From positions 124,001-188,000 of the forward strand of contig NZ_SJOJ01000001.1 of NCBI RefSeq assembly GCF_004330295.1: DNA of 64,000 nt, given 5' to 3'. Both the position numbers and the translations under genes were made by a program. The notes beneath the pieces were generated by a model. That model saw only the letters and a program-made list of their open reading frames with translations, was not told where the DNA came from and searched no databases. The DNA comes from Rahnella victoriana. Its GTDB lineage: Bacteria; Pseudomonadota; Gammaproteobacteria; Enterobacterales; Enterobacteriaceae. Numbering within the stretch: the stretch's first letter is position 1; every line of letters starts with the position of its first letter. This document shows positions 1 through 64,000 of this stretch, piece by piece.

Positions 1-1569
1 GCCGTGGTCTTTCCGCAGACCTTGTTGCAGCAATGGCAGTTGCTCAAAGTCTGCATCGCCGCCGACAAGATTGTCATTATGCAGGCGGCCAATACCGGCC
101 TGACGGAAGGCTCAACGCCCAGCGGTGACGACTATGATCGCGACATTGTCATTTTCAGTACGCTGAAGCTGGACAAGATCCAACTGCTCGACGGCGGCCA
201 TCAGGTGATCGGTTTCCCCGGCAGTACACTCTATAAGCTGGAAAAAATCCTCAAGCCTTATAACCGCGAACCCCACTCAGTGATTGGCTCGTCGTGCATT
301 GGCGCGTCGGTGGTCGGCGGGATTTGCAACAACTCCGGCGGCTCGCTGGTGAAGCGCGGTCCGGCATATACCGAAATGGCGCTGTATGCACAAATTGATG
401 CGCAGGGCGAACTGCGGCTGATTAACCATCTGGGGATAAATCTTGGTGAAACGCCGGAAGAAATCCTGACGCGGCTGGAGAAAGGCGATTATCTGGAAAC
501 CGATATCCAGCATGACCAGCGTCTGGCGTCGGATCATGATTATGCCTCGCGCGTTCGTGAAGTGGATGCTGATACGCCTTCACGTTTTAATGCTGATGAA
601 CGACGCTTATTTGAAGCCTCGGGCTGCGCGGGCAAGCTGGCGGTTTTCGCTGTGCGTCTGGATACTTTTCCGGCAGAAACCCAGCAGCAGGTTTTCTATA
701 TCGGCACCAACGATACCGCCGTGCTGACCGAATTGCGCCGTCAGATCCTGCGTGATTTCGCTAACCTGCCGGTGGCCGGTGAATATATGCATCGCGATAT
801 TTTCGATATCACCGAAGTCTACGGCAAAGACACGTTCCTGATGATCGACAAACTTGGCACCGACAAAATGCCGGATATGTTTACCGCCAAAGGCAAGTTC
901 GATGCGCACGCCAGTAAAGTCCCTTTCCTGCCGAAAAACTTCAGCGACCGTGTGATGCAGTGTCTGAGCAAAGCGCTGCCTAATCATCTTCCGCCACGGA
1001 TGAAACAGTATCGTGACAAATTCGAACACCATTTACTGCTGAAAATGTCCGGCCCCGGCATTGATGAGGCCCGCACCTTTTTGACGCGATTTTTCAGCGA
1101 CGGTCAGGGCGATTTCTTTATCTGTTCCGCCGACGAAGGTAAGAAAGCCTTCCTGCACCGTTTCGCCGCAGCAGGTGCCGCCGTGCGGTATCACGCGGTA
1201 CATGAGAAAGAAGTGGAAGATATTCTGGCGCTGGACATCGCATTGCGTCGCAATGACCGGGACTGGTTTGAAACTTTACCGGAAGATATCGACAATCAGC
1301 TGGTGGCAAAACTGTATTACGGCCATTTCATGTGCCACGTTTTCCATCAGGATTACATTGTCAAAAAAGGGGCAAACAGCAAGGCACTTAAACACCGGAT
1401 GTTAGAACTTCTCGATGCCAAAGGGGCGGAATACCCGGCTGAGCATAACGTCGGGCATTTGTATCTGGCAAAACCGCATCTGAAAGAATTCTACCGGCAG
1501 GCTGACCCGACCAACAGCTTCAATCCGGGGATCGGGAAAACCAGTAAGTTGAAAAACTGGCAGGAATAA
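1..1569 (+). CDS. dld: Quinone-dependent D-lactate dehydrogenase, 5'-truncated by window edge
   Basis: Peripheral inner-membrane flavoprotein that oxidises D-lactate to pyruvate and passes electrons to the quinone pool. The reading frame is open from base 1 and enters at what would be about residue 48 of the roughly 571-residue E. coli protein, so the first GTG inside the window is not the real start. The FAD-binding (PCMH-type) domain is visible early, with the conserved runs AANTGLTEGSTP and SSCIGASVVGGICNNSGGS. The C-terminal half carries the membrane-binding and cap regions typical of Dld and ends in NSFNPGIGKTSKL. An ERIC-like palindrome follows the stop and separates it from convergent yohC; in E. 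coli dld also lies in the pbpG-yohC neighbourhood. Family assignment is secure; only the N-terminus is missing. Confidence 0.96.
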   Translation, partial: AVVFPQTLLQQWQLLKVCIAADKIVIMQAANTGLTEGSTPSGDDYDRDIVIFSTLKLDKIQLLDGGHQVIGFPGSTLYKLEKILKPYNREPHSVIGSSCIGASVVGGICNNSGGSLVKRGPAYTEMALYAQIDAQGELRLINHLGINLGETPEEILTRLEKGDYLETDIQHDQRLASDHDYASRVREVDADTPSRFNADERRLFEASGCAGKLAVFAVRLDTFPAETQQQVFYIGTNDTAVLTELRRQILRDFANLPVAGEYMHRDIFDITEVYGKDTFLMIDKLGTDKMPDMFTAKGKFDAHASKVPFLPKNFSDRVMQCLSKALPNHLPPRMKQYRDKFEHHLLLKMSGPGIDEARTFLTRFFSDGQGDFFICSADEGKKAFLHRFAAAGAAVRYHAVHEKEVEDILALDIALRRNDRDWFETLPEDIDNQLVAKLYYGHFMCHVFHQDYIVKKGANSKALKHRMLELLDAKGAEYPAEHNVGHLYLAKPHLKEFYRQADPTNSFNPGIGKTSKLKNWQE

Positions 1570-1583
1570 TGTCCTTCAAAAGA

Positions 1584-1704
1584 GGAATGGCGTAGTCGGC
1601 GCAGGCAGTTTGTTCCCGGACAGCGCGGAGGACCCGGAGCGTACATAAAGTACGTGAGGAGTCCGAGCACTGCCCGGGGGCAAAATGGCAAGTAAGATAG
1701 CCAT
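1584..1704. repeat. ERIC-like imperfect palindromic repeat
   Basis: A GC-rich element of about 120 bp lies between the convergent dld and yohC stops. Its centre is an imperfect hairpin with arms CCGGAGCGTAC and GTACGTGAGGAGTCC around a short AT loop, the layout of enterobacterial repetitive intergenic consensus (ERIC) elements. It contains no ORF of note. By position it would be transcribed at the end of both genes and may act as a terminator or RNA-stability element. Membership of the ERIC family is judged from layout, not from an alignment. Confidence 0.6.
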
Positions 1705-1708
1705 TACG

Positions 1709-2299
1709 TTAAAATAACTGTGTTCCGTAACCCCACATGATCACCGTCAGAGCCAGAAGTAGCTCTAAGACCAGAACGCCCATTGCCAGTGTGGAACTGG
1801 AAAACAGGAACCCTTCGCGACGGTCGATATTGAGGAAATTCGGAATGCCGAGATACAACAGATATCCGCTGTAACACAGACCGATCAGCCCGACGAACAG
1901 GCATAACCAGACCATCGGATAAAGCGCAACGATCCCGCTGAGGAACATCGGTGTGGCAACATAACCGGCAAACACAATACAGCTGTTGAGTGTCGGACGG
2001 CTGTCATAACGACGTGCCATCGAGTAGATAATCCGCCCCATCAGTGCCACGGCGGCGAGCATCAGAACATAGAAAATAACAGCGATATAGGATGCGGTGA
2101 ACATGGAAACCATTAGCTTCTCGCCGTCACCGAAATTCCAGCCAAGTTGTGTCGTACCGATAAAGGAACAGACAACCGGAATAAGCGCCATTAAAAGAAC
2201 ATGGTGGGAATACATATGTGAAACGGTTTCCCGTTCACGCTGGATTTGCAGCAGTTCGGAATCCGGATGGGATATCAGTCCCCAAACATGATTTGCCAT
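1709..2299 (-). CDS. yohC: Yip1-family inner membrane protein YohC
   Basis: Inner membrane protein of about 196 residues with five hydrophobic segments, matching the Yip1/YohC family; its molecular function is unknown. The chosen start (MANHVWGL) follows an AAGGGGG ribosome binding site; the open frame extends 27 codons further upstream but without a better signal. The short soluble N-terminus (residues 1-30) precedes membrane segments at about 30-50, 65-90, 105-130, 130-155 and 165-190. In E. coli the gene lies beside pbpG and dld, and dld is adjacent here too. It is convergent with dld, with an ERIC-like repeat between the stops. Confidence 0.88.
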   Translation of the reverse strand: MANHVWGLISHPDSELLQIQRERETVSHMYSHHVLLMALIPVVCSFIGTTQLGWNFGDGEKLMVSMFTASYIAVIFYVLMLAAVALMGRIIYSMARRYDSRPTLNSCIVFAGYVATPMFLSGIVALYPMVWLCLFVGLIGLCYSGYLLYLGIPNFLNIDRREGFLFSSSTLAMGVLVLELLLALTVIMWGYGTQLF

Positions 2300-2426
2300 G
2301 ATACACCCCCTTGTACGCCGAAAGCCGCCAGCGGCGTGCAGTGATAAACCTTCGGGGATGCCCGTCAGATCAGGGCACAAGGAAGGTGGCGACCTGTTTA
2401 TATTATAGTCGTTTTTGATTATTTTG

Positions 2427-2469
2427 CTGTTGCGGGCCGCTCATCGAAATCAGCGACAGCCCGCAACAG
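2427..2469. repeat. Inverted repeat downstream of the coiled-coil gene
   Basis: Perfect 11-bp arms CTGTTGCGGGC and GCCCGCAACAG flank a 21-nt loop that itself contains CGCT/AGCG arms. It lies 7 bp beyond the stop of the coiled-coil gene and could end its transcript. No U-run follows in that direction, so it is not a classical intrinsic terminator. Confidence 0.5.
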
Positions 2470-2476
2470 GACGCCC

Positions 2477-3136
2477 TTAGTGGATAAAGCGGGCCGCCGT
2501 AAACGTCACGCCTACCAAGACCAGCATCATGCTGATAATCCAGCGGGTCTGCTGGATCATGAGGTTATAAAACATCGCCTGCATGGCGCTTAGTGAGGCT
2601 TCAATCTTCACAAAGCGTGCATCCACTTGTTCAAACCGTTTATCGATTTGTTCAAACCTTGTATCAACTTGTTCAAAACGCTTATCGACTTGTTCGAACC
2701 GTTTATCGACTTGTTCGAACCGTTTATCGACTTGTTCAAACTGTTTATCGATATGCTTCAGTCGTTCGTCAATCCTGAGCAGATGCCCGTCAATGCGGCA
2801 GATGTTCTGTTCGGTTTTGCCGACCCGCACTCCGATATCGGTCACCGCATCAGTGAGTGTCACCATCTGATATTCCAGTTTGCCGACACGGAGATTGGTA
2901 TCCGTGGCCACTTCTGTCAGGTGAGTGATCTGCTGCTCCACCTTCCCGACCCGCAGATTCAGCCCGGCAATTTCCTCGCCGTTTTTGATCCCCTGTTTTT
3001 CAATATTGTTGATCTGATTTTGCATGTGTTTTTCCATTTGCGGTTTTCCTTTGTATTCTTCCGGCCAGACTGACGCGCCCGGAAAATAGAGCATCGGATT
3101 GACGGGTGAGATATCCAGTGTGCGGAGCTGAAACAT
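2477..3136 (-). CDS. Coiled-coil protein with heptad repeats and C-terminal membrane anchor
   Basis: Hypothetical protein of 219 residues. Residues 35-115 hold loosely repeated units around LRVGKVEQQ/LRVGKLEYQ, followed at about 125-175 by near-identical seven-residue repeats of the FEQVDKR type, which should form a long parallel coiled coil. The last 25 residues (WIISMMLVLVGVTFTAARF) form one hydrophobic helix that would anchor it in the inner membrane with the coil in the cytoplasm or periplasm. The start is supported by GAGGGA nine bases upstream. The architecture recalls phage- or toxin-associated DUF-type tail-anchored proteins, but I do not recognise a specific family. The heptads are encoded by a 21-bp tandem DNA repeat, so length may vary between strains. 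Confidence 0.75.
   Translation of the reverse strand: MFQLRTLDISPVNPMLYFPGASVWPEEYKGKPQMEKHMQNQINNIEKQGIKNGEEIAGLNLRVGKVEQQITHLTEVATDTNLRVGKLEYQMVTLTDAVTDIGVRVGKTEQNICRIDGHLLRIDERLKHIDKQFEQVDKRFEQVDKRFEQVDKRFEQVDTRFEQIDKRFEQVDARFVKIEASLSAMQAMFYNLMIQQTRWIISMMLVLVGVTFTAARFIH
2625..2750. repeat. Six-copy 21-bp in-frame tandem repeat
   Basis: Six consecutive 21-bp units related to ACTTGTTCGAACCGTTTATCG occupy exactly 126 bp; units four and five are identical and the others differ at one to five bases. On the coding (minus) strand each unit encodes one FEQVDKR-like heptad. Gain or loss of a unit preserves the frame and the coiled-coil register. Confidence 0.9.
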
Positions 3137-3305
3137 GGTTGTTGTCCCTCACGTGAGCTTTCCCTGTTTAGAAATCCTTAATTCGCAGGCATTCTGCACT
3201 GGATAAATAACCACCTCAAATCAATTTCCTTCTCGATAAACACGCGATCATTTATGTATCTATACATGCCATCGTTGCATTGTTTGGATGAATAAATACC
3301 AATGA

Positions 3306-3329
3306 AAAGAGCCTCTTACGAGGCTCTTT
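3306..3329 (-). terminator. Intrinsic terminator of the dehydrogenase operon
   Basis: A perfect 10-bp stem, AAAGAGCCTC with GAGGCTCTTT around a TTAC loop, lies about 30 bp beyond the stop of the cytochrome gene and runs into U-rich sequence on the minus strand. Confidence 0.8.
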
Positions 3330-3360
3330 AACGGTTTAACTTTAGTGTCTGACGGTAGTG

Positions 3361-4662
3361 TCAGGGATTGTGCAACGCAGCTGCACCCCCCTGTCCTTGA
3401 CGTGCTTTCGCGACTTCCTGTTTGCTGACAGCCGGTGCCTGATTTCCCCAGGCGTTACGGATGTAGGTACTCACATCGGCCATCTGCTGATCGGTCAGCT
3501 TCCAGCCAAATTCCGGCATATCGGCGCTGGTCGGATTGCTGGCCGTTGCCGCCCCCTGCGCACCGTTCATCAGCACATGCAGAATGTTGGTCGGCTGAGT
3601 AGCCTGAACACCGTTATTACCTTTCAGCGCAGGCACCATGTTGCGCACCCCTTCCCCTGAATTCTGATGACAGGCCGCGCAGTTATCGGCATACAGTGCC
3701 TTGCCGTTCGCCATGGCGGACGTAGCCGCTAAAGGCGCGGAACCGTCGTTACTGCCCGGCAAACTTTTCAGGTACACCGCGATGGCGTGCAGGTCAGCAT
3801 CTGACAGGTGTTGCAGCGAGTTGGTGACGGCTTCCGCCATCGGACCTGCGGCCACGGTACGTGAATTCGCCCCGGTTTTCAGGTACTGAACCACCTCGTC
3901 ATTACGCCAGTCGCCGATGCCCTGACGGCGGTTCCCGGTGATTTCCGGAGCGAACCAGCCCTGCAACTCTCCACCCTGCAAATGCACACCAAAGTTATCG
4001 CCGCCCAGAGGGTTTTTCGCCGTATGGCAGGAGGTACAGTGCCCCAGACCTTCCACCAGATAAGCCCCGCGGTTCCATTCAGCTGACTGCGACGGATCCG
4101 CTTTAAACGGTGCCGTATCCAGGAACAACAAATTCCAGCCAAACATCATCAGACGGATGTTATACGGGAACGGCAGGTCAGTTTTCGGGCCGTCGTAATG
4201 CACGGCAGGCACGGTATTCAGGTAGGCTTTAATGTCTTTCAGATCCTGATCGCTGACCTTGGCGTAGACGTTATAAGGCATCGCCGGATACAGATTCTCG
4301 CCGTTGATCCCTTTGCCGTTACGCACCGCATTAATGAACTGCTGATCGGTCCAGCCACCGATACCGGTTTGTTTATCCGGCGTAATGTTAGTGGCGTAGA
4401 TCGTGCCGAACGGCGTGTTCAGCCCGTAGCCACCGGCAAAAGGTTTACCGCCGCCCGGCGCCGTGTGACAGGCTACGCAGTCTCCCGCCAGCGCCAGATA
4501 TTTGCCGCGCTCGATGGCGGTTTTGCCGGTCATCGCTGCTGAAGGCGGTGCCTGAAACTCGCCCGACTGGCTGGCATTGTGCCAGGTTTTAAAACCAACA
4601 AAGCCCAGGCCGCCAATGACAACCACGCCCGCGATAATTGCTAATGTCTTTTTCACGCTCAT
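3361..4662 (-). CDS. Tri-heme cytochrome c subunit of membrane sugar-acid dehydrogenase
   Basis: Cytochrome c subunit (433 residues) of an FAD-dependent membrane dehydrogenase of the gluconate 2-dehydrogenase/alcohol dehydrogenase family. It accepts electrons from the flavoprotein and passes them to ubiquinone on the periplasmic face. Three c-type heme sites are visible: CVACH at 62-66, CTSCH at 209-213 and CAACH at 328-332. A single N-terminal hydrophobic segment (residues 7-24) acts as signal-anchor. It is the last gene of a three-gene operon, starting 2 bases after the flavoprotein stop, and a strong terminator follows. The arrangement is that of periplasmic gluconate or 2-ketogluconate dehydrogenases; the exact substrate cannot be read from the sequence. 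Confidence 0.9.
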   Translation of the reverse strand: MSVKKTLAIIAGVVVIGGLGFVGFKTWHNASQSGEFQAPPSAAMTGKTAIERGKYLALAGDCVACHTAPGGGKPFAGGYGLNTPFGTIYATNITPDKQTGIGGWTDQQFINAVRNGKGINGENLYPAMPYNVYAKVSDQDLKDIKAYLNTVPAVHYDGPKTDLPFPYNIRLMMFGWNLLFLDTAPFKADPSQSAEWNRGAYLVEGLGHCTSCHTAKNPLGGDNFGVHLQGGELQGWFAPEITGNRRQGIGDWRNDEVVQYLKTGANSRTVAAGPMAEAVTNSLQHLSDADLHAIAVYLKSLPGSNDGSAPLAATSAMANGKALYADNCAACHQNSGEGVRNMVPALKGNNGVQATQPTNILHVLMNGAQGAATASNPTSADMPEFGWKLTDQQMADVSTYIRNAWGNQAPAVSKQEVAKARQGQGGAAALHNP

Positions 4663-4664
4663 GC

Positions 4665-6437
4665 TCAGGCCCTCACCAGCGGACCAGGCGCTTTAAGATA
4701 TTGGGTTTTGATGGCTTCGGCTGCCCATAAGGTCAGCGCACCCACGGTCCCGGTCGGGTTATATCCGCCGTTGTTGGCAAAAGCGGAAGCCCCACACACA
4801 AAGACGTTATGGACATCCCAGCTTTGCAGATAACGGTTTACCGCACTGGTTTTCGGATCGTCACCCATACAGGCGCCGCCGGTGGTGTGCGAGGAAAGGT
4901 TATCCATCGGTGAGAACGGTTTGGTGGTCGGTTCCTGCCGCACAACGGTTTTTGCCCCCATAGCGTGCGCGATTTCAACCGAGCGGTCGGCCATAAATTT
5001 CGCTGACCGTTTATCGTTTTCGATCCAGTCGAACGTGACACGCAGCAGCGGCTGGCCGTGGCGGTCTTTATATTCAGGATCGAGATCGAGGAACACATCG
5101 CGGTGCGGGTAGCTGTTACCCATGCAGTAGATGTTGTTGTAGTTCTGATAGCTGTGTTTGACCGCTTTTTTCCAGTCTGCGCCCCAGCGCGGCGTACCCG
5201 GCGGAACGTTATTGGAATAGCCAATCGGACGGCCATTGGTGGAGTGCACCAGCGCCACACCGCCGCCGATGAAATCGTGATCGCTATGATCGAAGTTGTC
5301 GCCGTTGAAATCGTCAATGGCCTGCGACAGCGCACCGGCGCCGATAAACGGATTCATCATTTCATCTTCAAAGAAGAAGCCTGCACCGGACACGGTCTGA
5401 TAAGCATAGTTACGGCCCACCACGCCTTCGCCGGTTTTATGATCGTACGGCTTGCCGATTCCGGAAAGCAGCATCAGACGCACGTTATCCATCTGGTAGG
5501 CAGAAATCACCACGATATCCGCCGGTTGCTCCCACACCACGCCGTCGCTGCCGATAAAGGTCACGCCGGTGGCGGTTTTTCCGTCGGCGGCTTTATTCAC
5601 ACGCAAGACTTCCGATTCGGTGATCACCGTGAAATTCGGGCGCTGCATTACCGCAGGCAGGATACAGGCATTCGGACTGCTTTTTGACCAGTTGCCGCAG
5701 CCAAAGAATTCGCAATATCCGCAGTAAGTGCAAGGCGCCATATTGATGCCGAGCGGATTGGTATAGGCGTCTGACGTGTTGCCAGCGGGTACGGCAAACG
5801 GGTGATAGCCCATTTCGCGGGTGGCTTTATCGAAAATCATCGACAACTGAGTGCGCTTGAGTGGTGGCAACGGATAATCGCGGCTGCGCGGCCCTTCGAA
5901 GACGTTTCCGCCTTCGATTTTTTCGCCTTTGATGTTGCCCGCTTTCCCGGAAGTCCCGGCGTAGCGTTCGAATTTATCGTAGAAAGGTTCGACGTCAGCA
6001 AAGGTAACGCCCCAGTCCTGAACCTGCATACCGTCGAGGAATTTATTCTTACCGTAACGCTCAACCGTCTGGCTGTAACTCTGAAAATCGTATGGCAGGA
6101 AGCGCCAGGTCATGCCATTCCAGTGGGTACCCGCCCCGCCGACATTCATGCCAAACTGATAGGTGTTAAATTCACGCAGCGGCAACGCCTGCTGGATCGG
6201 GTTGTTACGAAATGTCAGGGTTTCCACCGCCGTCGGCTGCATGATGGCGCGGCGGCTGACGAAACGCAGTTCGTCGGTATCGATGGTGGTCGGGAAATCA
6301 TTACTGGTGTCGCGCCATGAACCGCGCTCAATCGCCACCACATTCAGTCCGGCCAGCGTCAGTTCATTCGCCATCAGCGAACCGGCCCATCCGAGGCCGA
6401 CGATGACCGCATCGACCTTCTCACGTTGATTACTCAT
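4665..6437 (-). CDS. GMC-family FAD subunit of gluconate 2-dehydrogenase-type enzyme
   Basis: Catalytic flavoprotein (590 residues) of the three-subunit membrane dehydrogenase. The N-terminus holds the Rossmann FAD-binding motif GLGWAGS (residues 14-20). The C-terminal GMC signature appears as GGACMGDDPKTSAVN, then FVCGASAFANNGGYNPTGTV. A cysteine-rich run (CTYCGYCEFFGCGNW) in the middle matches the cluster-binding segment found in this class of large subunits and would help move electrons to the cytochrome. It has no signal peptide; the family is exported as a complex carried by the Tat signal on the small subunit, the gene just upstream. Gluconate, 2-ketogluconate, fructose and sorbitol are possible substrates; the family context favours a sugar acid. 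Confidence 0.9.
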   Translation of the reverse strand: MSNQREKVDAVIVGLGWAGSLMANELTLAGLNVVAIERGSWRDTSNDFPTTIDTDELRFVSRRAIMQPTAVETLTFRNNPIQQALPLREFNTYQFGMNVGGAGTHWNGMTWRFLPYDFQSYSQTVERYGKNKFLDGMQVQDWGVTFADVEPFYDKFERYAGTSGKAGNIKGEKIEGGNVFEGPRSRDYPLPPLKRTQLSMIFDKATREMGYHPFAVPAGNTSDAYTNPLGINMAPCTYCGYCEFFGCGNWSKSSPNACILPAVMQRPNFTVITESEVLRVNKAADGKTATGVTFIGSDGVVWEQPADIVVISAYQMDNVRLMLLSGIGKPYDHKTGEGVVGRNYAYQTVSGAGFFFEDEMMNPFIGAGALSQAIDDFNGDNFDHSDHDFIGGGVALVHSTNGRPIGYSNNVPPGTPRWGADWKKAVKHSYQNYNNIYCMGNSYPHRDVFLDLDPEYKDRHGQPLLRVTFDWIENDKRSAKFMADRSVEIAHAMGAKTVVRQEPTTKPFSPMDNLSSHTTGGACMGDDPKTSAVNRYLQSWDVHNVFVCGASAFANNGGYNPTGTVGALTLWAAEAIKTQYLKAPGPLVRA

Positions 6438-6491
6438 ACGACATGTACTCCTGCAAAAATCAATTCAATCAATGACCGTTCGTGGGCAGTT

Positions 6492-7211
6492 TTATGATTT
6501 TTCGTATCGGGTCAGCATGCTGACGGGTTCGATATGTAAGTCTTCCCCACGGCGGTCGATGACATCACGGAAGTCATAACGCGCGCCGGGGAACCCGAGC
6601 ATTTTCCAGCTCGCCATATCTTTGTTGCCGCCGTAGAGCGGATCGGAGAAGAACCCTTCGCGCATGTTCTGCACCAGCATGTTGAAGAACAGCGGGCCGT
6701 TGACACCTGCCAGCGGGATTTCGCCGGATTCCACGCGGCGCAGTAAATCGTCCTGCTGTTCGCCGGTGAGTTCAGTAAAGTTTTTCCCGCCATTGCGGGC
6801 TTTCGCCACCGTATTCAGCGCGGCCAGCCCCAGCCTGTAACGTTCGGCGGGCGTATCTTTGTATTGCGGCCCTGCCTGCGGTAAGCCATCCTGAATCACC
6901 GGCCCGAGGCGGTAAGTGGTCACGGCCTTGCCGTAATCGCCGCTCAGCTGGCGATCCAGAAACACCGCGCAGCCTGCTTCTTTACCGCCGATGCTCAGTT
7001 CGTCTGGCGGAATAATGCGGTCGGCCAGTGTTTCGACCAGACTGACTTCTTCGGGACTGAGAAATGTCCACTCGCCCGCTACCACCGGCTCCGGCGGACG
7101 AACCGAATGGATAATCCACGGCATACCGCCCGAGAAAATTTTGGCTTTAACCTTCAGCGCGGTGCTGAATAACAACACCGCCATCGAGGTCAGAAAATGT
7201 CTGCGTTTCAC
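6492..7211 (-). CDS. Gluconate 2-dehydrogenase subunit 3 (Tat-exported small subunit)
   Basis: Small (gamma) subunit, 239 residues, first gene of the dehydrogenase operon. I place the start at a GTG seven bases after AGGAG; this gives MKRRHFLTSMAVLLFS, a twin-arginine signal with RR at residues 3-4 and a hydrophobic core at 8-18. An upstream ATG would add 14 residues and bury the signal. The rest matches the subunit-3 family, which helps export and mature the flavoprotein, including the conserved segment LVETLADRIIPPDE. A gap of 54 bp separates it from the flavoprotein gene. The divergent gene upstream is an Asp/Glu racemase-family gene, with paired operator-like sequences between them. Confidence 0.88.
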   Translation of the reverse strand: MKRRHFLTSMAVLLFSTALKVKAKIFSGGMPWIIHSVRPPEPVVAGEWTFLSPEEVSLVETLADRIIPPDELSIGGKEAGCAVFLDRQLSGDYGKAVTTYRLGPVIQDGLPQAGPQYKDTPAERYRLGLAALNTVAKARNGGKNFTELTGEQQDDLLRRVESGEIPLAGVNGPLFFNMLVQNMREGFFSDPLYGGNKDMASWKMLGFPGARYDFRDVIDRRGEDLHIEPVSMLTRYEKS

Positions 7212-7321
7212 GTATTTTCTCCTGCTCACGCGCCCTGAAAGGAATGTACCCACAACAGCAATGGGCTTTCATTTTGTGACGGAGATTATACGAAGATGTT
7301 AGGTGAAAGTAAGATATTTTG

Positions 7322-7363
7322 AACCAACTGGTTCATACTTTAGTTATTTTAAATCAACAGGTT
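7322..7363. promoter_or_regulatory. Paired operator-like sites in the divergent dehydrogenase/racemase promoter region
   Basis: Two related 12-bp sequences, AACCAACTGGTT (7322-7333 region) and AATCAACAGGTT (7352-7363 region), lie 30 bp apart, about three helical turns, in a very AT-rich part of the 265-bp divergent intergenic region. The first is nearly palindromic (AACCA-AC-TGGTT). This is the pattern expected for a dimeric regulator binding twice on one DNA face. The regulator is not identifiable here. Confidence 0.4.
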
Positions 7364-7476
7364 ATTTATTTTGAATTGAGTGAGTACACTAACTAACACA
7401 TTTTTACAGGCGAAAACGCCCTCCAGGCGGTTAAAAAACCGTCAATATTGAGGCAAACATTCTGCAGGAGAGATTC

Positions 7477-8106
7477 ATGCGCATTACGTGTTTACATACG
7501 GCGGACAGCAATATTGCGGTATTTGAAACCACCGCGCAGGCTCTCGGGCTGGGTCAGCATCAGTTTCTGCACATTTCCCGCCCTGACTTGCTGGCCGCTG
7601 CCGAACAGGCAGGCGGCCTGACCGATGAAATCCGTCAGCAAACGGCGGATGTCTTGCTGGCCCTGAGTGAAAATGCTGACCGCGTGTTACTCACCTGCTC
7701 GACGCTGGGGCCTGCGGCCACGCTTGCCAGCGAAAGTGCCGCTGTGCCGGTTTTACGGGTCGATCAGGCGCTGGCAGAACAGGCCATGAAAACACCCGGT
7801 CAGGTGGTGGCGCTCTGCGCGGTAGAAACCACGCTGGAGCCAACACGTCAGTTATTTATGCTGGTGGAAAACCACCCGCTGGCACAACTTGAAATGCGGC
7901 TTGTGCCCGGCGCATGGGAAAAGTTTAAACAGGGGGATCTGGCGGGGTATTTGCAGACCATCGCGGCGGCGGCCGACGCGGAATACAGGAAAGGAGCGGC
8001 CTGCGTGGTGCTGGCGCAGGCATCGATGACCGGTGCGGCGCAGCTGACCCAAACGGGCACGCCGCTCACCAGTCCGGCCTGCGGTTTACGCGCGGCGCTG
8101 GCCTGA
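7477..8106 (+). CDS. Aspartate/glutamate racemase family protein
   Basis: Cytoplasmic protein of 209 residues in the Asp/Glu racemase and hydantoin racemase superfamily, whose cofactor-independent enzymes use one or two cysteines for proton transfer. The first conserved cysteine sits in LLTCSTLGPAA (about residue 74) and a second near the C-terminus in SPACGLRAAL. The alternative pair (CVVLAQASM, with Cys in strand six) is also present. The substrate is not predictable; annotated relatives include arylmalonate decarboxylase-like proteins. The start follows CAGGAGAG by 7 bases. It is divergent from the sugar-acid dehydrogenase operon, so both may respond to one regulator. Confidence 0.75.
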   Translation: MRITCLHTADSNIAVFETTAQALGLGQHQFLHISRPDLLAAAEQAGGLTDEIRQQTADVLLALSENADRVLLTCSTLGPAATLASESAAVPVLRVDQALAEQAMKTPGQVVALCAVETTLEPTRQLFMLVENHPLAQLEMRLVPGAWEKFKQGDLAGYLQTIAAAADAEYRKGAACVVLAQASMTGAAQLTQTGTPLTSPACGLRAALA

Positions 8107-8214
8107 GTACGGCAGTCAGCAAGCAAAAAGGCAGGCAGAGACTATACTGATAAGGAATATCATTGGCTTAGCCGGATCGCCGATGACGACTGAAGAGTGT
8201 GTTAAGGAGATAAC

Positions 8215-8298
8215 ATGAAAATTATTCTGTGGATCATCGCCATCATCTTTATCGTCGGCTTACTGACCCTCACAGGGGTATTTAAACTGATTTTCTGA
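8215..8298 (+). CDS. yohP: Small membrane protein YohP (27 residues)
   Basis: A 27-codon ORF, MKIILWIIAIIFIVGLLTL followed by TGVFKLIF, starts seven bases after a strong TTAAGGAG. It is essentially one transmembrane helix with a short basic/hydrophobic tail (residues 24-27) and closely matches E. coli YohP in length and in the KIILW and TGVFK ends. YohP is known as a small inner-membrane protein studied for membrane targeting of its mRNA; its function is unclear. In E. coli it also sits close to dusC. A clean terminator follows 24 bases after the stop, so it is probably transcribed alone. Confidence 0.9.
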   Translation: MKIILWIIAIIFIVGLLTLTGVFKLIF

Positions 8299-8321
8299 TC
8301 ATCCGCTCATTCCCTGCAAAC

Positions 8322-8350
8322 AAAAAGTCCGGCACATGGCCGGACTTTTT
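8322..8350 (+). terminator. Intrinsic terminator after yohP
   Basis: Stem AAAAAGTCCGGC / GGCCGGACTTTTT with a 4-nt loop and a U-run, directly downstream of yohP. Confidence 0.85.
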
Positions 8351-8360
8351 CATTTTCATT

Positions 8361-8488
8361 AATAGCCTAAATAATTCGAGTCGCAGAAAGGCGGCAAGTA
8401 AAGAAGTCCCGATGAGCTGACATCAAGTCAGTGATTCGGGCGCCTGAGCGCAGCCAACGCATCTGCGGCTTGAAGTATGACGGGTATT
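8361..8488. repeat. ERIC element (divergent copy) abutting pbpG
   Basis: About 128 bp with the order of landmarks known from ERIC sequences: GGCGGCAAGT near one end, a central pair of the AAGTCCCGATGAG / CAGTGATTCGGGCG type around ACATCAAGT, GCGCAGCCAACGCA, then TTGAAGTATGACGGGTAT at the other end. It is flanked by the yohP terminator and ends exactly at the pbpG stop codon. Such elements are thought to be non-autonomous mobile or processed-RNA elements. Confidence 0.75.
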
Positions 8489-9427
8489 TTAGTCGTCGGC
8501 TTCTTCGACGGATGGCTGCGTCTTCTGCTGCTCTTTCTGTTTGCGGTAGTTCTTAGCAATCTGCGGGACAGGCACGGTTTTGCCGGTTTCCATCCAGGTG
8601 CGCAGACGGTTGGCGTCCGCGAAAGCCGTGAATTTCCCGAAGGCATCCATGACGACCAGCGTCACCGGTTTGCCATTAATGGTGGTGCGCATGGCCAGGC
8701 AATGACCGGCTTCGTCGGTATAGCCGGTTTTCGTCAGCTGGATATTCCAGGACGGATTCATGATCAGATGATTGGTATTGCGGAATGGCAGCGCATACGC
8801 CGGATGGCTGAAGACGGCCGTTTTCTCTGCGGTGGTGCTCAGCTGGCCGATCAGCGGATAACGCTGTGAAGCCAGCAGCAGCCGCGTTAAATCGCGCGCG
8901 GTGGAGACGTTGCGTGGCGACAAACCGGTCGGTTCAACGTAATGCGTGTGAGTCATACCCAGCGATTTGGCTTTTGCATTCATCGCATTGATGAATGCGG
9001 TATAACCGCCCGGATAATGCGCGGCGAGGCTGGCTGCCGCACGGTTTTCCGAGGACATCAGTGCTAGCTGGATCATCTGGCGGCGGGTGATTTCACTGTT
9101 GAGTTTCACACGGGAGAACACACCGCGCATCTCAGGGGTATTGCTGATATCGACGTTGATGACTTCATCAAGCGGCAGATTCGCATCCAGCGTCACCATC
9201 GCGGTCATCAGTTTGGTCAGGGAGGCAATCGGCCTCACCTCATCCGGGTTACGGGAATAAATCACTTCGTGGCTTTTCAGATCCACCACCATGGCGCTGC
9301 CGGAAGCAATTTGAACAATCGGGGCGACGGCCTGCTCGTGCTTTGCAGCGATCGCAGCAGGTGCAGACAACATGCCTGTATTTAAGGCTAATAAGCTCAG
9401 AACCAGAAGACGGATTTTCACATGCAT
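8489..9427 (-). CDS. pbpG: D-alanyl-D-alanine endopeptidase (penicillin-binding protein 7)
   Basis: Periplasmic peptidoglycan endopeptidase of 312 residues that cleaves D-Ala-meso-DAP cross-links. A signal peptide (residues 1-27) precedes the penicillin-binding fold. The active-site triad is complete: SLTK at 69-72, SSEN (SxN motif) at 125-128 and KTG at 233-235. The C-terminus is basic and glutamine-rich (QKEQQKTQ). Length matches E. coli PBP7. It lies downstream of dusC on the same strand but a terminator-like hairpin and 250 bp separate the two, so it probably has its own promoter. An ERIC element abuts the stop. Confidence 0.94.
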
Positions 9428-9606
9428 TGCTCTGTATTTAGAAAGTTGTCATAAAGTTATGTCGAAACAGCGGGCTGAATTATAAGTGAGGCGAATAGTC
9501 TTAGCACCCGCAATTTTCACTTCTATTTGTCACAAAGTCTGTCATCACCACCCGCAGTCCGTGGAATGGCGAGTAAGTGAACACTTGCGTAAGATTAGCC
9601 TGAAAT

Positions 9607-9633
9607 GAAAAAGGGACGCTTAAAAGCGTCCCT
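9607..9633 (-). terminator. Intrinsic terminator after dusC
   Basis: Perfect stem AGGGACGCT / AGCGTCCCT with loop TTAA, followed on the minus strand by a U-run; 43 bp beyond the dusC stop. Confidence 0.85.
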
Positions 9634-9676
9634 CCAAATTCTGTCATCTCTCTGCCCGTGGAAAGACATCATGGCA

Positions 9677-10606
9677 TCACCGGTTGATGCGTCCGGCAAT
9701 TTCCTTCGACGTCTTCAGCACGCGCACTTCAGTAAATAACTCAGTCGCCTCTTCGTACTCTTTACGCAAATAGCTCAGCCACTGTTTAATACGCGCCACG
9801 TGATACAAACCGGTATCGCCCTGCTTTTCCAGACGGGTGTATTTCTGTAATAACGTCATCACGTCCGGCCACGGCATACGCGGTTCGTTGTATTTCACCA
9901 CCCGGCTGAGATTCGGGATATTCAGCGCACCGCGTCCGAGCATCACTGCGTCGCAACCGGTGGTTTGCATACAGGCCTGTCCGCTGGCGTAATCCCAGAT
10001 TTCCCCGTTGGCGATCACCGGAATGGTCAGCCGCTGGCGGATTTCAGCAATCGCCTGCCAGTTAATACGCTCGGGTTTATAACCGTCTTCTTTGGTGCGT
10101 CCGTGCACCGTCAGTTCGGTGGCACCGGCCTGTTGTACCGCATCGGCAATTTCAACACTGCGCGCAAGGGAATCCCAGCCGAGACGCACTTTGACCGTCA
10201 CCGGCAAGTGCGCGGGAACGGCGGCGCGCATGGCCTTCGCGCCCTGATAAATCAGTTCCGGATCTTTGAGCAGTGTCGCCCCGCCGCCACTGCCGTTCAC
10301 CAGCTTTGACGGACAACCACAATTGAGATCGACACCGTAAGATCCCAGTTCCACGGCGCGGGCGGCATTTTCAGCCAGCCACTGCGGATACTGACCGAGC
10401 AACTGCACGCGCACCTGAGTGCCGGACGGCGTACGGCTGGCGTGATGTAATTCCGGGCACAGGCGATAAAAGGATTTCGCGGGCAGGAGCTGATCGACCA
10501 CGCGCAAAAACTCAGTGATGCACAAATCGTAGTCGTTCACTTCAGTGAGAAGTTCACGAACCAGAGGATCAAGCACACCTTCCATCGGAGCCAGTAATAC
10601 GCGCAT
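9677..10606 (-). CDS. dusC: tRNA-dihydrouridine(16) synthase DusC
   Basis: FMN-dependent TIM-barrel enzyme (309 residues) that reduces uridine 16 in the D-loop of tRNAs with NADPH. The catalytic cysteine is C98 in [15 protein letters not shown], the Dus hallmark, followed by the FMN phosphate-binding region [12 protein letters not shown] and [11 protein letters not shown]. Length and the C-terminal recruitment domain ([21 protein letters not shown]) distinguish the DusC subfamily from DusA and DusB. In E. coli dusC is also near yohP. It is transcribed as a single gene, with a terminator downstream. Confidence 0.95.
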
Positions 10607-10664
10607 CGGGTTTCAACCTTTAAAAATGACGCGCAAGATTACCGCAAGGCCCGCCGCCGGGCAA

Positions 10665-12110
10665 TTATCCCTGAGACAAATCGCCGTTTAATGATGTTTT
10701 CGCCCCGCCGTGCAGACGCCTGACCCGCACGGAGCGCCAGGCAATCCACACGGCCAGTAACGCAGGGAGGGCAAACAGCAGGAACATCCAGAATGCCGCG
10801 CGGGCTGCGCCGCTGTCGCCCTGATCCACACCGGCAAAGTTAGCCACCGTACCGGCTAATGCCGCGCCGAGTGCCGCCGCAAAAGACTGCACGACGGTGA
10901 TCGACGCACCGGCTTTTTCGCGATCGTCTTCCGGTGCCTGTTGCAGCACGCGGGTCAGCAGATGCGGCCAGCCGAGACCAATACCAAAACCGGCCAGCGT
11001 CAGACCCAGTACCACGCCGCTGATGTTCAGCCACGCCAGACCAAACGCCACCGGCACGGTGAACAGCAATAAAAGCAGACCGGCGGCCAGGATCAGTGGT
11101 CCGAAAATAATCGCGCCGTCGGCACGGCGGCCGGTCCAGCCGGAACTCGCCACTTCACTTAATGTCCAGCCCGCGGCGGCGGCAGCCGTGATATATCCGG
11201 CCGCCAGCGGCGTCTGCCCGTGTAAATGTTGCAGCAGATACGGCACAAACAGCTCGCAGCCAAGGCCGATAATCAGCAGCGTCATCACCAGATACAAACC
11301 GTAAAGCGGTGAGGAACGGCGTAATGCGTTGCGCGGCAGCAGCCGGACATCGGCGGTAAATTCGCGGTGACGCAGAATCAAAATCATCACCACCGCGATC
11401 ACAAATCCGAGCAGGTTAATCAGCCCGGAGGAAGACAGACTGCCCGCCGACACCACCAGCACCGCGCCGGTCAGCAAGGCCAGCTGCAACAGCGGCAGCG
11501 GTTCTGCCGGTTGTGTGTCGCGCTGTGATTTCGGCAGGATCCGCCACACCCACAGCCCGAACAACGAGGTGACCGGCAGCAGCAAACCGAATGCCCAGCG
11601 CCAGGCGTGCAGTTCCGCGAAAATGCCGCCCACCGCGGGGCCTACCAGCGTCGCGATACCCCACATGGCGGAAATCAGCGCCATCGCCCGCGGCCAGAGC
11701 GATTCTCTGAACAGCAGATTGATCATCGCGTAGGACAGCGCAAACAGGAATCCCCCGCCCAGCCCCTGCAATGCCCTGCCGAGCAGCAACACCGGCATGT
11801 TCGGCGCGGCGGTACAAATCGCGGCACCGGCAATAAAAATACCGGTTGCCATCAGATAACTGCCGCGTGGACCGGCGCTGCGCATCAGCCGTGCTGACAG
11901 CGCCGAGCCGAGAATGGAGCAGACGACATACAGCGTGGTGTTCCACGCATACCAGGCCAGCCCGCCGATATCCTGCACCACGGAAGGTAAAATCGTGATC
12001 ACGATGTAGCTGTTGGTGGCGTAAAGCGCGACGCCCGCACTCAGGGTGATGGCGCTGCCCCGGTTTTCTGCGCTGAATAAATCCGCCCATCCGTTCTGAC
12101 TTGCCGACAT
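10665..12110 (-). CDS. MFS transporter, DHA2-like
   Basis: Major facilitator superfamily permease of about 481 residues with 13-14 predicted helices. The N-terminal half carries LGRALQGLGGGFLFALSYAMI, a motif C/antiporter-like helix, and the cytoplasmic loop ARLMRSAGPRGSYL resembles motif A. The start (MSASQNGWADLF) follows AAGGG; the open frame continues 12 codons upstream. It is divergent from a SufR-like regulator with 120 bp between starts, the usual arrangement of an efflux pump and its local regulator. The substrate is unknown; drug or metabolite/H+ antiport is likely. Confidence 0.85.
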   Translation of the reverse strand: MSASQNGWADLFSAENRGSAITLSAGVALYATNSYIVITILPSVVQDIGGLAWYAWNTTLYVVCSILGSALSARLMRSAGPRGSYLMATGIFIAGAAICTAAPNMPVLLLGRALQGLGGGFLFALSYAMINLLFRESLWPRAMALISAMWGIATLVGPAVGGIFAELHAWRWAFGLLLPVTSLFGLWVWRILPKSQRDTQPAEPLPLLQLALLTGAVLVVSAGSLSSSGLINLLGFVIAVVMILILRHREFTADVRLLPRNALRRSSPLYGLYLVMTLLIIGLGCELFVPYLLQHLHGQTPLAAGYITAAAAAGWTLSEVASSGWTGRRADGAIIFGPLILAAGLLLLLFTVPVAFGLAWLNISGVVLGLTLAGFGIGLGWPHLLTRVLQQAPEDDREKAGASITVVQSFAAALGAALAGTVANFAGVDQGDSGAARAAFWMFLLFALPALLAVWIAWRSVRVRRLHGGAKTSLNGDLSQG

Positions 12111-12230
12111 TTCTGTGCATCCCTTTGGTTTATGCTTTCCACACATTGAAGCGCGTAGTGGTTGTGCTATTATTAAAACAAGAAATAACTTGGAATATGT
12201 TTTGGGTAATCTAGAACCCGGCGAGGCAAT

Positions 12231-12878
12231 ATGTCAAGCAGTGACCTGGAAAATAAAAATGACGTCAGACAAAGTGTGGCAGAACGCCTGCTGACGTTGC
12301 TGAAAACCCGTGGGGAATTACAGGCCAGTGATGCCGGTCACCTTTTGGGCACCACCGGCGAGGCGGCACGCCAGCAGTTTGTGAAGCTGGCAAAAGAAGG
12401 TCTGGTGGAGGCCAAAGCCGTCTCGCAGGGTGTCGGCCGCCCGGCGCAGTTCTGGCAACTGACCGCCGCAGGCCATGCGCGTTTCCCCGATGCTCACGCC
12501 GATCTTACCGTACAACTTTTGCAGCTGATCCGGACCTCGCTGGGCGATTCCGCCCTGGATCAGCTTATCACCTCGCGGGAAAGTCAGACGCTGGAGAATT
12601 ACCGGCAGGCGATGTCGGGGGCGCAATCACTGGAAGAAAAGCTGCAAAGACTGACAGCCATCCGCACGCGGGAAGGTTATATGGCGGACTGGAAAATGCA
12701 GGAAGACGGCAGCTATCTGTTTGTCGAAAATCACTGCCCGATTTGCGCTGCCGCGACAACCTGTCAGGGGTTTTGCCGGGCCGAGCGGGATGTGTTCAGC
12801 GAGGTGCTGGAAGCCAGCGTCGAGCGCACCGAGCATATTTTGCAGGGCGCACGCCGTTGTGCCTATGTGATCAGGTAA
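12231..12878 (+). CDS. SufR-like winged-helix regulator with C-terminal cysteine cluster
   Basis: DNA-binding regulator of 215 residues. The N-terminal winged helix (residues 12-85) has a DeoR/ArsR-like helix-turn-helix in RGELQASDAGHLLGTTGEAARQQ followed by GVGRPAQFWQLT, the wing motif of the SufR/COG2345 family. The C-terminal region contains CPICAAATTC, QGFC and a distal GARRCAYVI; in SufR such cysteines bind an iron-sulfur cluster. It may therefore sense redox state or cluster supply. It is divergent from the MFS transporter and may control it. Whether a cluster binds is inference. Confidence 0.8.
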   Translation: MSSSDLENKNDVRQSVAERLLTLLKTRGELQASDAGHLLGTTGEAARQQFVKLAKEGLVEAKAVSQGVGRPAQFWQLTAAGHARFPDAHADLTVQLLQLIRTSLGDSALDQLITSRESQTLENYRQAMSGAQSLEEKLQRLTAIRTREGYMADWKMQEDGSYLFVENHCPICAAATTCQGFCRAERDVFSEVLEASVERTEHILQGARRCAYVIR

Positions 12879-12902
12879 ATCAGATCAGGCAGAATGCAGG
12901 CG

Positions 12903-12928
12903 AAAAAAAACCGCCGGTGAAGGCGGTT
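12903..12928 (-). terminator. Intrinsic terminator of rhlE
   Basis: Stem AACCGCC / GGCGGTT with a 6-nt loop; on the minus strand it is followed by eight U residues. It lies between the convergent rhlE and SufR-like genes and probably serves rhlE. Confidence 0.85.
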
Positions 12929-12949
12929 TGATAGCAAGTCAGCTGGAAC

Positions 12950-14359
12950 TTATTTGTTGCCGCTGCCCGCATTGCCGGTGCGACGCTGGCCTGCGTGTGC
13001 AGGACGCGAACGTGCCGGACGGTTCTCAGCTGAACCGCGGTTTTCTGAACCACGGTTTTCAGAGGTACCGCTGCGCTGACCATTCCCGCCCTGACGCGGA
13101 GCGCCTGAACGTGGAGCACCGGAGCGCGGTGCGCCCGGACGCTGGCCCTGACGTGGCGCGCCACGACCGCCGCCGCCGCTGCCCTGACGACCATTAATGA
13201 TCGGCTCAGCTTTGATGCTCGGGTCTGGCTCGTAGCCTTCCAGCGCGATGCGCGGAATTTCACGTTTCAGCAGACGTTCGATATCACGCAGCAGTTTGTG
13301 TTCATCGACACACACCAGAGAAATCGCTTCACCGGTGGCTTCCGCACGACCGGTACGGCCGATACGGTGAACGTAATCTTCCGGCACGTTTGGCAGTTCA
13401 TAGTTCACCACGTGCGGCAACTGGTCGATATCCAGACCACGCGCAGCGATGTCGGTCGCCACCAGAACACGGATCGAACCGGCTTTGAAATCGGCCAGTG
13501 CGCGGGTACGTGCGCCCTGACTTTTGTTGCCGTGAATAGCGGCGGCAGTGATGCCGTCTTTATTCAGCTGTTCAGCCAGATGGTTTGCGCCATGCTTGGT
13601 ACGGTTAAACACCAGCACCTGTTTCCAGTCGCCTTCACCGATCATCTGAGACAGCAGTTCTCTCTTACGCTTCTTATCAACAAAGTGAACGCTTTGTTCA
13701 ATTTGCGCTGACGCGGTGTTGCGACGCGCGACTTCCACGGAAGCCGGGTTGGTCAGCAACTTGCTCGCCAGACCTTTAATCTCATCAGAGAAGGTCGCGG
13801 AGAACAGCAGGTTCTGACGTTTGGCAGGCAGTTTCGCCAGCACGCGACGGATGTCATGAATGAAGCCCATGTCCAGCATGCGGTCGGCTTCATCCAGCAC
13901 CAGAATTTCAACCTGAGATAAATCAACAGCACGCTGATGTTCCAGATCCAGCAAACGGCCAGGCGTTGCGATCAGCACATCCACACCACCGCGCAGTTTC
14001 ATCATCTGCGGGTTGATGCTCACACCACCAAATACCACCAGCGAACGCAGGGTCAGATATTTGCTGTAAGCCTGTACGTTTTCACCAATCTGCGCCGCCA
14101 GCTCACGGGTTGGGGTCAGGATCAGCGCACGAACCGGGCGACGTCCTTTGAATTGCGCGTTGGTATGGCTGAGCATATTGAGCAGCGGCAGGGTAAAACC
14201 AGCGGTTTTACCGGTACCGGTCTGCGCACTCGCCATCAGGTCACGACCTTCCAGCACGACAGGAATAGCCTGACGCTGAATAGGCGTAGGTTCGCGATAG
14301 CCCTGTTCTTCAACAGCACGCAAAATTTCGGCACTTAAGCCGAGGGAATCAAATGACAT
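12950..14359 (-). CDS. rhlE: ATP-dependent RNA helicase RhlE
   Basis: DEAD-box RNA helicase of 469 residues involved in ribosome assembly and RNA turnover. The start MSFDSLGL is conserved in E. coli RhlE; the frame is open 105 codons upstream but that part covers a structured leader. Motifs in order: Q-motif (GYREPTPIQ, 21-29), Walker A AQTGTGKT (45-52), [13 protein letters not shown] box (VLDEADRML), SAT (LLFSATF) and HRIGRTGR. The C-terminal tail of about 90 residues is basic and low-complexity, with [14 protein letters not shown] repeats, and probably binds RNA. A hairpin-rich 5' leader and a strong terminator bracket the gene. Confidence 0.95.
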
Positions 14360-14377
14360 ATAAGGAAAAGCTCCAGT

Positions 14378-14419
14378 CCACTCTAACCCGAACGGGGTTC
14401 GGTGCAGTTTCAAGAGTGG
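14378..14419 (-). promoter_or_regulatory. Structured 5' leader of rhlE
   Basis: On the rhlE mRNA strand, CCACTCT and AGAGTGG (7 bp) close a stem that encloses a second stem AACCC / GGGTT. The structure ends four bases before the GGAG ribosome binding site. It could influence translation or be a target of the helicase itself; no known riboswitch motif matches. Confidence 0.4.
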
Positions 14420-14736
14420 ATGATCAGACGAGGCAAATGAGGCATTACCACGAGGATTCGGCACAAACTGCAGTGCGCCAGTTGTGGGGATAGTAGCACA
14501 GAACGCCGCCCCGCGTGAAGTTATCTGCCTTTCGCCTGTAACTGAAGGTGACAACGGTAATCTCTGCTTGCGATTTCGGGCGGCATAATCTGCCGTCATA
14601 ATCCGAAACTTTGATACAGGATAATCAATTATAAACCTGATGAATGGGTTCCCACTTTTTGCGTCCCACTTCACAGATTTGATTGCTATGCTTCGGTTCT
14701 CACACTCCTCTGTCCATAAGGCTACTTCGCTGCAAC

Positions 14737-15939
14737 ATGGAAACCTGGAAAGTAAATTTAATCTCCGTCTGGCTGGGCTGTTTTTTTACCGGCATGGCGA
14801 TGAGTCAGATCCTGCCTTTTCTACCGCTCTACATCGAACAGCTTGGTGTGACGTCGCATGAATCCCTGAGTTTGTGGTCAGGGCTGGTGTTCAGCGGCAC
14901 GTTTCTGGTTTCCGCTATTGTTGCGCCGCTGTGGGGGAGTCTTGCGGACCGTAAGGGCCGTAAACTGATGTTGCTGCGTGCCGCACTGGGCATGGCCATT
15001 GTCATGATGTTGCAGGGATTCGCCACCAATGTCTGGCAGCTTTTTATCCTGCGTACGCTGATGGGGCTGACCTCCGGTTACATTCCGAATGCCATGGCGC
15101 TGGTCGCCTCGCAGGTGCCGCGTGATAAAAGCGGCTGGGCGCTCGGTACGCTGTCTACCGGTCAGGTGTCGGGCGTGATTATCGGCCCGCTGCTCGGCGG
15201 TTTTATGGCTGACCACCTCGGCCTGCGCACGGTGTTTTTCGTCACCAGCGGCATGTTGTTTATCAGCTTCCTGATCACCTTATTCCTGATCAAAGAGCGC
15301 GTGGTGCCGGTGACCAAAGCCAACCGGCTGAGCGGTAAAGCGGTATTTACCACGCTGCCTTATCCTTGGCTGATTGTCAGTCTGTTCGTCACCACCATGA
15401 TGATTCAGCTGGCGAATGGTTCTATCAGCCCGATCCTGACACTGTTTATCCGTGAACTGTCATCGGACACCAGCAATATTGCCTTTATCAGCGGGGTGAT
15501 CGCCGCCGTGCCGGGGGTTTCCGCGCTGATGGCTGCGCCCAAACTCGGCAAACTCGGCGACCGCATTGGCGCGCATCGTATTCTTATCGCCGCGCTGGTG
15601 TTTTGCTTCATTCTGTTCTGTCTGATGGCGCTGATTAATACGCCGACCCAGCTGGGTATCCTGCGTTTCATGCTCGGTTTCGGCGATGGTGCGCTGATGC
15701 CTGCGGTTCAGGCATTGCTGGTGAAATACAGCAGCGATCAGGTCACCGGCCGGATATTCGGGTACAACCAGTCATTTATGTATCTCGGAAATGTGGTCGG
15801 GCCGCTGATTGGCTCCAGTGCCTCCGCCCTGCTTGGCTTCAGATGGGTGTTTATCGTCACGGCGGTGCTGGTGTTATTTAACACCGTTCAGGTGTGGTGG
15901 AGTTTCCGGCGGGTGCCGACGGGGAGAGTGCGGGTTTGA
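14737..15939 (+). CDS. mdtG: Multidrug efflux MFS transporter MdtG
   Basis: Twelve-helix proton-coupled drug efflux permease of 400 residues, very similar along its length to E. coli MdtG (YceE). MFS motif A appears as [19 protein letters not shown], and motif C-like sequence as [16 protein letters not shown]. The start [15 protein letters not shown] aligns with the E. coli WKRNLIVAWLGC; the frame is open 18 codons upstream with no better ribosome site. The last residues run into RVPTGRVRV just before a pair of foldback repeats. It is divergent from rhlE across a 377-bp region with no other recognised signal apart from the rhlE leader. Confidence 0.92.
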
Positions 15940-15940
15940 T

Positions 15941-16075
15941 GTGCTCCTCCCCCTGCGAAGGGGGAGGACGGGAGGGGGTTTTAAGGGCTGACACCCTTAT
16001 CCCTGCACACTTCAGCATTCATTTTTTGACCTTAATACCCCACCCCAACCCTCCCCTTCGCAGGGGAGGGAGCTA
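15941..16075. repeat. Pair of inverted REP-like elements
   Basis: Two copies of a GC-rich palindromic element face each other: CTCCTCCCCCTGCGAAGG (from about 15944) and CTCCCCTTCGCAGGGGAGG (from about 16052). Each copy is itself a hairpin with a CGAA- or TTCG-type loop, and each has a GGGTTTT/AACCCCACC-like extension, so the whole region can fold into one long stem. A third copy occurs within the bio operon near 26521. The layout is that of REP doublets mobilised by RAYT transposases; no such gene is in the window. Confidence 0.7.
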
Positions 16076-16093
16076 ATAAACCTCACCAGCCGG

Positions 16094-16126
16094 CATAAAA
16101 AAAGGGGCACTTCTCAGTGCCCCTTT
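16094..16126 (-). terminator. Intrinsic terminator of ybhL
   Basis: Stem AAAGGGGCAC / GTGCCCCTTT with a 6-nt loop and a seven-U run on the minus strand, 24 bp past the ybhL stop. Confidence 0.9.
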
Positions 16127-16149
16127 CTCATATTTGCAATCAAAAACCC

Positions 16150-16860
16150 TTAACGGCGGTTGCCGAAGATCCGCAGCAACATCAGGAACAGGTTGATGAA
16201 ATCGAGATACAACGTCAGTGCGCCGACAATCGAGTATTTACGGAAGTTATCGCGATCATCTGCGGACAACTGCGCACCCATATTTTTCAGCTTCTGCGTG
16301 TCGTACGCGGTCAGGCCGACGAAGATCAGCACACCGGCGTAAGAAATGATGTTCGCAAGGCCGGAGCTTTTCAGCCACATGTTCACCAGTGACGCCAGCA
16401 CCAGGCCGATCAGCGCCATGAACAGCATGCTGCCGATACCGGTCAGATCCCGCTTGGTCACGTAACCGTAAACACTCATCGCACCAAACATCCCGGCGGC
16501 AACGATGAAAGTCCCGAAGATGGAATCACCGGTGTAGACCAGGAAAATACTGGAAAGCGTCAGGCCGGTCAGTGCGGAATACAGCATAAACAGACCGGTA
16601 GCGACGGTGCCGCTCAGTCGGTTCACCATGCCGGAAATCACGAACACCAGCGCCAGTTGCGCGATGATCAAACCGAAGAAAGTAATCTGGCTGGAGAAAA
16701 CAAAGCTCATGATTTTTTCAGAGCCGGAAGCGTACCAGGCCACAAATGCGGTCAGCAGCAGACCACAGAACATCCAGCCATACACTTGCGCCATGTACGC
16801 CTGAATGCCGGTGTTCGCGCGTTCAACAATTGAACCGTTACTGCGTGGATATCGATCCAT
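16150..16860 (-). CDS. ybhL: Bax inhibitor-1 family membrane protein YbhL
   Basis: Seven-helix inner membrane protein (236 residues) of the BI-1/TMBIM family; bacterial members are thought to be pH-sensitive calcium leak channels, but the role of YbhL is not settled. The family aspartate pair lies in the C-terminal helices (GLTAYDTQKLK and YLDFINLFL). It ends LLRIFGNRR exactly as the E. coli protein, and the N-terminus MDRYPRSNGSIV also matches. As in E. coli it follows moaE, 118 bp downstream, and is probably transcribed separately. Confidence 0.95.
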   Translation of the reverse strand: MDRYPRSNGSIVERANTGIQAYMAQVYGWMFCGLLLTAFVAWYASGSEKIMSFVFSSQITFFGLIIAQLALVFVISGMVNRLSGTVATGLFMLYSALTGLTLSSIFLVYTGDSIFGTFIVAAGMFGAMSVYGYVTKRDLTGIGSMLFMALIGLVLASLVNMWLKSSGLANIISYAGVLIFVGLTAYDTQKLKNMGAQLSADDRDNFRKYSIVGALTLYLDFINLFLMLLRIFGNRR

Positions 16861-16978
16861 GATGATTACCCTTTTGCATGGAGGATGAAAAATGAGGCCA
16901 GAATGGCCTCCCGATTTTTAAAGCGTATCACAGATAGAGAGAAAAGCATGGGAGGTCTGCGTGCGGTTGAGCCGCTAT

Positions 16979-17431
16979 TTACCAGCGCGCAGCGGCCTGT
17001 TTGTCGCTGTCGCGGGCATCAACCCAGCGGTCGCCCTCTTCCGTGGCTTCCCGTTTCCAGAACGGTGCACGGGTTTTCAGATGATCCATAATGAATTCAT
17101 TGGCGTCGAATGCCATGCCACGGTGCGCACTGGTCACGCCGACAAACACGATTTCATCCCCCGGATACATCGGCCCGACGCGGTGATACACCGAGACACG
17201 TTGCAGCGGCCAGCGGGCGCGCGCTTCGGCAACAATTTCTGCCAGCGCTTTTTCGGTCATGCCCGGATAATGTTCCAGCGTTAACGCGCTGACGTGACTG
17301 CCCAGATTGTGATTGCGCACTTTACCGGTAAAAGTCACCACCGCGCCGTCGGCGTCAGATTGCGCCAGCCAGTTGTACTCGTCACCGACGCTGAACGGCG
17401 CGGCATCGACAATAATTTTCGTCTGATCCAT
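16979..17431 (-). CDS. moaE: Molybdopterin synthase catalytic subunit MoaE
   Basis: Large subunit of molybdopterin synthase (150 residues), which with thiocarboxylated MoaD inserts two sulfurs into cyclic pyranopterin monophosphate. Conserved features are FTGKVRNHNLG, LEHYPGMTEKAL and the catalytic lysine region APFWKREATEEGDRWV near the C-terminus. The start MDQTKIIVDAAPFSVG is chosen because it lies 1 base after the moaD stop and matches E. coli length; upstream in-frame codons lie inside moaD. Last gene of moaABCDE. Confidence 0.96.
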   Translation of the reverse strand: MDQTKIIVDAAPFSVGDEYNWLAQSDADGAVVTFTGKVRNHNLGSHVSALTLEHYPGMTEKALAEIVAEARARWPLQRVSVYHRVGPMYPGDEIVFVGVTSAHRGMAFDANEFIMDHLKTRAPFWKREATEEGDRWVDARDSDKQAAARW

Positions 17432-17432
17432 C

Positions 17433-17678
17433 TCAGCCTCCGGTAACCGGCGGGAAGAACGCCACTTCATCACCCGCCGTCAGCGGATGCGCCATTGTGG
17501 TCAGCGTCTGGTTAACCGCCACCAGCAATTTGCCGGATTCCAGCGCCAGCGCCCAGCGGTCGCCGCGTGTGATCAGCGAGTTGCGTAATGCTTCCACCGT
17601 CGGGAATTCAGACGGCAGTTGCAGGCTGGCGGTGCCGGTCAGTTCACGCACCTGAGCGAAGAATAAAATGTCGATCAT
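17433..17678 (-). CDS. moaD: Molybdopterin synthase sulfur carrier subunit MoaD
   Basis: Ubiquitin-like small subunit (81 residues) that carries the sulfur as a thiocarboxylate on its terminal glycine. The C-terminus [10 protein letters not shown] ends in the required Gly-Gly. The start codon overlaps the moaC stop by four bases (ATGA), which indicates translational coupling. It acts with MoaE; MoeB, which activates it, is not in the window. Confidence 0.96.
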
Positions 17679-18178
17679 ACTTTCACCTTACTTTCGGCTT
17701 TGGCTTCTGCGTTAAAGTCTCCGGATTTACCGCCGGTTTTTTCCAGCAGACGGATCGGGCCGATCACCATGTCTTTCTGTACCGCTTTGCACATGTCATA
17801 GATGGTCAGCGCCGCGACGGAAGCCGCGGTCAGGGCTTCCATTTCCACGCCGGTTTTACCGCTCAGGCGACAACGTGATTCGATGCGCACGCGGTTATGC
17901 TCCGGCTGGGCTTCAAGTTTCACTTCTACTTTTGTCAGCAGCAACGGATGACACAGCGGGATCAGATCCCAGGTCTTTTTCGCCGCCTGAATACCGGCGA
18001 TACGCGCCGTAGCGAACACATCACCTTTATGGTGATTGCCGTTGATGATCATCGCCAGCGTGTCAGCGGCCATTTCAACAAAGGCTTCGGCACGGGCTTC
18101 GCGGACGGTTTCCGCTTTGCCGGAAACATCCACCATGTGGGCGTCACCGGACGCATTAATGTGGGTCAGTTCAGACAT
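17675..18178 (-). CDS. moaC: Cyclic pyranopterin monophosphate synthase MoaC
   Basis: Enzyme (167 residues) that converts the MoaA product into cyclic pyranopterin monophosphate, the first stable intermediate of molybdenum-cofactor synthesis. The conserved segments [41 protein letters not shown] and the catalytic K in the latter region are present. Start MSELTHIN lies 2 bases after the moaB stop; 11 in-frame upstream codons overlap moaB. The C-terminal tail ([12 protein letters not shown]) is a few residues longer than in E. coli. Confidence 0.96.
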
Positions 18179-18180
18179 AC

Positions 18181-18693
18181 TTATTTCTTCAAATGTGGAG
18201 TGAAATTGCACGGCCCCTGACGGGCGTCGAGCTGCGCTTCAATGATGTTTTCCCAGGCGGTCTGGCAGGCACGGGTGGAACCGGGCATGGCGAAAATCAC
18301 CGTCTGGTTGGCAATACCGCCGATGGCACGCGACTGGATAGTCGAGGTGCCGATATCTTCGAACGACACCATGCGGAACAACTCGCCGAAGCCTTCGATT
18401 TCGCGGTCAAACAGGGGCTTCAGTGCCTCCGGCGTATTGTTACCGGCATTAAAACCGGTACCGCCGTTGATCAAAATCGCCTGAATTTTTTCATCGGCAA
18501 TCCACGCGGAAACCACGGCGCGGATGCTGTAAATGTTCTCTTTAACGATTTGCTGCGCGACAACGTGATGACCGCCGTCCGTCACCGCTTCTTTCAGATA
18601 ATGCCCGGAGGTGTCTTCCGCGTCGGTGCGGCGGTCGGAAACCGTCATGATCGCGACAGATAAAGGCAAAAACTCTTTACTGGCTTTGCTCAT
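18181..18693 (-). CDS. moaB: Molybdenum cofactor biosynthesis protein MoaB
   Basis: MoaB/MogA-fold protein (170 residues), probably a molybdopterin adenylyltransferase-like factor whose role in E. coli is not essential. It shows the family motifs [32 protein letters not shown] and [14 protein letters not shown]. Start MSKASKEFL is preceded by AAGGAG at good distance. It follows moaA by 31 bases and precedes moaC by 2. Confidence 0.95.
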
Positions 18694-18724
18694 CAGTTTG
18701 CTCCTTAAACGATTGATCCCGGAC

Positions 18725-19711
18725 TCAGCCGCCGATAAACGACAGGTTCTGAGTGATACCGGTATTGCCTTCATGCAGGAAGTGAGTTTGTTTTTTACGG
18801 CTGAGGCCGCCCTGAATGCGGTCCATCAGGTCTTCCTGCTGCATGTCGTCGGCTAATAAATCGCGCAGAGGAATGCCCTGCTCGCCGAAAAGACACAAAT
18901 GCAGATTGCCGATGGCAGACACGCGCAGACGGTTACAGCTGGCGCAGAAGTCTTTTTCGTACGGCATGATCAGACCGATTTCCCCGAGGTAATCCGGATG
19001 GCTGAAGACCTGCGCCGGGCCATCGCTGCGGGAGCGAATCTGCAACTGCCAGCCCTGACGCACCAGTTGCTCGCGCAGCACTTCGCCGGATACATGGTGT
19101 TTACGGAACAGGTCGCCGCCGTCGCCGGTTTCCATCAGTTCGATGAAACGCAACTGGATCGGACGGGTTTTGATCCAGTCAAGGAAGGTATTCAGGCTGG
19201 CGTGATTCACATCGCGCATCAGCACGGTGTTGACTTTCACCTTGCTGAAACCGGCGTCAAAAGCGGCGTCGATACCGGCCATGACCTCATGGAATTTATT
19301 CTGCCCGGTGATGGCATGAAACTGGCGGGCATCCAGACTGTCCACGCTGACGTTGATGTTGGTCAGCCCGGCATCGCGCCATTGGGCAATATCACGCGCC
19401 ATACGGTAGCCGTTGGTGGTCACGGCCAGGGTTTTGATGGAAGGATTTTCGCGCACGGCGGCAATGATTTCGCAGAAGTCGCGACGCAGCGACGGTTCGC
19501 CACCGGTCAGGCGCACTTTTTCCGTCCCTAAGTTAGCGAACGCGCGGCTGACCCGACGGATTTCATCGAGCGAGAGAAAACTTTTATTGCTGTGTCCGTG
19601 CGGCTTATAGCCATCCGGCAGACAATAGGTGCAACGAAAATTGCACACATCAGTGATCGACAGCCGCAAGTAATAAAACTTGCGGGCAAAAGCATCAGTT
19701 AGTTGAAGCAC
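18725..19711 (-). CDS. moaA: GTP 3',8-cyclase MoaA
   Basis: Radical S-adenosylmethionine enzyme (328 residues) that starts molybdenum-cofactor synthesis by cyclising GTP. The N-terminal [4Fe-4S] motif CNFRCTYC places cysteines at 23, 27 and 30, and a C-terminal second cluster uses [18 protein letters not shown]. It ends with the conserved double-glycine tail SFIGG. I chose the GTG start after GGAAAGG because [17 protein letters not shown] aligns with E. coli MASQLTDAF; the ATG 33 codons upstream lies within the riboswitch. First gene of the operon, preceded by a molybdenum-cofactor riboswitch. Confidence 0.95.
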
Positions 19712-19730
19712 CTTAACACCTTTCCAAATA

Positions 19731-19848
19731 CGGGAGATGCGGGCATTTCTGCCGTGCACCCTGGTGACTTTCGTCACGGCCAGGGTTCCATATTGTTTCT
19801 GTGGGAACATCGTCAGAAAGGCAACTTAGGAACCAGGGCTAGGAGTTG
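19731..19848 (-). ncRNA. Molybdenum cofactor (Moco) riboswitch
   Basis: The leader of moaA has the marks of the Moco RNA motif: ACTCCTAGCC at the 5' side, a GTGAC-GAAA-GTCAC hairpin capped by a GNRA tetraloop, GGTGCAC, and ATCTCCCGT at the 3' side, ending about 20 bases before the GTG start. In E. coli the equivalent RNA lowers moaA expression when cofactor is plentiful and is also acted on by ModE and CsrA. The assignment rests on recognised conserved blocks and position; no covariance search was run. Confidence 0.85.
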
Positions 19849-20113
19849 ATTCATCCCGTCCATAGCGGAGCGATGATGAATACGGGGGTAACGGCCTGTA
19901 TTCTAACGCCGCAAAGTCCGGATCGCCAAGATGGTTTTTCGTTATGCATTTTGATATATAACGATTTTTCGCGACAAAAGGCTGCATTTTCAATGCGAAA
20001 ACCGCTTGTTTTTGAATGCGCTGAGAATGCTGCGAAGTGATAACATCTTGTTGCAAAATTAGGTAAAATCCGCCGCAAGAAACCCGTCCCCTCCCCCGAT
20101 TCAGAAGGTAATT

Positions 20114-21022
20114 ATGCGTAACCGAACATTGGCAGATCTCGACCGGGTGGTGGCATTAGGCGGAGGCCACGGGCTGGGCCGTGTGATGTCCTCCCTTTCC
20201 GCACTGGGTCCGCGTCTGACCGGCATTGTGACCACCACCGATAATGGCGGATCCACCGGCCGCATCCGCCGCTCGGTCGGCGGCATCGCCTGGGGCGACA
20301 TGCGTAACTGCCTCAATCAGCTGATTACCGAGCCAAGTCTGGCGTCCGCCATGTTTGAATACCGTTTCAGCGGTCAGGGCGAACTGGACGGCCATAATCT
20401 CGGCAACCTGATGCTGCGCGCGCTGGATCATCTGACCGTGCGCCCGCTTGAAGCGATCAATCTGGTACGCAGCCTGCTGAAAGTGGATGCCGAGCTGATC
20501 CCGATGTCAGAACAACCGGTCGATCTGGCGGCGATTGATGCGCATGGTGAGCGCGTTCACGGCGAGGTGAATGTCGACAAGCTGACGCAAATCCCGCGCG
20601 AACTGCTGCTGGAACCGCAGGTGCCCGCCACCCGCGAGGCGCTACAGGCGATCGCCGAAGCCAATCTGATCCTGATTGGTCCGGGAAGTTTCTTTACCAG
20701 CCTGATGCCATTGCTGCTGATGAGCGATCTGACCAGCGCCCTGCGCCGCAGCCGCGCGCACATCGTGTATATCGGAAATCTGGGGAAAGAACTGAGCGTC
20801 GCCGCCGCCTCGCTGACGCTGGACGATAAGCTGGATATGATCGAGAAACGCATTGGCCGCCGTGCCGATGCCGCGATTGTCGGGCCGAAAGTGAAAATCG
20901 GTAAAAGTGCCGGTGAGCATTTGATTATTCAAAGCCCGCTGGAAGCCAGCGACATTCCCTACCGTCATGACCGCGATATGTTGCGGATGGCGGTGGAAGA
21001 AGCGCTGCAAAAAATGCACTGA
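20114..21022 (+). CDS. ybhK: YvcK/CofD-like protein YbhK
   Basis: Cytoplasmic nucleotide-sugar-binding protein (302 residues) of the YvcK/CofD family, which in other bacteria affects gluconeogenic growth and cell shape; no enzymatic activity is established. The Rossmann-like glycine-rich motif [11 protein letters not shown] opens the fold, followed by [14 protein letters not shown] and [16 protein letters not shown]. Length equals E. coli YbhK, where the gene also lies upstream of, and divergent from, moaA. The start follows GAAGG. The 402-bp region before it holds the moaA riboswitch and, in its AT-rich part, no further recognised signal. Confidence 0.94.
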
Positions 21023-21043
21023 TGTCTGACGAACAGAAACACG

Positions 21044-21068
21044 AAAGGCCGCGCAATGCGGCCTTTTT
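21044..21068 (+). terminator. Intrinsic terminator of ybhK
   Basis: Stem AAAGGCCGC / GCGGCCTTT with a GCAAT-type loop and a six-U run, 22 bp after the ybhK stop. Confidence 0.88.
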
Positions 21069-21087
21069 TACGCAGACGAAACGGGGA

Positions 21088-21612
21088 TTATTGCCAGTCT
21101 GCCAGAATGTCAGCGGTGGTTTTCACCGTCACCGGATTGCCCGGCACCGACAGCTCACGCCACACTTCGTTATGTTGCCCGATCAGTTGCTGCGCCGTGG
21201 CCTGTGTGCGGTCGCCGGTGGTATGCGCGTCTGACGCGACCGTCACGGCATAGCCTTTGCTGGCGGCCACTTTGATGGTGGTATCGACACAATAATCCGT
21301 TGCACAGCCACAAATCGTAAAACGGCTGGCGTTGAGTTCCTGCAAGACAGTTTCAAGCGTGGTGCGATAGAAAGCATCACAGGCGGTTTTGGTGACAGAA
21401 ATGGCTCCTTCCGGCTGATGTAACTCAGGTATCACCTGCCAGAATTCACTGCCTTCGGTCATCTCCCCTTCAGCATGCTGAATGAAAATCACGCGCCCTG
21501 CCCGGTCGATCAGCTGGTTAATGCGCTCACTCCGCCCGCTGCGGTCATAACGCGGGGCAGCCAACACCCCGTTTTGCATATCCACCACAATAAGAACCTG
21601 TTGCTCTGCCAC
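21088..21612 (-). CDS. Isochorismatase-family cysteine hydrolase
   Basis: Cytoplasmic hydrolase of 174 residues in the isochorismatase/nicotinamidase superfamily. The Asp-Lys-Cys triad can be assigned: D11 in VVDMQNG, the lysine in SVTKTACDAF and the cysteine in TICGCATDYCVDTTIK. The start is a GTG after GGGGAAGG. It is followed on the opposite strand by the ybhK terminator. The substrate is unknown; family members cut C-N or C-O bonds in small metabolites. The neighbouring VF530 gene starts upstream, with a 30-bp gap, and may be co-transcribed. Confidence 0.8.
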   Translation of the reverse strand: MAEQQVLIVVDMQNGVLAAPRYDRSGRSERINQLIDRAGRVIFIQHAEGEMTEGSEFWQVIPELHQPEGAISVTKTACDAFYRTTLETVLQELNASRFTICGCATDYCVDTTIKVAASKGYAVTVASDAHTTGDRTQATAQQLIGQHNEVWRELSVPGNPVTVKTTADILADWQ

Positions 21613-21642
21613 GATCCTTCCCCTTTAAGAAAACAATCTGAA

Positions 21643-22011
21643 TTACTTCTTCACCAGCGGATGGTTATTCCACGGGCTGTCAGCCGCCGGTTTGGCCGTG
21701 CTGACTTTTGGCTTTTGCGGTGCCTGCGCCGACAACGGCGTGCGGCGCTTGCTGCGGGTCATATCCGGGCGCAGATGGCCTTCGATGAAATCCAGATACA
21801 GCGTTTCGACTTCCTTGCGCGCCCAGGGCGTACGACGCAGGAATTTCAGGCTGGATTTCACGCTCGGGTCGCTTTTAAAGCAGTTGATATTGACCTGCGA
21901 CGCCAGCGCGGGCCAGCCAAAGTTATCCACCAGCGTTGTCAGCAGTTTTTCCAGCGTGACGCCGTGCAGCGGGTCTTTCGCTGCGCCAGGATGTTGTGGT
22001 GTATCTGTCAT
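21643..22011 (-). CDS. VF530 family DNA-binding protein
   Basis: Small protein of 122 residues. The N-terminal 75 residues ([21 protein letters not shown] ... [17 protein letters not shown]) match the VF530 family, a helical domain described as DNA-binding and often limited to one copy per genome. The tail is basic and proline-rich ([16 protein letters not shown]), so nucleic-acid binding is plausible. It lies 66 bp downstream of uvrB on the same strand and may be read through from it. Function unknown. Confidence 0.8.
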
Positions 22012-22077
22012 TGGCTCGCTCTTCGTTAAAATGTCTGGGTCATGATTTTTAAGCCGCGCAGTCTACCACCCTTCCCG

Positions 22078-24084
22078 TTATGAAATCGCAATAAACTGCT
22101 CGCGCAAGGCATGCAACTCGTCGCGGGTGTTGGCCGCTTCTTCGAACTCCAGATTCTGCGCGTGCGCATACATCTTGCTTTCCAGCTCTTTGATGCGCTG
22201 CTCCAGTGCTTTTGGCGTAAGCGATTTGAAGGTCTGCGCCGCTTCGGCATCGCGTTTGTCTTTGTTCTTTTTGGTCTTCGGCTGACCAAGTTGCAGGATG
22301 TCGGAAATCTTCTTGTTCAGCCCCATCGGCGTGATGCCGTTTTCGAGGTTATAGGCTTCCTGTTTGGCGCGACGACGCTCGGTTTCTTCGATGGCGCGGG
22401 CCATCGAATTGGTAATTTTATCGCCGTACAGAATCGCTTTACCGTTGAGGTTACGCGCCGCACGGCCAATGGTCTGGATCAGCGACCGTTCTGAACGCAG
22501 GAAGCCTTCTTTGTCGGCATCGAGGATCGCCACCAGCGACACTTCCGGCATATCCAGCCCTTCACGCAGCAAGTTGATGCCAACCAGCACGTCGAATTCG
22601 CCGAGACGCAAATCGCGGATGATCTCCACACGCTCGACGGTATCGATATCAGAGTGCAGGTAACGCACCTTCTCGCCGTGTTCTTCCAGATACTCGGTCA
22701 AATCCTCGGCCATGCGTTTGGTGAGCGTGGTGACCAGCACACGCTCGTTAATTGCCACGCGTTTGCGGATTTCAGACAGCAGATCATCGACCTGTGTACT
22801 CACCGGCCGGACTTCGATCAGCGGATCCAGCAGACCGGTCGGACGCACCACCTGATCAACCACATCGTCACCGGATTTCTCCAGCTCGTATTTCCCCGGC
22901 GTGGCCGAGACGTAAATACTTTGCGGTGCCAGCGCTTCGAATTCCTCAAAGCGCATCGGACGGTTATCCAGCGCCGAAGGCAGACGGAATCCGTATTCCA
23001 CCAGCGTTTCTTTCCGCGAGCGGTCGCCTTTGTACATGCCGCCGATTTGCGGAATGGTCACGTGTGATTCGTCGACAATCAGCAGGCCGTCGGCGGGCAG
23101 ATAATCAAACAGGGTCGGTGGCGGCTCGCCCGGCCCACGGCCGGACAGATAGCGCGAGTAGTTTTCGATACCGGAGCAATACCCCAGCTCGTTCATCATC
23201 TCGAGATCAAACTGCGTACGCTGGCTGATGCGCTGCTCTTCCAGCAGTTTATTATTCGCCAGCAGCACCTTGCGGCGGTCGGCCAGTTCAACTTTGATCT
23301 CTTCCATCGCCTGCACGATACGTTCGCGTGGCGTGACGTAGTGCGTTTTTGGGTAGATGGTGAAACGCGGCACTTCATGCTGTACCTGACCGGTCAGCGG
23401 ATCAAACAGTGACAGGCGTTCGACTTCCTGATCGAATAACTCAATACGCAGCGCCAGATCGTCGGATTCGGCCGGGAAGACGTCAATGACTTCGCCACGC
23501 ACGCGGAAGGTACTGCGCTGAAACGCCTGATCGTTACGGGCATATTGCAGCTCTGCCAGACGGCGCAGGATGGAACGCTGATCAATAATCATCCCTTTGG
23601 TCAGGTGCAGCATCATTTTCAGATACAGGTCCGGATCGCCCAGACCGTAGATGGCAGAAACCGACGCCACCACGATGACATCGCGGCGTTCCAGCAGGGC
23701 TTTAGTGGCAGAAAGACGCATCTGTTCGATATGTTCGTTCACAGACGCATCTTTTTCGATAAAGGTATCTGAACTCGGGACATACGCCTCGGGCTGATAA
23801 TAATCGTAGTAAGAGACAAAATACTCGACGGCGTTTTCCGGGAAGAACTCTTTCATCTCGCCGTATAGCTGTGCCGCCAGCGTTTTATTTGGCGCAAGAA
23901 CCATCGTCGGACGGTTGAGGTCTGCAATGACATTCGCCACCGTAAAGGTCTTGCCTGACCCGGTTACCCCCAGCAGTGTCTGGTGCGCCAGTCCGTTCTC
24001 CAGCCCTTCTTCCAGACGGCGTATCGCCTCAGGCTGATCACCTGATGGTTTAAATTCGGAATGCAGTTTGAACTCTTTACTCAT
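22078..24084 (-). CDS. uvrB: Excinuclease ABC subunit B
   Basis: DNA damage-recognition helicase-like subunit of the UvrABC nucleotide-excision repair complex (668 residues). Walker A is GVTGSGKT (39-46); the beta-hairpin region [12 protein letters not shown] that opens damaged DNA follows, then [27 protein letters not shown] and QTIGRAARN of helicase motifs. The C-terminal UVR domain ([33 protein letters not shown]) binds UvrC. A LexA box about 125 bp upstream shows SOS control. Confidence 0.98.
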
Positions 24085-24209
24085 GACGGGCTACCTGACT
24101 GAAGTGGGAACGTATAAGGCCGTGCGCGCTGAATGTGTGAACAGTTTGCGGAAAAACAGTATGAAAGACTTCGCGATTTTTGCCAGCCTTGATTTAACGC
24201 CGACTATAA

Positions 24210-24229
24210 TACTGTATATAAAAACAGCT
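24210..24229. promoter_or_regulatory. LexA (SOS) box of uvrB
   Basis: CTGTATATAAAAACAG is an exact match to the CTGT-N8-ACAG consensus, and on the coding strand it overlaps a -10-like element (CAGTATTAT), the same arrangement as the E. coli uvrB promoter. It is about 125 bp upstream of the uvrB start. Confidence 0.9.
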
Positions 24230-24532
24230 TCCAATGAATAAAAACGGCGGCGCATTTAACCGGTTGCTGCAACTGCACTTTTTTAGTGTGAATAAGAATA
24301 GGCATTCTCACCATCAGCGCCCATTTTTGCCCGGATTTTTCCTTTCATTCACTTTCTGACCACAGCTTGACGAAGTTTGACACAACGATGACGAACGAAT
24401 TACCCCTGTATTGCTTTTAACTAACTCATTGATTAAAAACAACATCATCAAAAAGCTGCGAATACGGGCAAACTGAGCGCAACCCGCATGCTGACTCGTC
24501 TGTAGCAACTTTTCTTACTCTCATGCACAAGG

Positions 24533-24555
24533 TTATCCACAGGAATAGTGGATAA
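24533..24555. promoter_or_regulatory. Inverted pair of DnaA boxes
   Basis: TTATCCACA, the strong DnaA-box sequence, is followed after 5 bp by AGTGGATAA, its near-exact inverse; the shared arms TTATCCAC/GTGGATAA are perfect with a 7-bp spacer. It sits about 450 bp upstream of uvrB. A DnaA-box-containing distal promoter has been described for E. coli uvrB, so this may be a conserved regulatory site. Confidence 0.65.
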
Positions 24556-24556
24556 G

Positions 24557-24632
24557 TCTCAGCACGCCCCGCGCTGCGGGAGTTGGTAAAAAAGCGCATT
24601 TTGCTTCTTCCGGGGCTGAGAGGGCTTTTTTA
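24557..24632 (+). terminator. Terminator-like structured RNA upstream of the ABC gene
   Basis: TCTCAG...CCCCG pairs with CGGGGCTGAGA (a 4-nt bulge on one side), enclosing a second possible hairpin CCCGC-GCT-GCGGG that competes for the same C-run. A six-U run and more U-rich sequence follow. The two structures are mutually exclusive, as in attenuators, or this is the 3' end of a small RNA. Confidence 0.4.
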
Positions 24633-25006
24633 GTTATTTTTTATCTTTTTTATCTCCTTATTTATGCCTATTTTGCCTAGATTTCCGGGCTGATGTTTCT
24701 TGCAAAACCCAAAAGTGCATCTCAGCAGGATTTTTCAGCTTCCTGAATGCCCAAACCTTGCACCAAAATCAGCGAGTCCGGCACTGCCGAAGTGCAGTTT
24801 TGTTTTTACCTGGATTTCCGTGAATCACAAAATCCTGACAATACTCATGAATAATCCTAAATCATCCCTGCGCCGCCTCTTAACAGCTCTGTAACCTCGT
24901 TTTTTATCACTGTCTGGTAAAACTTGGCCTGAGAGTTGCAAATTCACTCTTTGAAGAGATTTGGTGAAGGATTCCCCTGTAGATCGCGCGTACAGCGGAA
25001 CATAAA

Positions 25007-25022
25007 TGTCAGAAACATGACA
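25007..25022. promoter_or_regulatory. TGTCA-N6-TGACA palindrome before the orphan ABC gene
   Basis: TGTCA and TGACA arms separated by six bases lie 53 bp upstream of the start. The spacing resembles a dimeric regulator operator but the sequence is not that of CRP or FNR. The regulator is unknown. Confidence 0.3.
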
Positions 25023-25074
25023 GTGGCCGTCAAAATGTTGTCCGGTGAAAAGCTCCATGAGGGAGGTATGCCTG

Positions 25075-25785
25075 ATGTTAAGTGTAAAATCCGTTAATCA
25101 GTACTATGGGCAAAAACATATTCTGTGGGATATCAATCTCGAACTGTATCGCGGTCAGTGTACGTGCCTGATCGGCCGTAACGGCGTGGGAAAAACCACG
25201 CTGGTTAACTGCATCATGGGGCATCTACCGGTGAAAAGCGGCGCGATCTCCTGGCAGTCACGGGATGAAGAGCCGCAAAGCCTGCTGAACCTGCCGGTGG
25301 AAAGTCGTGCGCAAATTGGCATTGGCTATGTGCCACAAGGGCGGCAGATCTTTTCGCAGATGAGTGTGGATGAAAACCTGCAAATCGCCATGATGGCCAG
25401 CCGGAATAAAACCCGTCGCGTGCCGGAAGAGGTGTATGACCTGTTTCCGACATTAAAGGAGATGGGGGCGCGTAAAGCGGGGGAACTGGATGAAAGCCAG
25501 CAGCAGCAACTGGCGATCAGCCGGGCGCTGGTTCAGGAGCCGGAACTGCTGATTCTGGATGAACCGACCGAGCACACCAGCGCGTCGATGGCGGCGAACA
25601 TGGGCAATATCATTCACCGCCTGAACCGGGATCTCGGCCTGACCTTATTGCTGGTGGGTCATAAATTGCCGTTTATCCGCAGCGTCGCCGACCGGTTTTG
25701 TCTGGTCGATGGCGGACGCAACATCGCGCAGGGCACGCTGGCACAGCTCGACGACACGTTAGTCAAAAATTATCTGACCGTCTGA
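25075..25785 (+). CDS. Orphan ABC ATPase, UrtE/LivF-like, degenerate signature
   Basis: Cytoplasmic ATP-binding protein of 236 residues most like UrtE/LivF, the ATPases of urea and branched-chain amino acid importers. Walker A is GRNGVGKT (34-41), the Q-loop glutamine is Q88, Walker B is LLILDEP (158-164). The ABC signature, normally LSGGQ, reads LDESQ (138-142), and the D-loop region after DEPTE reads HTSAS instead of GIQPS. H196 occupies the switch position. No permease, binding protein or second ATPase is adjacent, so it is not part of a complete transporter here. The start follows GGGAGG. It ends 4 bp before the bioD stop on the opposite strand. Either a remnant or a repurposed ATPase. 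Confidence 0.8.
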   Translation: MLSVKSVNQYYGQKHILWDINLELYRGQCTCLIGRNGVGKTTLVNCIMGHLPVKSGAISWQSRDEEPQSLLNLPVESRAQIGIGYVPQGRQIFSQMSVDENLQIAMMASRNKTRRVPEEVYDLFPTLKEMGARKAGELDESQQQQLAISRALVQEPELLILDEPTEHTSASMAANMGNIIHRLNRDLGLTLLLVGHKLPFIRSVADRFCLVDGGRNIAQGTLAQLDDTLVKNYLTV

Positions 25786-25789
25786 CGTC

Positions 25790-26470
25790 TCACGCGGTGA
25801 GACGTTCGAGATCCAGATACTGACCGAGATTAACGTCCGTTCCGGCGTTCAGGTACGGGATCTCGCCCAGCAGCGGCGCGGGCAGCATGCGCGTGAGCGT
25901 CGCCATGTATGCCTGATGATGCTTCCCCGTTGCCTGCACGTCGTTGGCGATCCAGCCTGCTAACGTCAGCCCGCTATTTGCGATGGCCTGCGCCGTCAGC
26001 ACCGCGTGGTTGATACAACCGAGGCGCATCCCGACCACCAGCACCACCGGTAACTGCTCGGCGATAACCCAGTCGGCAAAGGTGTAATCTGCCGTCAGCG
26101 GCGTATACCAGCCGCCTGCGCCTTCCACCACCACCCAGTCCGCCAGCGGTTCCAGATGGCGTAATCCGGCGGATAACACCTGCGGATCGATGGGCCGTTT
26201 TTCCAGTTCGCTGACGATATGCGGCGAGGTGGGTTCGATAAAGGTGCACGGGTTCACTTCGTCATAACGCAGTCCCACCGTGCTGTAAGCCTGCAAGGCC
26301 AGCGCATCGCTGTTGCGCGGCCCTTCGCCGGTCATTTCACTGCCGGAAGCCACCGGTTTATAGCCTGCTGTTTTGTGTCCGGCACGGGCGGCGGCCTGCA
26401 AAAATGCGGTAGTCGCCACAGTTTTCCCGACTTCGGTATCGGTGCCGGTAATAAAGTATTTTTGTTTCAT
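25790..26470 (-). CDS. bioD: Dethiobiotin synthetase BioD
   Basis: ATP-dependent carboxylase (226 residues) that closes the ureido ring of dethiobiotin from 7,8-diaminopelargonate and CO2. The P-loop is GTDTEVGKT near the N-terminus, and the family motif VEGAGGWYTPL is intact. The start MKQKYFITG matches the E. coli protein; the open frame extends 32 codons into a REP-like repeat. Last gene of bioBFCD, 112 bp after bioC with a foldback repeat in the gap. Confidence 0.96.
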   Translation of the reverse strand: MKQKYFITGTDTEVGKTVATTAFLQAAARAGHKTAGYKPVASGSEMTGEGPRNSDALALQAYSTVGLRYDEVNPCTFIEPTSPHIVSELEKRPIDPQVLSAGLRHLEPLADWVVVEGAGGWYTPLTADYTFADWVIAEQLPVVLVVGMRLGCINHAVLTAQAIANSGLTLAGWIANDVQATGKHHQAYMATLTRMLPAPLLGEIPYLNAGTDVNLGQYLDLERLTA

Positions 26471-26520
26471 GAAAAGCCTGGTGTTGGTTGGCTCCCTCCC
26501 CGCATTGAAATCGGTTTTTG

Positions 26521-26578
26521 CTCCTCCCCCTGCGAAGGGGGAGGGAGCAGACCGCGCCGGTTTCAAACCGGGGAGGAG
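26521..26578. repeat. REP-like foldback within the bio operon
   Basis: Outer arms CTCCTCCCC / GGGGAGGAG enclose a CCCCCTGCGAAGGGGG hairpin and a CCGGTTT-C-AAACCGG hairpin. The first core is the same as in the repeat pair after mdtG. It lies between bioC and bioD, where it could reduce read-through or protect upstream mRNA. Confidence 0.75.
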
Positions 26579-26582
26579 TAAT

Positions 26583-27374
26583 TTATCTTGGGATCAGTTC
26601 TTCGACCTGCAAAATGCCGTAGACCAGCCGGTAGTTGAGCGGCAGGATGCCGTCGCGGCGGACGTAGTGTTTTTCCAGCAATTGCAGACGCTCCCTGCCC
26701 CCCAGACCGCCGAGGCGGCCATTTTTAATGTGCGTCGCGCCGATGCCTTTCAGGGAGCGCATCAGGGACATCACATCGGGGAATTCAGCGACGTGATCGC
26801 TGAACGTCACTTCATGGCGATACGGCGCGCAGGCTTCGGCGATTTTGTCCGGCGTCAGGAACTGATTCACATGACGACGGCCATCGACTTTCATCCATGC
26901 AGCCGCCAGTTCATTAAGCGAACCCTCGGCCAGCGTGGAAAACAGCACCAGCCCGCCGTTGCGGGTGACGCGGTGCATCTCTTCCAGCGCGCGCGGCAGT
27001 GCGTTGCACCACTGCACGGCCAGATTGCTGAAACAAATATCGACAGAATTGTCGGCGAACGGCAAACGTTCGATGTCGCCCGGCACGTATTCATCGGCGG
27101 AATCCAGCTCGCGGGCACGGTTTAACATGCCTTCCGAGAGATCCAAGGCGATGACATTTTTGCCCTGCGCCCGCCAGTGACGGCTGAAATATCCGGTGCC
27201 GCAGCCCGCATCGACCACGATTTTTCCCGCATCTTGCAGATACGGCGCAGCCAGTGCCAGCAATTCCTCACCCACGTCACGCTGCAATTGTGCGGCGTTT
27301 TCATAACTGATGGCGGCGCGACTGAACGCGTCGGCCACCGCTTGTTTGTTCACTAATTCAGTGACTGCACCCAT
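26583..27374 (-). CDS. bioC: Malonyl-[acyl-carrier protein] O-methyltransferase BioC
   Basis: S-adenosylmethionine-dependent methyltransferase (263 residues) that methylates malonyl-ACP so the fatty-acid pathway can build the pimeloyl chain of biotin. Motif I is [12 protein letters not shown], followed by [11 protein letters not shown] and [24 protein letters not shown]. The start [17 protein letters not shown] overlaps the bioF stop by 17 bases and is preceded by GGAG. BioH, the partner esterase, is not in the window. Confidence 0.95.
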
Positions 27375-28509
27375 CAAGGGACTCCAGCAAAAAATCGATA
27401 TCTTCCGGCTCATGCGCCGCCGTCAGGGTAATACGCAGCCGCGCACTGCCCGGAGGCACCGTCGGTGGACGGATGGCGCTGACCCATAATCCGCGTCCGC
27501 GCAAGGCGGAGGCCAGATCCAGCGCAGGCTGATTTTCACCGACAATCAGCGGCTGGATCGCCGTTTGCGAACCGGTCAGCGGATAAGGCAAACCGGCGGC
27601 ACCCGCGCGAAAACGGGCAATATTGGCCGCCAGTTTATCACGCAAGCCGTCATCCTGCCGGATTCGTGCCAGCGCAGCCTGCAAGGCACACACCTGCGCG
27701 GCGGGCATCGCCGTGCTGTAAATCAGGTGACGGGCGAACTGCAACAGGTAACCGGCGGTCGCATCATCACACAACACCGCCGCGCCGCTGCAACCGAAAG
27801 CTTTACCGAATGTGACCACCAGCAGCTCCGGCCGGATGCCCTGCTGCCAGCAACTGCCGCGCCCTTCTTCACCGGTGACGCCCACACCGTGCGCGTCATC
27901 CACCATCAGCCAGCCGCCGTGGGCTGCCGTCAGTTTATGCAGGTCAGCCAGCGGCGCGGTATCGCCATCCATACTGAACACGCCTTCGGTGACTACCAGC
28001 GTTTCGCCGCTGACCGGTTTTTCCAGCAGACGTTGCAGGGAATCCGGCTGATTGTGGTGAAAACGCCGCAGTTGCGAAGGCGCATGGGCTGCAGCTTCCA
28101 GTAAAGAGGCATGGCTGAGTTTGTCCGCCAGCACGCGGTCTTGCGCCTGCATCAGCGCCGCGAGAATGGCCTGATTGGCGGCAAAACCGGAGATAAACAG
28201 CAAGGCTCGCGGATAGCCCTGCCAGTCCGCCAGTTGCTGTTCAAACTGCGCATGTGCTTCGCTGTAGCCGGTGACATGCCCGGAGCCGCCGCTGCCGACG
28301 CCGTATTTTGCTGCGCCCTGCTGCCACGCGGCGATCACATCGCGGTCCTGACTCAGACCGAGATAATCGTTACCGGAAAAGTTCAGGTAACGCCGGTCGT
28401 CCTGCGTCAGAAACCGCGCGCTGCCGCCACGGTTTGGCTGACGCACACGAAAGGCCGCCGCCTGTTTACGCGCCGCGACCGCGTCGTTAATCCGCGTTTG
28501 CCAGCTCAT
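27358..28509 (-). CDS. bioF: 8-amino-7-oxononanoate synthase BioF
   Basis: PLP-dependent enzyme (383 residues) that condenses pimeloyl-ACP with alanine to 8-amino-7-oxononanoate. The Schiff-base lysine is K236 in [12 protein letters not shown], at the same number as in E. coli; the PLP-phosphate/aspartate region [11 protein letters not shown] is present. It begins 3 bases after the bioB stop and overlaps bioC, so translation of the three genes is coupled. Confidence 0.97.
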
Positions 28510-28512
28510 CCG

Positions 28513-29550
28513 TTATACGGCGGCGTTGTAGAACTGGTCGGTATCGGCGTGAACCAGCTGTTCGGCCAGCGCCGCCTGCTGCTGGTTATCGCCCATTTCG
28601 GTTTCAAATGACTGCGGGTTCAGCCCCAGTTTGCCGAACAGAATTAAGTCTTTGTCTTCCGCCGGGTTCGGCGTGGTCAGCAGTTTGCAGCCGTAGAAAA
28701 TCGAGTTGGCACCGGCCATAAAGCACATCGCCTGCGTCTGCTCGCTCATCTGTTCGCGACCCGCGGAAAGGCGCACGTAAGATTGCGGCATCATGATGCG
28801 CGCCACGGCAATGGTACGGATAAAATCGAACGGATCGACATCGTCGTTATCGGCCAGCGGCGTGCCTTTGACTTTCACCAGCATGTTGATCGGCACACTT
28901 TCCGGCGGAACCGGCAGGTTCGCCAGCTGCATCAGCAAACCGGCGCGGTCTTTGACGGTTTCACCCAACCCGACAATGCCGCCGGAACAGACTTTAATGC
29001 CCGCGCCGCGCACTTCCGCCAGCGTATCCAGACGTTCCTGATAGCTGCGGGTGGTGATGATGCTGCCGTAAAATTCCGGCGAGGTGTCGAGGTTATGGTT
29101 GTAGAAATCCAGCCCGGCGTGCGCCAGACGCTGCGCCTGCGTGGTGTTCAGCGTGCCGAGTGTCATGCAGGTTTCCATGCCCATTTCCTTCACGCCCTGC
29201 ACCATCTGCTCCAGATACGGCATGTCACGGTCGTGCGGGTTTTTCCACGCCGCCCCCATACAGAAACGGGTCGAACCGGCGGCTTTCGCCTGACGGGCGG
29301 ATTCCAGCACCTGCTCAACCTGCATCAGACGTTCTGATTCCAGCCCGGTTTTGTAGCGGGAACTCTGCGGGCAATATTTACAGTCTTCCGGACAGGCACC
29401 GGTTTTGATCGACAGCAGGGTGCTGACCTGAACCTGACGCGGGTCGAAATGCTGACGGTGAATTTGTTGTGCTTCGAACATCAGCTCTAAAAAAGGCTTA
29501 TCGAACAGGGCCTGAGTTTTTTCCAGCGTCCAGTGGGTGCGGGCAGTCAT
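28513..29550 (-). CDS. bioB: Biotin synthase BioB
   Basis: Radical SAM enzyme (345 residues) that inserts sulfur into dethiobiotin to form biotin. The [4Fe-4S] motif CPEDCKYC has cysteines at 53, 57 and 60; the [2Fe-2S] ligands lie further on, including the family segment RFCMGAAW and the conserved [10 protein letters not shown]. The start follows AAAGGAG closely. First gene of the bioBFCD transcript that leaves the BirA operator leftward. Confidence 0.97.
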
Positions 29551-29595
29551 TGCGACTCCTTTAAAAAGTGTTCAGTTATATTTTTTTCATAATCC

Positions 29596-29657
29596 GTAAA
29601 CCATTTTTAATTTGTTTTGGTTTACCGTCAACGTTAAAATTATTTTTTGGTTTACAA
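29596..29657. promoter_or_regulatory. BirA (bioO) operator between bioA and bioB, with extra half-site
   Basis: GTAAACC (29596-29602) and GGTTTAC (29619-29625) are separated by 16 bp, the same spacing as the E. coli bio operator TTGTAAACC-N16-GGTTTACAA. The operator lies in the 129-bp gap between divergent bioB and bioA, so the BirA-biotinyl-AMP complex should repress both. A further perfect half-site GGTTTACAA at 29649-29657 has only a poor partner (CCGTCAACG). Confidence 0.9.
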
Positions 29658-29679
29658 CTTTGCCCCCGCAGGACTTTCT

Positions 29680-30957
29680 ATGACACCCGCCGACATTGAA
29701 TTCGATCAGCGCCACATCTGGCATCCGTACACTTCCATGACCAAACCGCTGCCCGCGTATCCGGTGGAATCGGCCTCCGGCGTGATGCTGCAACTGGCTG
29801 ACGGACGCCAGCTGGTTGACGGCATGTCGTCGTGGTGGGCGGCGATCCACGGTTACAATCACCCGCAACTGAATCAGGCGGCAGTCGAACAAATCGGCAA
29901 AATGTCCCATGTGATGTTTGGCGGGATCACCCATCCTTCCGCCATTGCGCTGTCACGCCGCCTGGTTGACATGACACCCGCCGGTCTGGAATGCGTGTTT
30001 CTGGCGGATTCCGGCTCGGTGGCGGTGGAAGTGGCGCTGAAAATGGCGATGCAATACTGGCAGGCGTGCGGCGAAAAGCGCCAGACGCTGCTGACCCTGC
30101 GCAACGGCTATCACGGCGATACCTTTGGCGCGATGTCGGTTTGCGACCCGCAAAACTCGATGCACAGTTTGTATCAGGGATATCTGCCGGAGCATCTGTT
30201 CGCGGACGCGCCGCAGAGCCGTTTCGACGGTGAATGGGATGAGGCGGATATCGCACCGTTTGCCCGCCTGCTCGACGAGAATCACCGCAAAATCGCGGCC
30301 GTGATTTTAGAGCCGGTGGTACAGGGCGCGGGTGGAATGCGGATCTACCATCCGTTGTATCTCAAACGTGTGCGCAAGTTATGCGACGAATACGGCGTGC
30401 TGCTGATTGCCGATGAAATCGCCACCGGTTTTGGCCGCACCGGCAAGCTGTTTGCCTGCGATCATGCCGGGATTTCGCCGGATATTTTGTGTCTCGGCAA
30501 GGCGCTGACCGGCGGCTATATGACCCTTTCCGCCACGCTGACCACGCGCCATGTCGCGGAAGTGATCAGCAACGGCGAGGCCGGATGTTTCATGCATGGC
30601 CCGACATTTATGGGCAATCCGCTGGCCTGTGCGGTCGCCAATGCCAGCCTGCGTTTACTGGCGGAAAACCGCTGGCAGGCGCAGGTGTTCAGTATTGAGC
30701 ATCAACTGAAAGCGCAGTTACACCCACTGGCGGAGCACCCTGCGGTGACGGATGTGCGCGTGCTGGGCGCAATCGGCGTGGTGGAGATGCGCCAGCCGGT
30801 AGACATGGCGCAGTTGCAGAAACACTTCGTTGCGCAGGGCGTGTGGATCCGCCCGTTCGGCAAACTGATTTACCTGATGCCGCCGTACATCATTTCCCCG
30901 CAGGAACTGGCGAAACTGACCGGCGCGATTGCCAGCGCACTGGCGGCACTTTACTGA
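29680..30957 (+). CDS. bioA: Adenosylmethionine-8-amino-7-oxononanoate aminotransferase BioA
   Basis: PLP-dependent class III aminotransferase (425 residues) that uses S-adenosylmethionine to aminate 8-amino-7-oxononanoate to diaminopelargonate. The catalytic lysine is K274 in [11 protein letters not shown], equal to E. coli; the PLP-binding [11 protein letters not shown] precedes it. Start [20 protein letters not shown] matches the family; 11 in-frame codons upstream overlap the promoter. Its stop directly abuts the stop of the convergent LysR gene. Confidence 0.97.
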
Positions 30958-31920
30958 TCAGTTGGCACTGACTAACCGGTGCGACGTGGATAACAGCGCG
31001 CTCAGTTTTTCCCGGCTGAGCCGCGCTTCCTCATTAAGAAAATCAATCGCCACTTTCAGCGCAGGCGTCGGATTTTCCGGATATAACAGCGTGTAAGATG
31101 CGCCACTCGCCACGCATAACGGGAACGGCGCAATCACCCTGCCCGCCTGCAAATCGTCTTCAATTAACGTCAGATCGCCAATCGCCACACCGTAACCCTG
31201 TAAGGCCGAATTGATCGCCAGATCCAGCGTATCGAAATGCTGAGATTTTGCCGACGGCAATCCCTGCCCCCCTTCTTCCCGCAGCCACAGCAACCAGTCG
31301 CGACGGTCGCGTGTCGGATGCAGTAAGGTTTTATCAGCCAGATCGGCCACTTCCGTTTTTCCCTTACGGCGCGGCAGGAAATCCGGCGTGCAGACCGGCG
31401 TCAGCACTTCATCAAACAGATGATGCGCGCGGCGCTGCGATTCCGGCGGACGGCCAAACACCACGGCGGCATCAAAATGTTCGTTGCTGAAATCCACCCC
31501 GTGCGCGATGGACGCCGTCAGTTCAATCTGCATATCCGGCCGGTCGTTTTGCAGCTGGATCACACGCGGCAGCAGCCAGCGCATCGAACACGTCGGGCAT
31601 TTAATGCGCAGGGTATCCGGATGTGAACCGACCCGTTTCAGGGCTTCGCCCATCAGCGCCAGCGCCTGCTCCACCGGCGGCAGTAACTGCGCACCGCGCG
31701 GGGTCAGCGTCAGCCCGCGAGCCTGACGTAAAAACAACGGATAACCTAGCGACACTTCCAGCCCGGTGATCTGCCGGCTGACCGCGCCCTGCGTGATGTG
31801 CAGCAGGGCGGCGGCATGCGTCAGATTCAGTGTCTGCGCCACCACCGCAAAGGTTTTCAGCACATTGAGCGAGGGCAGATTCAGCGCATTCAGGTACGAC
31901 AGTTCAGGGGAAAGGGTCAC
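30958..31920 (-). CDS. LysR-family regulator, GcvA-like
   Basis: Transcription factor of 320 residues. An N-terminal winged helix-turn-helix (residues 16-75: FAVVAQTLNLTHAAALLHITQGAVSRQITGLE) is followed by a periplasmic-binding-protein-like effector domain; the GcvA subgroup is suggested by RIKCPTCSMRWLLPRV. It is divergent from ybdL and the solute-binding gene, which it may control. The two stops of bioA and this gene meet at TGATCA. The effector is unknown. Confidence 0.88.
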   Translation of the reverse strand: MTLSPELSYLNALNLPSLNVLKTFAVVAQTLNLTHAAALLHITQGAVSRQITGLEVSLGYPLFLRQARGLTLTPRGAQLLPPVEQALALMGEALKRVGSHPDTLRIKCPTCSMRWLLPRVIQLQNDRPDMQIELTASIAHGVDFSNEHFDAAVVFGRPPESQRRAHHLFDEVLTPVCTPDFLPRRKGKTEVADLADKTLLHPTRDRRDWLLWLREEGGQGLPSAKSQHFDTLDLAINSALQGYGVAIGDLTLIEDDLQAGRVIAPFPLCVASGASYTLLYPENPTPALKVAIDFLNEEARLSREKLSALLSTSHRLVSAN

Positions 31921-32064
31921 AGTTACCTCAGAAAAATGATTACTCAGCCATGATCGGAGATCATGGTGAGTATGACAAATTTTCTATTGTCGGCACAGGG
32001 GAACTGTTGCTTAATCATTCAACAGCTAAATAATCAGCGCCTTGTCTCCGGAGCCACACACACC

Positions 32065-33219
32065 ATGAAAAGCGCCCTGTCACCGCAGTCAAAATTACCT
32101 GATGTCGGCACCAATATTTTCACCGTCATCGGCCAGCTCAGCGCCGAGCACAATGCCCTGAATTTATCTCAGGGGGCACCGAATTTCTCATGTCAGCCTG
32201 CCCTGATCGACAGCGTGGCCAAAGCCATGCGCGACGGTCATAACCAGTACGCGCCAATGAGCGGCGTGACCGCCTTGCGTCATGCCCTTTCCGCCAAAGT
32301 CGAAGCACTTTATGGCTGCAAATATGACGCTGACAGTGAAGTGACGGTGATTGCCAGCGCCAGCGAAGGGCTGTATTCCGCCATCAGTGCCCTGGTGCAT
32401 CCGGGCGATGAAGTGATTTATTTCGAGCCGTCGTTTGACAGTTATTCGCCGATTGTCCGTTTACAGGGTGCCACGCCGGTTGCCATCAGCCTGTCGATGG
32501 ATGATTTCAGCATCGACTGGGATCAGGTAGCCAGCGCCATCAACAGCCGCACGCGGATGATCATCATTAACAGCCCGCATAATCCGACCGGTGCGATTTT
32601 CACAGATTTTGATATCGAGCGCCTGACCGCGCTGACCAAAGACACCGATATCGTGATCCTGTCCGATGAAGTGTACGAACATGTGGTGTTCGACGGTGAG
32701 CGCCACGAGAGCATGGCCTGCTATCCGCAACTGGCTGAGCGCAGCGTGATTGTCTCCTCTTTCGGCAAAACCTATCACGTCACCGGCTGGCGGGTGGGCT
32801 ACTGTCTGGCACCGGCGGAACTGATGGAAGAAATCCGCAAAGTGCATCAGTTCATGGTGTTCTCCGCCGATACGCCGATGCAGGTCGCGTTCACCGAAGC
32901 GTTAGCCGATCCGCAAAGCTATCTCGGTCTGGCGGATTTTTATCAGCAGAAGCGCGATCTGCTGGCCGAAGCCCTCAGCGAATCCCGCTTTGAATTACTG
33001 CCGAGCCGTGGCAGTTTCTTTATGCTGGCGCGTTTTAGTCATTTCAGTCCGCTCTCCGACGACGACTTTGTGCTGAACCTGATCCGTGAACATCAGGTCG
33101 CGAGCATTCCGCTGTCGGCGTTTTACAGCAATAACAAACCTACCGGGCTTATCCGCCTGAGTTTCGCCAAAGATAACGACACGCTGTACGAAGGCGCGCG
33201 CCGCCTGTGTCGCGTCTGA
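32065..33219 (+). CDS. ybdL: PLP-dependent methionine aminotransferase YbdL
   Basis: Class I aminotransferase (384 residues) close to E. coli YbdL, which prefers methionine, histidine and phenylalanine. The catalytic lysine lies in SSFGKTYHVTGWRVGY, with the NSPHNPTGAIF pocket and SDEVYEHVVFDG motifs. Length fits (E. coli 386). Start MKSALSPQSKLPDVGTNIF follows GGAG; the open frame 34 codons upstream overlaps the LysR promoter. It is followed by a solute-binding protein 39 bp on and preceded by the divergent LysR gene, suggesting a small amino-acid scavenging unit. Confidence 0.92.
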   Translation: MKSALSPQSKLPDVGTNIFTVIGQLSAEHNALNLSQGAPNFSCQPALIDSVAKAMRDGHNQYAPMSGVTALRHALSAKVEALYGCKYDADSEVTVIASASEGLYSAISALVHPGDEVIYFEPSFDSYSPIVRLQGATPVAISLSMDDFSIDWDQVASAINSRTRMIIINSPHNPTGAIFTDFDIERLTALTKDTDIVILSDEVYEHVVFDGERHESMACYPQLAERSVIVSSFGKTYHVTGWRVGYCLAPAELMEEIRKVHQFMVFSADTPMQVAFTEALADPQSYLGLADFYQQKRDLLAEALSESRFELLPSRGSFFMLARFSHFSPLSDDDFVLNLIREHQVASIPLSAFYSNNKPTGLIRLSFAKDNDTLYEGARRLCRV

Positions 33220-33258
33220 GCCTTTTATCTGCCTGAATAACGCTGGGAATTGTGAATA

Positions 33259-34038
33259 ATGAAAAAATTGAAAATCGCATTGCTGTTAGGTTGTGCCGCC
33301 GCGTCTTTCTCCGCGCTGGCTGACGGTTCCACGCTGAAATTTGGTCTGGAAGCACAATATCCGCCGTTCGAATCGAAAAGCGCGACCGGCGAATTGCAGG
33401 GTTTTGATATCGATCTGGGCAACGCCGTGTGCGCCGCCGCCAGCGTGAAATGCGACTGGTACGACACCTCGTTTGACGGCCTGATTGCGGCCCTGCAGGC
33501 GCGTAAATTTGATGCGATTAACTCGGCGATGAACGTCACGGAGAAACGTCGTCAGGCGATTGATTTCACCAACGTGATTTACCGTGTCCCGACCAAACTG
33601 ATTGCCAGGAAAGATTCCGGCCTGCTGCCGACCACTGAGTCGCTGAAAGGCAAGCATATCGGCGTGTTGCAGGGTTCGATTCAGGAAAGCTACGCGCAGG
33701 CACACTGGGCACCAAAAGGCGTGGATATCGTCTCTTATCAGGATCAGAACCAGGTGTATCTGGACCTGTCATCCGGTCGCCTTGATGGCACCTTAGTGCT
33801 GGCCCCGGCCGGTCAGAGCGGTTTCCTGTCACGTCCCGACGGTAAAGACTATGGCTTCGTCGGCGACGCCGTGCGCGATGACAAGATCCTCGGCAGCGGC
33901 ATCGCGTTTGGTCTGCGTAAAGGCGATACCCAGCTGAAAGAGAAGCTGGACGCGGCGATCGAGAAAGTGCAAAAAGAAGGCGTGGTCAAATCGCTGTCGA
34001 AGAAATACTTCGGTGATATTGATGTGAGCGTGAAGTAA
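33259..34038 (+). CDS. Amino-acid ABC transporter solute-binding protein (ArgT/HisJ-like)
   Basis: Periplasmic binding protein of family 3 (259 residues) with signal peptide MKKLKIALLLGCAAASFSALA (cleavage around 21). LKFGLEAQYPPFESKSATGELQGFDIDLG is the family fingerprint. A single disulfide pair is possible (C59/C66). No permease or ATPase genes follow, so it would need to use a transporter encoded elsewhere. It lies 39 bp after ybdL and is probably in the same transcript. Ligand unknown; basic or polar amino acids are typical of this group. Confidence 0.88.
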   Translation: MKKLKIALLLGCAAASFSALADGSTLKFGLEAQYPPFESKSATGELQGFDIDLGNAVCAAASVKCDWYDTSFDGLIAALQARKFDAINSAMNVTEKRRQAIDFTNVIYRVPTKLIARKDSGLLPTTESLKGKHIGVLQGSIQESYAQAHWAPKGVDIVSYQDQNQVYLDLSSGRLDGTLVLAPAGQSGFLSRPDGKDYGFVGDAVRDDKILGSGIAFGLRKGDTQLKEKLDAAIEKVQKEGVVKSLSKKYFGDIDVSVK

Positions 34039-34057
34039 TTTATGCCCGCACAATTTG

Positions 34058-34088
34058 CGTCCCTTAATCAGATTTTGTTTAAGGGACG
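34058..34088. terminator. Inverted repeat between the solute-binding and Tli3-like genes
   Basis: CGTCCCTTAA and TTAAGGGACG pair perfectly around an 11-nt loop between the convergent stops. It may end both transcripts, but no U-run follows on either strand. Confidence 0.45.
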
Positions 34089-34103
34089 TCATGGGACACT
34101 ATA

Positions 34104-34811
34104 TTATTTCCCCGCATCCATATCGCAGCGCATATGATCCCATCCCTGATAATCCTTCACCTCTGGGACTTTATCCGGCAAGTTCATCCACTCGGCTTTG
34201 AATTGACTTTTTGATTCCTTAAGCCCTCTTTCGGTCATATACACCATGCCCCATGACCAACCTGGCGCACGCGGTTCAATTTTATGAGATGTGCCATCAG
34301 ATGCAATATAAGGAATACCTGAACCGCCAGTAAGGATGCGCGGATCATCAAATCCCCTGGATGACATATAGAGACTTTTTTTGGTCAGTAAAAAACCCTG
34401 ATCATTAATGACGGTGAAAGAAATAGCATCGTTATAGGGAGGGGCATTATCTCCGTTCGGTTCGTTAGGACCAGGAGACATTCGGGCGCTTCCTATTTCC
34501 CATGTTTTTCCATAATCTTTAGATACGGTGAAACTCCCTATCACGCCCCCCCACCAGGGGATAGCAATATATCGTTCTGATGGATGAACATATTTATGGG
34601 TGAAAATCCGGTAAAACTGGCTGGCGATTTCCGAACGTATTCCTAACTTAGTATCGATGTACCAGAGTTCCCCTTCGCAGTCCCAGCCTTTTAGTTCCAG
34701 ATAGCGATGATCGTCAAAACGATAAACAATCTGCGTCGGTACCTTTTTGGCCTGCACAGCGTTAACTGCAAGTAACATCAGCAAACCTGATAATAATGTT
34801 AATCCCTTCAT
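34104..34811 (-). CDS. Tli3-like T6SS immunity protein
   Basis: Exported protein of 235 residues: signal peptide MKGLTLLSGLLMLLAVNAVQA, then a domain with paired tryptophan-rich strands (GWDCEGELWYIDTKLG, IPWWGGVIGSF). It begins 10 bp after the end of the broken Tle3-type effector, with AAGGAGG as ribosome site, so the two form an effector-immunity pair in one operon. Immunity proteins of the Tli3 type sit in the periplasm and block their cognate phospholipase. The gene is intact although the effector gene is broken. The Tli3 assignment rests mainly on position, size and export signal. Confidence 0.7.
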   Translation of the reverse strand: MKGLTLLSGLLMLLAVNAVQAKKVPTQIVYRFDDHRYLELKGWDCEGELWYIDTKLGIRSEIASQFYRIFTHKYVHPSERYIAIPWWGGVIGSFTVSKDYGKTWEIGSARMSPGPNEPNGDNAPPYNDAISFTVINDQGFLLTKKSLYMSSRGFDDPRILTGGSGIPYIASDGTSHKIEPRAPGWSWGMVYMTERGLKESKSQFKAEWMNLPDKVPEVKDYQGWDHMRCDMDAGK

Positions 34812-34821
34812 GACTTCCTCC

Positions 34822-36956
34822 TTATGCTTTTAGCTGGCTGTCACTTAATGGCGTCGGCATTTTCCATTGATTGATTTTTACCATTCCTGAACTGCCCGCA
34901 GGATAGAGTCCCATTTCGATTTCAACACGGCTACGCACATAGGGTTTTTCGCGGGGGCCATACCCATTGTCCACACCAAAATTACCAATAGGCAGCACTT
35001 GCTCAGGTTTGTTCATATGACGCTTTGTATCATCCTCAGGTAATCTTCCTGTCCGATAGTATTGTTTAGCAAATAAGAAAGGGTTCAACGGATCCCGCCA
35101 GTCGGCCCGATGGAGCAAACTTTCTCAGAACACCCCTTCCTTGTAATCGAATGATTTGCACTGTCCAATGGCCAGATCAAATGCCATAGCATGAGAAGGC
35201 GCAAATTCACTCATCACGATGGAGGAATGCTGGCTGTAGCCCACCGGATCGGTTTTCTGCCATTCCTTTTCAAGTTCTGCGCGTGACTTCAGCCAGGTAA
35301 GCTGGATCCCACGATAGTCAGGCGTGCCCGTAATAACGCCTTTAATGATTTTTTTCTCACGACTGATGCTTTCAATTGCGAGTTGTTGCTCATTGAGCAC
35401 AGACCCAGGCATAAGGTCGCGGTAATCATATTTATCCAGCTGATAGACGGCCTTGTCTGTCCGGCTTAACGCCCCCGCTTTGGCAGAATAGGAAATCGTC
35501 TGGTCTGGGCTGTCGGGATCAACAGCATATTCATAATTTGACTCCTGCCCCTGTAAAACAAATTTGAAGGTTTCCGGCAACTCTTCAGCGTTGGGGATCA
35601 CGTCGCGGAAATAATAGGCCGCATTCATACCCGATTCCGTGCTGAAATCGCCCAATTGCTTAATGGGATAAACAAAAGGCTGTCCATCCGGTGCTTTACC
35701 CACTTCACCATGCTGAACAAAGACGCGCTGATAAAGATTAGGGATATCCTGCGCAATCGTCTGCGGCACACCCCGCCAGCCGATGCCCTGCACATTTTGC
35801 AGTGATACGGTGTCATCATCAGCACAAAAATAGTTATACACTTTGCCGTGATTATTCCGGCTGTAACGCGGGTCAGTATGCCACTGGTTTTTCTTAGCCG
35901 ACGGCAGCGCACACAGACTCTCAATGGCCGTGATTTCCTCTTCCGTGTGCTGCCCGCCTTTGTATTGTGTCGCCATCAGATTACAGAAGTTCTTAAAGGT
36001 CTTCTGTCTTGCCTCGGTAGTCTGCTGATGACCTTCCTGAAGGTTCTCACTTAGGCGGCTTTCCAGGGAATACGGAGAGTGATTCATGATCACACAGTTT
36101 GCCGGTTCTCCCCCTGCCTGCTTAACCAGCATATTTGCCAGCATGGTGATAATGGTTCCCTGACTGTGTGCGACAACGTTTATGACATCTTTTTCTGTTA
36201 CGGGGTTATCCCGTATCTGCATAATTAAATCCGCCAGCCTTTGTGCGGCAAAAAACTGATAGATACGGTGCGGGTTTGGGTAAATCGGGTGTGTGTAATT
36301 GCCGCCATTCATATAAAGCGTGGCGAAGCCTACCGCAGCCAGTACCGCGCCCCCTGAACCCGGCCCTACATATCCGGAATGCAAGTTGTCGCGTTGGCAA
36401 ACGTGCCACCATTTTTTGCAAAATTCGCATCCAGTGCATTTTTAAAGCTGTCATTCTGAAATTTCACGGCATTGCTGCCGTCGTTCCCCTGAGCCGCCAT
36501 TTTTTTGGGGTCATCTTCCTGATAAGCGTCATAGGGAAGTTTTGCGGCGGCGTCTGAGGCTGCCAGTTCATGACGGTATCTTTGCTGATCTTTGATGTAG
36601 TCATCATGGGTGACGGGTTTATAGCCCCAGTAAAAGGGAATGACGGGTGAGCGGCCAGGGGCATCGATTTTTTGCTGCGCACTTTCATTATGCATCGGCA
36701 TAAAATCCTGCCATTCATGCGCGTATAAATCGGCGCGATCAAGGCGTTTTCTCAAACCGGCGATGATGCCTTTTTCCTGGTTCTGATATGCCTCACCCAC
36801 GTCATTCACACCATGTACCAAAATGACGATGCAGGGCATAGGGCGTTTAATCCCGATGTTGCAGGTCTGTGCCGCTAAACCCAGCGAGTGATGTACACCG
36901 ATCTCATTAGTGGCAATGACGCGGGGTTGGTAAGGGCTGTTTTTTTTATCAGTCAT
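34822..36956 (-). pseudogene. Broken type VI secretion lipase effector, Tle3-like
   Basis: Three consecutive segments read as one lipase-type effector of about 711 residues once two lesions are ignored. Segment 1 (36956-36366) holds VILVHGVNDVGEAY and VIPFYWGYKPVTHDDY; segment 2 (36384-35125) begins at GPGSGGAVLAAVGFATLYMNGG and contains the catalytic serine in NVVAHSQGT; segment 3 (34822-35118) is the C-terminus. Between 1 and 2 a single base is missing near 36367: ...IPDM is followed by TAGGGCCGG where Tle3 relatives continue with a residue and GPGSGG. Between 2 and 3 the frame is unchanged but a TGA interrupts it at 35125. No VgrG, PAAR or other T6SS gene is near, so it was an orphan effector. 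It may be inactivated in this strain, or one or both lesions may be sequencing errors. Confidence 0.8.
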
Positions 36957-37216
36957 GTCAAAATCCTTTTAAGTACTTATAAAAAGCAACTACGAGATAC
37001 AGAAAACAATAACGCTTTTAATTTAACAGAAGGTTTAAATAAAAACCCAATGAGAGTTTACTATTATTGCCAGGCATTAAAATTCAAATGAAATATATAT
37101 TATCGACTTGATTAATAATAACCACAAAAATTCAATAGAAAAATAAAAATTGAGATAATGGTACGAAAGGGATTATTGATTAATTATATGAGATATCCAC
37201 ATTTAGATAATATTTT
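36957..37216. other. AT-rich gap upstream of the effector remnant
   Basis: A strongly AT-rich stretch of about 260 bp, different in composition from the GC-rich core genes, lies between the effector start and the aphA terminator. No believable ORF or repeat was seen. The composition supports a horizontally acquired segment. Confidence 0.6.
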
Positions 37217-37243
37217 AATTATTCCCTTCACCGGGAAGGGAAT
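37217..37243 (-). terminator. Probable terminator of aphA
   Basis: Stem ATTCCCTTC / GAAGGGAAT with a 5-nt loop, followed on the minus strand by TAATTAAAATATT, just past the aphA stop. Confidence 0.65.
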
Positions 37244-37251
37244 AAAGTGAC

Positions 37252-37965
37252 TCAATACTCAGAATTCACAATCACTTCTTCGCCAAACACACCGGCCTGC
37301 GGCAATGGTTTATAGCTGGAGTTTGAGGCGCGCAGAACGCGAATCCCCCTCGCGCTGACGGCCTGAGCGGCAGTGATGTCGTTATCCGAATCGCCGTAAA
37401 ACATTTTAATCTGCTTATCTTTCAGCCACTGGACTTTAGTGTTTTGCCCGGCTTTGTCACCGGCAAAAATCACCGGATTCACTTTGTCCTGCGGGATCTG
37501 GAAATCGTTCTGCAAGGTTTTAGTCACGGTCTCAGTTTTGGTTTCACTGCGTCCCGTCACGAAGTAAATGCTGTCGCCACGCTTAAGGTGCATAGCAATC
37601 AGGCTCTTCGCCACCTCTTTTGGCATGCTGAAATTATCCCAGCCGTTGTTCATTTTCTCCCAAAACTGCGGGTTCTTCAGATAATCCTGTTTCCCCGGAG
37701 AAAACTCCACCTGACCGCGGTAAAAGCCCGGCGAGGAGAACAGCACCGTGTCATCAATATCAAAACCTACCGCCATCGGCGGGCGGCCATTGAGGCTGTT
37801 TTCAATCTGAGCGACCGACACCCAGTGAACCGGAGCTTGCTGCGCGAGTTGTGCAACATTCACACCGGGATAAAGCGGTGCAGGCGTGGCGTCTTTAGCC
37901 ATAGCAGACTGATTCAGGCTAAGCAGCAGGAAGATGGCACTCAGTGCCAGAGGAGTTTTACGCAT
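37252..37965 (-). CDS. aphA: Class B acid phosphatase AphA
   Basis: Periplasmic non-specific phosphatase/phosphotransferase of the HAD-like DDDD class (237 residues, as in E. coli). Signal peptide at residues 1-23 (cut near AMAKD). Nucleophile and acid/base are D69 and D71 in FDIDDTVLF; the third motif is YGDSDNDI near the C-terminus. It is preceded by AAGGG. In E. coli aphA is elsewhere on the map, so its position here is part of the accessory block between ybdL and ybhB. Confidence 0.95.
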
Positions 37966-38236
37966 CAGGATCCCTTTTTTATGCTTATTTATCTTGCAGG
38001 TAAAGTGGAGCAACTGGTCAAAAATCTTAACGACCATACCTGCGCAACTTCAAGATTTAAAGGAATTTTCCGGCGGATATCATAGGAAAAGATGATGGTC
38101 ACATTTCCATGTAAAACCGTCTGAATTATTCAAACATGGCATAAACCGCTTCGTTCCAAAACTGTTTAGCGTCCTATACTTATTTCCAAATACATTGGCT
38201 TTTATCTTTCTTATAAGAAAACGAAAAGGAATGACC

Positions 38237-39274
38237 ATGCCTCAGTTACAGTCTGAAAACCGCCGCATCGTGCTGGCGTCACGTCCGCACGGTAAACCTG
38301 TCGATGAAAATTTCCGTCTGGAAAAATCCCCGTTGCCGCAAGCGAAAGACGGCCAGTTATTGCTGCGCACCGTCTGGCTCTCACTCGACCCGTACATGCG
38401 TGGCCGCATGAGCGACGCGCCTTCTTACGCCGCGCCGGTGCAAATCGGGGAAGTGATGACCGGCGGTGCGGTGTCCCGCGTAGTGGAATCGAAAAGCCCG
38501 GATTTCAAAACCGGTGATTTAGTGGTCGGCAGCACCGGCTGGCAGGATTATGCCGTGGCCGATGCCAATACCGTGAAAAAACTGGAAGGTGCCGCGCTGA
38601 AACAGCCTTCCCTGGCGCTCGGTGTATTGGGCATGCCGGGCTTCACCGCGTTTATGGGGCTGCTGGATATCGGCGAGCCGAAAGCAGGGGAAACGCTGGT
38701 CGTTGCCGCAGCGACCGGACCGGTGGGTTCGCTGGTCGGGCAGATTGGGAAAATCAAAGGCTGCCGCGTGGTGGGCATCGCGGGCGGCGAAGAGAAATGC
38801 CGCTATGCGGTTGAGCATTTCGGCTTTGATGAGTGTCTCGATCACCGTGCGCCGGATCTGGATACACGCCTGAAAGCGGCCTGCCCGGACGGCATTGATG
38901 TCTATTTCGAAAACGTCGGCGGCGCGGTATTCGACGCGGTGCTGCCGCTGCTCAATACCAAAGCGCGTATTCCGCTGTGCGGGCTGGTGTCGCAATACAA
39001 CGCGACCGGCCTGAAAGAGGGACAAGATCGTCTGTCGCTGCTGACCGGCACCATCCTGAAAAAACGGATGCGTATGCAGGGCTTTATTATTTTTGATGAT
39101 TACGGCCACCGCTACCCTGAATTTGCAAAACAGATGAGCGAATGGTTTGAAGCCGGGAAAGTGAAATTCCGCGAAGATGTCGTGGAAGGATTAGAGAACG
39201 CACCGCAGGCGTTCTTTGGTCTGCTTGAGGGTAAAAACTTTGGCAAACTGGTCGTTCGTGTCGGTCAGGACTGA
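38237..39274 (+). CDS. curA: NADP-dependent oxidoreductase, CurA/YncB-like
   Basis: Zinc-free medium-chain reductase (345 residues) of the leukotriene B4 12-hydroxydehydrogenase group. The NADPH-binding motif AAATGPVGSLVGQIGKIKGCRVVGIAGG is intact, and the N-terminus NRRIVLASRPHGKPVDENFRLE is that of E. coli CurA (curcumin/NADPH double-bond reductase). Start MPQLQ follows AAGGA by seven bases; an ATG two codons earlier has no spacing for a ribosome site. It is followed 39 bp on by a DJ-1 family gene, suggesting shared handling of reactive carbonyls. Confidence 0.9.
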   Translation: MPQLQSENRRIVLASRPHGKPVDENFRLEKSPLPQAKDGQLLLRTVWLSLDPYMRGRMSDAPSYAAPVQIGEVMTGGAVSRVVESKSPDFKTGDLVVGSTGWQDYAVADANTVKKLEGAALKQPSLALGVLGMPGFTAFMGLLDIGEPKAGETLVVAAATGPVGSLVGQIGKIKGCRVVGIAGGEEKCRYAVEHFGFDECLDHRAPDLDTRLKAACPDGIDVYFENVGGAVFDAVLPLLNTKARIPLCGLVSQYNATGLKEGQDRLSLLTGTILKKRMRMQGFIIFDDYGHRYPEFAKQMSEWFEAGKVKFREDVVEGLENAPQAFFGLLEGKNFGKLVVRVGQD

Positions 39275-39313
39275 TCTGTTTCACGTCAGCTGACGGCGTC
39301 CACAGGAGGTAAC

Positions 39314-40009
39314 ATGAAATTACTGATTGTATTGACATCACACGATAAGCTTGGCGAAACCGGCAAGAAAACCGGTTTCTGGCTGGAAGAATTCACCGCG
39401 CCCTACTACGAATTTCTCGATGCAGGCGCTGAACTGACACTGGCCTCGCCGAAAGGCGGACAGCCGCCGCTCGATCCGAAAAGCGATGAGCCGGACGCGC
39501 AGACCGAAACCACGGAGCGTTTCCGCAAGGATACAGACGCACAGCACGCCCTGGCCTCGACGGTCAAACTCAGTGAAGTCAGCGCGGAGGATTTCGATGC
39601 GATTTTCTATCCCGGCGGTCACGGGCCGTTGTGGGATCTGGCCGAAGACCCGCACTCCGTTGCGCTGATCCAGGCTTTCTGGGCAGCGGGCAAGCCGGTT
39701 TCTGCGGTATGTCACGCACCGGGCGTGCTGCGCGGGGTTCTGGTGGAAGACGGCACGCCGCTGGTGAAAGACAAGCGCGTGACAGGCTTCAGTAACAGCG
39801 AAGAAGACGCGGTCGGGCTGACGGATATCGTGCCTTTCCTGGTCGAAGACGAGCTGAAAAAACATGGCGGCGATTACAGTAAAGCGGCGGACTGGCGGCC
39901 TTATGCGGTCACCGACGGCAAGCTGATCACCGGCCAGAATCCGGCCTCTTCCAGAGCCGTCGCGCAGGCGTTGCTGAAAATGCTGGGCGGCGGCGAGATC
40001 GGCAAGTAA
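39314..40009 (+). CDS. DJ-1/PfpI family protein (glutamine amidotransferase-like class I)
   Basis: Cytoplasmic protein of 231 residues. The nucleophile elbow AVCHAPG places C133 with H134, and an upstream acidic residue in GFWLEE completes the triad arrangement of the Hsp31/HchA-like branch, which has glyoxalase or chaperone activity. It follows curA by 39 bp and precedes ybhB by 37 bp, both with ribosome sites, so the three may be co-transcribed. Substrate not determined. Confidence 0.85.
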   Translation: MKLLIVLTSHDKLGETGKKTGFWLEEFTAPYYEFLDAGAELTLASPKGGQPPLDPKSDEPDAQTETTERFRKDTDAQHALASTVKLSEVSAEDFDAIFYPGGHGPLWDLAEDPHSVALIQAFWAAGKPVSAVCHAPGVLRGVLVEDGTPLVKDKRVTGFSNSEEDAVGLTDIVPFLVEDELKKHGGDYSKAADWRPYAVTDGKLITGQNPASSRAVAQALLKMLGGGEIGK

Positions 40010-40046
40010 TCTGACCGTTAACATTTCACCATCTGAAGAGGGTTTT

Positions 40047-40529
40047 ATGGCTTTTACACTGACCAGTAATGATTTGCGCGACGGCGAAAAAATGCCGGAA
40101 ACGCAGGTTTTTAACGGCATGGGCTACAACGGTGACAACCTGTCGCCGCATCTGGCCTGGTCCGGTGCGCCTGAAGGCACCAAAAGTTTTGTGATAACGG
40201 TGTACGATCCGGATGCACCGACCGGCTCCGGCTGGTGGCACTGGGGTGTGGCCAATATTCCGGCTGACGTCACCGAACTGCCGCAAGGCGCAGGCTCCGG
40301 CAAAGGCGGTTTACCCGCTGGCGCGGTTCAGACCCGTACCGACTTTGGTAAAGCCGGTTATGGCGGCGCAGCGCCTCCGCAAGGCGAACACCATCACTAT
40401 CACTTCACCGTCTACGCCATCGATACTGAAACGCTGGAAGTCGATGAGAACGCCAGCGGCGCGTATCTCGGCTTCAACGTTCACTTCCATACTCTCGGCA
40501 AAGCATCACTGACAGTGATATACAGCTGA
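40047..40529 (+). CDS. ybhB: PEBP-family protein YbhB
   Basis: Cytoplasmic phosphatidylethanolamine-binding-protein-like protein (160 residues), related to the Raf kinase inhibitor fold. The ligand-site motif YDPDAPTGSGWWHWGVANIP and the C-terminal GFNVHFHTLGKASL are intact. In E. coli ybhB sits between bioA and ybhC, and ybhC follows here. The function is unknown; kinase-related names come from the eukaryotic fold only. Confidence 0.93.
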   Translation: MAFTLTSNDLRDGEKMPETQVFNGMGYNGDNLSPHLAWSGAPEGTKSFVITVYDPDAPTGSGWWHWGVANIPADVTELPQGAGSGKGGLPAGAVQTRTDFGKAGYGGAAPPQGEHHHYHFTVYAIDTETLEVDENASGAYLGFNVHFHTLGKASLTVIYS

Positions 40530-40556
40530 TTCCTGTGGTATAAAAGACGCAGAAAA

Positions 40557-40588
40557 GGTGGTCAGTTTTTACTGGCCGCCGTTTTTTT
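40557..40588 (+). terminator. Intrinsic terminator of ybhB
   Basis: GGTGGTCAG pairs with CTGGCCGCC (two G-U pairs) around a TTTTTA loop, followed by a seven-U run. Confidence 0.8.
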
Positions 40589-40652
40589 ATTGCGGCTCTG
40601 GCCGCGACATTGAAAAAAAAGAATAACCTTCTTCATCAAGGAGTCAGTCCAA

Positions 40653-41933
40653 GTGAAAATTTCCACCCTGTCGCGCGCGTGCGCTATCTTGTCGGCCAGC
40701 CTGATCCTGGCGGCATGTAGCAGCAGCCATGAAGGCTTATCCAGCCAGGTTGCGCCGGGCACCGCGTCACTGCCCGTGTTATCAGCGGACGAAGCGGCCA
40801 ATTTTACAACGAAAAATTATCTGGCCTTTGGCGGCCCTTCTTTGCAGGTTCAGCAGCAGGGCTGGTTCCCTAAACTGGCAAGCACTGACGGCGTGAAAAC
40901 CAACTTCGTGGTCGGCCCGCAGTTAGGCACCGACGGCGCAGAATATTCCAGCGTTCAGATGGCGGTAAACGCCGCGCTGGCGGTACGTAACCACGGCGAG
41001 CGTATCTTCATTAAAATCCTGCCGGGTACCTACAACGGCGCAGTTTACATTCCGGCTGGCGCACCGCCAGTGACCTTATTCGGTGCAGGCAACAGCTCTG
41101 CGGATGTGACCCTCGCACAGGGTCTGGAAGCCTCAGTAGCGCCAGCAACTTACCGTTCTACTGTCAGCCCTAACGGTCAGTTCCTGCCGGGCGATCGCGC
41201 ATTCTATATGTTCCAGAATTGCGCTACTCAGACCACCGACACCATCGGTACCGGTTGCAGCGCGACTGTCTGGTCACAAAGCAACGGTCTTCAGGTGCAG
41301 AACCTGACCATCGGCAACTCCCTGCTCGATACCGTGGATGCGGGCGATCACTCCGCCGTGGCATTGCGTACCGACGGCGACAATGTGATTCTGGATAACG
41401 TGCGCCTGATTGGCCGCCAGAACACCCTGATGGTTAACACCGCCAATATCCACAACCAGATCAACAACAGCCGTTACAGCCGTGCTTACGTGCATAACAG
41501 CCTGATCGTGGGTGATGTGGATTACGTGATTGGCCGTGCAAGCGCGGTATTCGACCATGTGGAATTCCACACCGTCAGCAGCCGTGGCGTGAAACAGGCA
41601 TCCATCTTTGCACCGAACACCCCGGCTATCGCGCCTTATGGTTTCCTGGTGATCGACAGTAACCTGACCGGTGACCGTGGCTTCGAGCAGGCAGCGAAAG
41701 CGAAAATGGGCCGTGCGTGGGATGCCAGTGATGCCAACAGCCAGCTGGTGATCCGCGACAGCAGCTTCGACAACAGCTATGACCAGATGAGCCCGTGGGG
41801 CGCTTCCGTCTTCTCCGGCCAGCCGTTTGTCGGCAATGTGCCGAAAGATGATAAACAACAGCGCAACGTGAATGACACCAGCTTCAACCGCCTGTGGCAG
41901 TACAACAACGTGCTGACTCAGCCTGCGAAGTAA
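40653..41933 (+). CDS. ybhC: Pectinesterase-family outer-membrane lipoprotein YbhC
   Basis: Lipoprotein of 426 residues with signal peptide and lipobox LILAACSS (cleavage before C22). The right-handed beta-helix of carbohydrate esterase family 8 carries the catalytic aspartate region VGDVDYVIGRASAVF and GRAWD of pectin methylesterases. In E. coli the homologue has acyl-CoA thioesterase activity and no demonstrated pectin activity; in a plant-associated species pectin modification is possible. Start is GTG after AAGGAG. It lies beside ybhB as in E. coli. Confidence 0.92.
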   Translation: MKISTLSRACAILSASLILAACSSSHEGLSSQVAPGTASLPVLSADEAANFTTKNYLAFGGPSLQVQQQGWFPKLASTDGVKTNFVVGPQLGTDGAEYSSVQMAVNAALAVRNHGERIFIKILPGTYNGAVYIPAGAPPVTLFGAGNSSADVTLAQGLEASVAPATYRSTVSPNGQFLPGDRAFYMFQNCATQTTDTIGTGCSATVWSQSNGLQVQNLTIGNSLLDTVDAGDHSAVALRTDGDNVILDNVRLIGRQNTLMVNTANIHNQINNSRYSRAYVHNSLIVGDVDYVIGRASAVFDHVEFHTVSSRGVKQASIFAPNTPAIAPYGFLVIDSNLTGDRGFEQAAKAKMGRAWDASDANSQLVIRDSSFDNSYDQMSPWGASVFSGQPFVGNVPKDDKQQRNVNDTSFNRLWQYNNVLTQPAK

Positions 41934-41950
41934 TTCAGTCTGATGTTGTG

Positions 41951-41986
41951 AAAAAACCGCCGGGGTTGCCTCCGGCGGTTTTTTTT
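41951..41986. terminator. Bidirectional terminator between ybhC and the chemoreceptor gene
   Basis: AACCGCCGG / CCGGCGGTT with a loop of about 8 nt; eight U residues follow on the plus strand and six on the minus strand, so it can end both convergent genes. Confidence 0.9.
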
Positions 41987-42001
41987 GATCACAAGGAAAT
42001 G

Positions 42002-43513
42002 TTATCGCGCTTCGTTACCAAGGCGGAACACCGACACGGTACGTTCCAGATTGACCGCCTGCTCATCGAGCGATGCTGCCGCGCTGGCAGACTGCTGAAC
42101 CAGCGCCGAGTTTTGCTGCGTCACGGTATCCATTTCCGCCACCGCCAGCGCAATCTGGCTGATGCCACGACTTTGCTCGTCCGACGCCGAGGCAATCTCA
42201 TGAATAATTTGTGTCACATGACGGACCGAGCCGACAATCTCTTCCATAGTGCCACCGGCTTTCCCGACCAGCACCGAACCGTTGTTGACGTTAATCACTG
42301 ATTTGTCGATCAGCCCTTCGATCTCTTTCGCTGCCTGCCCGCTGCGCTGCGCCAGATTGCGCACTTCGCTGGCGACCACCGCAAAACCACGCCCCTGCTC
42401 GCCTGCGCGTGCCGCTTCCACCGCCGCGTTCAGCGCCAGAATATTGGTCTGGAAAGCGATGCTGTTGATCACCGTGGTGATTTCTGAAATCTGCTTCGAG
42501 CTGACGGTGATTTCTTTCATCACGCCCACCACATCGGCCACCAGTTTACCGCCACGCGCCGCCGTATCCGCCGCATCCGAGGCCAGCTGACTGGCCTGAC
42601 TGGCGTTGTCGGCGTTCTGTTTCACCGTCGAGGTCAGCTGCTCCATACTCGCCGCCGTTTGCCCGAGCGCCGCCGCCTGCTCTTCAGTACGGGCCGACAG
42701 ATCGATGTTGCCCGCCGCAATCTCACCCGAGGCGCGCGTCACCTGCGTCACGCCCTGACGGATATCGCCGATGATGCCGTGCAGGTTCTGGTTCATGGTT
42801 TCGATCGCCCGGCTCAGTTGCCCCACTTCGTCAAAACTGTGACTGGCTGAATGCGTGGAAAGATCCCCGGCGGCGATGCGTTCTGCGGTTTGCAGCGTAC
42901 GGCGCAACGGCAGCGTCAGCTGACGGGTCATCCGCCACGAAATCAGCACACCGGCAATCACGGTCGCCACGATGATCACCAGCATTTCCTGAATGGTGCG
43001 CGTGACTTCGTTGTGCAGGTTATTCATCTCGTGATCGAGCAGTGTGTTCGACGCTGAGGTCAGCGCCAGCCCGGCGGCGGCCAGTTTTGCGGTAATGTCC
43101 TTGGCATCGCTGCCCGCCGGAGGATTCAGCGTTTGCTGCCAGTTTTCACGGTAATGACGGATATTTTCCGGCATGGCATCCACCAGCGGCTGATCCCGCG
43201 GATCCCATGAATAGGCTGCCACCTCGGTCTGCCGGGTTTCCAGCTTATCCAGTGCCTGTCGGTTTTCTTCAACAAATTTGGGGTCTTTGCTGGCCATGTA
43301 TGACAGCCGGGTGAATTTCGCATCGCTCAGTAAATCGTTGACGGTTTTGAGCAAGGTGGCTTTTTCTGCGCGTTGGTTGATGCTGGTCAGATGGGTGATA
43401 CCGGACACAGCGACAAAGGATCCCAGCAGCAACACCAGCGCAAATCCTGCGCCGAGTTTGTTAGCGATTGTGGCATGGCGAACCCGGCCAGCGATCCCTG
43501 AAAGTACATTCAT
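42002..43513 (-). CDS. Methyl-accepting chemotaxis protein, Tar/Tsr-like
   Basis: Transmembrane chemoreceptor of 503 residues. TM1 is at about 15-38 ([20 protein letters not shown]), a periplasmic ligand-binding bundle of roughly 145 residues follows, TM2 is near 180-200 ([17 protein letters not shown]), then HAMP and the cytoplasmic signalling coil. The invariant hairpin tip [28 protein letters not shown] is present, flanked by methylation-type glutamines. Start MNVLSGIAG follows GGGAGAAGAAA. The C-terminus ends VFRLGNEAR with no NWETF pentapeptide. Ligand unknown. It lies between ybhC and pgl, where E. coli has no such gene. Confidence 0.92.
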
Positions 43514-43663
43514 TTTCTTCTCCCTGATAAACAAAAGGACTGACTCTGAAGTGGCAACGCCACCGAAGAATGAGTGAATAACGGGAGAGTTATCGACCAG
43601 TGATGTTCAACATTTAGAGGGACGTTAAAATATTTCTTATCAATAGCACGTCCGGCACAGGCA

Positions 43664-43691
43664 ATAAAAAAGCCCCTTATTACAGGGGCTT
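43664..43691 (-). terminator. Intrinsic terminator of pgl
   Basis: AAGCCCCT / AGGGGCTT stem with a short AT loop and a six-U run on the minus strand, 77 bp past the pgl stop. Confidence 0.85.
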
Positions 43692-43767
43692 GATCATTAT
43701 TTCACAGCGGTATTATGGGTCAGTTAAAAATAAAACATTAACTAAACTCATCAGTAACCCTGTGTGA

Positions 43768-44766
43768 TTAATGAATTTCCAGAATGCTTACCCACATCGG
43801 ACCTTTACCCACGGCGTACGTTTTCAGGGTGGTCAGCTGACCGTTTTGCGGATCAATCTTCGCCACTTCGATGGCATCGGATTTCTGACCGGCAGTGATC
43901 ACATACTGGCCGGTATGATCGATATTGAAACCGCGTGGCTGCGTCTGGGTGGCATGATGGCCGACCAGCTCCAGCTCGCTGCCGTCTGCTGAAACGCTCA
44001 GCACGGAAATCAGGCTGGCGGTACGATCGGAGGCATACAGGAATTTGCCGTCCGGCGTGATGTGTAAATCCGCCGCCCAGCAGGTGCCGGTGAAATCCGC
44101 AGGCATAATGCCGAGGGTCTGCACCTGACGGTATTCGCCGCTTGTCACGTCTTTCTGGTACACGTCCACGCTGCTGTTCAGCTCATTTACACAGTAGGCA
44201 AAATGATGATTCGGGTGGAATGCCATATGGCGCGGACCGGCACCGGCGACGGTTTTCAGCTCCGGCGCGTCATGCGGCGTCGCTTCACCGTTCACGCTGA
44301 AGTCGAACTGACGGATGCGGTCTTCTTTCAGTGCCGGGATCATCAGCACCTGATTCGTCGGGTCAATATTGGCTGAGTGCGGCGCCTGGATGTTTTCCAG
44401 TACCTGAGTCGGCGCCAGCGCGAGACCTTTTTCATCCAGCGGATGAATGCTGACGTTGTTAAAACTGTAGGACGCGGAGAACACAAAACGCCCCTGAAGA
44501 TCGATACCCAGATGGGTCGGGCTGCCCGGCAGCGGAGCCATCGCGGCTTCTTCCAGCTGACCTTCGTGGTCGATACGGTAAGTCAGCACGCCGAATTCCG
44601 GACGCACGCCGACATACAAACGGTGGCCATCAGGATGAATCACCATCGGCTGAACCTGTCCCGGAACCTCAACGGTTTGCAGCAGGCTCAGTTCACCATT
44701 ATCTGCCAGACGAAAAGCATGGATTTGCTGGCTCTCAGGGCTGGCAACATAGACGATTTGCTTCAT
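43768..44766 (-). CDS. pgl: 6-phosphogluconolactonase Pgl
   Basis: Cytoplasmic beta-propeller lactonase (332 residues) that hydrolyses 6-phosphogluconolactone in the oxidative pentose phosphate pathway. The E. coli enzyme is of this seven-bladed type, and the family segments [26 protein letters not shown] and ETQPRGFN-like ([17 protein letters not shown]) are present. The start is the ATG following AAGGAGATGTG; the in-frame GTG immediately upstream is less likely. Divergent from ybhA; as in E. coli the two genes are neighbours. Confidence 0.95.
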
Positions 44767-44947
44767 CACATCTCCTTATTAAATCTCAATGGACAGTTAT
44801 GTTTTGTAAAAGCGTAGCTCAGGTTAGCACGATAACCCAGCTCACCGGCGGCACCTTTAGTGCCGGATACGCGGTTTAATTAGCAGGCTAAAAAAGGTAA
44901 CATGGCGATAATTCCCCCGATCCACCTACACTTACGATGGACTGCTC

Positions 44948-45769
44948 ATGACTTATCGCATTATTGCGCTCGATCTCGACGGGACGCTGCTTGACCGCCA
45001 GAAACGTATCCTTCCAGAATCCCTCGCCGCACTGGCCGATGCCCGCGCGCAGGGTATCAAAGTGGTCGTCGTGACCGGACGCCATCATGTGGCGATCCAT
45101 CCGTTTTATCAGGCATTGCAACTCGATACACCTGCTATCTGCTGTAACGGGACGTATTTGTATGATTATCAGGCGCGTAAGGTCTTAACCTCCGATCCGC
45201 TGGATCCGGTTAAGGCGAAAAAAGTCGTGGATTTGCTGGAGTATCACGGCATTCACGGGCTGCTGTATGTGGATGACGCGATGCTGTTTCAGCAACCAAG
45301 CGGTCATGTGAGCCGTTCTATCGCCTGGGGACAAACCCTGCCGGAACATCAGCGTCCGACGATTACTCAGGTTAACAGCCTGCGGGACGCCGCGGACGCC
45401 GCGCAGTCCATCTGGAAATTTGCCACCTCGCATCAGGATCTCGACACGCTGCATACCTTTGCGGCACAGGTGGAAAACGAGCTGGGTCTGGCCTGCGAAT
45501 GGTCATGGCACGATCAGGTGGATGTCGCGAAAGGCGGCAACAGCAAAGGCCGTCGTTTGCAGGAATGGGTAGAATCTCAGGGCATGAGCATGCAGGACGT
45601 GGTGGCGTTTGGTGATAACTATAACGACCTGAGCATGTTAGAAAATGTCGGTCTGGGCGTGGCGATGGGCAATGCCGCCGATGCGATCAAAGAACGCGCC
45701 GCGCTGGTCATCGGCGACCACGAAACGCCGGGAATTGCCGACGTGATCCGCAGCAAAGTCCTCAGCTAA
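44948..45769 (+). CDS. ybhA: HAD phosphatase YbhA (pyridoxal phosphate phosphatase)
   Basis: Cof-type HAD hydrolase of 273 residues. Motif I is ALDLDGTLLD with D9 as nucleophile and D11 as acid/base, motif II is the VVVTGR threonine region, and motif IV GDNYNDLSML near the C-terminus binds magnesium. E. coli YbhA dephosphorylates pyridoxal phosphate and fructose-1,6-bisphosphate. It is divergent from pgl. In E. coli it adjoins modC; here two small regulator genes are inserted between. Confidence 0.93.
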   Translation: MTYRIIALDLDGTLLDRQKRILPESLAALADARAQGIKVVVVTGRHHVAIHPFYQALQLDTPAICCNGTYLYDYQARKVLTSDPLDPVKAKKVVDLLEYHGIHGLLYVDDAMLFQQPSGHVSRSIAWGQTLPEHQRPTITQVNSLRDAADAAQSIWKFATSHQDLDTLHTFAAQVENELGLACEWSWHDQVDVAKGGNSKGRRLQEWVESQGMSMQDVVAFGDNYNDLSMLENVGLGVAMGNAADAIKERAALVIGDHETPGIADVIRSKVLS

Positions 45770-45782
45770 CCCCCGCTTTATC

Positions 45783-45810
45783 CGCCTTCCCCTGTTAAAC
45801 GGGGAAGGCG
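45783..45810 (+). terminator. Probable terminator of ybhA
   Basis: CGCCTTCCCC / GGGGAAGGCG perfect 10-bp stem with an 8-nt loop, 13 bp beyond the ybhA stop, followed by ACACGTCTTTTG. Confidence 0.7.
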
Positions 45811-45828
45811 ACACGTCTTTTGTGGATA

Positions 45829-46113
45829 TCACTCCGTTTTCACTGCGGCTTTTTTTCTCGGCGCAATGATATTCCGGCGTATTAACCTGCACTCCTCATC
45901 AAAATACCGGCTCGGCCAGATCACCCACGGATGAACGCCCAGCGCGCGGGCGATCAGCATTTCCCCTTTCGGCCACGGACGTGCCAGCGCATTGGCCAGT
46001 GTCGAGGATCCTAAACCTGCTCTGCGTGAAACTTCTGCCAGCGTGGTTCTTTTTTTGCGCAGCCCGGCGATGATATCCGCCTGATGCCAGTCTTTTAATG
46101 TTCCCTTTTCCAT
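45829..46113 (-). CDS. Ner/Nlp-family DNA-binding protein
   Basis: Small regulator of 94 residues. The core DWHQADIIAGLRKKRTTLAEVSRRAGLGSSTLANAL with RPWPKGEMLIARALGVHPWVIWPSRY is the Ner/Nlp (SfsB) fold related to phage Mu Ner. The C-terminal tail is basic (APRKKAAVK). Start ATG follows AGGAAG; an in-frame GTG lies just before. It is divergent from an XRE-type repressor gene with a 25-bp palindrome between, like a small phage-type switch. Target unknown. Confidence 0.85.
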   Translation of the reverse strand: MEKGTLKDWHQADIIAGLRKKRTTLAEVSRRAGLGSSTLANALARPWPKGEMLIARALGVHPWVIWPSRYFDEECRLIRRNIIAPRKKAAVKTE

Positions 46114-46196
46114 CACTCTTCCTTTGTTGTGCCTGCAGCCAACAGAAAGCTCGACTACACTTTCCGATAACGATGTCCAGTAACTCTAAACAACAA

Positions 46197-46221
46197 TTAT
46201 GTTAAGTGATGCTAAACATAA
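46197..46221. promoter_or_regulatory. Palindromic operator candidate between the Ner-like and XRE genes
   Basis: TTATGTT and AACATAA, perfect 7-bp arms separated by 11 bp, lie in the 134-bp divergent gap. A second sequence related to one half (CTAAACA at 46186-46192 and 46212-46218) repeats 26 bp apart. Binding by one of the two adjacent regulators is inferred from position. Confidence 0.45.
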
Positions 46222-46247
46222 CGTCAATACAGTTTCTATGGTTATTG

Positions 46248-46514
46248 ATGATGATCCCACACCGACTTAAATCAGCCCGCAAGAAAGCCAAACTGACGCA
46301 GGAAAAATTAGGGGTTTTAGCGGGAATTGATGAGAGCACTGCGCGTTCGCGGGTGTCGCAATATGAAAGCGGCACATACAGCCCGAACTTTGACACCATG
46401 TGTCATTTCGCCCGCGTACTGAATGTGCCGGAATGCTATTTTTATATCATTGACGATGCGTTTGCCGAAGACGTTGTGGTGCTTTACGAGGCCTTTAAGG
46501 CCGCGAAGAGCTAA
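46248..46514 (+). CDS. XRE-family helix-turn-helix protein
   Basis: Small repressor-like protein of about 88 residues. The helix-turn-helix domain ([38 protein letters not shown]) covers residues 4-45 and is followed by [24 protein letters not shown]. The start is uncertain: ATG codons at 46248 and 46251 lack a strong ribosome site, and the frame is open upstream to 46206. The stop overlaps that of convergent modC by three to four bases. Pairs with the divergent Ner-like gene. Possibly a remnant of a mobile element. Confidence 0.78.
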
Positions 46515-47572
46515 CGATTTACCGAGACACTTTTGATCTGCGCATACAGCCACTGGCCTGCGCGGATCATCAGCTCATCCCGCGCCCACGGCGTGATACG
46601 CGCCCAGATAATGTGATCCGCCATCGCCAGTTTCACTTCGACCTGATTGCTGACATCCAGACATTCCAGCACCTTAGCGGGCAGCACATTTCGGATGCTG
46701 CTGTTGTTGGCCGTCGGTTGCAGCACCAGTGACACATCCGTGGCATTCACGCGGATCCGCAGCGCGGTGCCGGGTTCCTCATCCACTTTGCTGATCCACA
46801 GGCGCTGATCGCCAATCGCCAGCGCTGTCATTTCATAGCGCGGATGATGTTCGAGCACGCTGACGTTGAGCACACTGCTTTGCTCTTCTTTCGGCAGCCA
46901 AGGACGCATGACATTGCTCGCCCAGACCTCTTCCAGCGTGCCCATCGCCAGCACTTTACCCGCATCCAGCACCAGCACTTTTTCCGCCAGACGAAGGATC
47001 TCATCCAGACTGTGCGTGACATACAAAATGGGGATGCTGACTTCCAGCGCCAGCCGCTCCAGATACGGCATCAGCTCGCGTTTACGCGGGATATCCAGCG
47101 CGGCCAGGGGTTCATCCATCAGCAGGATTTCCGGCGCGGTCAGCAGCGCACGGCCAATCGCCACACGCTGTTTTTCGCCGCCGGACAAGGTGAGCGGAAA
47201 GCGATCCAGCAGCGCGCCGATCCCCAGCAAACGCACAATGCTGTCGAACTGACCGCGCATCGACGGCGCCATGCCGTATTGCAGGTTGCCCTTTACCCGG
47301 TAATGCGGAAACAGGCGCGCATCCTGAAAAACATAGCCGACACGACGTTTTTCAGGCGGCAGGAAAATGCCGTTTTGCACATCCGATAAAATGCGGCCAT
47401 TGAGCGTGATATGGCCAGTGTCCGGCATGGTCAGCCCGCCGATGGCATTGATCAGCGAGGTTTTGCCCGCACCGGAAAGACCAAAAATGGCGGTGATCCC
47501 CTGCGCCGGTAAGGTCTGCGTGACCTGTAATTCCAGGCTGCCCAGCGTCTGGCTGAAATCGAGTTCAAGCAT
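46511..47572 (-). CDS. modC: Molybdate ABC transporter ATP-binding protein ModC
   Basis: ATPase of the ModABC molybdate importer (353 residues). Walker A is GLSGAGKT (31-38), signature LSGGEKQR, Walker [13 protein letters not shown]-loop YVTHSLDE. The C-terminal 70 residues form a MOP/TOBE molybdate-binding domain ([21 protein letters not shown]). Start [11 protein letters not shown] is two bases after the modB stop; 42 in-frame codons upstream overlap modB. Confidence 0.96.
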
Positions 47573-47573
47573 G

Positions 47574-48263
47574 TCAGCCTCCCAGCCGGATACGGCTGCG
47601 TTTTGCCAGCCAGTCAGAAACCAGTAACGCCGCCAGTGACAGCAGGATCGCCAGCACGCAAAGCCGCGCGGCGGCCCCTTCCGCGCCCGGCGTTTCAATC
47701 AGGGTGTACATCGCCAGCGGAATGGTGCGGGTTTCGCCCGGAATATTCGACACAAAGGTAATGGTCGCGCCAAACTCACCGAGCGAACGGGCAAACGCCA
47801 GCACCACGCCGACAATCACACCCGGTACGGAAAGCGGCAACGTGATGGTGAAAAACACCCGCCACGGCGATGCGCCCAGCGTACGCGCCGCGAGCTCCAG
47901 TTTCGGGTCAACGGCCTCGAGCGACTGGCGGATAGCCCGGACCATCAGCGGAAACGCCACCACCGCCGACGCCAGCACGGCACCGTGCCAGCTAAAACTG
48001 AAACTGAAGCCAAACCAGTCGTAGAGCCGCTCGCCGATAAACCCGCGTCGCCCCATCACCACCAGCAGCAAATAGCCAATCACCACCGGCGGTAACACCA
48101 GCGGCAGATGGATAATACTGTCGAGCAGGGATTTGCCGGGAAAGCGGCAGCGGACCAGGATCCACGCCATCAGAATACCAAGCGGCAGACTGCAAACAAC
48201 GGCCAGGCTCGATACTTTCAGACTGAGAAGTACCGCCTGCCACTCATATTCACTCAACATCAT
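47574..48263 (-). CDS. modB: Molybdate ABC transporter permease ModB
   Basis: Inner membrane permease (229 residues) with five to six helices. The EAA loop that docks on ModC is [31 protein letters not shown], and [16 protein letters not shown] is conserved with E. coli. The first of two adjacent ATG codons is used because it aligns in length with E. coli ModB. It lies 178 bp after modA, which may reflect a weak processing or regulatory gap, and two bases before modC. Confidence 0.95.
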
Positions 48264-48441
48264 GTCGGTTTCTTAATCCTGAATTTATGTGTCGCAGAGA
48301 TAAAATATCGGCAAAAATTTCGAAGGCTTTAGTTCCCGTCGCAGTATAGAGAATCACAGAGGGGGAAAGAAACACAGAGATGGCGCAGCTCAGGTCCGGG
48401 TAACCCGCAAGACCTGAGCTGTTTTCAGCAAAAGCGATGAA

Positions 48442-49215
48442 TTAACCGCGTGGCGTGAAACCGTATTTTTTGAAGATTTCCGCCGCCGCAGGGGTTTTCA
48501 GATACTCATAGAAACCGCTGACTGTGGCGTTTTGATGGCCTTTGACAATCGCCATCGGGTATTCCACCGGCTTGTGGCTGGACGCCGGGAAAATACCGAC
48601 CACTTTCACTTTCTTGCTGGCGACCGCGTCAGAACCGTACACAATCCCGACCGGCGCTTCTTCACGCTCAACCAGTGCCATGGCGGCACGCACGTCACTG
48701 GCGCGCGCCAGTTTAGGTTCCAGCGTGGTCCAGGCGCCAAGTTTTTGCAGCGCTTCTTTGGCATAAATCCCGGCCGGAACGTGGTCAGGGTCGCCCACCG
48801 CCAGACGGCTGTCGCCAATCAGTTTGGTCCATTCGGTTTTCTCTGAGATATCCACTTTGTCGATTTTGCTGCCAGCCGCAGAAATCAGCACCAGCTCGTT
48901 GCCCAGCAAGGTGTAGCGGGTGTTATCCACCATCTGCTGTTTGCTGATGGCGTAATCCATCCATTGCTGATCGGCAGAAATAAACATATCCGCCGGTGCG
49001 CCCTGCTCAATCTGGCGCGCCAGCGTGGAGGAAGAGGCGAAGGAAGACACGACCTGCACGCCCTTTTCTTTCTGGTACTGTGTCGCGATATCCTGCAACG
49101 CATTGGTCAGTGACGCCGCTGCAAATACGGTGATTTTGTCTGCCGCCTGCGCCTGTACACCCAGCCCTGCCACCAGAACGGTCGCGGTGAATACTTTGCC
49201 CCATTGAACTGTCAT
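48442..49215 (-). CDS. modA: Molybdate-binding periplasmic protein ModA
   Basis: Solute-binding protein (257 residues) with signal peptide (residues 1-24, cut after VQAQA). The molybdate-binding core includes VFAAASLTNALQDIA, SSFASSSTLARQIEQGAPADMFISADQQWMD and the later RVAMALVEREEAPVGIVYGSDA. It delivers molybdate or tungstate to ModBC. First gene of the mod operon, with a ModE operator in its promoter region. Confidence 0.96.
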   Translation of the reverse strand: MTVQWGKVFTATVLVAGLGVQAQAADKITVFAAASLTNALQDIATQYQKEKGVQVVSSFASSSTLARQIEQGAPADMFISADQQWMDYAISKQQMVDNTRYTLLGNELVLISAAGSKIDKVDISEKTEWTKLIGDSRLAVGDPDHVPAGIYAKEALQKLGAWTTLEPKLARASDVRAAMALVEREEAPVGIVYGSDAVASKKVKVVGIFPASSHKPVEYPMAIVKGHQNATVSGFYEYLKTPAAAEIFKKYGFTPRG

Positions 49216-49245
49216 CGGTTTTCTTCGCCTTATGAAGAGATGTTA

Positions 49246-49269
49246 CGTTATGTAAGCGTTAATATAGCG
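49246..49269. promoter_or_regulatory. ModE operator of modABC
   Basis: On the coding strand CGCTATATT-N6-TTACATAACG matches the E. coli ModE operator pattern (CGTTATATT-N6/7-TACATAACG). It lies 31-54 bp upstream of the modA start, where molybdate-bound ModE would repress. Confidence 0.85.
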
Positions 49270-49337
49270 TGGCAAAAAATGATGTCATCCGTTTTTATGC
49301 ATCAGGGCGGGAGAACGTGCAGTTTGTTGATCTGAAC

Positions 49338-49370
49338 TAAAAAAAGAAAACCCGGCACAAAGGCCGGGTT
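49338..49370 (-). terminator. Intrinsic terminator of acrZ
   Basis: AACCCGGCC / GGCCGGGTT-type stem (AACCCGGC...GCCGGGTT) with a 5-nt loop and a U-rich tail on the minus strand, between acrZ and modA. Hence modABC has its own promoter. Confidence 0.8.
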
Positions 49371-49404
49371 CTGTGAATTTGCGTTTTCAGTGGAAACGAC
49401 TCAT

Positions 49405-49560
49405 TTAGTAATGAGGTTTCTCGCGGGATTCTTTTGAGTGCCCCACGTGGGAGATAAGGTTGAACACTTCGCCCAGTCCCCAGATCAGGCCCAGGATCAC
49501 CGCGATGAATACCGGTACCATGATGGCAGCGAAAATCAAACTTTCTAATAGTTCTAACAT
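49405..49560 (-). CDS. acrZ: AcrAB-TolC accessory small protein AcrZ
   Basis: A 51-residue ORF too short for ordinary gene calling. It begins [19 protein letters not shown] and continues through one transmembrane helix to VFNLISHVG and a polar tail, closely matching E. coli AcrZ (49 residues), which binds AcrB and shapes its drug preference. It lies upstream of modABC on the same strand, exactly as in E. coli, where ModE controls the region. Confidence 0.92.
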
Positions 49561-49749
49561 GATAGCCTCACTCGACTGGCTGAATCGCCCGAAGGGCGAT
49601 GTAGGACTTCCTGTATGAAGTCAAAACGAAAAATCAAACTGTTGCGGATAATAACAGCACGGGACTGTAATTACTTTAGCATTTAGCCAACTTGCCTGCC
49701 TGCAGGTTTAGCGGCGACAATAAGGCATGATTCTAATAAGGAAGCTACA

Positions 49750-50532
49750 ATGCAAGCCGAAATTCTGTTAACCCTTAAACTCCAGCAACGTTTATTTGCC
49801 GATCCGCGCCGTATCGAATTGCTGCGGCAGGTGCGCCATACCGGTTCGATCAGTCAGGGCGCGAAGCTCGCCAACATCAGCTATAAAAGCGCCTGGGATG
49901 CCATCAATGAAATGAACCAGCTCGCCGATCAGACGCTGGTGGAACGCAGTACCGGGGGCAAAGGCGGCGGCGGCGCGGTACTGACCCCTTACGGCGAACG
50001 CCTGATCCAGCTGTATGAGTTACTGGCGCAGATCCAGCAAAAAGCCTTTGATGTGCTGAAAGAAGATTCCCTGCCCCTCGACAGTCTGCTGGCGGCCATT
50101 TCCCGCTTCTCCCTGCAAACCAGCGCCCGTAATCAGTTTTTCGGCACCGTGGTGGAACGCGGCCACAGCATTGTGCAGCAGCATATCGATATCCTGCTGG
50201 CCGACAGCAAAACGCAAATCCGCGCGGCGATTACTGAGCAAAGCGCCGACCGTCTGGCCCTGACGCCGGGCAAAGAGGTGCTGGTACTGATCAAAGCGCC
50301 GTGGATCACCCTCGGCTTCACCGCCGAAAATCCGCATAACGCCTTGCAGGGCAATGTGACCAGCATCCAGCGCGGTGAAAACAGCAGCGAAGTGTTGATC
50401 AAGCTGCCGAGCAGCGAAACATTGTGTGCGACCGTGGCGAACAGCAGCATCGACAAGCTGGCACTGAAAAGCGGTCAGACCGTTTTTGCCCAGTTTGATG
50501 ATGACAAAGTGATCATCGCCACGTTGTGCTAA
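49750..50532 (+). CDS. modE: Molybdate-responsive regulator ModE
   Basis: Transcription factor (260 residues). The N-terminal winged helix (residues 10-85: RIELLRQVRHTGSISQGAKLANISYKSAWDAINEMN) binds DNA, and two tandem TOBE/MOP domains (about 125-190 and 200-260; ARNQFFGTVVE, SIQRGENSSEVLIKL) bind molybdate. With molybdate it represses modABC, whose operator lies nearby, and activates other molybdoenzyme genes and moa. Divergent from acrZ-modABC and followed by modF. Confidence 0.96.
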   Translation: MQAEILLTLKLQQRLFADPRRIELLRQVRHTGSISQGAKLANISYKSAWDAINEMNQLADQTLVERSTGGKGGGGAVLTPYGERLIQLYELLAQIQQKAFDVLKEDSLPLDSLLAAISRFSLQTSARNQFFGTVVERGHSIVQQHIDILLADSKTQIRAAITEQSADRLALTPGKEVLVLIKAPWITLGFTAENPHNALQGNVTSIQRGENSSEVLIKLPSSETLCATVANSSIDKLALKSGQTVFAQFDDDKVIIATLC

Positions 50533-50655
50533 AAAAATATTCAGAATCAGGATCTTGCAAAATCAGCGTTTTCATTTTGCAGATTTGTCAATTGACTTGC
50601 AGAGGTGCAGCGCATATCCCTTATTTTATAATCATTTCAAAATGAGAGATAAAAA

Positions 50656-52125
50656 ATGTCGTCGTTGCATATTACGCAAGGTGTTTTCCGCCTCAGCGAT
50701 ACCCGAACCCTCACACTTTCTGATCTGAACATTGAACAGGCCGACAGCTGGGCGTTTGTCGGCTCGAATGGCAGCGGGAAATCCGCGCTGGCTCGCGCGC
50801 TGGCAGGCGATCTGACGTTACTGAAAGGCCGCCGCGAGAACAGTTTCTGCCATATCGTGCGCCTCTCATTCGAACAGTTGCAGAAGCTGGTCGCCGATGA
50901 ATGGCAGCGCAACAACACCGATTTGCTGAGCGAAGGCGAAGACGATACCGGCCGCACCACCGCTGAAATCATTCAGGATGACGTGCGGGATCCGGCGCGC
51001 TGTGCCGCCCTTGCGGCGCAGTTTGGTATTGAGAAATTGCTCGACCGCCGCTTCAAATATTTATCCACCGGCGAAACCCGCAAAACCTTGCTGTGTCAGG
51101 TGCTGATGCAAAAACCTGATTTGCTGGTGCTGGATGAGCCGTTTGACGGGCTGGACGTCAATGCCCGTGCGCAACTGGCGCAACTGCTGGAAACACTCTC
51201 CGGCGAAGGCCAGACGATGGTGCTGGTGCTCAACCGCTTCGACGACATTCCTGCGTTTGTGAAGAATGTCGGCGTGCTGGCCGATTGCACGCTGGCGTCG
51301 GTCGGTCCGCGGGAACAGGTGATGGCCGACGCACTGGTCGCGCAACTGGCGCACAGCGAAAGCCTGAATGGCATGGCGGTGCCGGAAGCGGAAGATCCCA
51401 CCGGGCGCGTCAGCCCGCCCTCCGGCAGCCCGCTGATCGTACTGCGTGACGGCGTGGTGGAATATAACGATAAACCGATCCTGCATCATCTGAGCTGGCA
51501 GGTGGATCAGGGCCAGCACTGGCAGATCACCGGTCAGAACGGCGCGGGGAAATCCACCCTGCTGAGCCTGATCACCGGCGATCATGCGCAGGGCTACAGT
51601 AATGATCTGACGCTGTTTGGCCGCCGTCGCGGCAGCGGGGAAACCATCTGGGATATCAAACGCCATATCGGCTATGTCAGCAGCAGCCTGCATCTTGATT
51701 ACCGCGTCAGCACCAGCGTGCGCAATGTCATCACTTCCGGCTTCTTCGATTCCATCGGCATTTATCAGGCGGTGTCCGATCGCCAGCGGTTGCTGACTTC
51801 GCAATGGCTGACACTGCTCGGTCTGGGCGGCGATGCCGGGGAATCGCCGTTCCACAGCCTGTCCTGGGGGCAACAGCGTCTGGCGCTGATTGCCCGCGCG
51901 CTGGTCAAACATCCGGCGCTGTTGATTCTCGATGAACCTTTGCAGGGGCTGGATCCGATCAACCGCCAGCTGGTGCGCCGTTTTGTCGATATCCTGATTG
52001 GCGAAGGTGACACGCAGTTGCTGTTCGTCTCACACCACGCGGAAGATGCGCCGCAGTGCATTACCCATCGTCTGAGCTTTATTCCTGACGGGGAAATCTA
52101 CCGTTATCAGATCGACGCGCTGTAA
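50656..52125 (+). CDS. modF: Molybdate-associated ABC ATPase ModF
   Basis: Soluble protein (489 residues) of two fused ABC ATPase domains. The first carries Walker A GSNGSGKS and LLVLDEPFDGLD, the second GQNGAGKS, SLSWGQQRLALIARAL and LLILDEPLQGLD. The first domain's signature (LSTGETRKTLL) is divergent, as usual for ModF. It follows modE at 123 bp, as in E. coli. Its role in molybdate metabolism is suggested by the operon but not established. Confidence 0.95.
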   Translation: MSSLHITQGVFRLSDTRTLTLSDLNIEQADSWAFVGSNGSGKSALARALAGDLTLLKGRRENSFCHIVRLSFEQLQKLVADEWQRNNTDLLSEGEDDTGRTTAEIIQDDVRDPARCAALAAQFGIEKLLDRRFKYLSTGETRKTLLCQVLMQKPDLLVLDEPFDGLDVNARAQLAQLLETLSGEGQTMVLVLNRFDDIPAFVKNVGVLADCTLASVGPREQVMADALVAQLAHSESLNGMAVPEAEDPTGRVSPPSGSPLIVLRDGVVEYNDKPILHHLSWQVDQGQHWQITGQNGAGKSTLLSLITGDHAQGYSNDLTLFGRRRGSGETIWDIKRHIGYVSSSLHLDYRVSTSVRNVITSGFFDSIGIYQAVSDRQRLLTSQWLTLLGLGGDAGESPFHSLSWGQQRLALIARALVKHPALLILDEPLQGLDPINRQLVRRFVDILIGEGDTQLLFVSHHAEDAPQCITHRLSFIPDGEIYRYQIDAL

Positions 52126-52160
52126 TCCCTTTCCGGCCTTCCGTCTGCGCAAGGCCGGCT

Positions 52161-52925
52161 TCACTCCTGAGCCATCAGCGCGGTGACCACGCCCGCCAGC
52201 GCCAGGATAATCATCAGGAAATACCCGTGTTCAACGCCTGCCGTTCCGGGCGACATCTTCAACAGCATGATTAACAAAGCCAGTGTGACCAGTGCGCTGA
52301 GCTGAAAAACGCCTGCATTAAGTTGTATTTCTTCACGCCGCGTCACGGCCTGAATACTGGCATCTCTGACGTGATATACCAGACCGGCACCCAGCGCGCT
52401 GAGCAACATGGCAGGCCATATCACCCACCAGAAAGGCAGCGCGTTCAGGGATAGTGCGATAATCCCCTGCCCGGTGACGAACACGCCAAATCCCGCCAGC
52501 AGACATTTATCCGCAGAAAGAGAGCGGGTTATTTTCTTTCCCGTCATATAACCGGCAGGCATCAGCAATACCACCGGGATCCCCGCCATCAGCAGATTCA
52601 GTGCCCCAAAACCATAGGCATTTTTCATCAGCCAGAGCATCAGCAGAAAGGCAGGCAGACAGACCACAGCGCCAAATGCACTTGTACACAGGCGAATCAT
52701 AAAGGCAGACGAGTGACGCGAGGTACGCGGCAACAACGGGTTCGGGTTAAAACGCTCGCTGAGCAGAAAGAGCGTAAAGAAAATGGCGGTCATGCCCGCC
52801 AGGGTATGTGTCAGCGGCGTATCCAGCCCGTAATGTCCGACGCCCAGCAGGGTGAGCGCCAGACAGACCGTAAATAAAGTGCCCAGCGTGGATGCCAGCA
52901 CGGGCAGGCGGGATGTCATGTTCAT
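52161..52925 (-). CDS. Half-size MFS-like membrane protein
   Basis: Membrane protein of 254 residues with about eight helices. The segment MPAGYMTGKKITRSLSADKCLL resembles the second-half MFS motif A, and the layout looks like the C-terminal half of a 12-14 helix drug transporter. Start MNMTSRLPVL follows GAGGAGAAG; the open frame upstream overlaps the promoter. Either a natural half-transporter or a shortened remnant. It is divergent from a LysR-type gene with 138 bp between starts. Confidence 0.7.
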   Translation of the reverse strand: MNMTSRLPVLASTLGTLFTVCLALTLLGVGHYGLDTPLTHTLAGMTAIFFTLFLLSERFNPNPLLPRTSRHSSAFMIRLCTSAFGAVVCLPAFLLMLWLMKNAYGFGALNLLMAGIPVVLLMPAGYMTGKKITRSLSADKCLLAGFGVFVTGQGIIALSLNALPFWWVIWPAMLLSALGAGLVYHVRDASIQAVTRREEIQLNAGVFQLSALVTLALLIMLLKMSPGTAGVEHGYFLMIILALAGVVTALMAQE

Positions 52926-53063
52926 ATTCTTCTCCTCAATCATTCTGTTCCGGTCACAAAGATGAATGAAATTCACCCTTACCGTATTGAGAAAGGAGCT
53001 TACACCGCTTATTTTAGGAGATTCAAAGTCATAGATCTCAGCCATGGATGAAAATATCTCATC

Positions 53064-53963
53064 ATGAAAATAATCCGTTTACCGCCACTCGGTTCTCTCA
53101 GGGCTTTCGATGCGGTCGCTGCGCAAAGCAGCTTCAAGCGCGCCGCCGAAGACATCGGGGTAACCGCGACGGCGATCAGTCATCAGATCCGGATACTGGA
53201 GGAAGCGCTGGGGACGGCGGTGTTTGAGCGCAGTGCCCGCGAAGTCCGGCTGACCGCTGCGGGAAAAATTCTCAGGCAGGCAACGCGGCAGGCCTTCACC
53301 GGATTGCAGGCTGCCGTGGAAGAGATCCATCATGCCGGTTTACCGCCTGCACTGTCGCTGACCACCACGTCGAACTTTCTGACGCACTGGCTGGTGCCGC
53401 GTCTGGCCGATCTGAAACGGGTCGCGCCGGAAATGGATTTACGACTGCACACCGGCATTGAACTGGTGGATTTAACACGCAATACCGTGGATGTGGCGAT
53501 CCGCTACAGCGAGACGGCCGATGAACGCCTCGATTCCACGCTGCTGTATCAGGACACTTTTGTGCTGGTCTCCGGCCCCTCACTGGCGCTGAAAACGCCG
53601 GAAGACCTGAAATCCGTGACGCTGTTTCATGTAGAAAATCGCCACATTCCGCAGCCCTCTCCCGACTGGGAAAACTGGCGCAGGCATTTTGGTCCGGCGG
53701 ATCTGAACATCGACAGCGGCTTGCGTTTTACCGACGAGACCCATGCGATCCAGGCGGCGATTGCCGGTCAGGGCGTGGCGATTGTCAGCAATCTGCTGGC
53801 GCAGGATTTTATCGCCAAAGGCATTCTTTCCACGCCCTTTCCCCATCATCTTCCCGGTGCAAATTACTCTCTGGTGACCACGCCGGAGAAAAAAGACCGG
53901 CCAGATATCGTGACCCTGCGCCGCTGGCTGCTCAGCAATCTGTCGCCCGACACCGGGTTGTAG
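53064..53963 (+). CDS. LysR-family regulator, GcvA-like
   Basis: Transcription factor of 299 residues. The N-terminal helix-turn-helix FDAVAAQSSFKRAAEDIGVTATAISHQIRILEEALG (residues 13-47) is followed by the effector domain beginning with SLTTTSNFLTHWLVPRLADLK. It sits between the half-size transporter, from which it is divergent, and the gal operon. The usual LysR pattern makes the transporter gene its likely target. The start codon lacks a strong ribosome site. Confidence 0.88.
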   Translation: MKIIRLPPLGSLRAFDAVAAQSSFKRAAEDIGVTATAISHQIRILEEALGTAVFERSAREVRLTAAGKILRQATRQAFTGLQAAVEEIHHAGLPPALSLTTTSNFLTHWLVPRLADLKRVAPEMDLRLHTGIELVDLTRNTVDVAIRYSETADERLDSTLLYQDTFVLVSGPSLALKTPEDLKSVTLFHVENRHIPQPSPDWENWRRHFGPADLNIDSGLRFTDETHAIQAAIAGQGVAIVSNLLAQDFIAKGILSTPFPHHLPGANYSLVTTPEKKDRPDIVTLRRWLLSNLSPDTGL

Positions 53964-54011
53964 TCTGAAAAAATTAGCGAAAACCCGGATCCGTATAACG
54001 CATCGCCTTCC

Positions 54012-54027
54012 GTGTAAGCGATTACAC
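54012..54027. promoter_or_regulatory. Gal operator 1 (GalR/GalS site)
   Basis: GTGTAAGCGATTACAC is a perfect palindrome that fits GTGNAANCGNTTNCAC, the GalR/GalS consensus, about 186 bp upstream of galE. Confidence 0.88.
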
Positions 54028-54120
54028 AAGCCGGTCATTCCGGCTTCACCGCCGTTGCCGCTGGCTTTCTGAACCGCGCGCGCCCTCTGTCTGGTCGGGT
54101 TGAAAGGTGATAAACTGTTT

Positions 54121-54136
54121 GTGTAAGCGATTCCAT
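54121..54136. promoter_or_regulatory. Gal operator 2
   Basis: GTGTAAGCGATTCCAT matches the same consensus at most positions, 109 bp after the first. The spacing is close to the 113 bp between external and internal operators in E. coli, which allows loop formation. Confidence 0.82.
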
Positions 54137-54212
54137 TTTATTGGGGATGGATCACCTTTTTCAGCCTTGCAGCGTGATATCGTTGCATCAAGATAATCAT
54201 CGGGGAGCTATT

Positions 54213-55229
54213 ATGTACGTCTTAGTCACAGGTGGTAGCGGTTACATCGGCAGTCATACTTGCGTTCAATTGATTGATGCAGGCTATACACCCATCATTC
54301 TGGATAATCTTCACAACAGTAAAGTCAGCGTGCTGGAACGCATCAATACCCTGACCGGCAAAACGCCGCTGTTCTATGAAGGCGACATCCGCGACCGTGC
54401 GCTTCTCGATAAAATTTTCAGCGAACACCACATTCATTCCGTTATTCATTTCGCAGGCTGGAAAGCGGTCGGCGAATCCGTGGCGAAACCGCTGGCTTAT
54501 TACGACAACAATGTCACCGGCACGCTGGTGCTGATCGAAGCGATGCGCGCGGCGGGCGTGAAAAACCTGATTTTCAGCTCCTCCGCCACGGTATATGGCG
54601 ATCAGCCCAAAACCCCTTACGTCGAAGATTTCCCGACCGGCAACCCTTCCAGCCCGTACGGCCGCAGCAAACTGATGGTCGAACAAATTCTGGAAGATGT
54701 TCAGCGCGCTGAGCCTGAGTGGAGCATCACCTTACTGCGTTACTTCAACCCGGTCGGTGCCCATCCGTCTGGCCTGATGGGTGAAGACCCGCAGGGCGTG
54801 CCGAATAACCTGATGCCGTTTATCGCGCAGGTCGCGGTAGGCCGCCGTGAGTCTCTGGCTATTTTTGGCAATGACTACCCGACGCCGGACGGTACCGGTG
54901 TGCGCGACTATATCCATGTGGTTGACCTCGCTGACGGCCATCTGGCCGCGATGAAAACCCTGCACAATAAAGCGGGCGTGCATATCTACAACCTGGGCGC
55001 GGGCTTCGGTCACAGCGTGCTGGAAGTGGTGAATGCCTTCAGCAAAGCCTGCGGTAAACCGGTGAATTACAAATTTGCGCCACGCCGCGACGGCGATTTA
55101 CCGGCGTACTGGGCGGATCCGACCAAAGCGGCGAAAGAGCTGAACTGGAAAGTCACCCGCACGCTGGAAGACATGGCCAATGACACCTGGCTGTGGCAGT
55201 CGAAAAACCCGCAAGGCTACCCGGACTAA
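54213..55229 (+). CDS. galE: UDP-glucose 4-epimerase GalE
   Basis: NAD-bound epimerase of the short-chain dehydrogenase/reductase superfamily (338 residues) converting UDP-galactose to UDP-glucose. GxxGxxG is at 7-13 (GGSGYIG) and the catalytic Tyr-x3-Lys is Y149-K153 in SPYGRSK. Start MYVLVTGG follows GGGGAG; the frame is open 24 codons upstream over the promoter. First gene of galETKM, under two Gal operators. Confidence 0.98.
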   Translation: MYVLVTGGSGYIGSHTCVQLIDAGYTPIILDNLHNSKVSVLERINTLTGKTPLFYEGDIRDRALLDKIFSEHHIHSVIHFAGWKAVGESVAKPLAYYDNNVTGTLVLIEAMRAAGVKNLIFSSSATVYGDQPKTPYVEDFPTGNPSSPYGRSKLMVEQILEDVQRAEPEWSITLLRYFNPVGAHPSGLMGEDPQGVPNNLMPFIAQVAVGRRESLAIFGNDYPTPDGTGVRDYIHVVDLADGHLAAMKTLHNKAGVHIYNLGAGFGHSVLEVVNAFSKACGKPVNYKFAPRRDGDLPAYWADPTKAAKELNWKVTRTLEDMANDTWLWQSKNPQGYPD

Positions 55230-55248
55230 GGCGCACTAAGGAAAGTTT

Positions 55249-56298
55249 ATGACCACGTTTAACCCGATTGATCACCCACATCGCCGTTACAATCCGCTGA
55301 CCGATCAGTGGATTTTAGTCAGCCCGCACCGGGCCAAACGCCCGTGGCAGGGTCAGCAGGAAGCGGTTTCTCAGGAAATCCTGCCTGCGCATGACCCGGA
55401 CTGTTTCCTGTGTCCGGGCAATACGCGCGTGACCGGCGATGTGAACCCGAAATACACCGGCACCTTCGTATTTACCAATGATTATGCGGCGCTGATGCCG
55501 GATACGCCGTTTGCGCCGGAAAGCGACGATCCGCTGATGCGTGTGCAGAGCGCACGTGGCACCAGCCGCGTGATCTGCTTCTCGCCGGATCACAGCAAAA
55601 CCCTGCCACAACTGTCGGTTGAGGCGCTGACGGAAATCGTCAGAACCTGGCAGGAGCAAAGCGCGGATCTGGCAAAAACCTATCCGTGGGTACAGGTTTT
55701 CGAGAATAAAGGCGCGGCGATGGGATGCTCTAACCCGCATCCGCACGGGCAGATCTGGGCCAACAGTTTCCTGCCAAACGAAGCCGAACGGGAAGACCGT
55801 CTGCAACGCGCGTATCTGCAACAACAGGGTTCGCCGATGCTGGTGGACTATGTGCAGCGCGAACTGGCTGACGGCAGCCGTACGGTGGTGGAAACCGAAC
55901 ACTGGCTGGCCGTCGTCCCTTACTGGGCGGCATGGCCGTTCGAAACCCTGCTGCTGCCGAAAGTGCACGTTAAACGCATCACTGAGCTTTCCGATGAACA
56001 GCGCGGTGATCTGGCCCTGGCGCTGAAAAAACTGACCAGCCGCTACGACAATCTGTTCCAGTGCTCCTTCCCGTATTCCATGGGCTGGCACGGTGCGCCA
56101 TTTACTGAAGGCGACAACGAACACTGGCAGTTGCATGCCCATTTCTATCCCCCGTTGCTGCGTTCAGCCACGGTACGCAAATTCATGGTCGGCTACGAAA
56201 TGCTGGCTGAGACGCAACGCGACCTGACGGCGGAACAAGCCGCTGAACGTCTGCGGGCGGTAAGTGATGTCCATTATCGTGAGGCCGGAGAAAAATAA
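55249..56298 (+). CDS. galT: Galactose-1-phosphate uridylyltransferase GalT
   Basis: Leloir pathway enzyme (349 residues) of the HIT superfamily. The nucleophile H166 lies in [10 protein letters not shown] with H164, numbered as in E. coli; metal-binding C52 and C55 (DCFLCPG) are conserved. It follows galE by 19 bp; its stop overlaps the galK start by one base (TAATG). Confidence 0.98.
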
Positions 56299-57446
56299 TG
56301 AAACTGAAAACCAAAACCCTGGAAATCTTCGCCGATAAATTCGGCTACCCTGCGACCATTACCATCAAGGCGCCGGGTCGCGTGAACCTGATTGGCGAAC
56401 ATACCGATTATAACGACGGTTTTGTGCTGCCCTGCGCCATCGATTATGAAACGGTGATCGCCTGCGCCCAGCGTAATGACCGCACGATCCGCGTGATCGC
56501 CGCCGATTACGACAACGACGAAGACAGCTTCTCGCTCGATGAACCGATCCTGCACAGCGATGCGCACCCGTGGGCCAACTATGTGCGCGGCGTGGTAAAG
56601 CATCTGATGCTGCGCAACAAAGATTTCTCCGGCGCTGATATGGTGATCAGCGGCAACGTGCCGCAGGGCGCGGGTCTGAGTTCTTCTGCCTCGCTGGAAG
56701 TGGCCGTCGGTCAGGCATTGAAATCGTTATACGATCTGCCGCTGGATGGCGTGGCGCTGGCGCTGAACGGTCAGGAAGCAGAGAACCAGTTTGTCGGCTG
56801 TAACTGCGGCATCATGGATCAGCTGATTTCCGCGCTCGGTAAGGAAAATCACTCCCTGCTGATCGACTGCCGTTCACTGGAAACCCGCGCGGTCTCTATG
56901 CCGACAAACGCGGCGGTGGTGATCATCAACTCCAACGTGAAACGCGGTCTGGTGGACAGCGAATACAACGCCCGTCGCGAACAGTGCGAAGTGGCGGCCC
57001 GTTTCTTCGGCGTGAAAGCGCTGCGTGACGTCGATCCTGCCCTGTTCTTCTCCATTCAGGATGAACTGGATCCGGTGGTTGCCCGCCGTGCGCGTCACGT
57101 GATCACTGAAAACGACCGTACGCTGGCAGCAGCAGATGCCCTGGCCAGCGGTGACCTGAAACGCATGGGCGAACTGATGGCGGAATCTCACGCGTCAATG
57201 CGTGATGATTTTGAAATCACCGTGCCGCAAATCGACAAGCTGGTTGAAATCGTCAAAGAAGTGATTGGCGATAAAGGCGGCGTGCGCATGACCGGCGGCG
57301 GCTTCGGCGGTTGCATCGTGGCGCTGGTACCGGAAGACATGGTGGATAAAGTCCGTCATGCGGTGGAACAGCAATATCAGGCGCACAGCGGCCTGAAAGA
57401 AACCTTCTACGTTTGCACCGCTTCACAAGGAGCAGGCATATGTTAA
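56298..57446 (+). CDS. galK: Galactokinase GalK
   Basis: GHMP kinase (382 residues) that phosphorylates galactose with ATP. The signature [22 protein letters not shown] is at 27-48, the ATP-binding [15 protein letters not shown] lies mid-protein, and the C-terminal [16 protein letters not shown] matches motif 3. Coupled to galT through the overlapping TAATG and to galM by a 7-base overlap. Confidence 0.98.
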
Positions 57447-58486
57447 AACCTGAAAACACACAGCTGGCGCCCGATGGCCAGCCGTTTGAACAGGTGACGC
57501 TACAGAATGCGGCCGGTGCCACCGCCACATTCATGGACTGGGGCGCGACCTGGTTATCCTTCACCCTGCCGCTGGCGGATGGCACGACACGCGAGTTGCT
57601 GCTCGGCTGTCAGTCCCCGCAGGAATACATGAACCAGAGCGCGTATCTCGGCGCGACCGTGGGACGTTACGCCAACCGTATCGCCCGCGCGCAGTTTGAT
57701 ATCGACGGCAAACCGCATCTGGTGGTCGCGAATCAGGGCGTTCATCAGCTTCATGGCGGGCCGGAAGGTTTCCATGCGCGCCGCTGGACGATTCTGGAAC
57801 AGACCGCGCAGAAGCTGACGTTCCAGCTGTTTTCGGCCGACGGCGATCAGGGTTATCCGGGCAATATGACCGCGAAGGTGCATTACCAGCTGACGGACGA
57901 TAACCGTCTGGAAATTCGTTACGAAGCCACCGTGGATAAGCTGTGTCCGGTCAATCTGACCAATCATGCCTATTTCAATCTCGACGGCGAAGGCACCGAT
58001 GCGCGCCAGCACAAGCTGCAACTGTTCGCTGACCGCTTCCTGCCGGTCGACAGTGACGGCATTCCCTGTGCGGATCCGACCCCGGTTGAAAACACCGGCA
58101 TGAATTTCAACGCGGCAAAAACGCTGGCGAAGGATTTCCTCAAGGATCGCGATCAGCAGCGGGTGAAAGGCTATGATCACGCCTACCTGCTGAACCGCAC
58201 CTGCAATACCGGCACGAATCCGGCGGCGCATTTGTGGTCCGCTGACGGCAAAGTCAAAATGACCATGTTCACCTCCGCGCCCGCCGTACAGCTCTATAGC
58301 GGCAATTTCCTCGGCGGCACACCGAACCGCAGCGGCGGCGAATATGCCAGCTACAGCGGCGTGGCGCTGGAAAGTGAATTCCTGCCAGACAGCCCGAACC
58401 ACGCGACCTGGCCACAGCCCAGCTGCTGGATAAAACCGGGACAGGCGTATAAATCCGCCACCACCTATCAGTTCTTCGCGCTGTAA
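57440..58486 (+). CDS. galM: Aldose 1-epimerase GalM
   Basis: Mutarotase (348 residues) that converts beta- to alpha-galactose for GalK. Key residues are in [26 protein letters not shown] and the catalytic glutamate near [17 protein letters not shown]. The start [14 protein letters not shown] follows AAGGAG inside the end of galK; the open frame nine codons upstream lies entirely in galK. Confidence 0.96.
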
Positions 58487-58495
58487 TTTGCTCAG

Positions 58496-58517
58496 GACAG
58501 GGTCGCCCGGCCCTGTC
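58496..58517 (+). terminator. Probable terminator of galETKM
   Basis: GACAGGG / CCCTGTC stem with an 8-nt loop begins 10 bp after the galM stop; the tail (TTCCTCTGTTCC) is only moderately U-rich. Confidence 0.55.
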
Positions 58518-58650
58518 TTCCTCTGTTCCGACTTGTGCGAATTTGTGACTCACGGCGCATCTGACCCGGCACATTTTCAGCTAAAGGCATTTCCCGCATC
58601 TACGCTTAGAGAGTGTCCTGCGTAAAAGGACGTTTAATAAGGAGTTCGTT

Positions 58651-58983
58651 ATGCGTTTACCTGTTGTGTTATCCCTGCTGGCCACATTGTGCGCGGCGGG
58701 TTCCGCGCTGGCGGCCGACCCGGTGAAAGTCCCTTCCCCTGCTCAGACTGAGCAACGCCAAAAGATGACCGACTGTAATCAGCAGGCCACCACGCAGTCG
58801 CTGAAAGGCGATGAGCGAAAAAAATTCATGAGTAACTGCCTTAAAGCAGAGGCAAAAACGGACGATAAACTGAATCCGCAACAGCAGAAGATGAAAACCT
58901 GTAACGCAGACGCGGCGAAACAAGATCTGAAGGGCGATGCCCGTAAAACCTTCATGAGCACCTGCCTGAAAAAAGCCAGCTGA
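58651..58983 (+). CDS. psiF: PsiF-family periplasmic protein
   Basis: Exported protein of 110 residues with a 21-residue signal peptide (cut after ALAA). Two copies of the PsiF repeat follow: KMTDCNQQATTQSLKGDERKKFMSNCLK and KMKTCNADAAKQDLKGDARKTFMSTCLK, each with a pair of cysteines. E. coli psiF is induced by phosphate starvation. The start is preceded by AATAAGGAG. It lies alone between galM and gpmA, with its own terminator. No Pho box is seen. Confidence 0.92.
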   Translation: MRLPVVLSLLATLCAAGSALAADPVKVPSPAQTEQRQKMTDCNQQATTQSLKGDERKKFMSNCLKAEAKTDDKLNPQQQKMKTCNADAAKQDLKGDARKTFMSTCLKKAS

Positions 58984-59001
58984 TCCCCCGGTCTGGTGGA
59001 T

Positions 59002-59042
59002 AAAACGCGCTGTCCGGCGAACGGTCTGCGCGTTTTGTTTTA
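59002..59042 (+). terminator. Intrinsic terminator of psiF
   Basis: AAAACGCGC / GCGCGTTTT with a 17-nt loop that has GC-rich arms of its own, followed by GTTTTAC. Confidence 0.7.
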
Positions 59043-59113
59043 CATCGCCGCAGCAAATTCGTTATGTTTAATACAAACGGACTCCCGCGAAGCCTTCCTG
59101 ACGTAGTTTCAGA

Positions 59114-59159
59114 TTGCTGAGTGGGACGCCCAGACCCTATAATGATAACTGTTATCATT
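59114..59159 (+). promoter_or_regulatory. gpmA promoter with Fur box
   Basis: TTGCTG (59114-59119) and TATAAT (59138-59143) form a promoter with an 18-bp spacer. The 19-bp palindrome AATGATAACTGTTATCATT (59141-59159) overlaps the -10 and start; it fits the Fur consensus GATAATGATAATCATTATC at most positions. gpmA is a known Fur target in E. coli. Confidence 0.8.
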
Positions 59160-59188
59160 GAAAATTCAGTTAACTGAGGAGTTTAGCT

Positions 59189-59941
59189 ATGGCTGTAACC
59201 AAGCTGGTGCTGGTAAGACACGGTGAAAGTGAGTGGAACAAAGAAAACCGTTTTACCGGTTGGCATGATGTTGACTTGTCCGAGAAAGGCCGCACTGAAG
59301 CAAAAGCTGCGGGTCAGCTGCTGAAAGACGAAGGCTTCCAATTTGATTTCGCTTACACCTCCGTGCTGAAACGCGCCATCCATACTCTGTGGAACGTTTT
59401 GGACGAACTGAACCAGCCATGGCTGCCGGTTGAGAAATCCTGGAAACTGAACGAACGTCACTACGGTGCGTTACAGGGTCTGGATAAAGCTGAAACCGCA
59501 CAGAAATACGGTGACGAGCAAGTTAAACAATGGCGTCGTGGTTTTGCTGTGACACCACCAGAACTGGATCGCGCTGACGAACGTTTCCCGGGCCACGATC
59601 CGCGTTACGCTAAACTGACGGCTGCAGAACTGCCAACGACAGAAAGCCTGGCGCTGACCATTGACCGCGTTATCCCTTACTGGACTGACGTGATCAAACC
59701 ACGCATCGCCAGCGGCGAGCGCGTCATCATCGCGGCACACGGTAACTCCCTGCGTGCACTGGTTAAATATCTTGATAACCTGAGCGAAGAAGAAATTCTG
59801 GAACTGAACATCCCTACCGGTGTTCCGCTGGTTTACGAATTCGACGAAAACTACAAACCCCTTAAACGTTACTATCTGGGTAATGCCGACGAAATCGCAG
59901 CGAAAGCCGCGGCCGTGGCAAACCAGGGTAAAGCGAAGTAA
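59189..59941 (+). CDS. gpmA: 2,3-bisphosphoglycerate-dependent phosphoglycerate mutase GpmA
   Basis: Glycolytic enzyme (250 residues) of the histidine phosphatase family. The phosphohistidine motif [10 protein letters not shown] has H11; the second histidine is in [14 protein letters not shown]. The C-terminal tail ends NQGKAK. Codon use is strongly biased, as expected for high expression. A Fur box in the promoter suggests iron control. A strong terminator follows. Confidence 0.98.
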
Positions 59942-59983
59942 TTTCGCGTTTTCTGCATGAAGCAGAAAGAGTTGAAGTTGAAT

Positions 59984-60008
59984 AGGCACGCGAAAGCGTG
60001 CCTTTTTT
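59984..60008 (+). terminator. Intrinsic terminator of gpmA
   Basis: AGGCACGC-GAAA-GCGTGCCT perfect 8-bp stem with GAAA tetraloop and a six-U run. Confidence 0.93.
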
Positions 60009-60032
60009 GTCTCTGGACCTGAGGAGAAACCG

Positions 60033-60506
60033 ATGCCCGTCAGACTCGCGTCGCCAGATGAAGCAGAAATACTTTGGGAAATAAGAAATCAGGCTATCCG
60101 CCACGGATGTAAAAATACCTATGGCGCAGACATTGTAATGGCGTGGACGCCCGAACAGATGCCTGCCGGATACCGCAAAGCTATTGCGGAGAATCCTTTT
60201 TTTGTCGCACAGGTGCACGGGCTGGACACACCCGTGGCAACAGGATTTCTGGATCTGAAAAATGGCAGTGTGGAAGCGATTTTTACGCTGCCAGAATACG
60301 AAGGGAAAGGTCTTGCCACCCAAATTCTTGCTGCCATAAAAGCAGAAGCGAAGTCGAGAGGATTCACAGCACTTACTCTGGCGTCTACGCCGAATGCCTT
60401 TGAGTTTTATAAGAAGAATGGATTCTGTCTGGTTAAAGAGAGTCTTTATCGCTCTGAGATGGCGAATGCTGATTTGCGTTGTATGGATATGCGCTGCGAA
60501 CTGTGA
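60033..60506 (+). CDS. GNAT-family N-acetyltransferase
   Basis: Protein of 157 residues with the GNAT fold. The acetyl-CoA-binding loop motif A is YEGKGLATQILAAIKAEAKSRGF, preceded by the strand GSVEAIFTLP and followed by NAFEFYKKNGFCLV (motif B). The substrate is unknown. It starts after GAGGAG, between the gpmA and aroG terminators, convergent with aroG. Confidence 0.85.
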   Translation: MPVRLASPDEAEILWEIRNQAIRHGCKNTYGADIVMAWTPEQMPAGYRKAIAENPFFVAQVHGLDTPVATGFLDLKNGSVEAIFTLPEYEGKGLATQILAAIKAEAKSRGFTALTLASTPNAFEFYKKNGFCLVKESLYRSEMANADLRCMDMRCEL

Positions 60507-60531
60507 GTCATTTTGCCCTTTTTCACCAAAG

Positions 60532-60556
60532 AAAAAGCCCCGCATAAACGGGGCTT
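60532..60556 (-). terminator. Intrinsic terminator of aroG
   Basis: AAGCCCCG / CGGGGCTT with a 6-nt loop and U-rich tail on the minus strand, 27 bp past the aroG stop. Confidence 0.88.
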
Positions 60557-60582
60557 CTGTACGCAGGGGGATGCGAAACTAT

Positions 60583-61635
60583 TTAACCGCGGCGTGCTTT
60601 TACCGCACCTGCCAGGCTGCGCAGCAGCACTTCGGTATCTTCCCAGCCGATGCAGGCATCGGTCACGCTCTGGCCGTAAACCAGCGGCTCGCCGCTGTCG
60701 AGGCTCTGATTACCTTCCACCAGATGGCTTTCCACCATCACGCCCATGATGGATTGTTCGCCGCCAGCGACCTGACCGCAGACATCTTCACACACTTCCA
60801 TCTGCTTTTTGAATTGCTTGCTGCTGTTGGCATGGCTGAAATCGATCATGATACGGGCTGGCAGGCCGCCTTTCTTCAGGCCTTCTTTCACTTCCTGCAC
60901 ATCCTGAGCACTGTAGTTTGGCTTTTTACCGCCACGCAGAATGATATGGCAGTCGTTGTTCCCGCTGGTGTTCACGATCGCGGAGTGACCCCATTTGGTG
61001 ACAGACAGGAAGCAGTGCGGTGCGCCTGCGGCGTTGATGGCATCGATAGCTACTTTGATGGTGCCGTCAGTGCCGTTTTTGAAGCCCACCGGACAGGACA
61101 AACCGGAAGACAGCTCACGGTGAACCTGAGATTCTGTGGTACGCGCGCCGATTGCGCCCCAGCTCATTAAATCCGCCAGATATTGTGGCGTGATCATGTC
61201 CAGGAACTCGCCTGCAGCAGGCAGACCGGTGTCATTAATATCCAGTAACAGTTTGCGGGCAATGCGTAAACCGTCGTTAATCTGGTAGCTGTTGTTCATG
61301 TGCGGGTCATTGATCAGCCCCTTCCAGCCCACCGTGGTACGCGGTTTTTCAAAGTAAACGCGCATAACCACTTCCAGCTCGCCCTGCAATTCTTCACGCA
61401 TTTTCAGCAGACGGGCGGCGTATTCTTTCGCGGCTTTCGGATCGTTAATAGAACAAGGGCCAATAACAACCAGCAGACGATCATCGTTTCCTTTCAGGAT
61501 CTTATGGATGGCATTACGCGCCTGAGAGACTGTTTTTGCCGCTTTGTCAGTGGCGGGGAATTTTTCCAGAAGGGCAACCGGCGGTAATAGTTCTTTAATT
61601 TCTTTGATGCGCAAATCGTCGTTTTGATAATTCAT
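60583..61635 (-). CDS. aroG: Phe-sensitive DAHP synthase AroG
   Basis: First enzyme of aromatic amino acid synthesis (350 residues), condensing phosphoenolpyruvate and erythrose 4-phosphate. Type I DAHP synthase motifs VVIGPCSINDPKAAKEYA, RVYFEKPRTTVGWKG, GARTTESQVHRELSSG and DFSHANSSK are intact. It resembles AroG (Phe-sensitive) rather than AroF or AroH. A TyrR box lies about 77-94 bp upstream of its start. In E. coli aroG also follows gpmA. Confidence 0.96.
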   Translation of the reverse strand: MNYQNDDLRIKEIKELLPPVALLEKFPATDKAAKTVSQARNAIHKILKGNDDRLLVVIGPCSINDPKAAKEYAARLLKMREELQGELEVVMRVYFEKPRTTVGWKGLINDPHMNNSYQINDGLRIARKLLLDINDTGLPAAGEFLDMITPQYLADLMSWGAIGARTTESQVHRELSSGLSCPVGFKNGTDGTIKVAIDAINAAGAPHCFLSVTKWGHSAIVNTSGNNDCHIILRGGKKPNYSAQDVQEVKEGLKKGGLPARIMIDFSHANSSKQFKKQMEVCEDVCGQVAGGEQSIMGVMVESHLVEGNQSLDSGEPLVYGQSVTDACIGWEDTEVLLRSLAGAVKARRG

Positions 61636-61711
61636 AACTGTTCCATTCGGGTGTTCATAAGAGACAAAGCGAAACGCTGACCGCGTTCAATCTAGCCGTA
61701 TTGCATGACGG

Positions 61712-61729
61712 TGTAAACCTGCTTTTACA
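61712..61729. promoter_or_regulatory. TyrR box of aroG
   Basis: TGTAAA-N6-TTTACA exactly matches the TyrR strong-box consensus, 77-94 bp upstream of aroG. Repression by TyrR with phenylalanine, as in E. coli, is likely. Confidence 0.85.
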
Positions 61730-61836
61730 CTTCCGAATAGTCTCAATTTGATTTAGCACATGAATTGTTTAGCTAGTCTTTTATCAGACACATGAAAAAC
61801 GACCACGGACCTTTCTGCAACAATGGAGATGAAATT

Positions 61837-62166
61837 ATGAAAAAGCTCGCAATCATGTTACTGACCGCAACCATGGCGCTGACCACCGGTGCTGCTTTTG
61901 CTGCCGGTGAAACATCTGCCTCCGATAACAACGGCCAGGCGAATCAGTCGAATTCCCCGGGTTCAATTCAGAAAATTGCGCCTAAAAACGTGGATAACGA
62001 CCAGATTAATAACACCAATAAACCTGCCGATGAGGTGAATACCCAGACGGATACCACCAAACATCATATGAGCAAAACGCAGGAACATGAGAAAACCATG
62101 TGCAAAGACGGACGCTGTCCAAACCAGACGCCGGGGACTTCCGAGTCTAAAGCCACCGGTAACTAA
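61837..62166 (+). CDS. ybgS: YbgS-family exported protein
   Basis: Exported protein of 109 residues: signal peptide (residues 1-22), then a low-complexity Asn/Gln/Thr-rich region ending HEKTMCKDGRCPNQTPGTS, with two cysteines conserved in E. coli YbgS. Function unknown. Start MKKLAIMLLTATM follows GGAG; the frame is open 15 codons upstream. It lies between divergent aroG and zitB as in E. coli. Confidence 0.9.
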   Translation: MKKLAIMLLTATMALTTGAAFAAGETSASDNNGQANQSNSPGSIQKIAPKNVDNDQINNTNKPADEVNTQTDTTKHHMSKTQEHEKTMCKDGRCPNQTPGTSESKATGN

Positions 62167-62188
62167 GCCCGTCATAAACTGCTCATTC

Positions 62189-62210
62189 AGGAGGAACTTC
62201 GGTTCCTCCT
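62189..62210 (+). terminator. Terminator-like hairpin after ybgS
   Basis: AGGAGGAAC-TTCG-GTTCCTCCT perfect 9-bp stem with TTCG tetraloop, 22 bp after ybgS; the following sequence is not U-rich. Confidence 0.6.
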
Positions 62211-62291
62211 TCACGTTTACGCCCCTTCTTGCAACGCCTCCTGATTACGCTATTGTGATCTTCTCTGTTCATCATTCTTGTGAATATAACT

Positions 62292-63245
62292 ATGTCTTCT
62301 ACCCTGTTACCGCAGGATAAAAACAGCCGCCGGCTGCTGCTGGCCTTCCTTGTGACGGTCATTTTTATGGTTGCGGAAGTAATTGGCGGGCTGATCTCCG
62401 GCTCGCTCGCCCTGCTGGCCGATGCCGGGCATATGCTCACCGACGCCGCAGCGTTGCTGGTTGCGCTGCTGGCGGTGCGTTTCGCGAAACGTAAACCCAA
62501 CTCGCGGCATACCTTTGGTTATCTGCGTCTGACCACCCTGGCGGCATTTGTTAACGCCACGGCATTGCTGGTCATCGTGGTGCTGATTGTCTGGGAAGCC
62601 ATCGCCCGTTTCGTCAATCCGCAGCCCGTCATGGGCACCACCATGCTGGTGATCGCCATCGCCGGTCTGTTTGCCAATATTCTGGCGTTCTGGCTGCTGC
62701 ATCAGGGTGAAGAAAAAGCCAATATCAACGTGCGCGCCGCCGCCTTACATGTGCTTGGCGATTTGCTGGGTTCGATCGGTGCCGTCGCTGCCGCGCTGAT
62801 TATCATGAACACCGGCTGGACACCCATCGACCCGATTTTGTCGGTACTGGTTTCCTGTCTCGTCCTGACCAATGCCTGGCGGTTGCTGCGGGAGAGCTTC
62901 CACGAGTTGCTGGAAGGCACGCCGGAGGAAATTGATATCGATAAACTGCGCCGCGATTTATCCATGAGCATTCCGGAGGTGCGCAACGTACATCATGTGC
63001 ATGTCTGGCAGATTGGCGAGCAACGGTTGATGACCCTGCATGTGCAGGTGATACCGCCTCACGATCACGACGCGCTGCTGGAACGCATCCGGCATCATCT
63101 GCTGGAGAAATGCCGTATCGGGCACGCGACCATTCAGATGGAATATGGCAGGTGTGAAGCGCCGGATTGCGGCATCAATGATGTGCCCGTCGTCAGCGCA
63201 GGTCATGATCATCACGGCCACAGCCACGCGCACCATCATCACTGA
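62292..63245 (+). CDS. zitB: Zinc efflux transporter ZitB (cation diffusion facilitator)
   Basis: Zn2+/H+ antiporter of the inner membrane (317 residues) with six helices. The zinc site is formed by [14 protein letters not shown] (HxxxD in TM2) and HVLGDLLGS (TM5). The C-terminal cytoplasmic domain ends in a histidine-rich tail ([14 protein letters not shown]). The ATG start at MSSTLLP has a weak ribosome site; a GTG four codons earlier is possible. Neighbour order ybgS-zitB-pnuC matches E. coli. Confidence 0.95.
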
Positions 63246-63268
63246 TCGCGCCGCCAGCGGCAGAAAGC

Positions 63269-63295
63269 AAAACGCCTCCGTCACGGAGGCGTTTT
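63269..63295. terminator. Bidirectional terminator between zitB and pnuC
   Basis: AACGCCTCCG / CGGAGGCGTT with a 3-nt loop; U-run of five on the plus strand, A-run on the other side serves the minus strand. Confidence 0.88.
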
Positions 63296-63308
63296 TGTCA
63301 GCGCAGCA

Positions 63309-64000
63309 TCACACTGTTTGTAGCGGCCGCGAGCCATTTTGCTTCGCGCTTTTGATCCACAGCCAGGAGCCGTTCAGCGCAATCAGCGTCAGCAGGACAT
63401 ATTCCAGCGCCATTGCATAAACGCCCTGATAGGCAAAGATCGCCACACTGATCACATCGATGATGACCCACAACAGCCAGTTCTCGACGTATTTACGGGT
63501 CATCAGCAGCATGGCGACAATCGACAGCACCATCATTGAGGAATCCCAGAACGGGAAAGCATCAGGCTGAAGTGCCGGCATCTGCACAGACAGGCCAAGC
63601 GCCTGCATCAGATTGACTGCCAGCAGCGTCAGCGCGGCAAAAACGCGGTCAATGTTAAATGTCATCAGCAGAATGCCCGCGATACACACCACGCCCCATA
63701 CCAGCGCTTTCGTGCGCGGTAACCAGCGGATTTGCAACTCAGCCTGCTGATCGGCCGTCTGTCGGCTCCATGCGTACCAGCCATAAATATTGGCGGCAAA
63801 GAAAAAGACCTGCAGCAGCAAACTGGCGTAAAGCTGGATCTGGAAAAAGATAACCGCAAACAGCGTGACGTTGATCAGACCGAAAGGATAGTTGATCAGT
63901 TTCTCTTTGCTGGCGAACCAGATACACAGCAAGCCAAATATCGTGCCGACGGCTTCAATCCATGACAGATCGTATCCGCCTTTTCCAATCGGAATATGAA
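63309..64000 (-). CDS. pnuC: Nicotinamide riboside transporter PnuC, 5' end outside window
   Basis: Seven-helix facilitator for nicotinamide riboside. The frame stays open to the window edge, and upstream of the first internal Met the sequence still reads HIPIGKGGYDLSWIEAVGTI, aligned with the E. coli N-terminus, so the gene starts before the visible end. About 229 codons are seen, including QLYASLLLQVFFFAANIYGWYAWSRQT and FPFWDSSMMVLSIVAMLLMTRKYVENWLLW. In E. coli pnuC is controlled by NadR. Confidence 0.95.
   Translation of the reverse strand, partial: HIPIGKGGYDLSWIEAVGTIFGLLCIWFASKEKLINYPFGLINVTLFAVIFFQIQLYASLLLQVFFFAANIYGWYAWSRQTADQQAELQIRWLPRTKALVWGVVCIAGILLMTFNIDRVFAALTLLAVNLMQALGLSVQMPALQPDAFPFWDSSMMVLSIVAMLLMTRKYVENWLLWVIIDVISVAIFAYQGVYAMALEYVLLTLIALNGSWLWIKSAKQNGSRPLQTV

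Follow-up and report, generated by a model that had tools for sequence, protein, structure and literature searches.

An orphan gene lying between uvrB and bioD in the window (the whole 64,000-nucleotide stretch of Rahnella victoriana DNA analyzed here) encodes an ABC-type nucleotide-binding domain (NBD) that lacks the LSGGQ signature and scores below the UrtE cut-off, yet is UrtE-descended. Judging from the DNA upstream of it, the gene, which Escherichia coli lacks, very probably belongs to the Ntr regulon and responds to nitrogen limitation. The sigma-54 and NtrC sites found there, which the initial annotation had not noticed, are the best clue to its function. The features of the locus are collected in Table 1.

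Table 1. Features of the orphan gene and its surroundings, in window coordinates
Feature	Position	Strand	Remarks
uvrB	22078..24084	-	Divergent upstream neighbor in 149/149 carriers
DnaA-box palindrome, DARS1-like	24510..24570	.	In the uvrB promoter region (neighbor, outside the gene); conserved
Second NtrC half-box TTGCACCAAAATCAG	24758..24772	+	About two helical turns above the palindrome
NtrC-box-like palindrome GGCACTGCCGAAGTGCA	24780..24796	.	9/10 half-site positions
Sigma-54 (-24/-12) promoter motif TGGCCTGAGAGTTGC	24925..24939	+	Starts 150 nt before the start codon
Shine-Dalgarno-like AGGGAGG	25060..25066	+	Read from the sequence
Orphan UrtE-derived ABC ATPase gene, without LSGGQ signature	25075..25785	+	236 aa
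LDESQ codons	25486..25500	+	Residues 138-142; UrtE counterpart is LSGGQ
D-loop stretch TEHTSASMA codons	25567..25593	+	Residues 165-173; constraint lost in the clade
bioD	25790..26470	-	Convergent neighbor; stop codons 4 bases apart

The initial annotation had described an orphan UrtE-like ABC ATPase with intact Walker A, Q-loop and Walker B motifs, an altered signature, a good ribosome site and an open frame. All of these were re-read from the window. The frame runs uninterrupted from the ATG (25075) to the stop codon (25785) behind the AGGGAGG listed in Table 1, and its translation has GRNGVGKTT as Walker A, YVPQGR in the Q-loop region and LLILDEP as Walker B, followed by TEHTSASM, with His at the switch position. 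LDESQ at the signature place and HTSAS in the D-loop area were likewise confirmed, so that the LSGGQ-type signature of ABC ATPases is missing from the window protein. The protein scored 95 bits against the ABC ATPase profile PF00005 (cut-off 25), and its best NCBIfam match, over the full length, was the UrtE model TIGR03410 at 259.5 bits, below the curated cut-off of 285.8. An AlphaFold2 model gave a confident NBD fold (pLDDT 94.9, from a 48-sequence alignment of mostly ordinary NBDs); a structure predicted from the single sequence (pLDDT 35) was discarded. A structure search with the model returned 1ji0 as the best PDB match (TM 0.91), with LptB also among the best, and 1ji0 was the best PDB match by sequence too. 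The orphan protein thus shares its fold with the LivF/1JI0-type NBDs of branched-chain amino acid importers but differs from them in having neither the signature nor an adjoining permease gene; it is 34-35% identical to two paralogs of the same genome which, by their motifs, were taken for LivF-like proteins. With UrtE it has the Walker A, Q-loop and Walker B motifs in common, but it does not lie in a urt operon, having uvrB and bioD as neighbors and a promoter motif of its own.

Judged by its sequence, the gene is descended from a gammaproteobacterial UrtE, and its relatives form one clade. In a tree computed without the signature and D-loop columns, the 74 orphan rows lay beyond a single branch with an SH-aLRT support of 100, and with a LivF-like outgroup they fell among UrtE proteins of the Chromatiales, Halomonadaceae and Marinobacter type. 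This was a quick tree, in which the nearby branches had supports of 78, 70, 93 and 93 and one deeper branch 14, the orphan stem was long, and long branches met near the root. The profile match, the tree and a survey of the signature in relatives (see below) all support the initial annotation as to the nature of the protein. The initial annotation had also advised looking for a urt or liv operon elsewhere, and urtABCDE was found in the same genome; the UrtE encoded there is far from the orphan clade in the tree and is not its closest relative. Near this urt operon an open reading frame (L085, 11935-12999) with the biotin-carrier motif EAMKM was observed, probably part of a urea carboxylase.

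The distribution of the gene was examined in two draws of genomes. In the first, 67 of 198 genomes of the family matched at E ≤ 1e-60, and 67 of the 67 matches adjoin uvrB. A profile of 31 members, all from carriers, was then run against the other 131 genomes of this draw and yielded two further intact copies (G011 and G154) and three broken ones (G026, G054 and G107); a fourth broken copy, in G104, was missed by the profile and found at the uvrB site, showing that the profile search can miss copies. The second draw comprised 391 genomes with a completeness of 95% or more and gave 147 carriers at E ≤ 1e-75, in 50 of the 147 genera sampled, although fractions of all genomes mean little since the draws hold many reduced symbionts. 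All 149 intact copies from the two draws were examined, and within the flanks fetched every one had uvrB upstream and divergent, an arrangement that is not due to chance. The orthologue search that the initial annotation had proposed thus led to 149 intact copies at one fixed locus.

The carriers, many of them gut- or plant-associated bacteria, include Edaphovirga cremea, Erwinia rhapontici, Kosakonia pseudosacchari and a plasmid of Klebsiella pneumoniae, and in the records of all four uvrB is divergent upstream and bioD is downstream. The Klebsiella record annotates the gene as "ATP-binding cassette domain-containing protein," and in an Enterobacter hormaechei plasmid record the match spans a gene of the same name plus bioD. 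The Klebsiella plasmid (L167, NZ_CP079601.1) carries a chromosome-like block, eptA-pmrAB-uvrB-orphan gene-bioDCFB-bioA, in which a small hypothetical protein is annotated at 5702-5914 between uvrB and the orphan gene.

As the initial annotation had noted, no transporter gene adjoins the orphan gene, its neighbors being uvrB and bioD, and the site is empty in E. coli: the bioD-uvrB gap of strain K-12 has no annotated gene. A search of 5,426 E. coli genomes with positions 24085-25785 of the window found no place matching over 80% of the query; the matches in three of these genomes are to a genuine urtE. Between uvrB and bioD, two genomes of genus g23 that lack the gene have a different open reading frame (L255, 1473-2117; L264, 1601-2134). 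The window bioD is 60-63% identical to two counterparts in the genus, and the adjoining bioC 91-92%. A search for RNA elements in positions 23900-26600 gave no Rfam hit at E values of up to 1.

The intergenic region also holds a DnaA-box palindrome with the core GTTATCCACAGGAATAGTGGATAA, lying between uvrB and the orphan gene. It scored at least 30 in 64 of the 67 first-draw carriers, and its reverse complement is present in the bioD-uvrB gap of E. coli K-12. DARS1 is placed at uvrBp3 in the portion of PMC6015884 cited here; since the palindrome occupies the same place, conservation of DARS1 seems to extend beyond E. coli.

The signature was then surveyed across the clade. The initial annotation had proposed that orthologues without a shared LDESQ would favor a decaying remnant. 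The exact word recurs in just 7 of the 149 copies, and what is common to all 149 is the loss of SGG, so the proposed rule is too strict, the letters varying by genus. At the signature place 91 different pentapeptides were counted among the 149 copies; G140 was kept in 21 and G141 in 16, and the two never together. In contrast, LSGGQ, with its SGG, was present in all 53 UrtE proteins compared, all of which score over the UrtE cut-off and make up the best-scoring part of those found rather than a random sample. The Walker residues were nearly invariant in the orphans, with the Walker A lysine K40 and the Walker B aspartate D162 kept in 149 of 149 and the catalytic glutamate E163 in 148 of 149. 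The Q-loop glutamine was missing in 12 copies, and the switch position was His in 37. One carrier, L068, stands alone among the 149 in two respects: its catalytic Glu is replaced by Gln, and it lacks the promoter motif described below. It may have just begun to decay or to be put to a new use.

Constraint was compared between 71 orphan rows (one genome counted twice, as L022 and L087) and the 53 UrtE proteins, sets of similar mean identity (0.59 and 0.57) and similar mean column entropy (1.31 and 1.34 bits). The main losses of constraint relative to UrtE fell in the signature (+2.20 bits) and the D-loop (+1.94 bits), and only 1 of 20,000 random pairs of segments showed a rise as large as that of the two together. 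Walker B was slightly more constrained (-0.12 bits), the Q-loop with the following, groove helix scarcely differed (+0.07 bits), and the N- and C-terminal parts were more constrained in the orphans than in UrtE (-0.66 and -0.53 bits). Smaller rises beside the signature (residues 131-137, +0.88 bits; residues 143-152, +0.62 bits) and in Walker A (+0.42 bits, mainly at residues 35 and 36) indicate that the loss is not confined to the two loops. Some positions, for example W60, C46 and A218, are invariant in the 71 orphan rows and variable in UrtE. In an NBD dimer the signature and D-loop reach across to the ATP of the partner. With these lost and the Walker motifs kept, the half of the ATP site acting in cis has been retained and the half acting in trans is gone.

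The orphan gene is under strong purifying selection in close pairs. Of 21 close pairs, 20 gave a dN/dS value, and these ranged from 0.012 to 0.095 (two methods); in 9 further pairs the ratio was 0.018-0.126, and dS was near saturation in several pairs. Among the further pairs, carriers without UrtC and LivG matches gave ratios of 0.018-0.054 (genus g98) and 0.073-0.126 (genus g153). The dN/dS test suggested in the initial annotation thus returned 0.01-0.13, that is, purifying selection, and its view that the gene is not in simple decay is borne out by this selection and by the universal loss of SGG; decay is seen in four genomes, whose copies are broken.

The evidence on regulation comes from the upstream region. 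An alignment of this region from six genomes contained conserved blocks, and one of these, TTGGCCTGAGAGTTGCAA, is built like a sigma-54 promoter of the -24/-12 type. Within 450 nt upstream, TGGC-N7-TTGC was found on the gene strand in 65 of the 67 first-draw carriers and on the other strand in none, against an expectation of 1.2 of 67 from shuffles; within 500 nt, it was found on the gene strand in 148 of the 149 intact copies and on the other strand in one. The distance from the motif to the start codon ranges from 53 to 472 nt, and the spacer and the base after TGGC vary too, so that conservation of the motif is not merely a matter of recent descent. A search for a sigma-70 promoter produced one weak site, on the opposite strand and no commoner than in shuffles. 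A further block, the inverted repeat TGTCAGAAacATGACAGTGGCCGTCA at about 25004-25034 of the window in the presumed 5' untranslated region, is conserved in the six genomes.

As a control, 36 uvrB upstream regions from non-carriers were scanned, comprising 35 of the 47 large matchless genomes plus E. coli K-12; in 8 of the 35 fetched regions bioD was not found, and a fixed stretch of 1,400 bases was scanned. The motif was oriented toward bioD in 0 of 35 gene-less uvrB regions; in one of them, L283, a site faces uvrB. The 36th region, that of G104 with its broken copy, has the motif, and the broken copies of G026, G054 and G107, which lie at the same uvrB site, also keep it.

Upstream of the motif an NtrC-box palindrome was found in all 148 copies that have the motif, matching at 9 of 10 positions in 138 and at 8 of 10 in the other 10. 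Of the shuffled sequences 1.2% reached 9/10 and a further 11.3% reached 8/10, which makes the ten 8/10 matches weak. Of the 148 copies, 126 also have a TGCACC half-box, at 20-23 bp above the palindrome. The NtrC consensus, as given in the passages of PMC4987338 and PMC8743547 drawn on here, is the same palindrome, and Table 1 of PMC4987338 gives glnA, glnK-amtB, glnHPQ and others as the NtrC/sigma-54 regulon of enterics. These genes have a -24/-12 motif and an NtrC-box palindrome upstream, as the orphan gene has; the orphan gene is not among the NtrC targets given in that part of PMC4987338 and is absent from E. coli K-12. The occurrence of the promoter motif and NtrC boxes in nearly all carriers is the ground for the proposed assignment to the Ntr regulon. 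No paper describing the gene was found in the literature, as judged by titles and the openings of abstracts.

Next, we considered with which importers the orphan protein might act. UrtC was found in 109 of the 147 second-draw carriers and in 28 genomes without the orphan gene, and in the first draw in 51 of 69 intact carriers versus 10 of the 47 other large genomes (p = 2e-8 in Fisher's test, not corrected for phylogeny; G104 is among the 47). The orphan gene and UrtC vary together in three genera (g2, g24 and g41), while in six genera some members have the orphan gene and no UrtC, and G595 (95% complete, 220 contigs) has UrtC without the orphan gene in a genus of carriers. Strict dependence on a urt operon was rejected because 38 of the 147 second-draw carriers had no UrtC match. 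LivG was matched in 31 of these 38 (above the cut-off in 29), and the remaining 7 gave no match at E ≤ 1e-60, so that strict dependence on LivG was rejected as well. Since the gene is still under selection in carriers without UrtC and LivG, none of the single HAAT importers tested is its general partner. A link with nitrogen importers is nevertheless plausible. In Klebsiella oxytoca, according to the passages of PMC8381380 cited here, UrtABCDE is upregulated when nitrogen runs out, with NtrC and sigma-54 suspected, and the main text of that study contains no mention of uvrB or bioD.

The most likely role of the protein would be that of an ATP-binding pseudo-subunit acting on nitrogen-compound importers. 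We propose that a UrtE of the gammaproteobacterial type may have been recruited once, to the uvrB-bioD locus, in an ancestor of the family studied here, within the Enterobacterales, and would have joined the NtrC/sigma-54 regulon of nitrogen limitation as a single gene. Under nitrogen limitation the protein would be made and would bind ATP in cis, and, supplying no signature half of the ATP sandwich, it would not form an ordinary homodimeric motor. It would keep its permease-docking surface and could compete with, or pair asymmetrically in place of, a LivF/UrtE-type motor, so that uptake of nitrogen compounds through the urea or branched-chain amino acid (HAAT) importers, or a similar permease, would be set or braked. 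The switch position is Gln in UrtE and His in UrtD, from which we infer that the canonical UrtDE site joins the Walker site of UrtD to the signature of UrtE. An orphan in the place of UrtE would spoil this site, which favors a braking or tuning pseudo-subunit over an alternative motor. Against a pure brake, the switch His in 37 of 149 copies, the window protein included, fits an active half-site better. A UrtE-derived Ntr-regulon pseudo-subunit that tunes or brakes nitrogen-compound importers is therefore offered as the best explanation, though tentatively, with somewhat less than an even chance of being right. The fuller statement, that the protein is a free-standing pseudo-NBD, induced through NtrC on nitrogen starvation, binding ATP, docking on a permease as a brake or rewiring subunit, and widespread in the Enterobacterales, is possible but on balance rather unlikely to hold in full.

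Alternatively, the protein may not act on a permease at all but serve the nitrogen response as an ATP-binding regulator or assembly factor. Retention of the gene where UrtC and LivG matches are missing would fit such a switch, as would the orphan-specific invariance of W60, C46 and A218 and the tighter constraint on the terminal parts; however, nothing points to a particular target, and constraint on the permease-groove segment almost equals that in UrtE. We consider this reading unlikely.

Another candidate is an active asymmetric motor, in which the orphan takes the place of UrtE or LivF and dimerizes with UrtD or LivG, the signature of the partner completing the Walker site of the orphan and the other site being dead. 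ABC heterodimers in which one of the two nucleotide sites is degenerate, for example TM287/288, TAP and BmrCD, combine intact Walker motifs with a noncanonical signature as the orphan does; one subunit of such a pair has, like the orphan, preserved Walker A and B and lost the signature. They are permease-linked pairs, however, whereas the orphan is a free single-gene NBD whose D-loop has been lost too. The maintained constraint on the Q-loop and groove helix, the switch His of the 37 copies and the LivG matches in most of the UrtC-less carriers are consistent with such a motor, but it would destroy the canonical site formed by the UrtD Walker motifs and the UrtE signature, and in seven carriers UrtC and LivG matches are both missing. 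An asymmetric motor appears slightly less likely than a switch away from the permease.

It is very improbable that the RNA rather than the protein matters, with the sigma-54 transcript running against bioD or affecting uvrB or DARS1. The stop codons of the two genes nearly meet in the window, and the frames overlap in an estimated 25 of 63 loci, but purifying selection acts on the protein and the distance to bioD, estimated from alignments, varies between about -428 and +2146. Because this distance is not conserved, a conserved function in antisense to bioD or in overlap with it was rejected. Least probable of all is a decaying relic of a lost urt operon: the four broken copies at the same site and the variable signature letters would agree with it, but the low dN/dS, the Walker residues kept in 148 or 149 of 149 and the retained promoter motif and NtrC boxes do not, and for the clade as a whole decay is refuted by selection and conservation in spite of the broken copies.

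E. coli K-12, the model for the enteric nitrogen response, does not have the gene, which would explain how it could have been missed. If the regulatory assignment is true, many enteric genera, with carriers in a third or so of those sampled, hold an undescribed protein of the Ntr regulon. If the reading of the ATP site is true, the clade would be a natural case among ABC proteins in which the trans-acting half of the site has been discarded and the cis half kept under selection. It would then show an ABC motor put to regulatory use after evolution had removed its trans-acting half, signature and D-loop alike.
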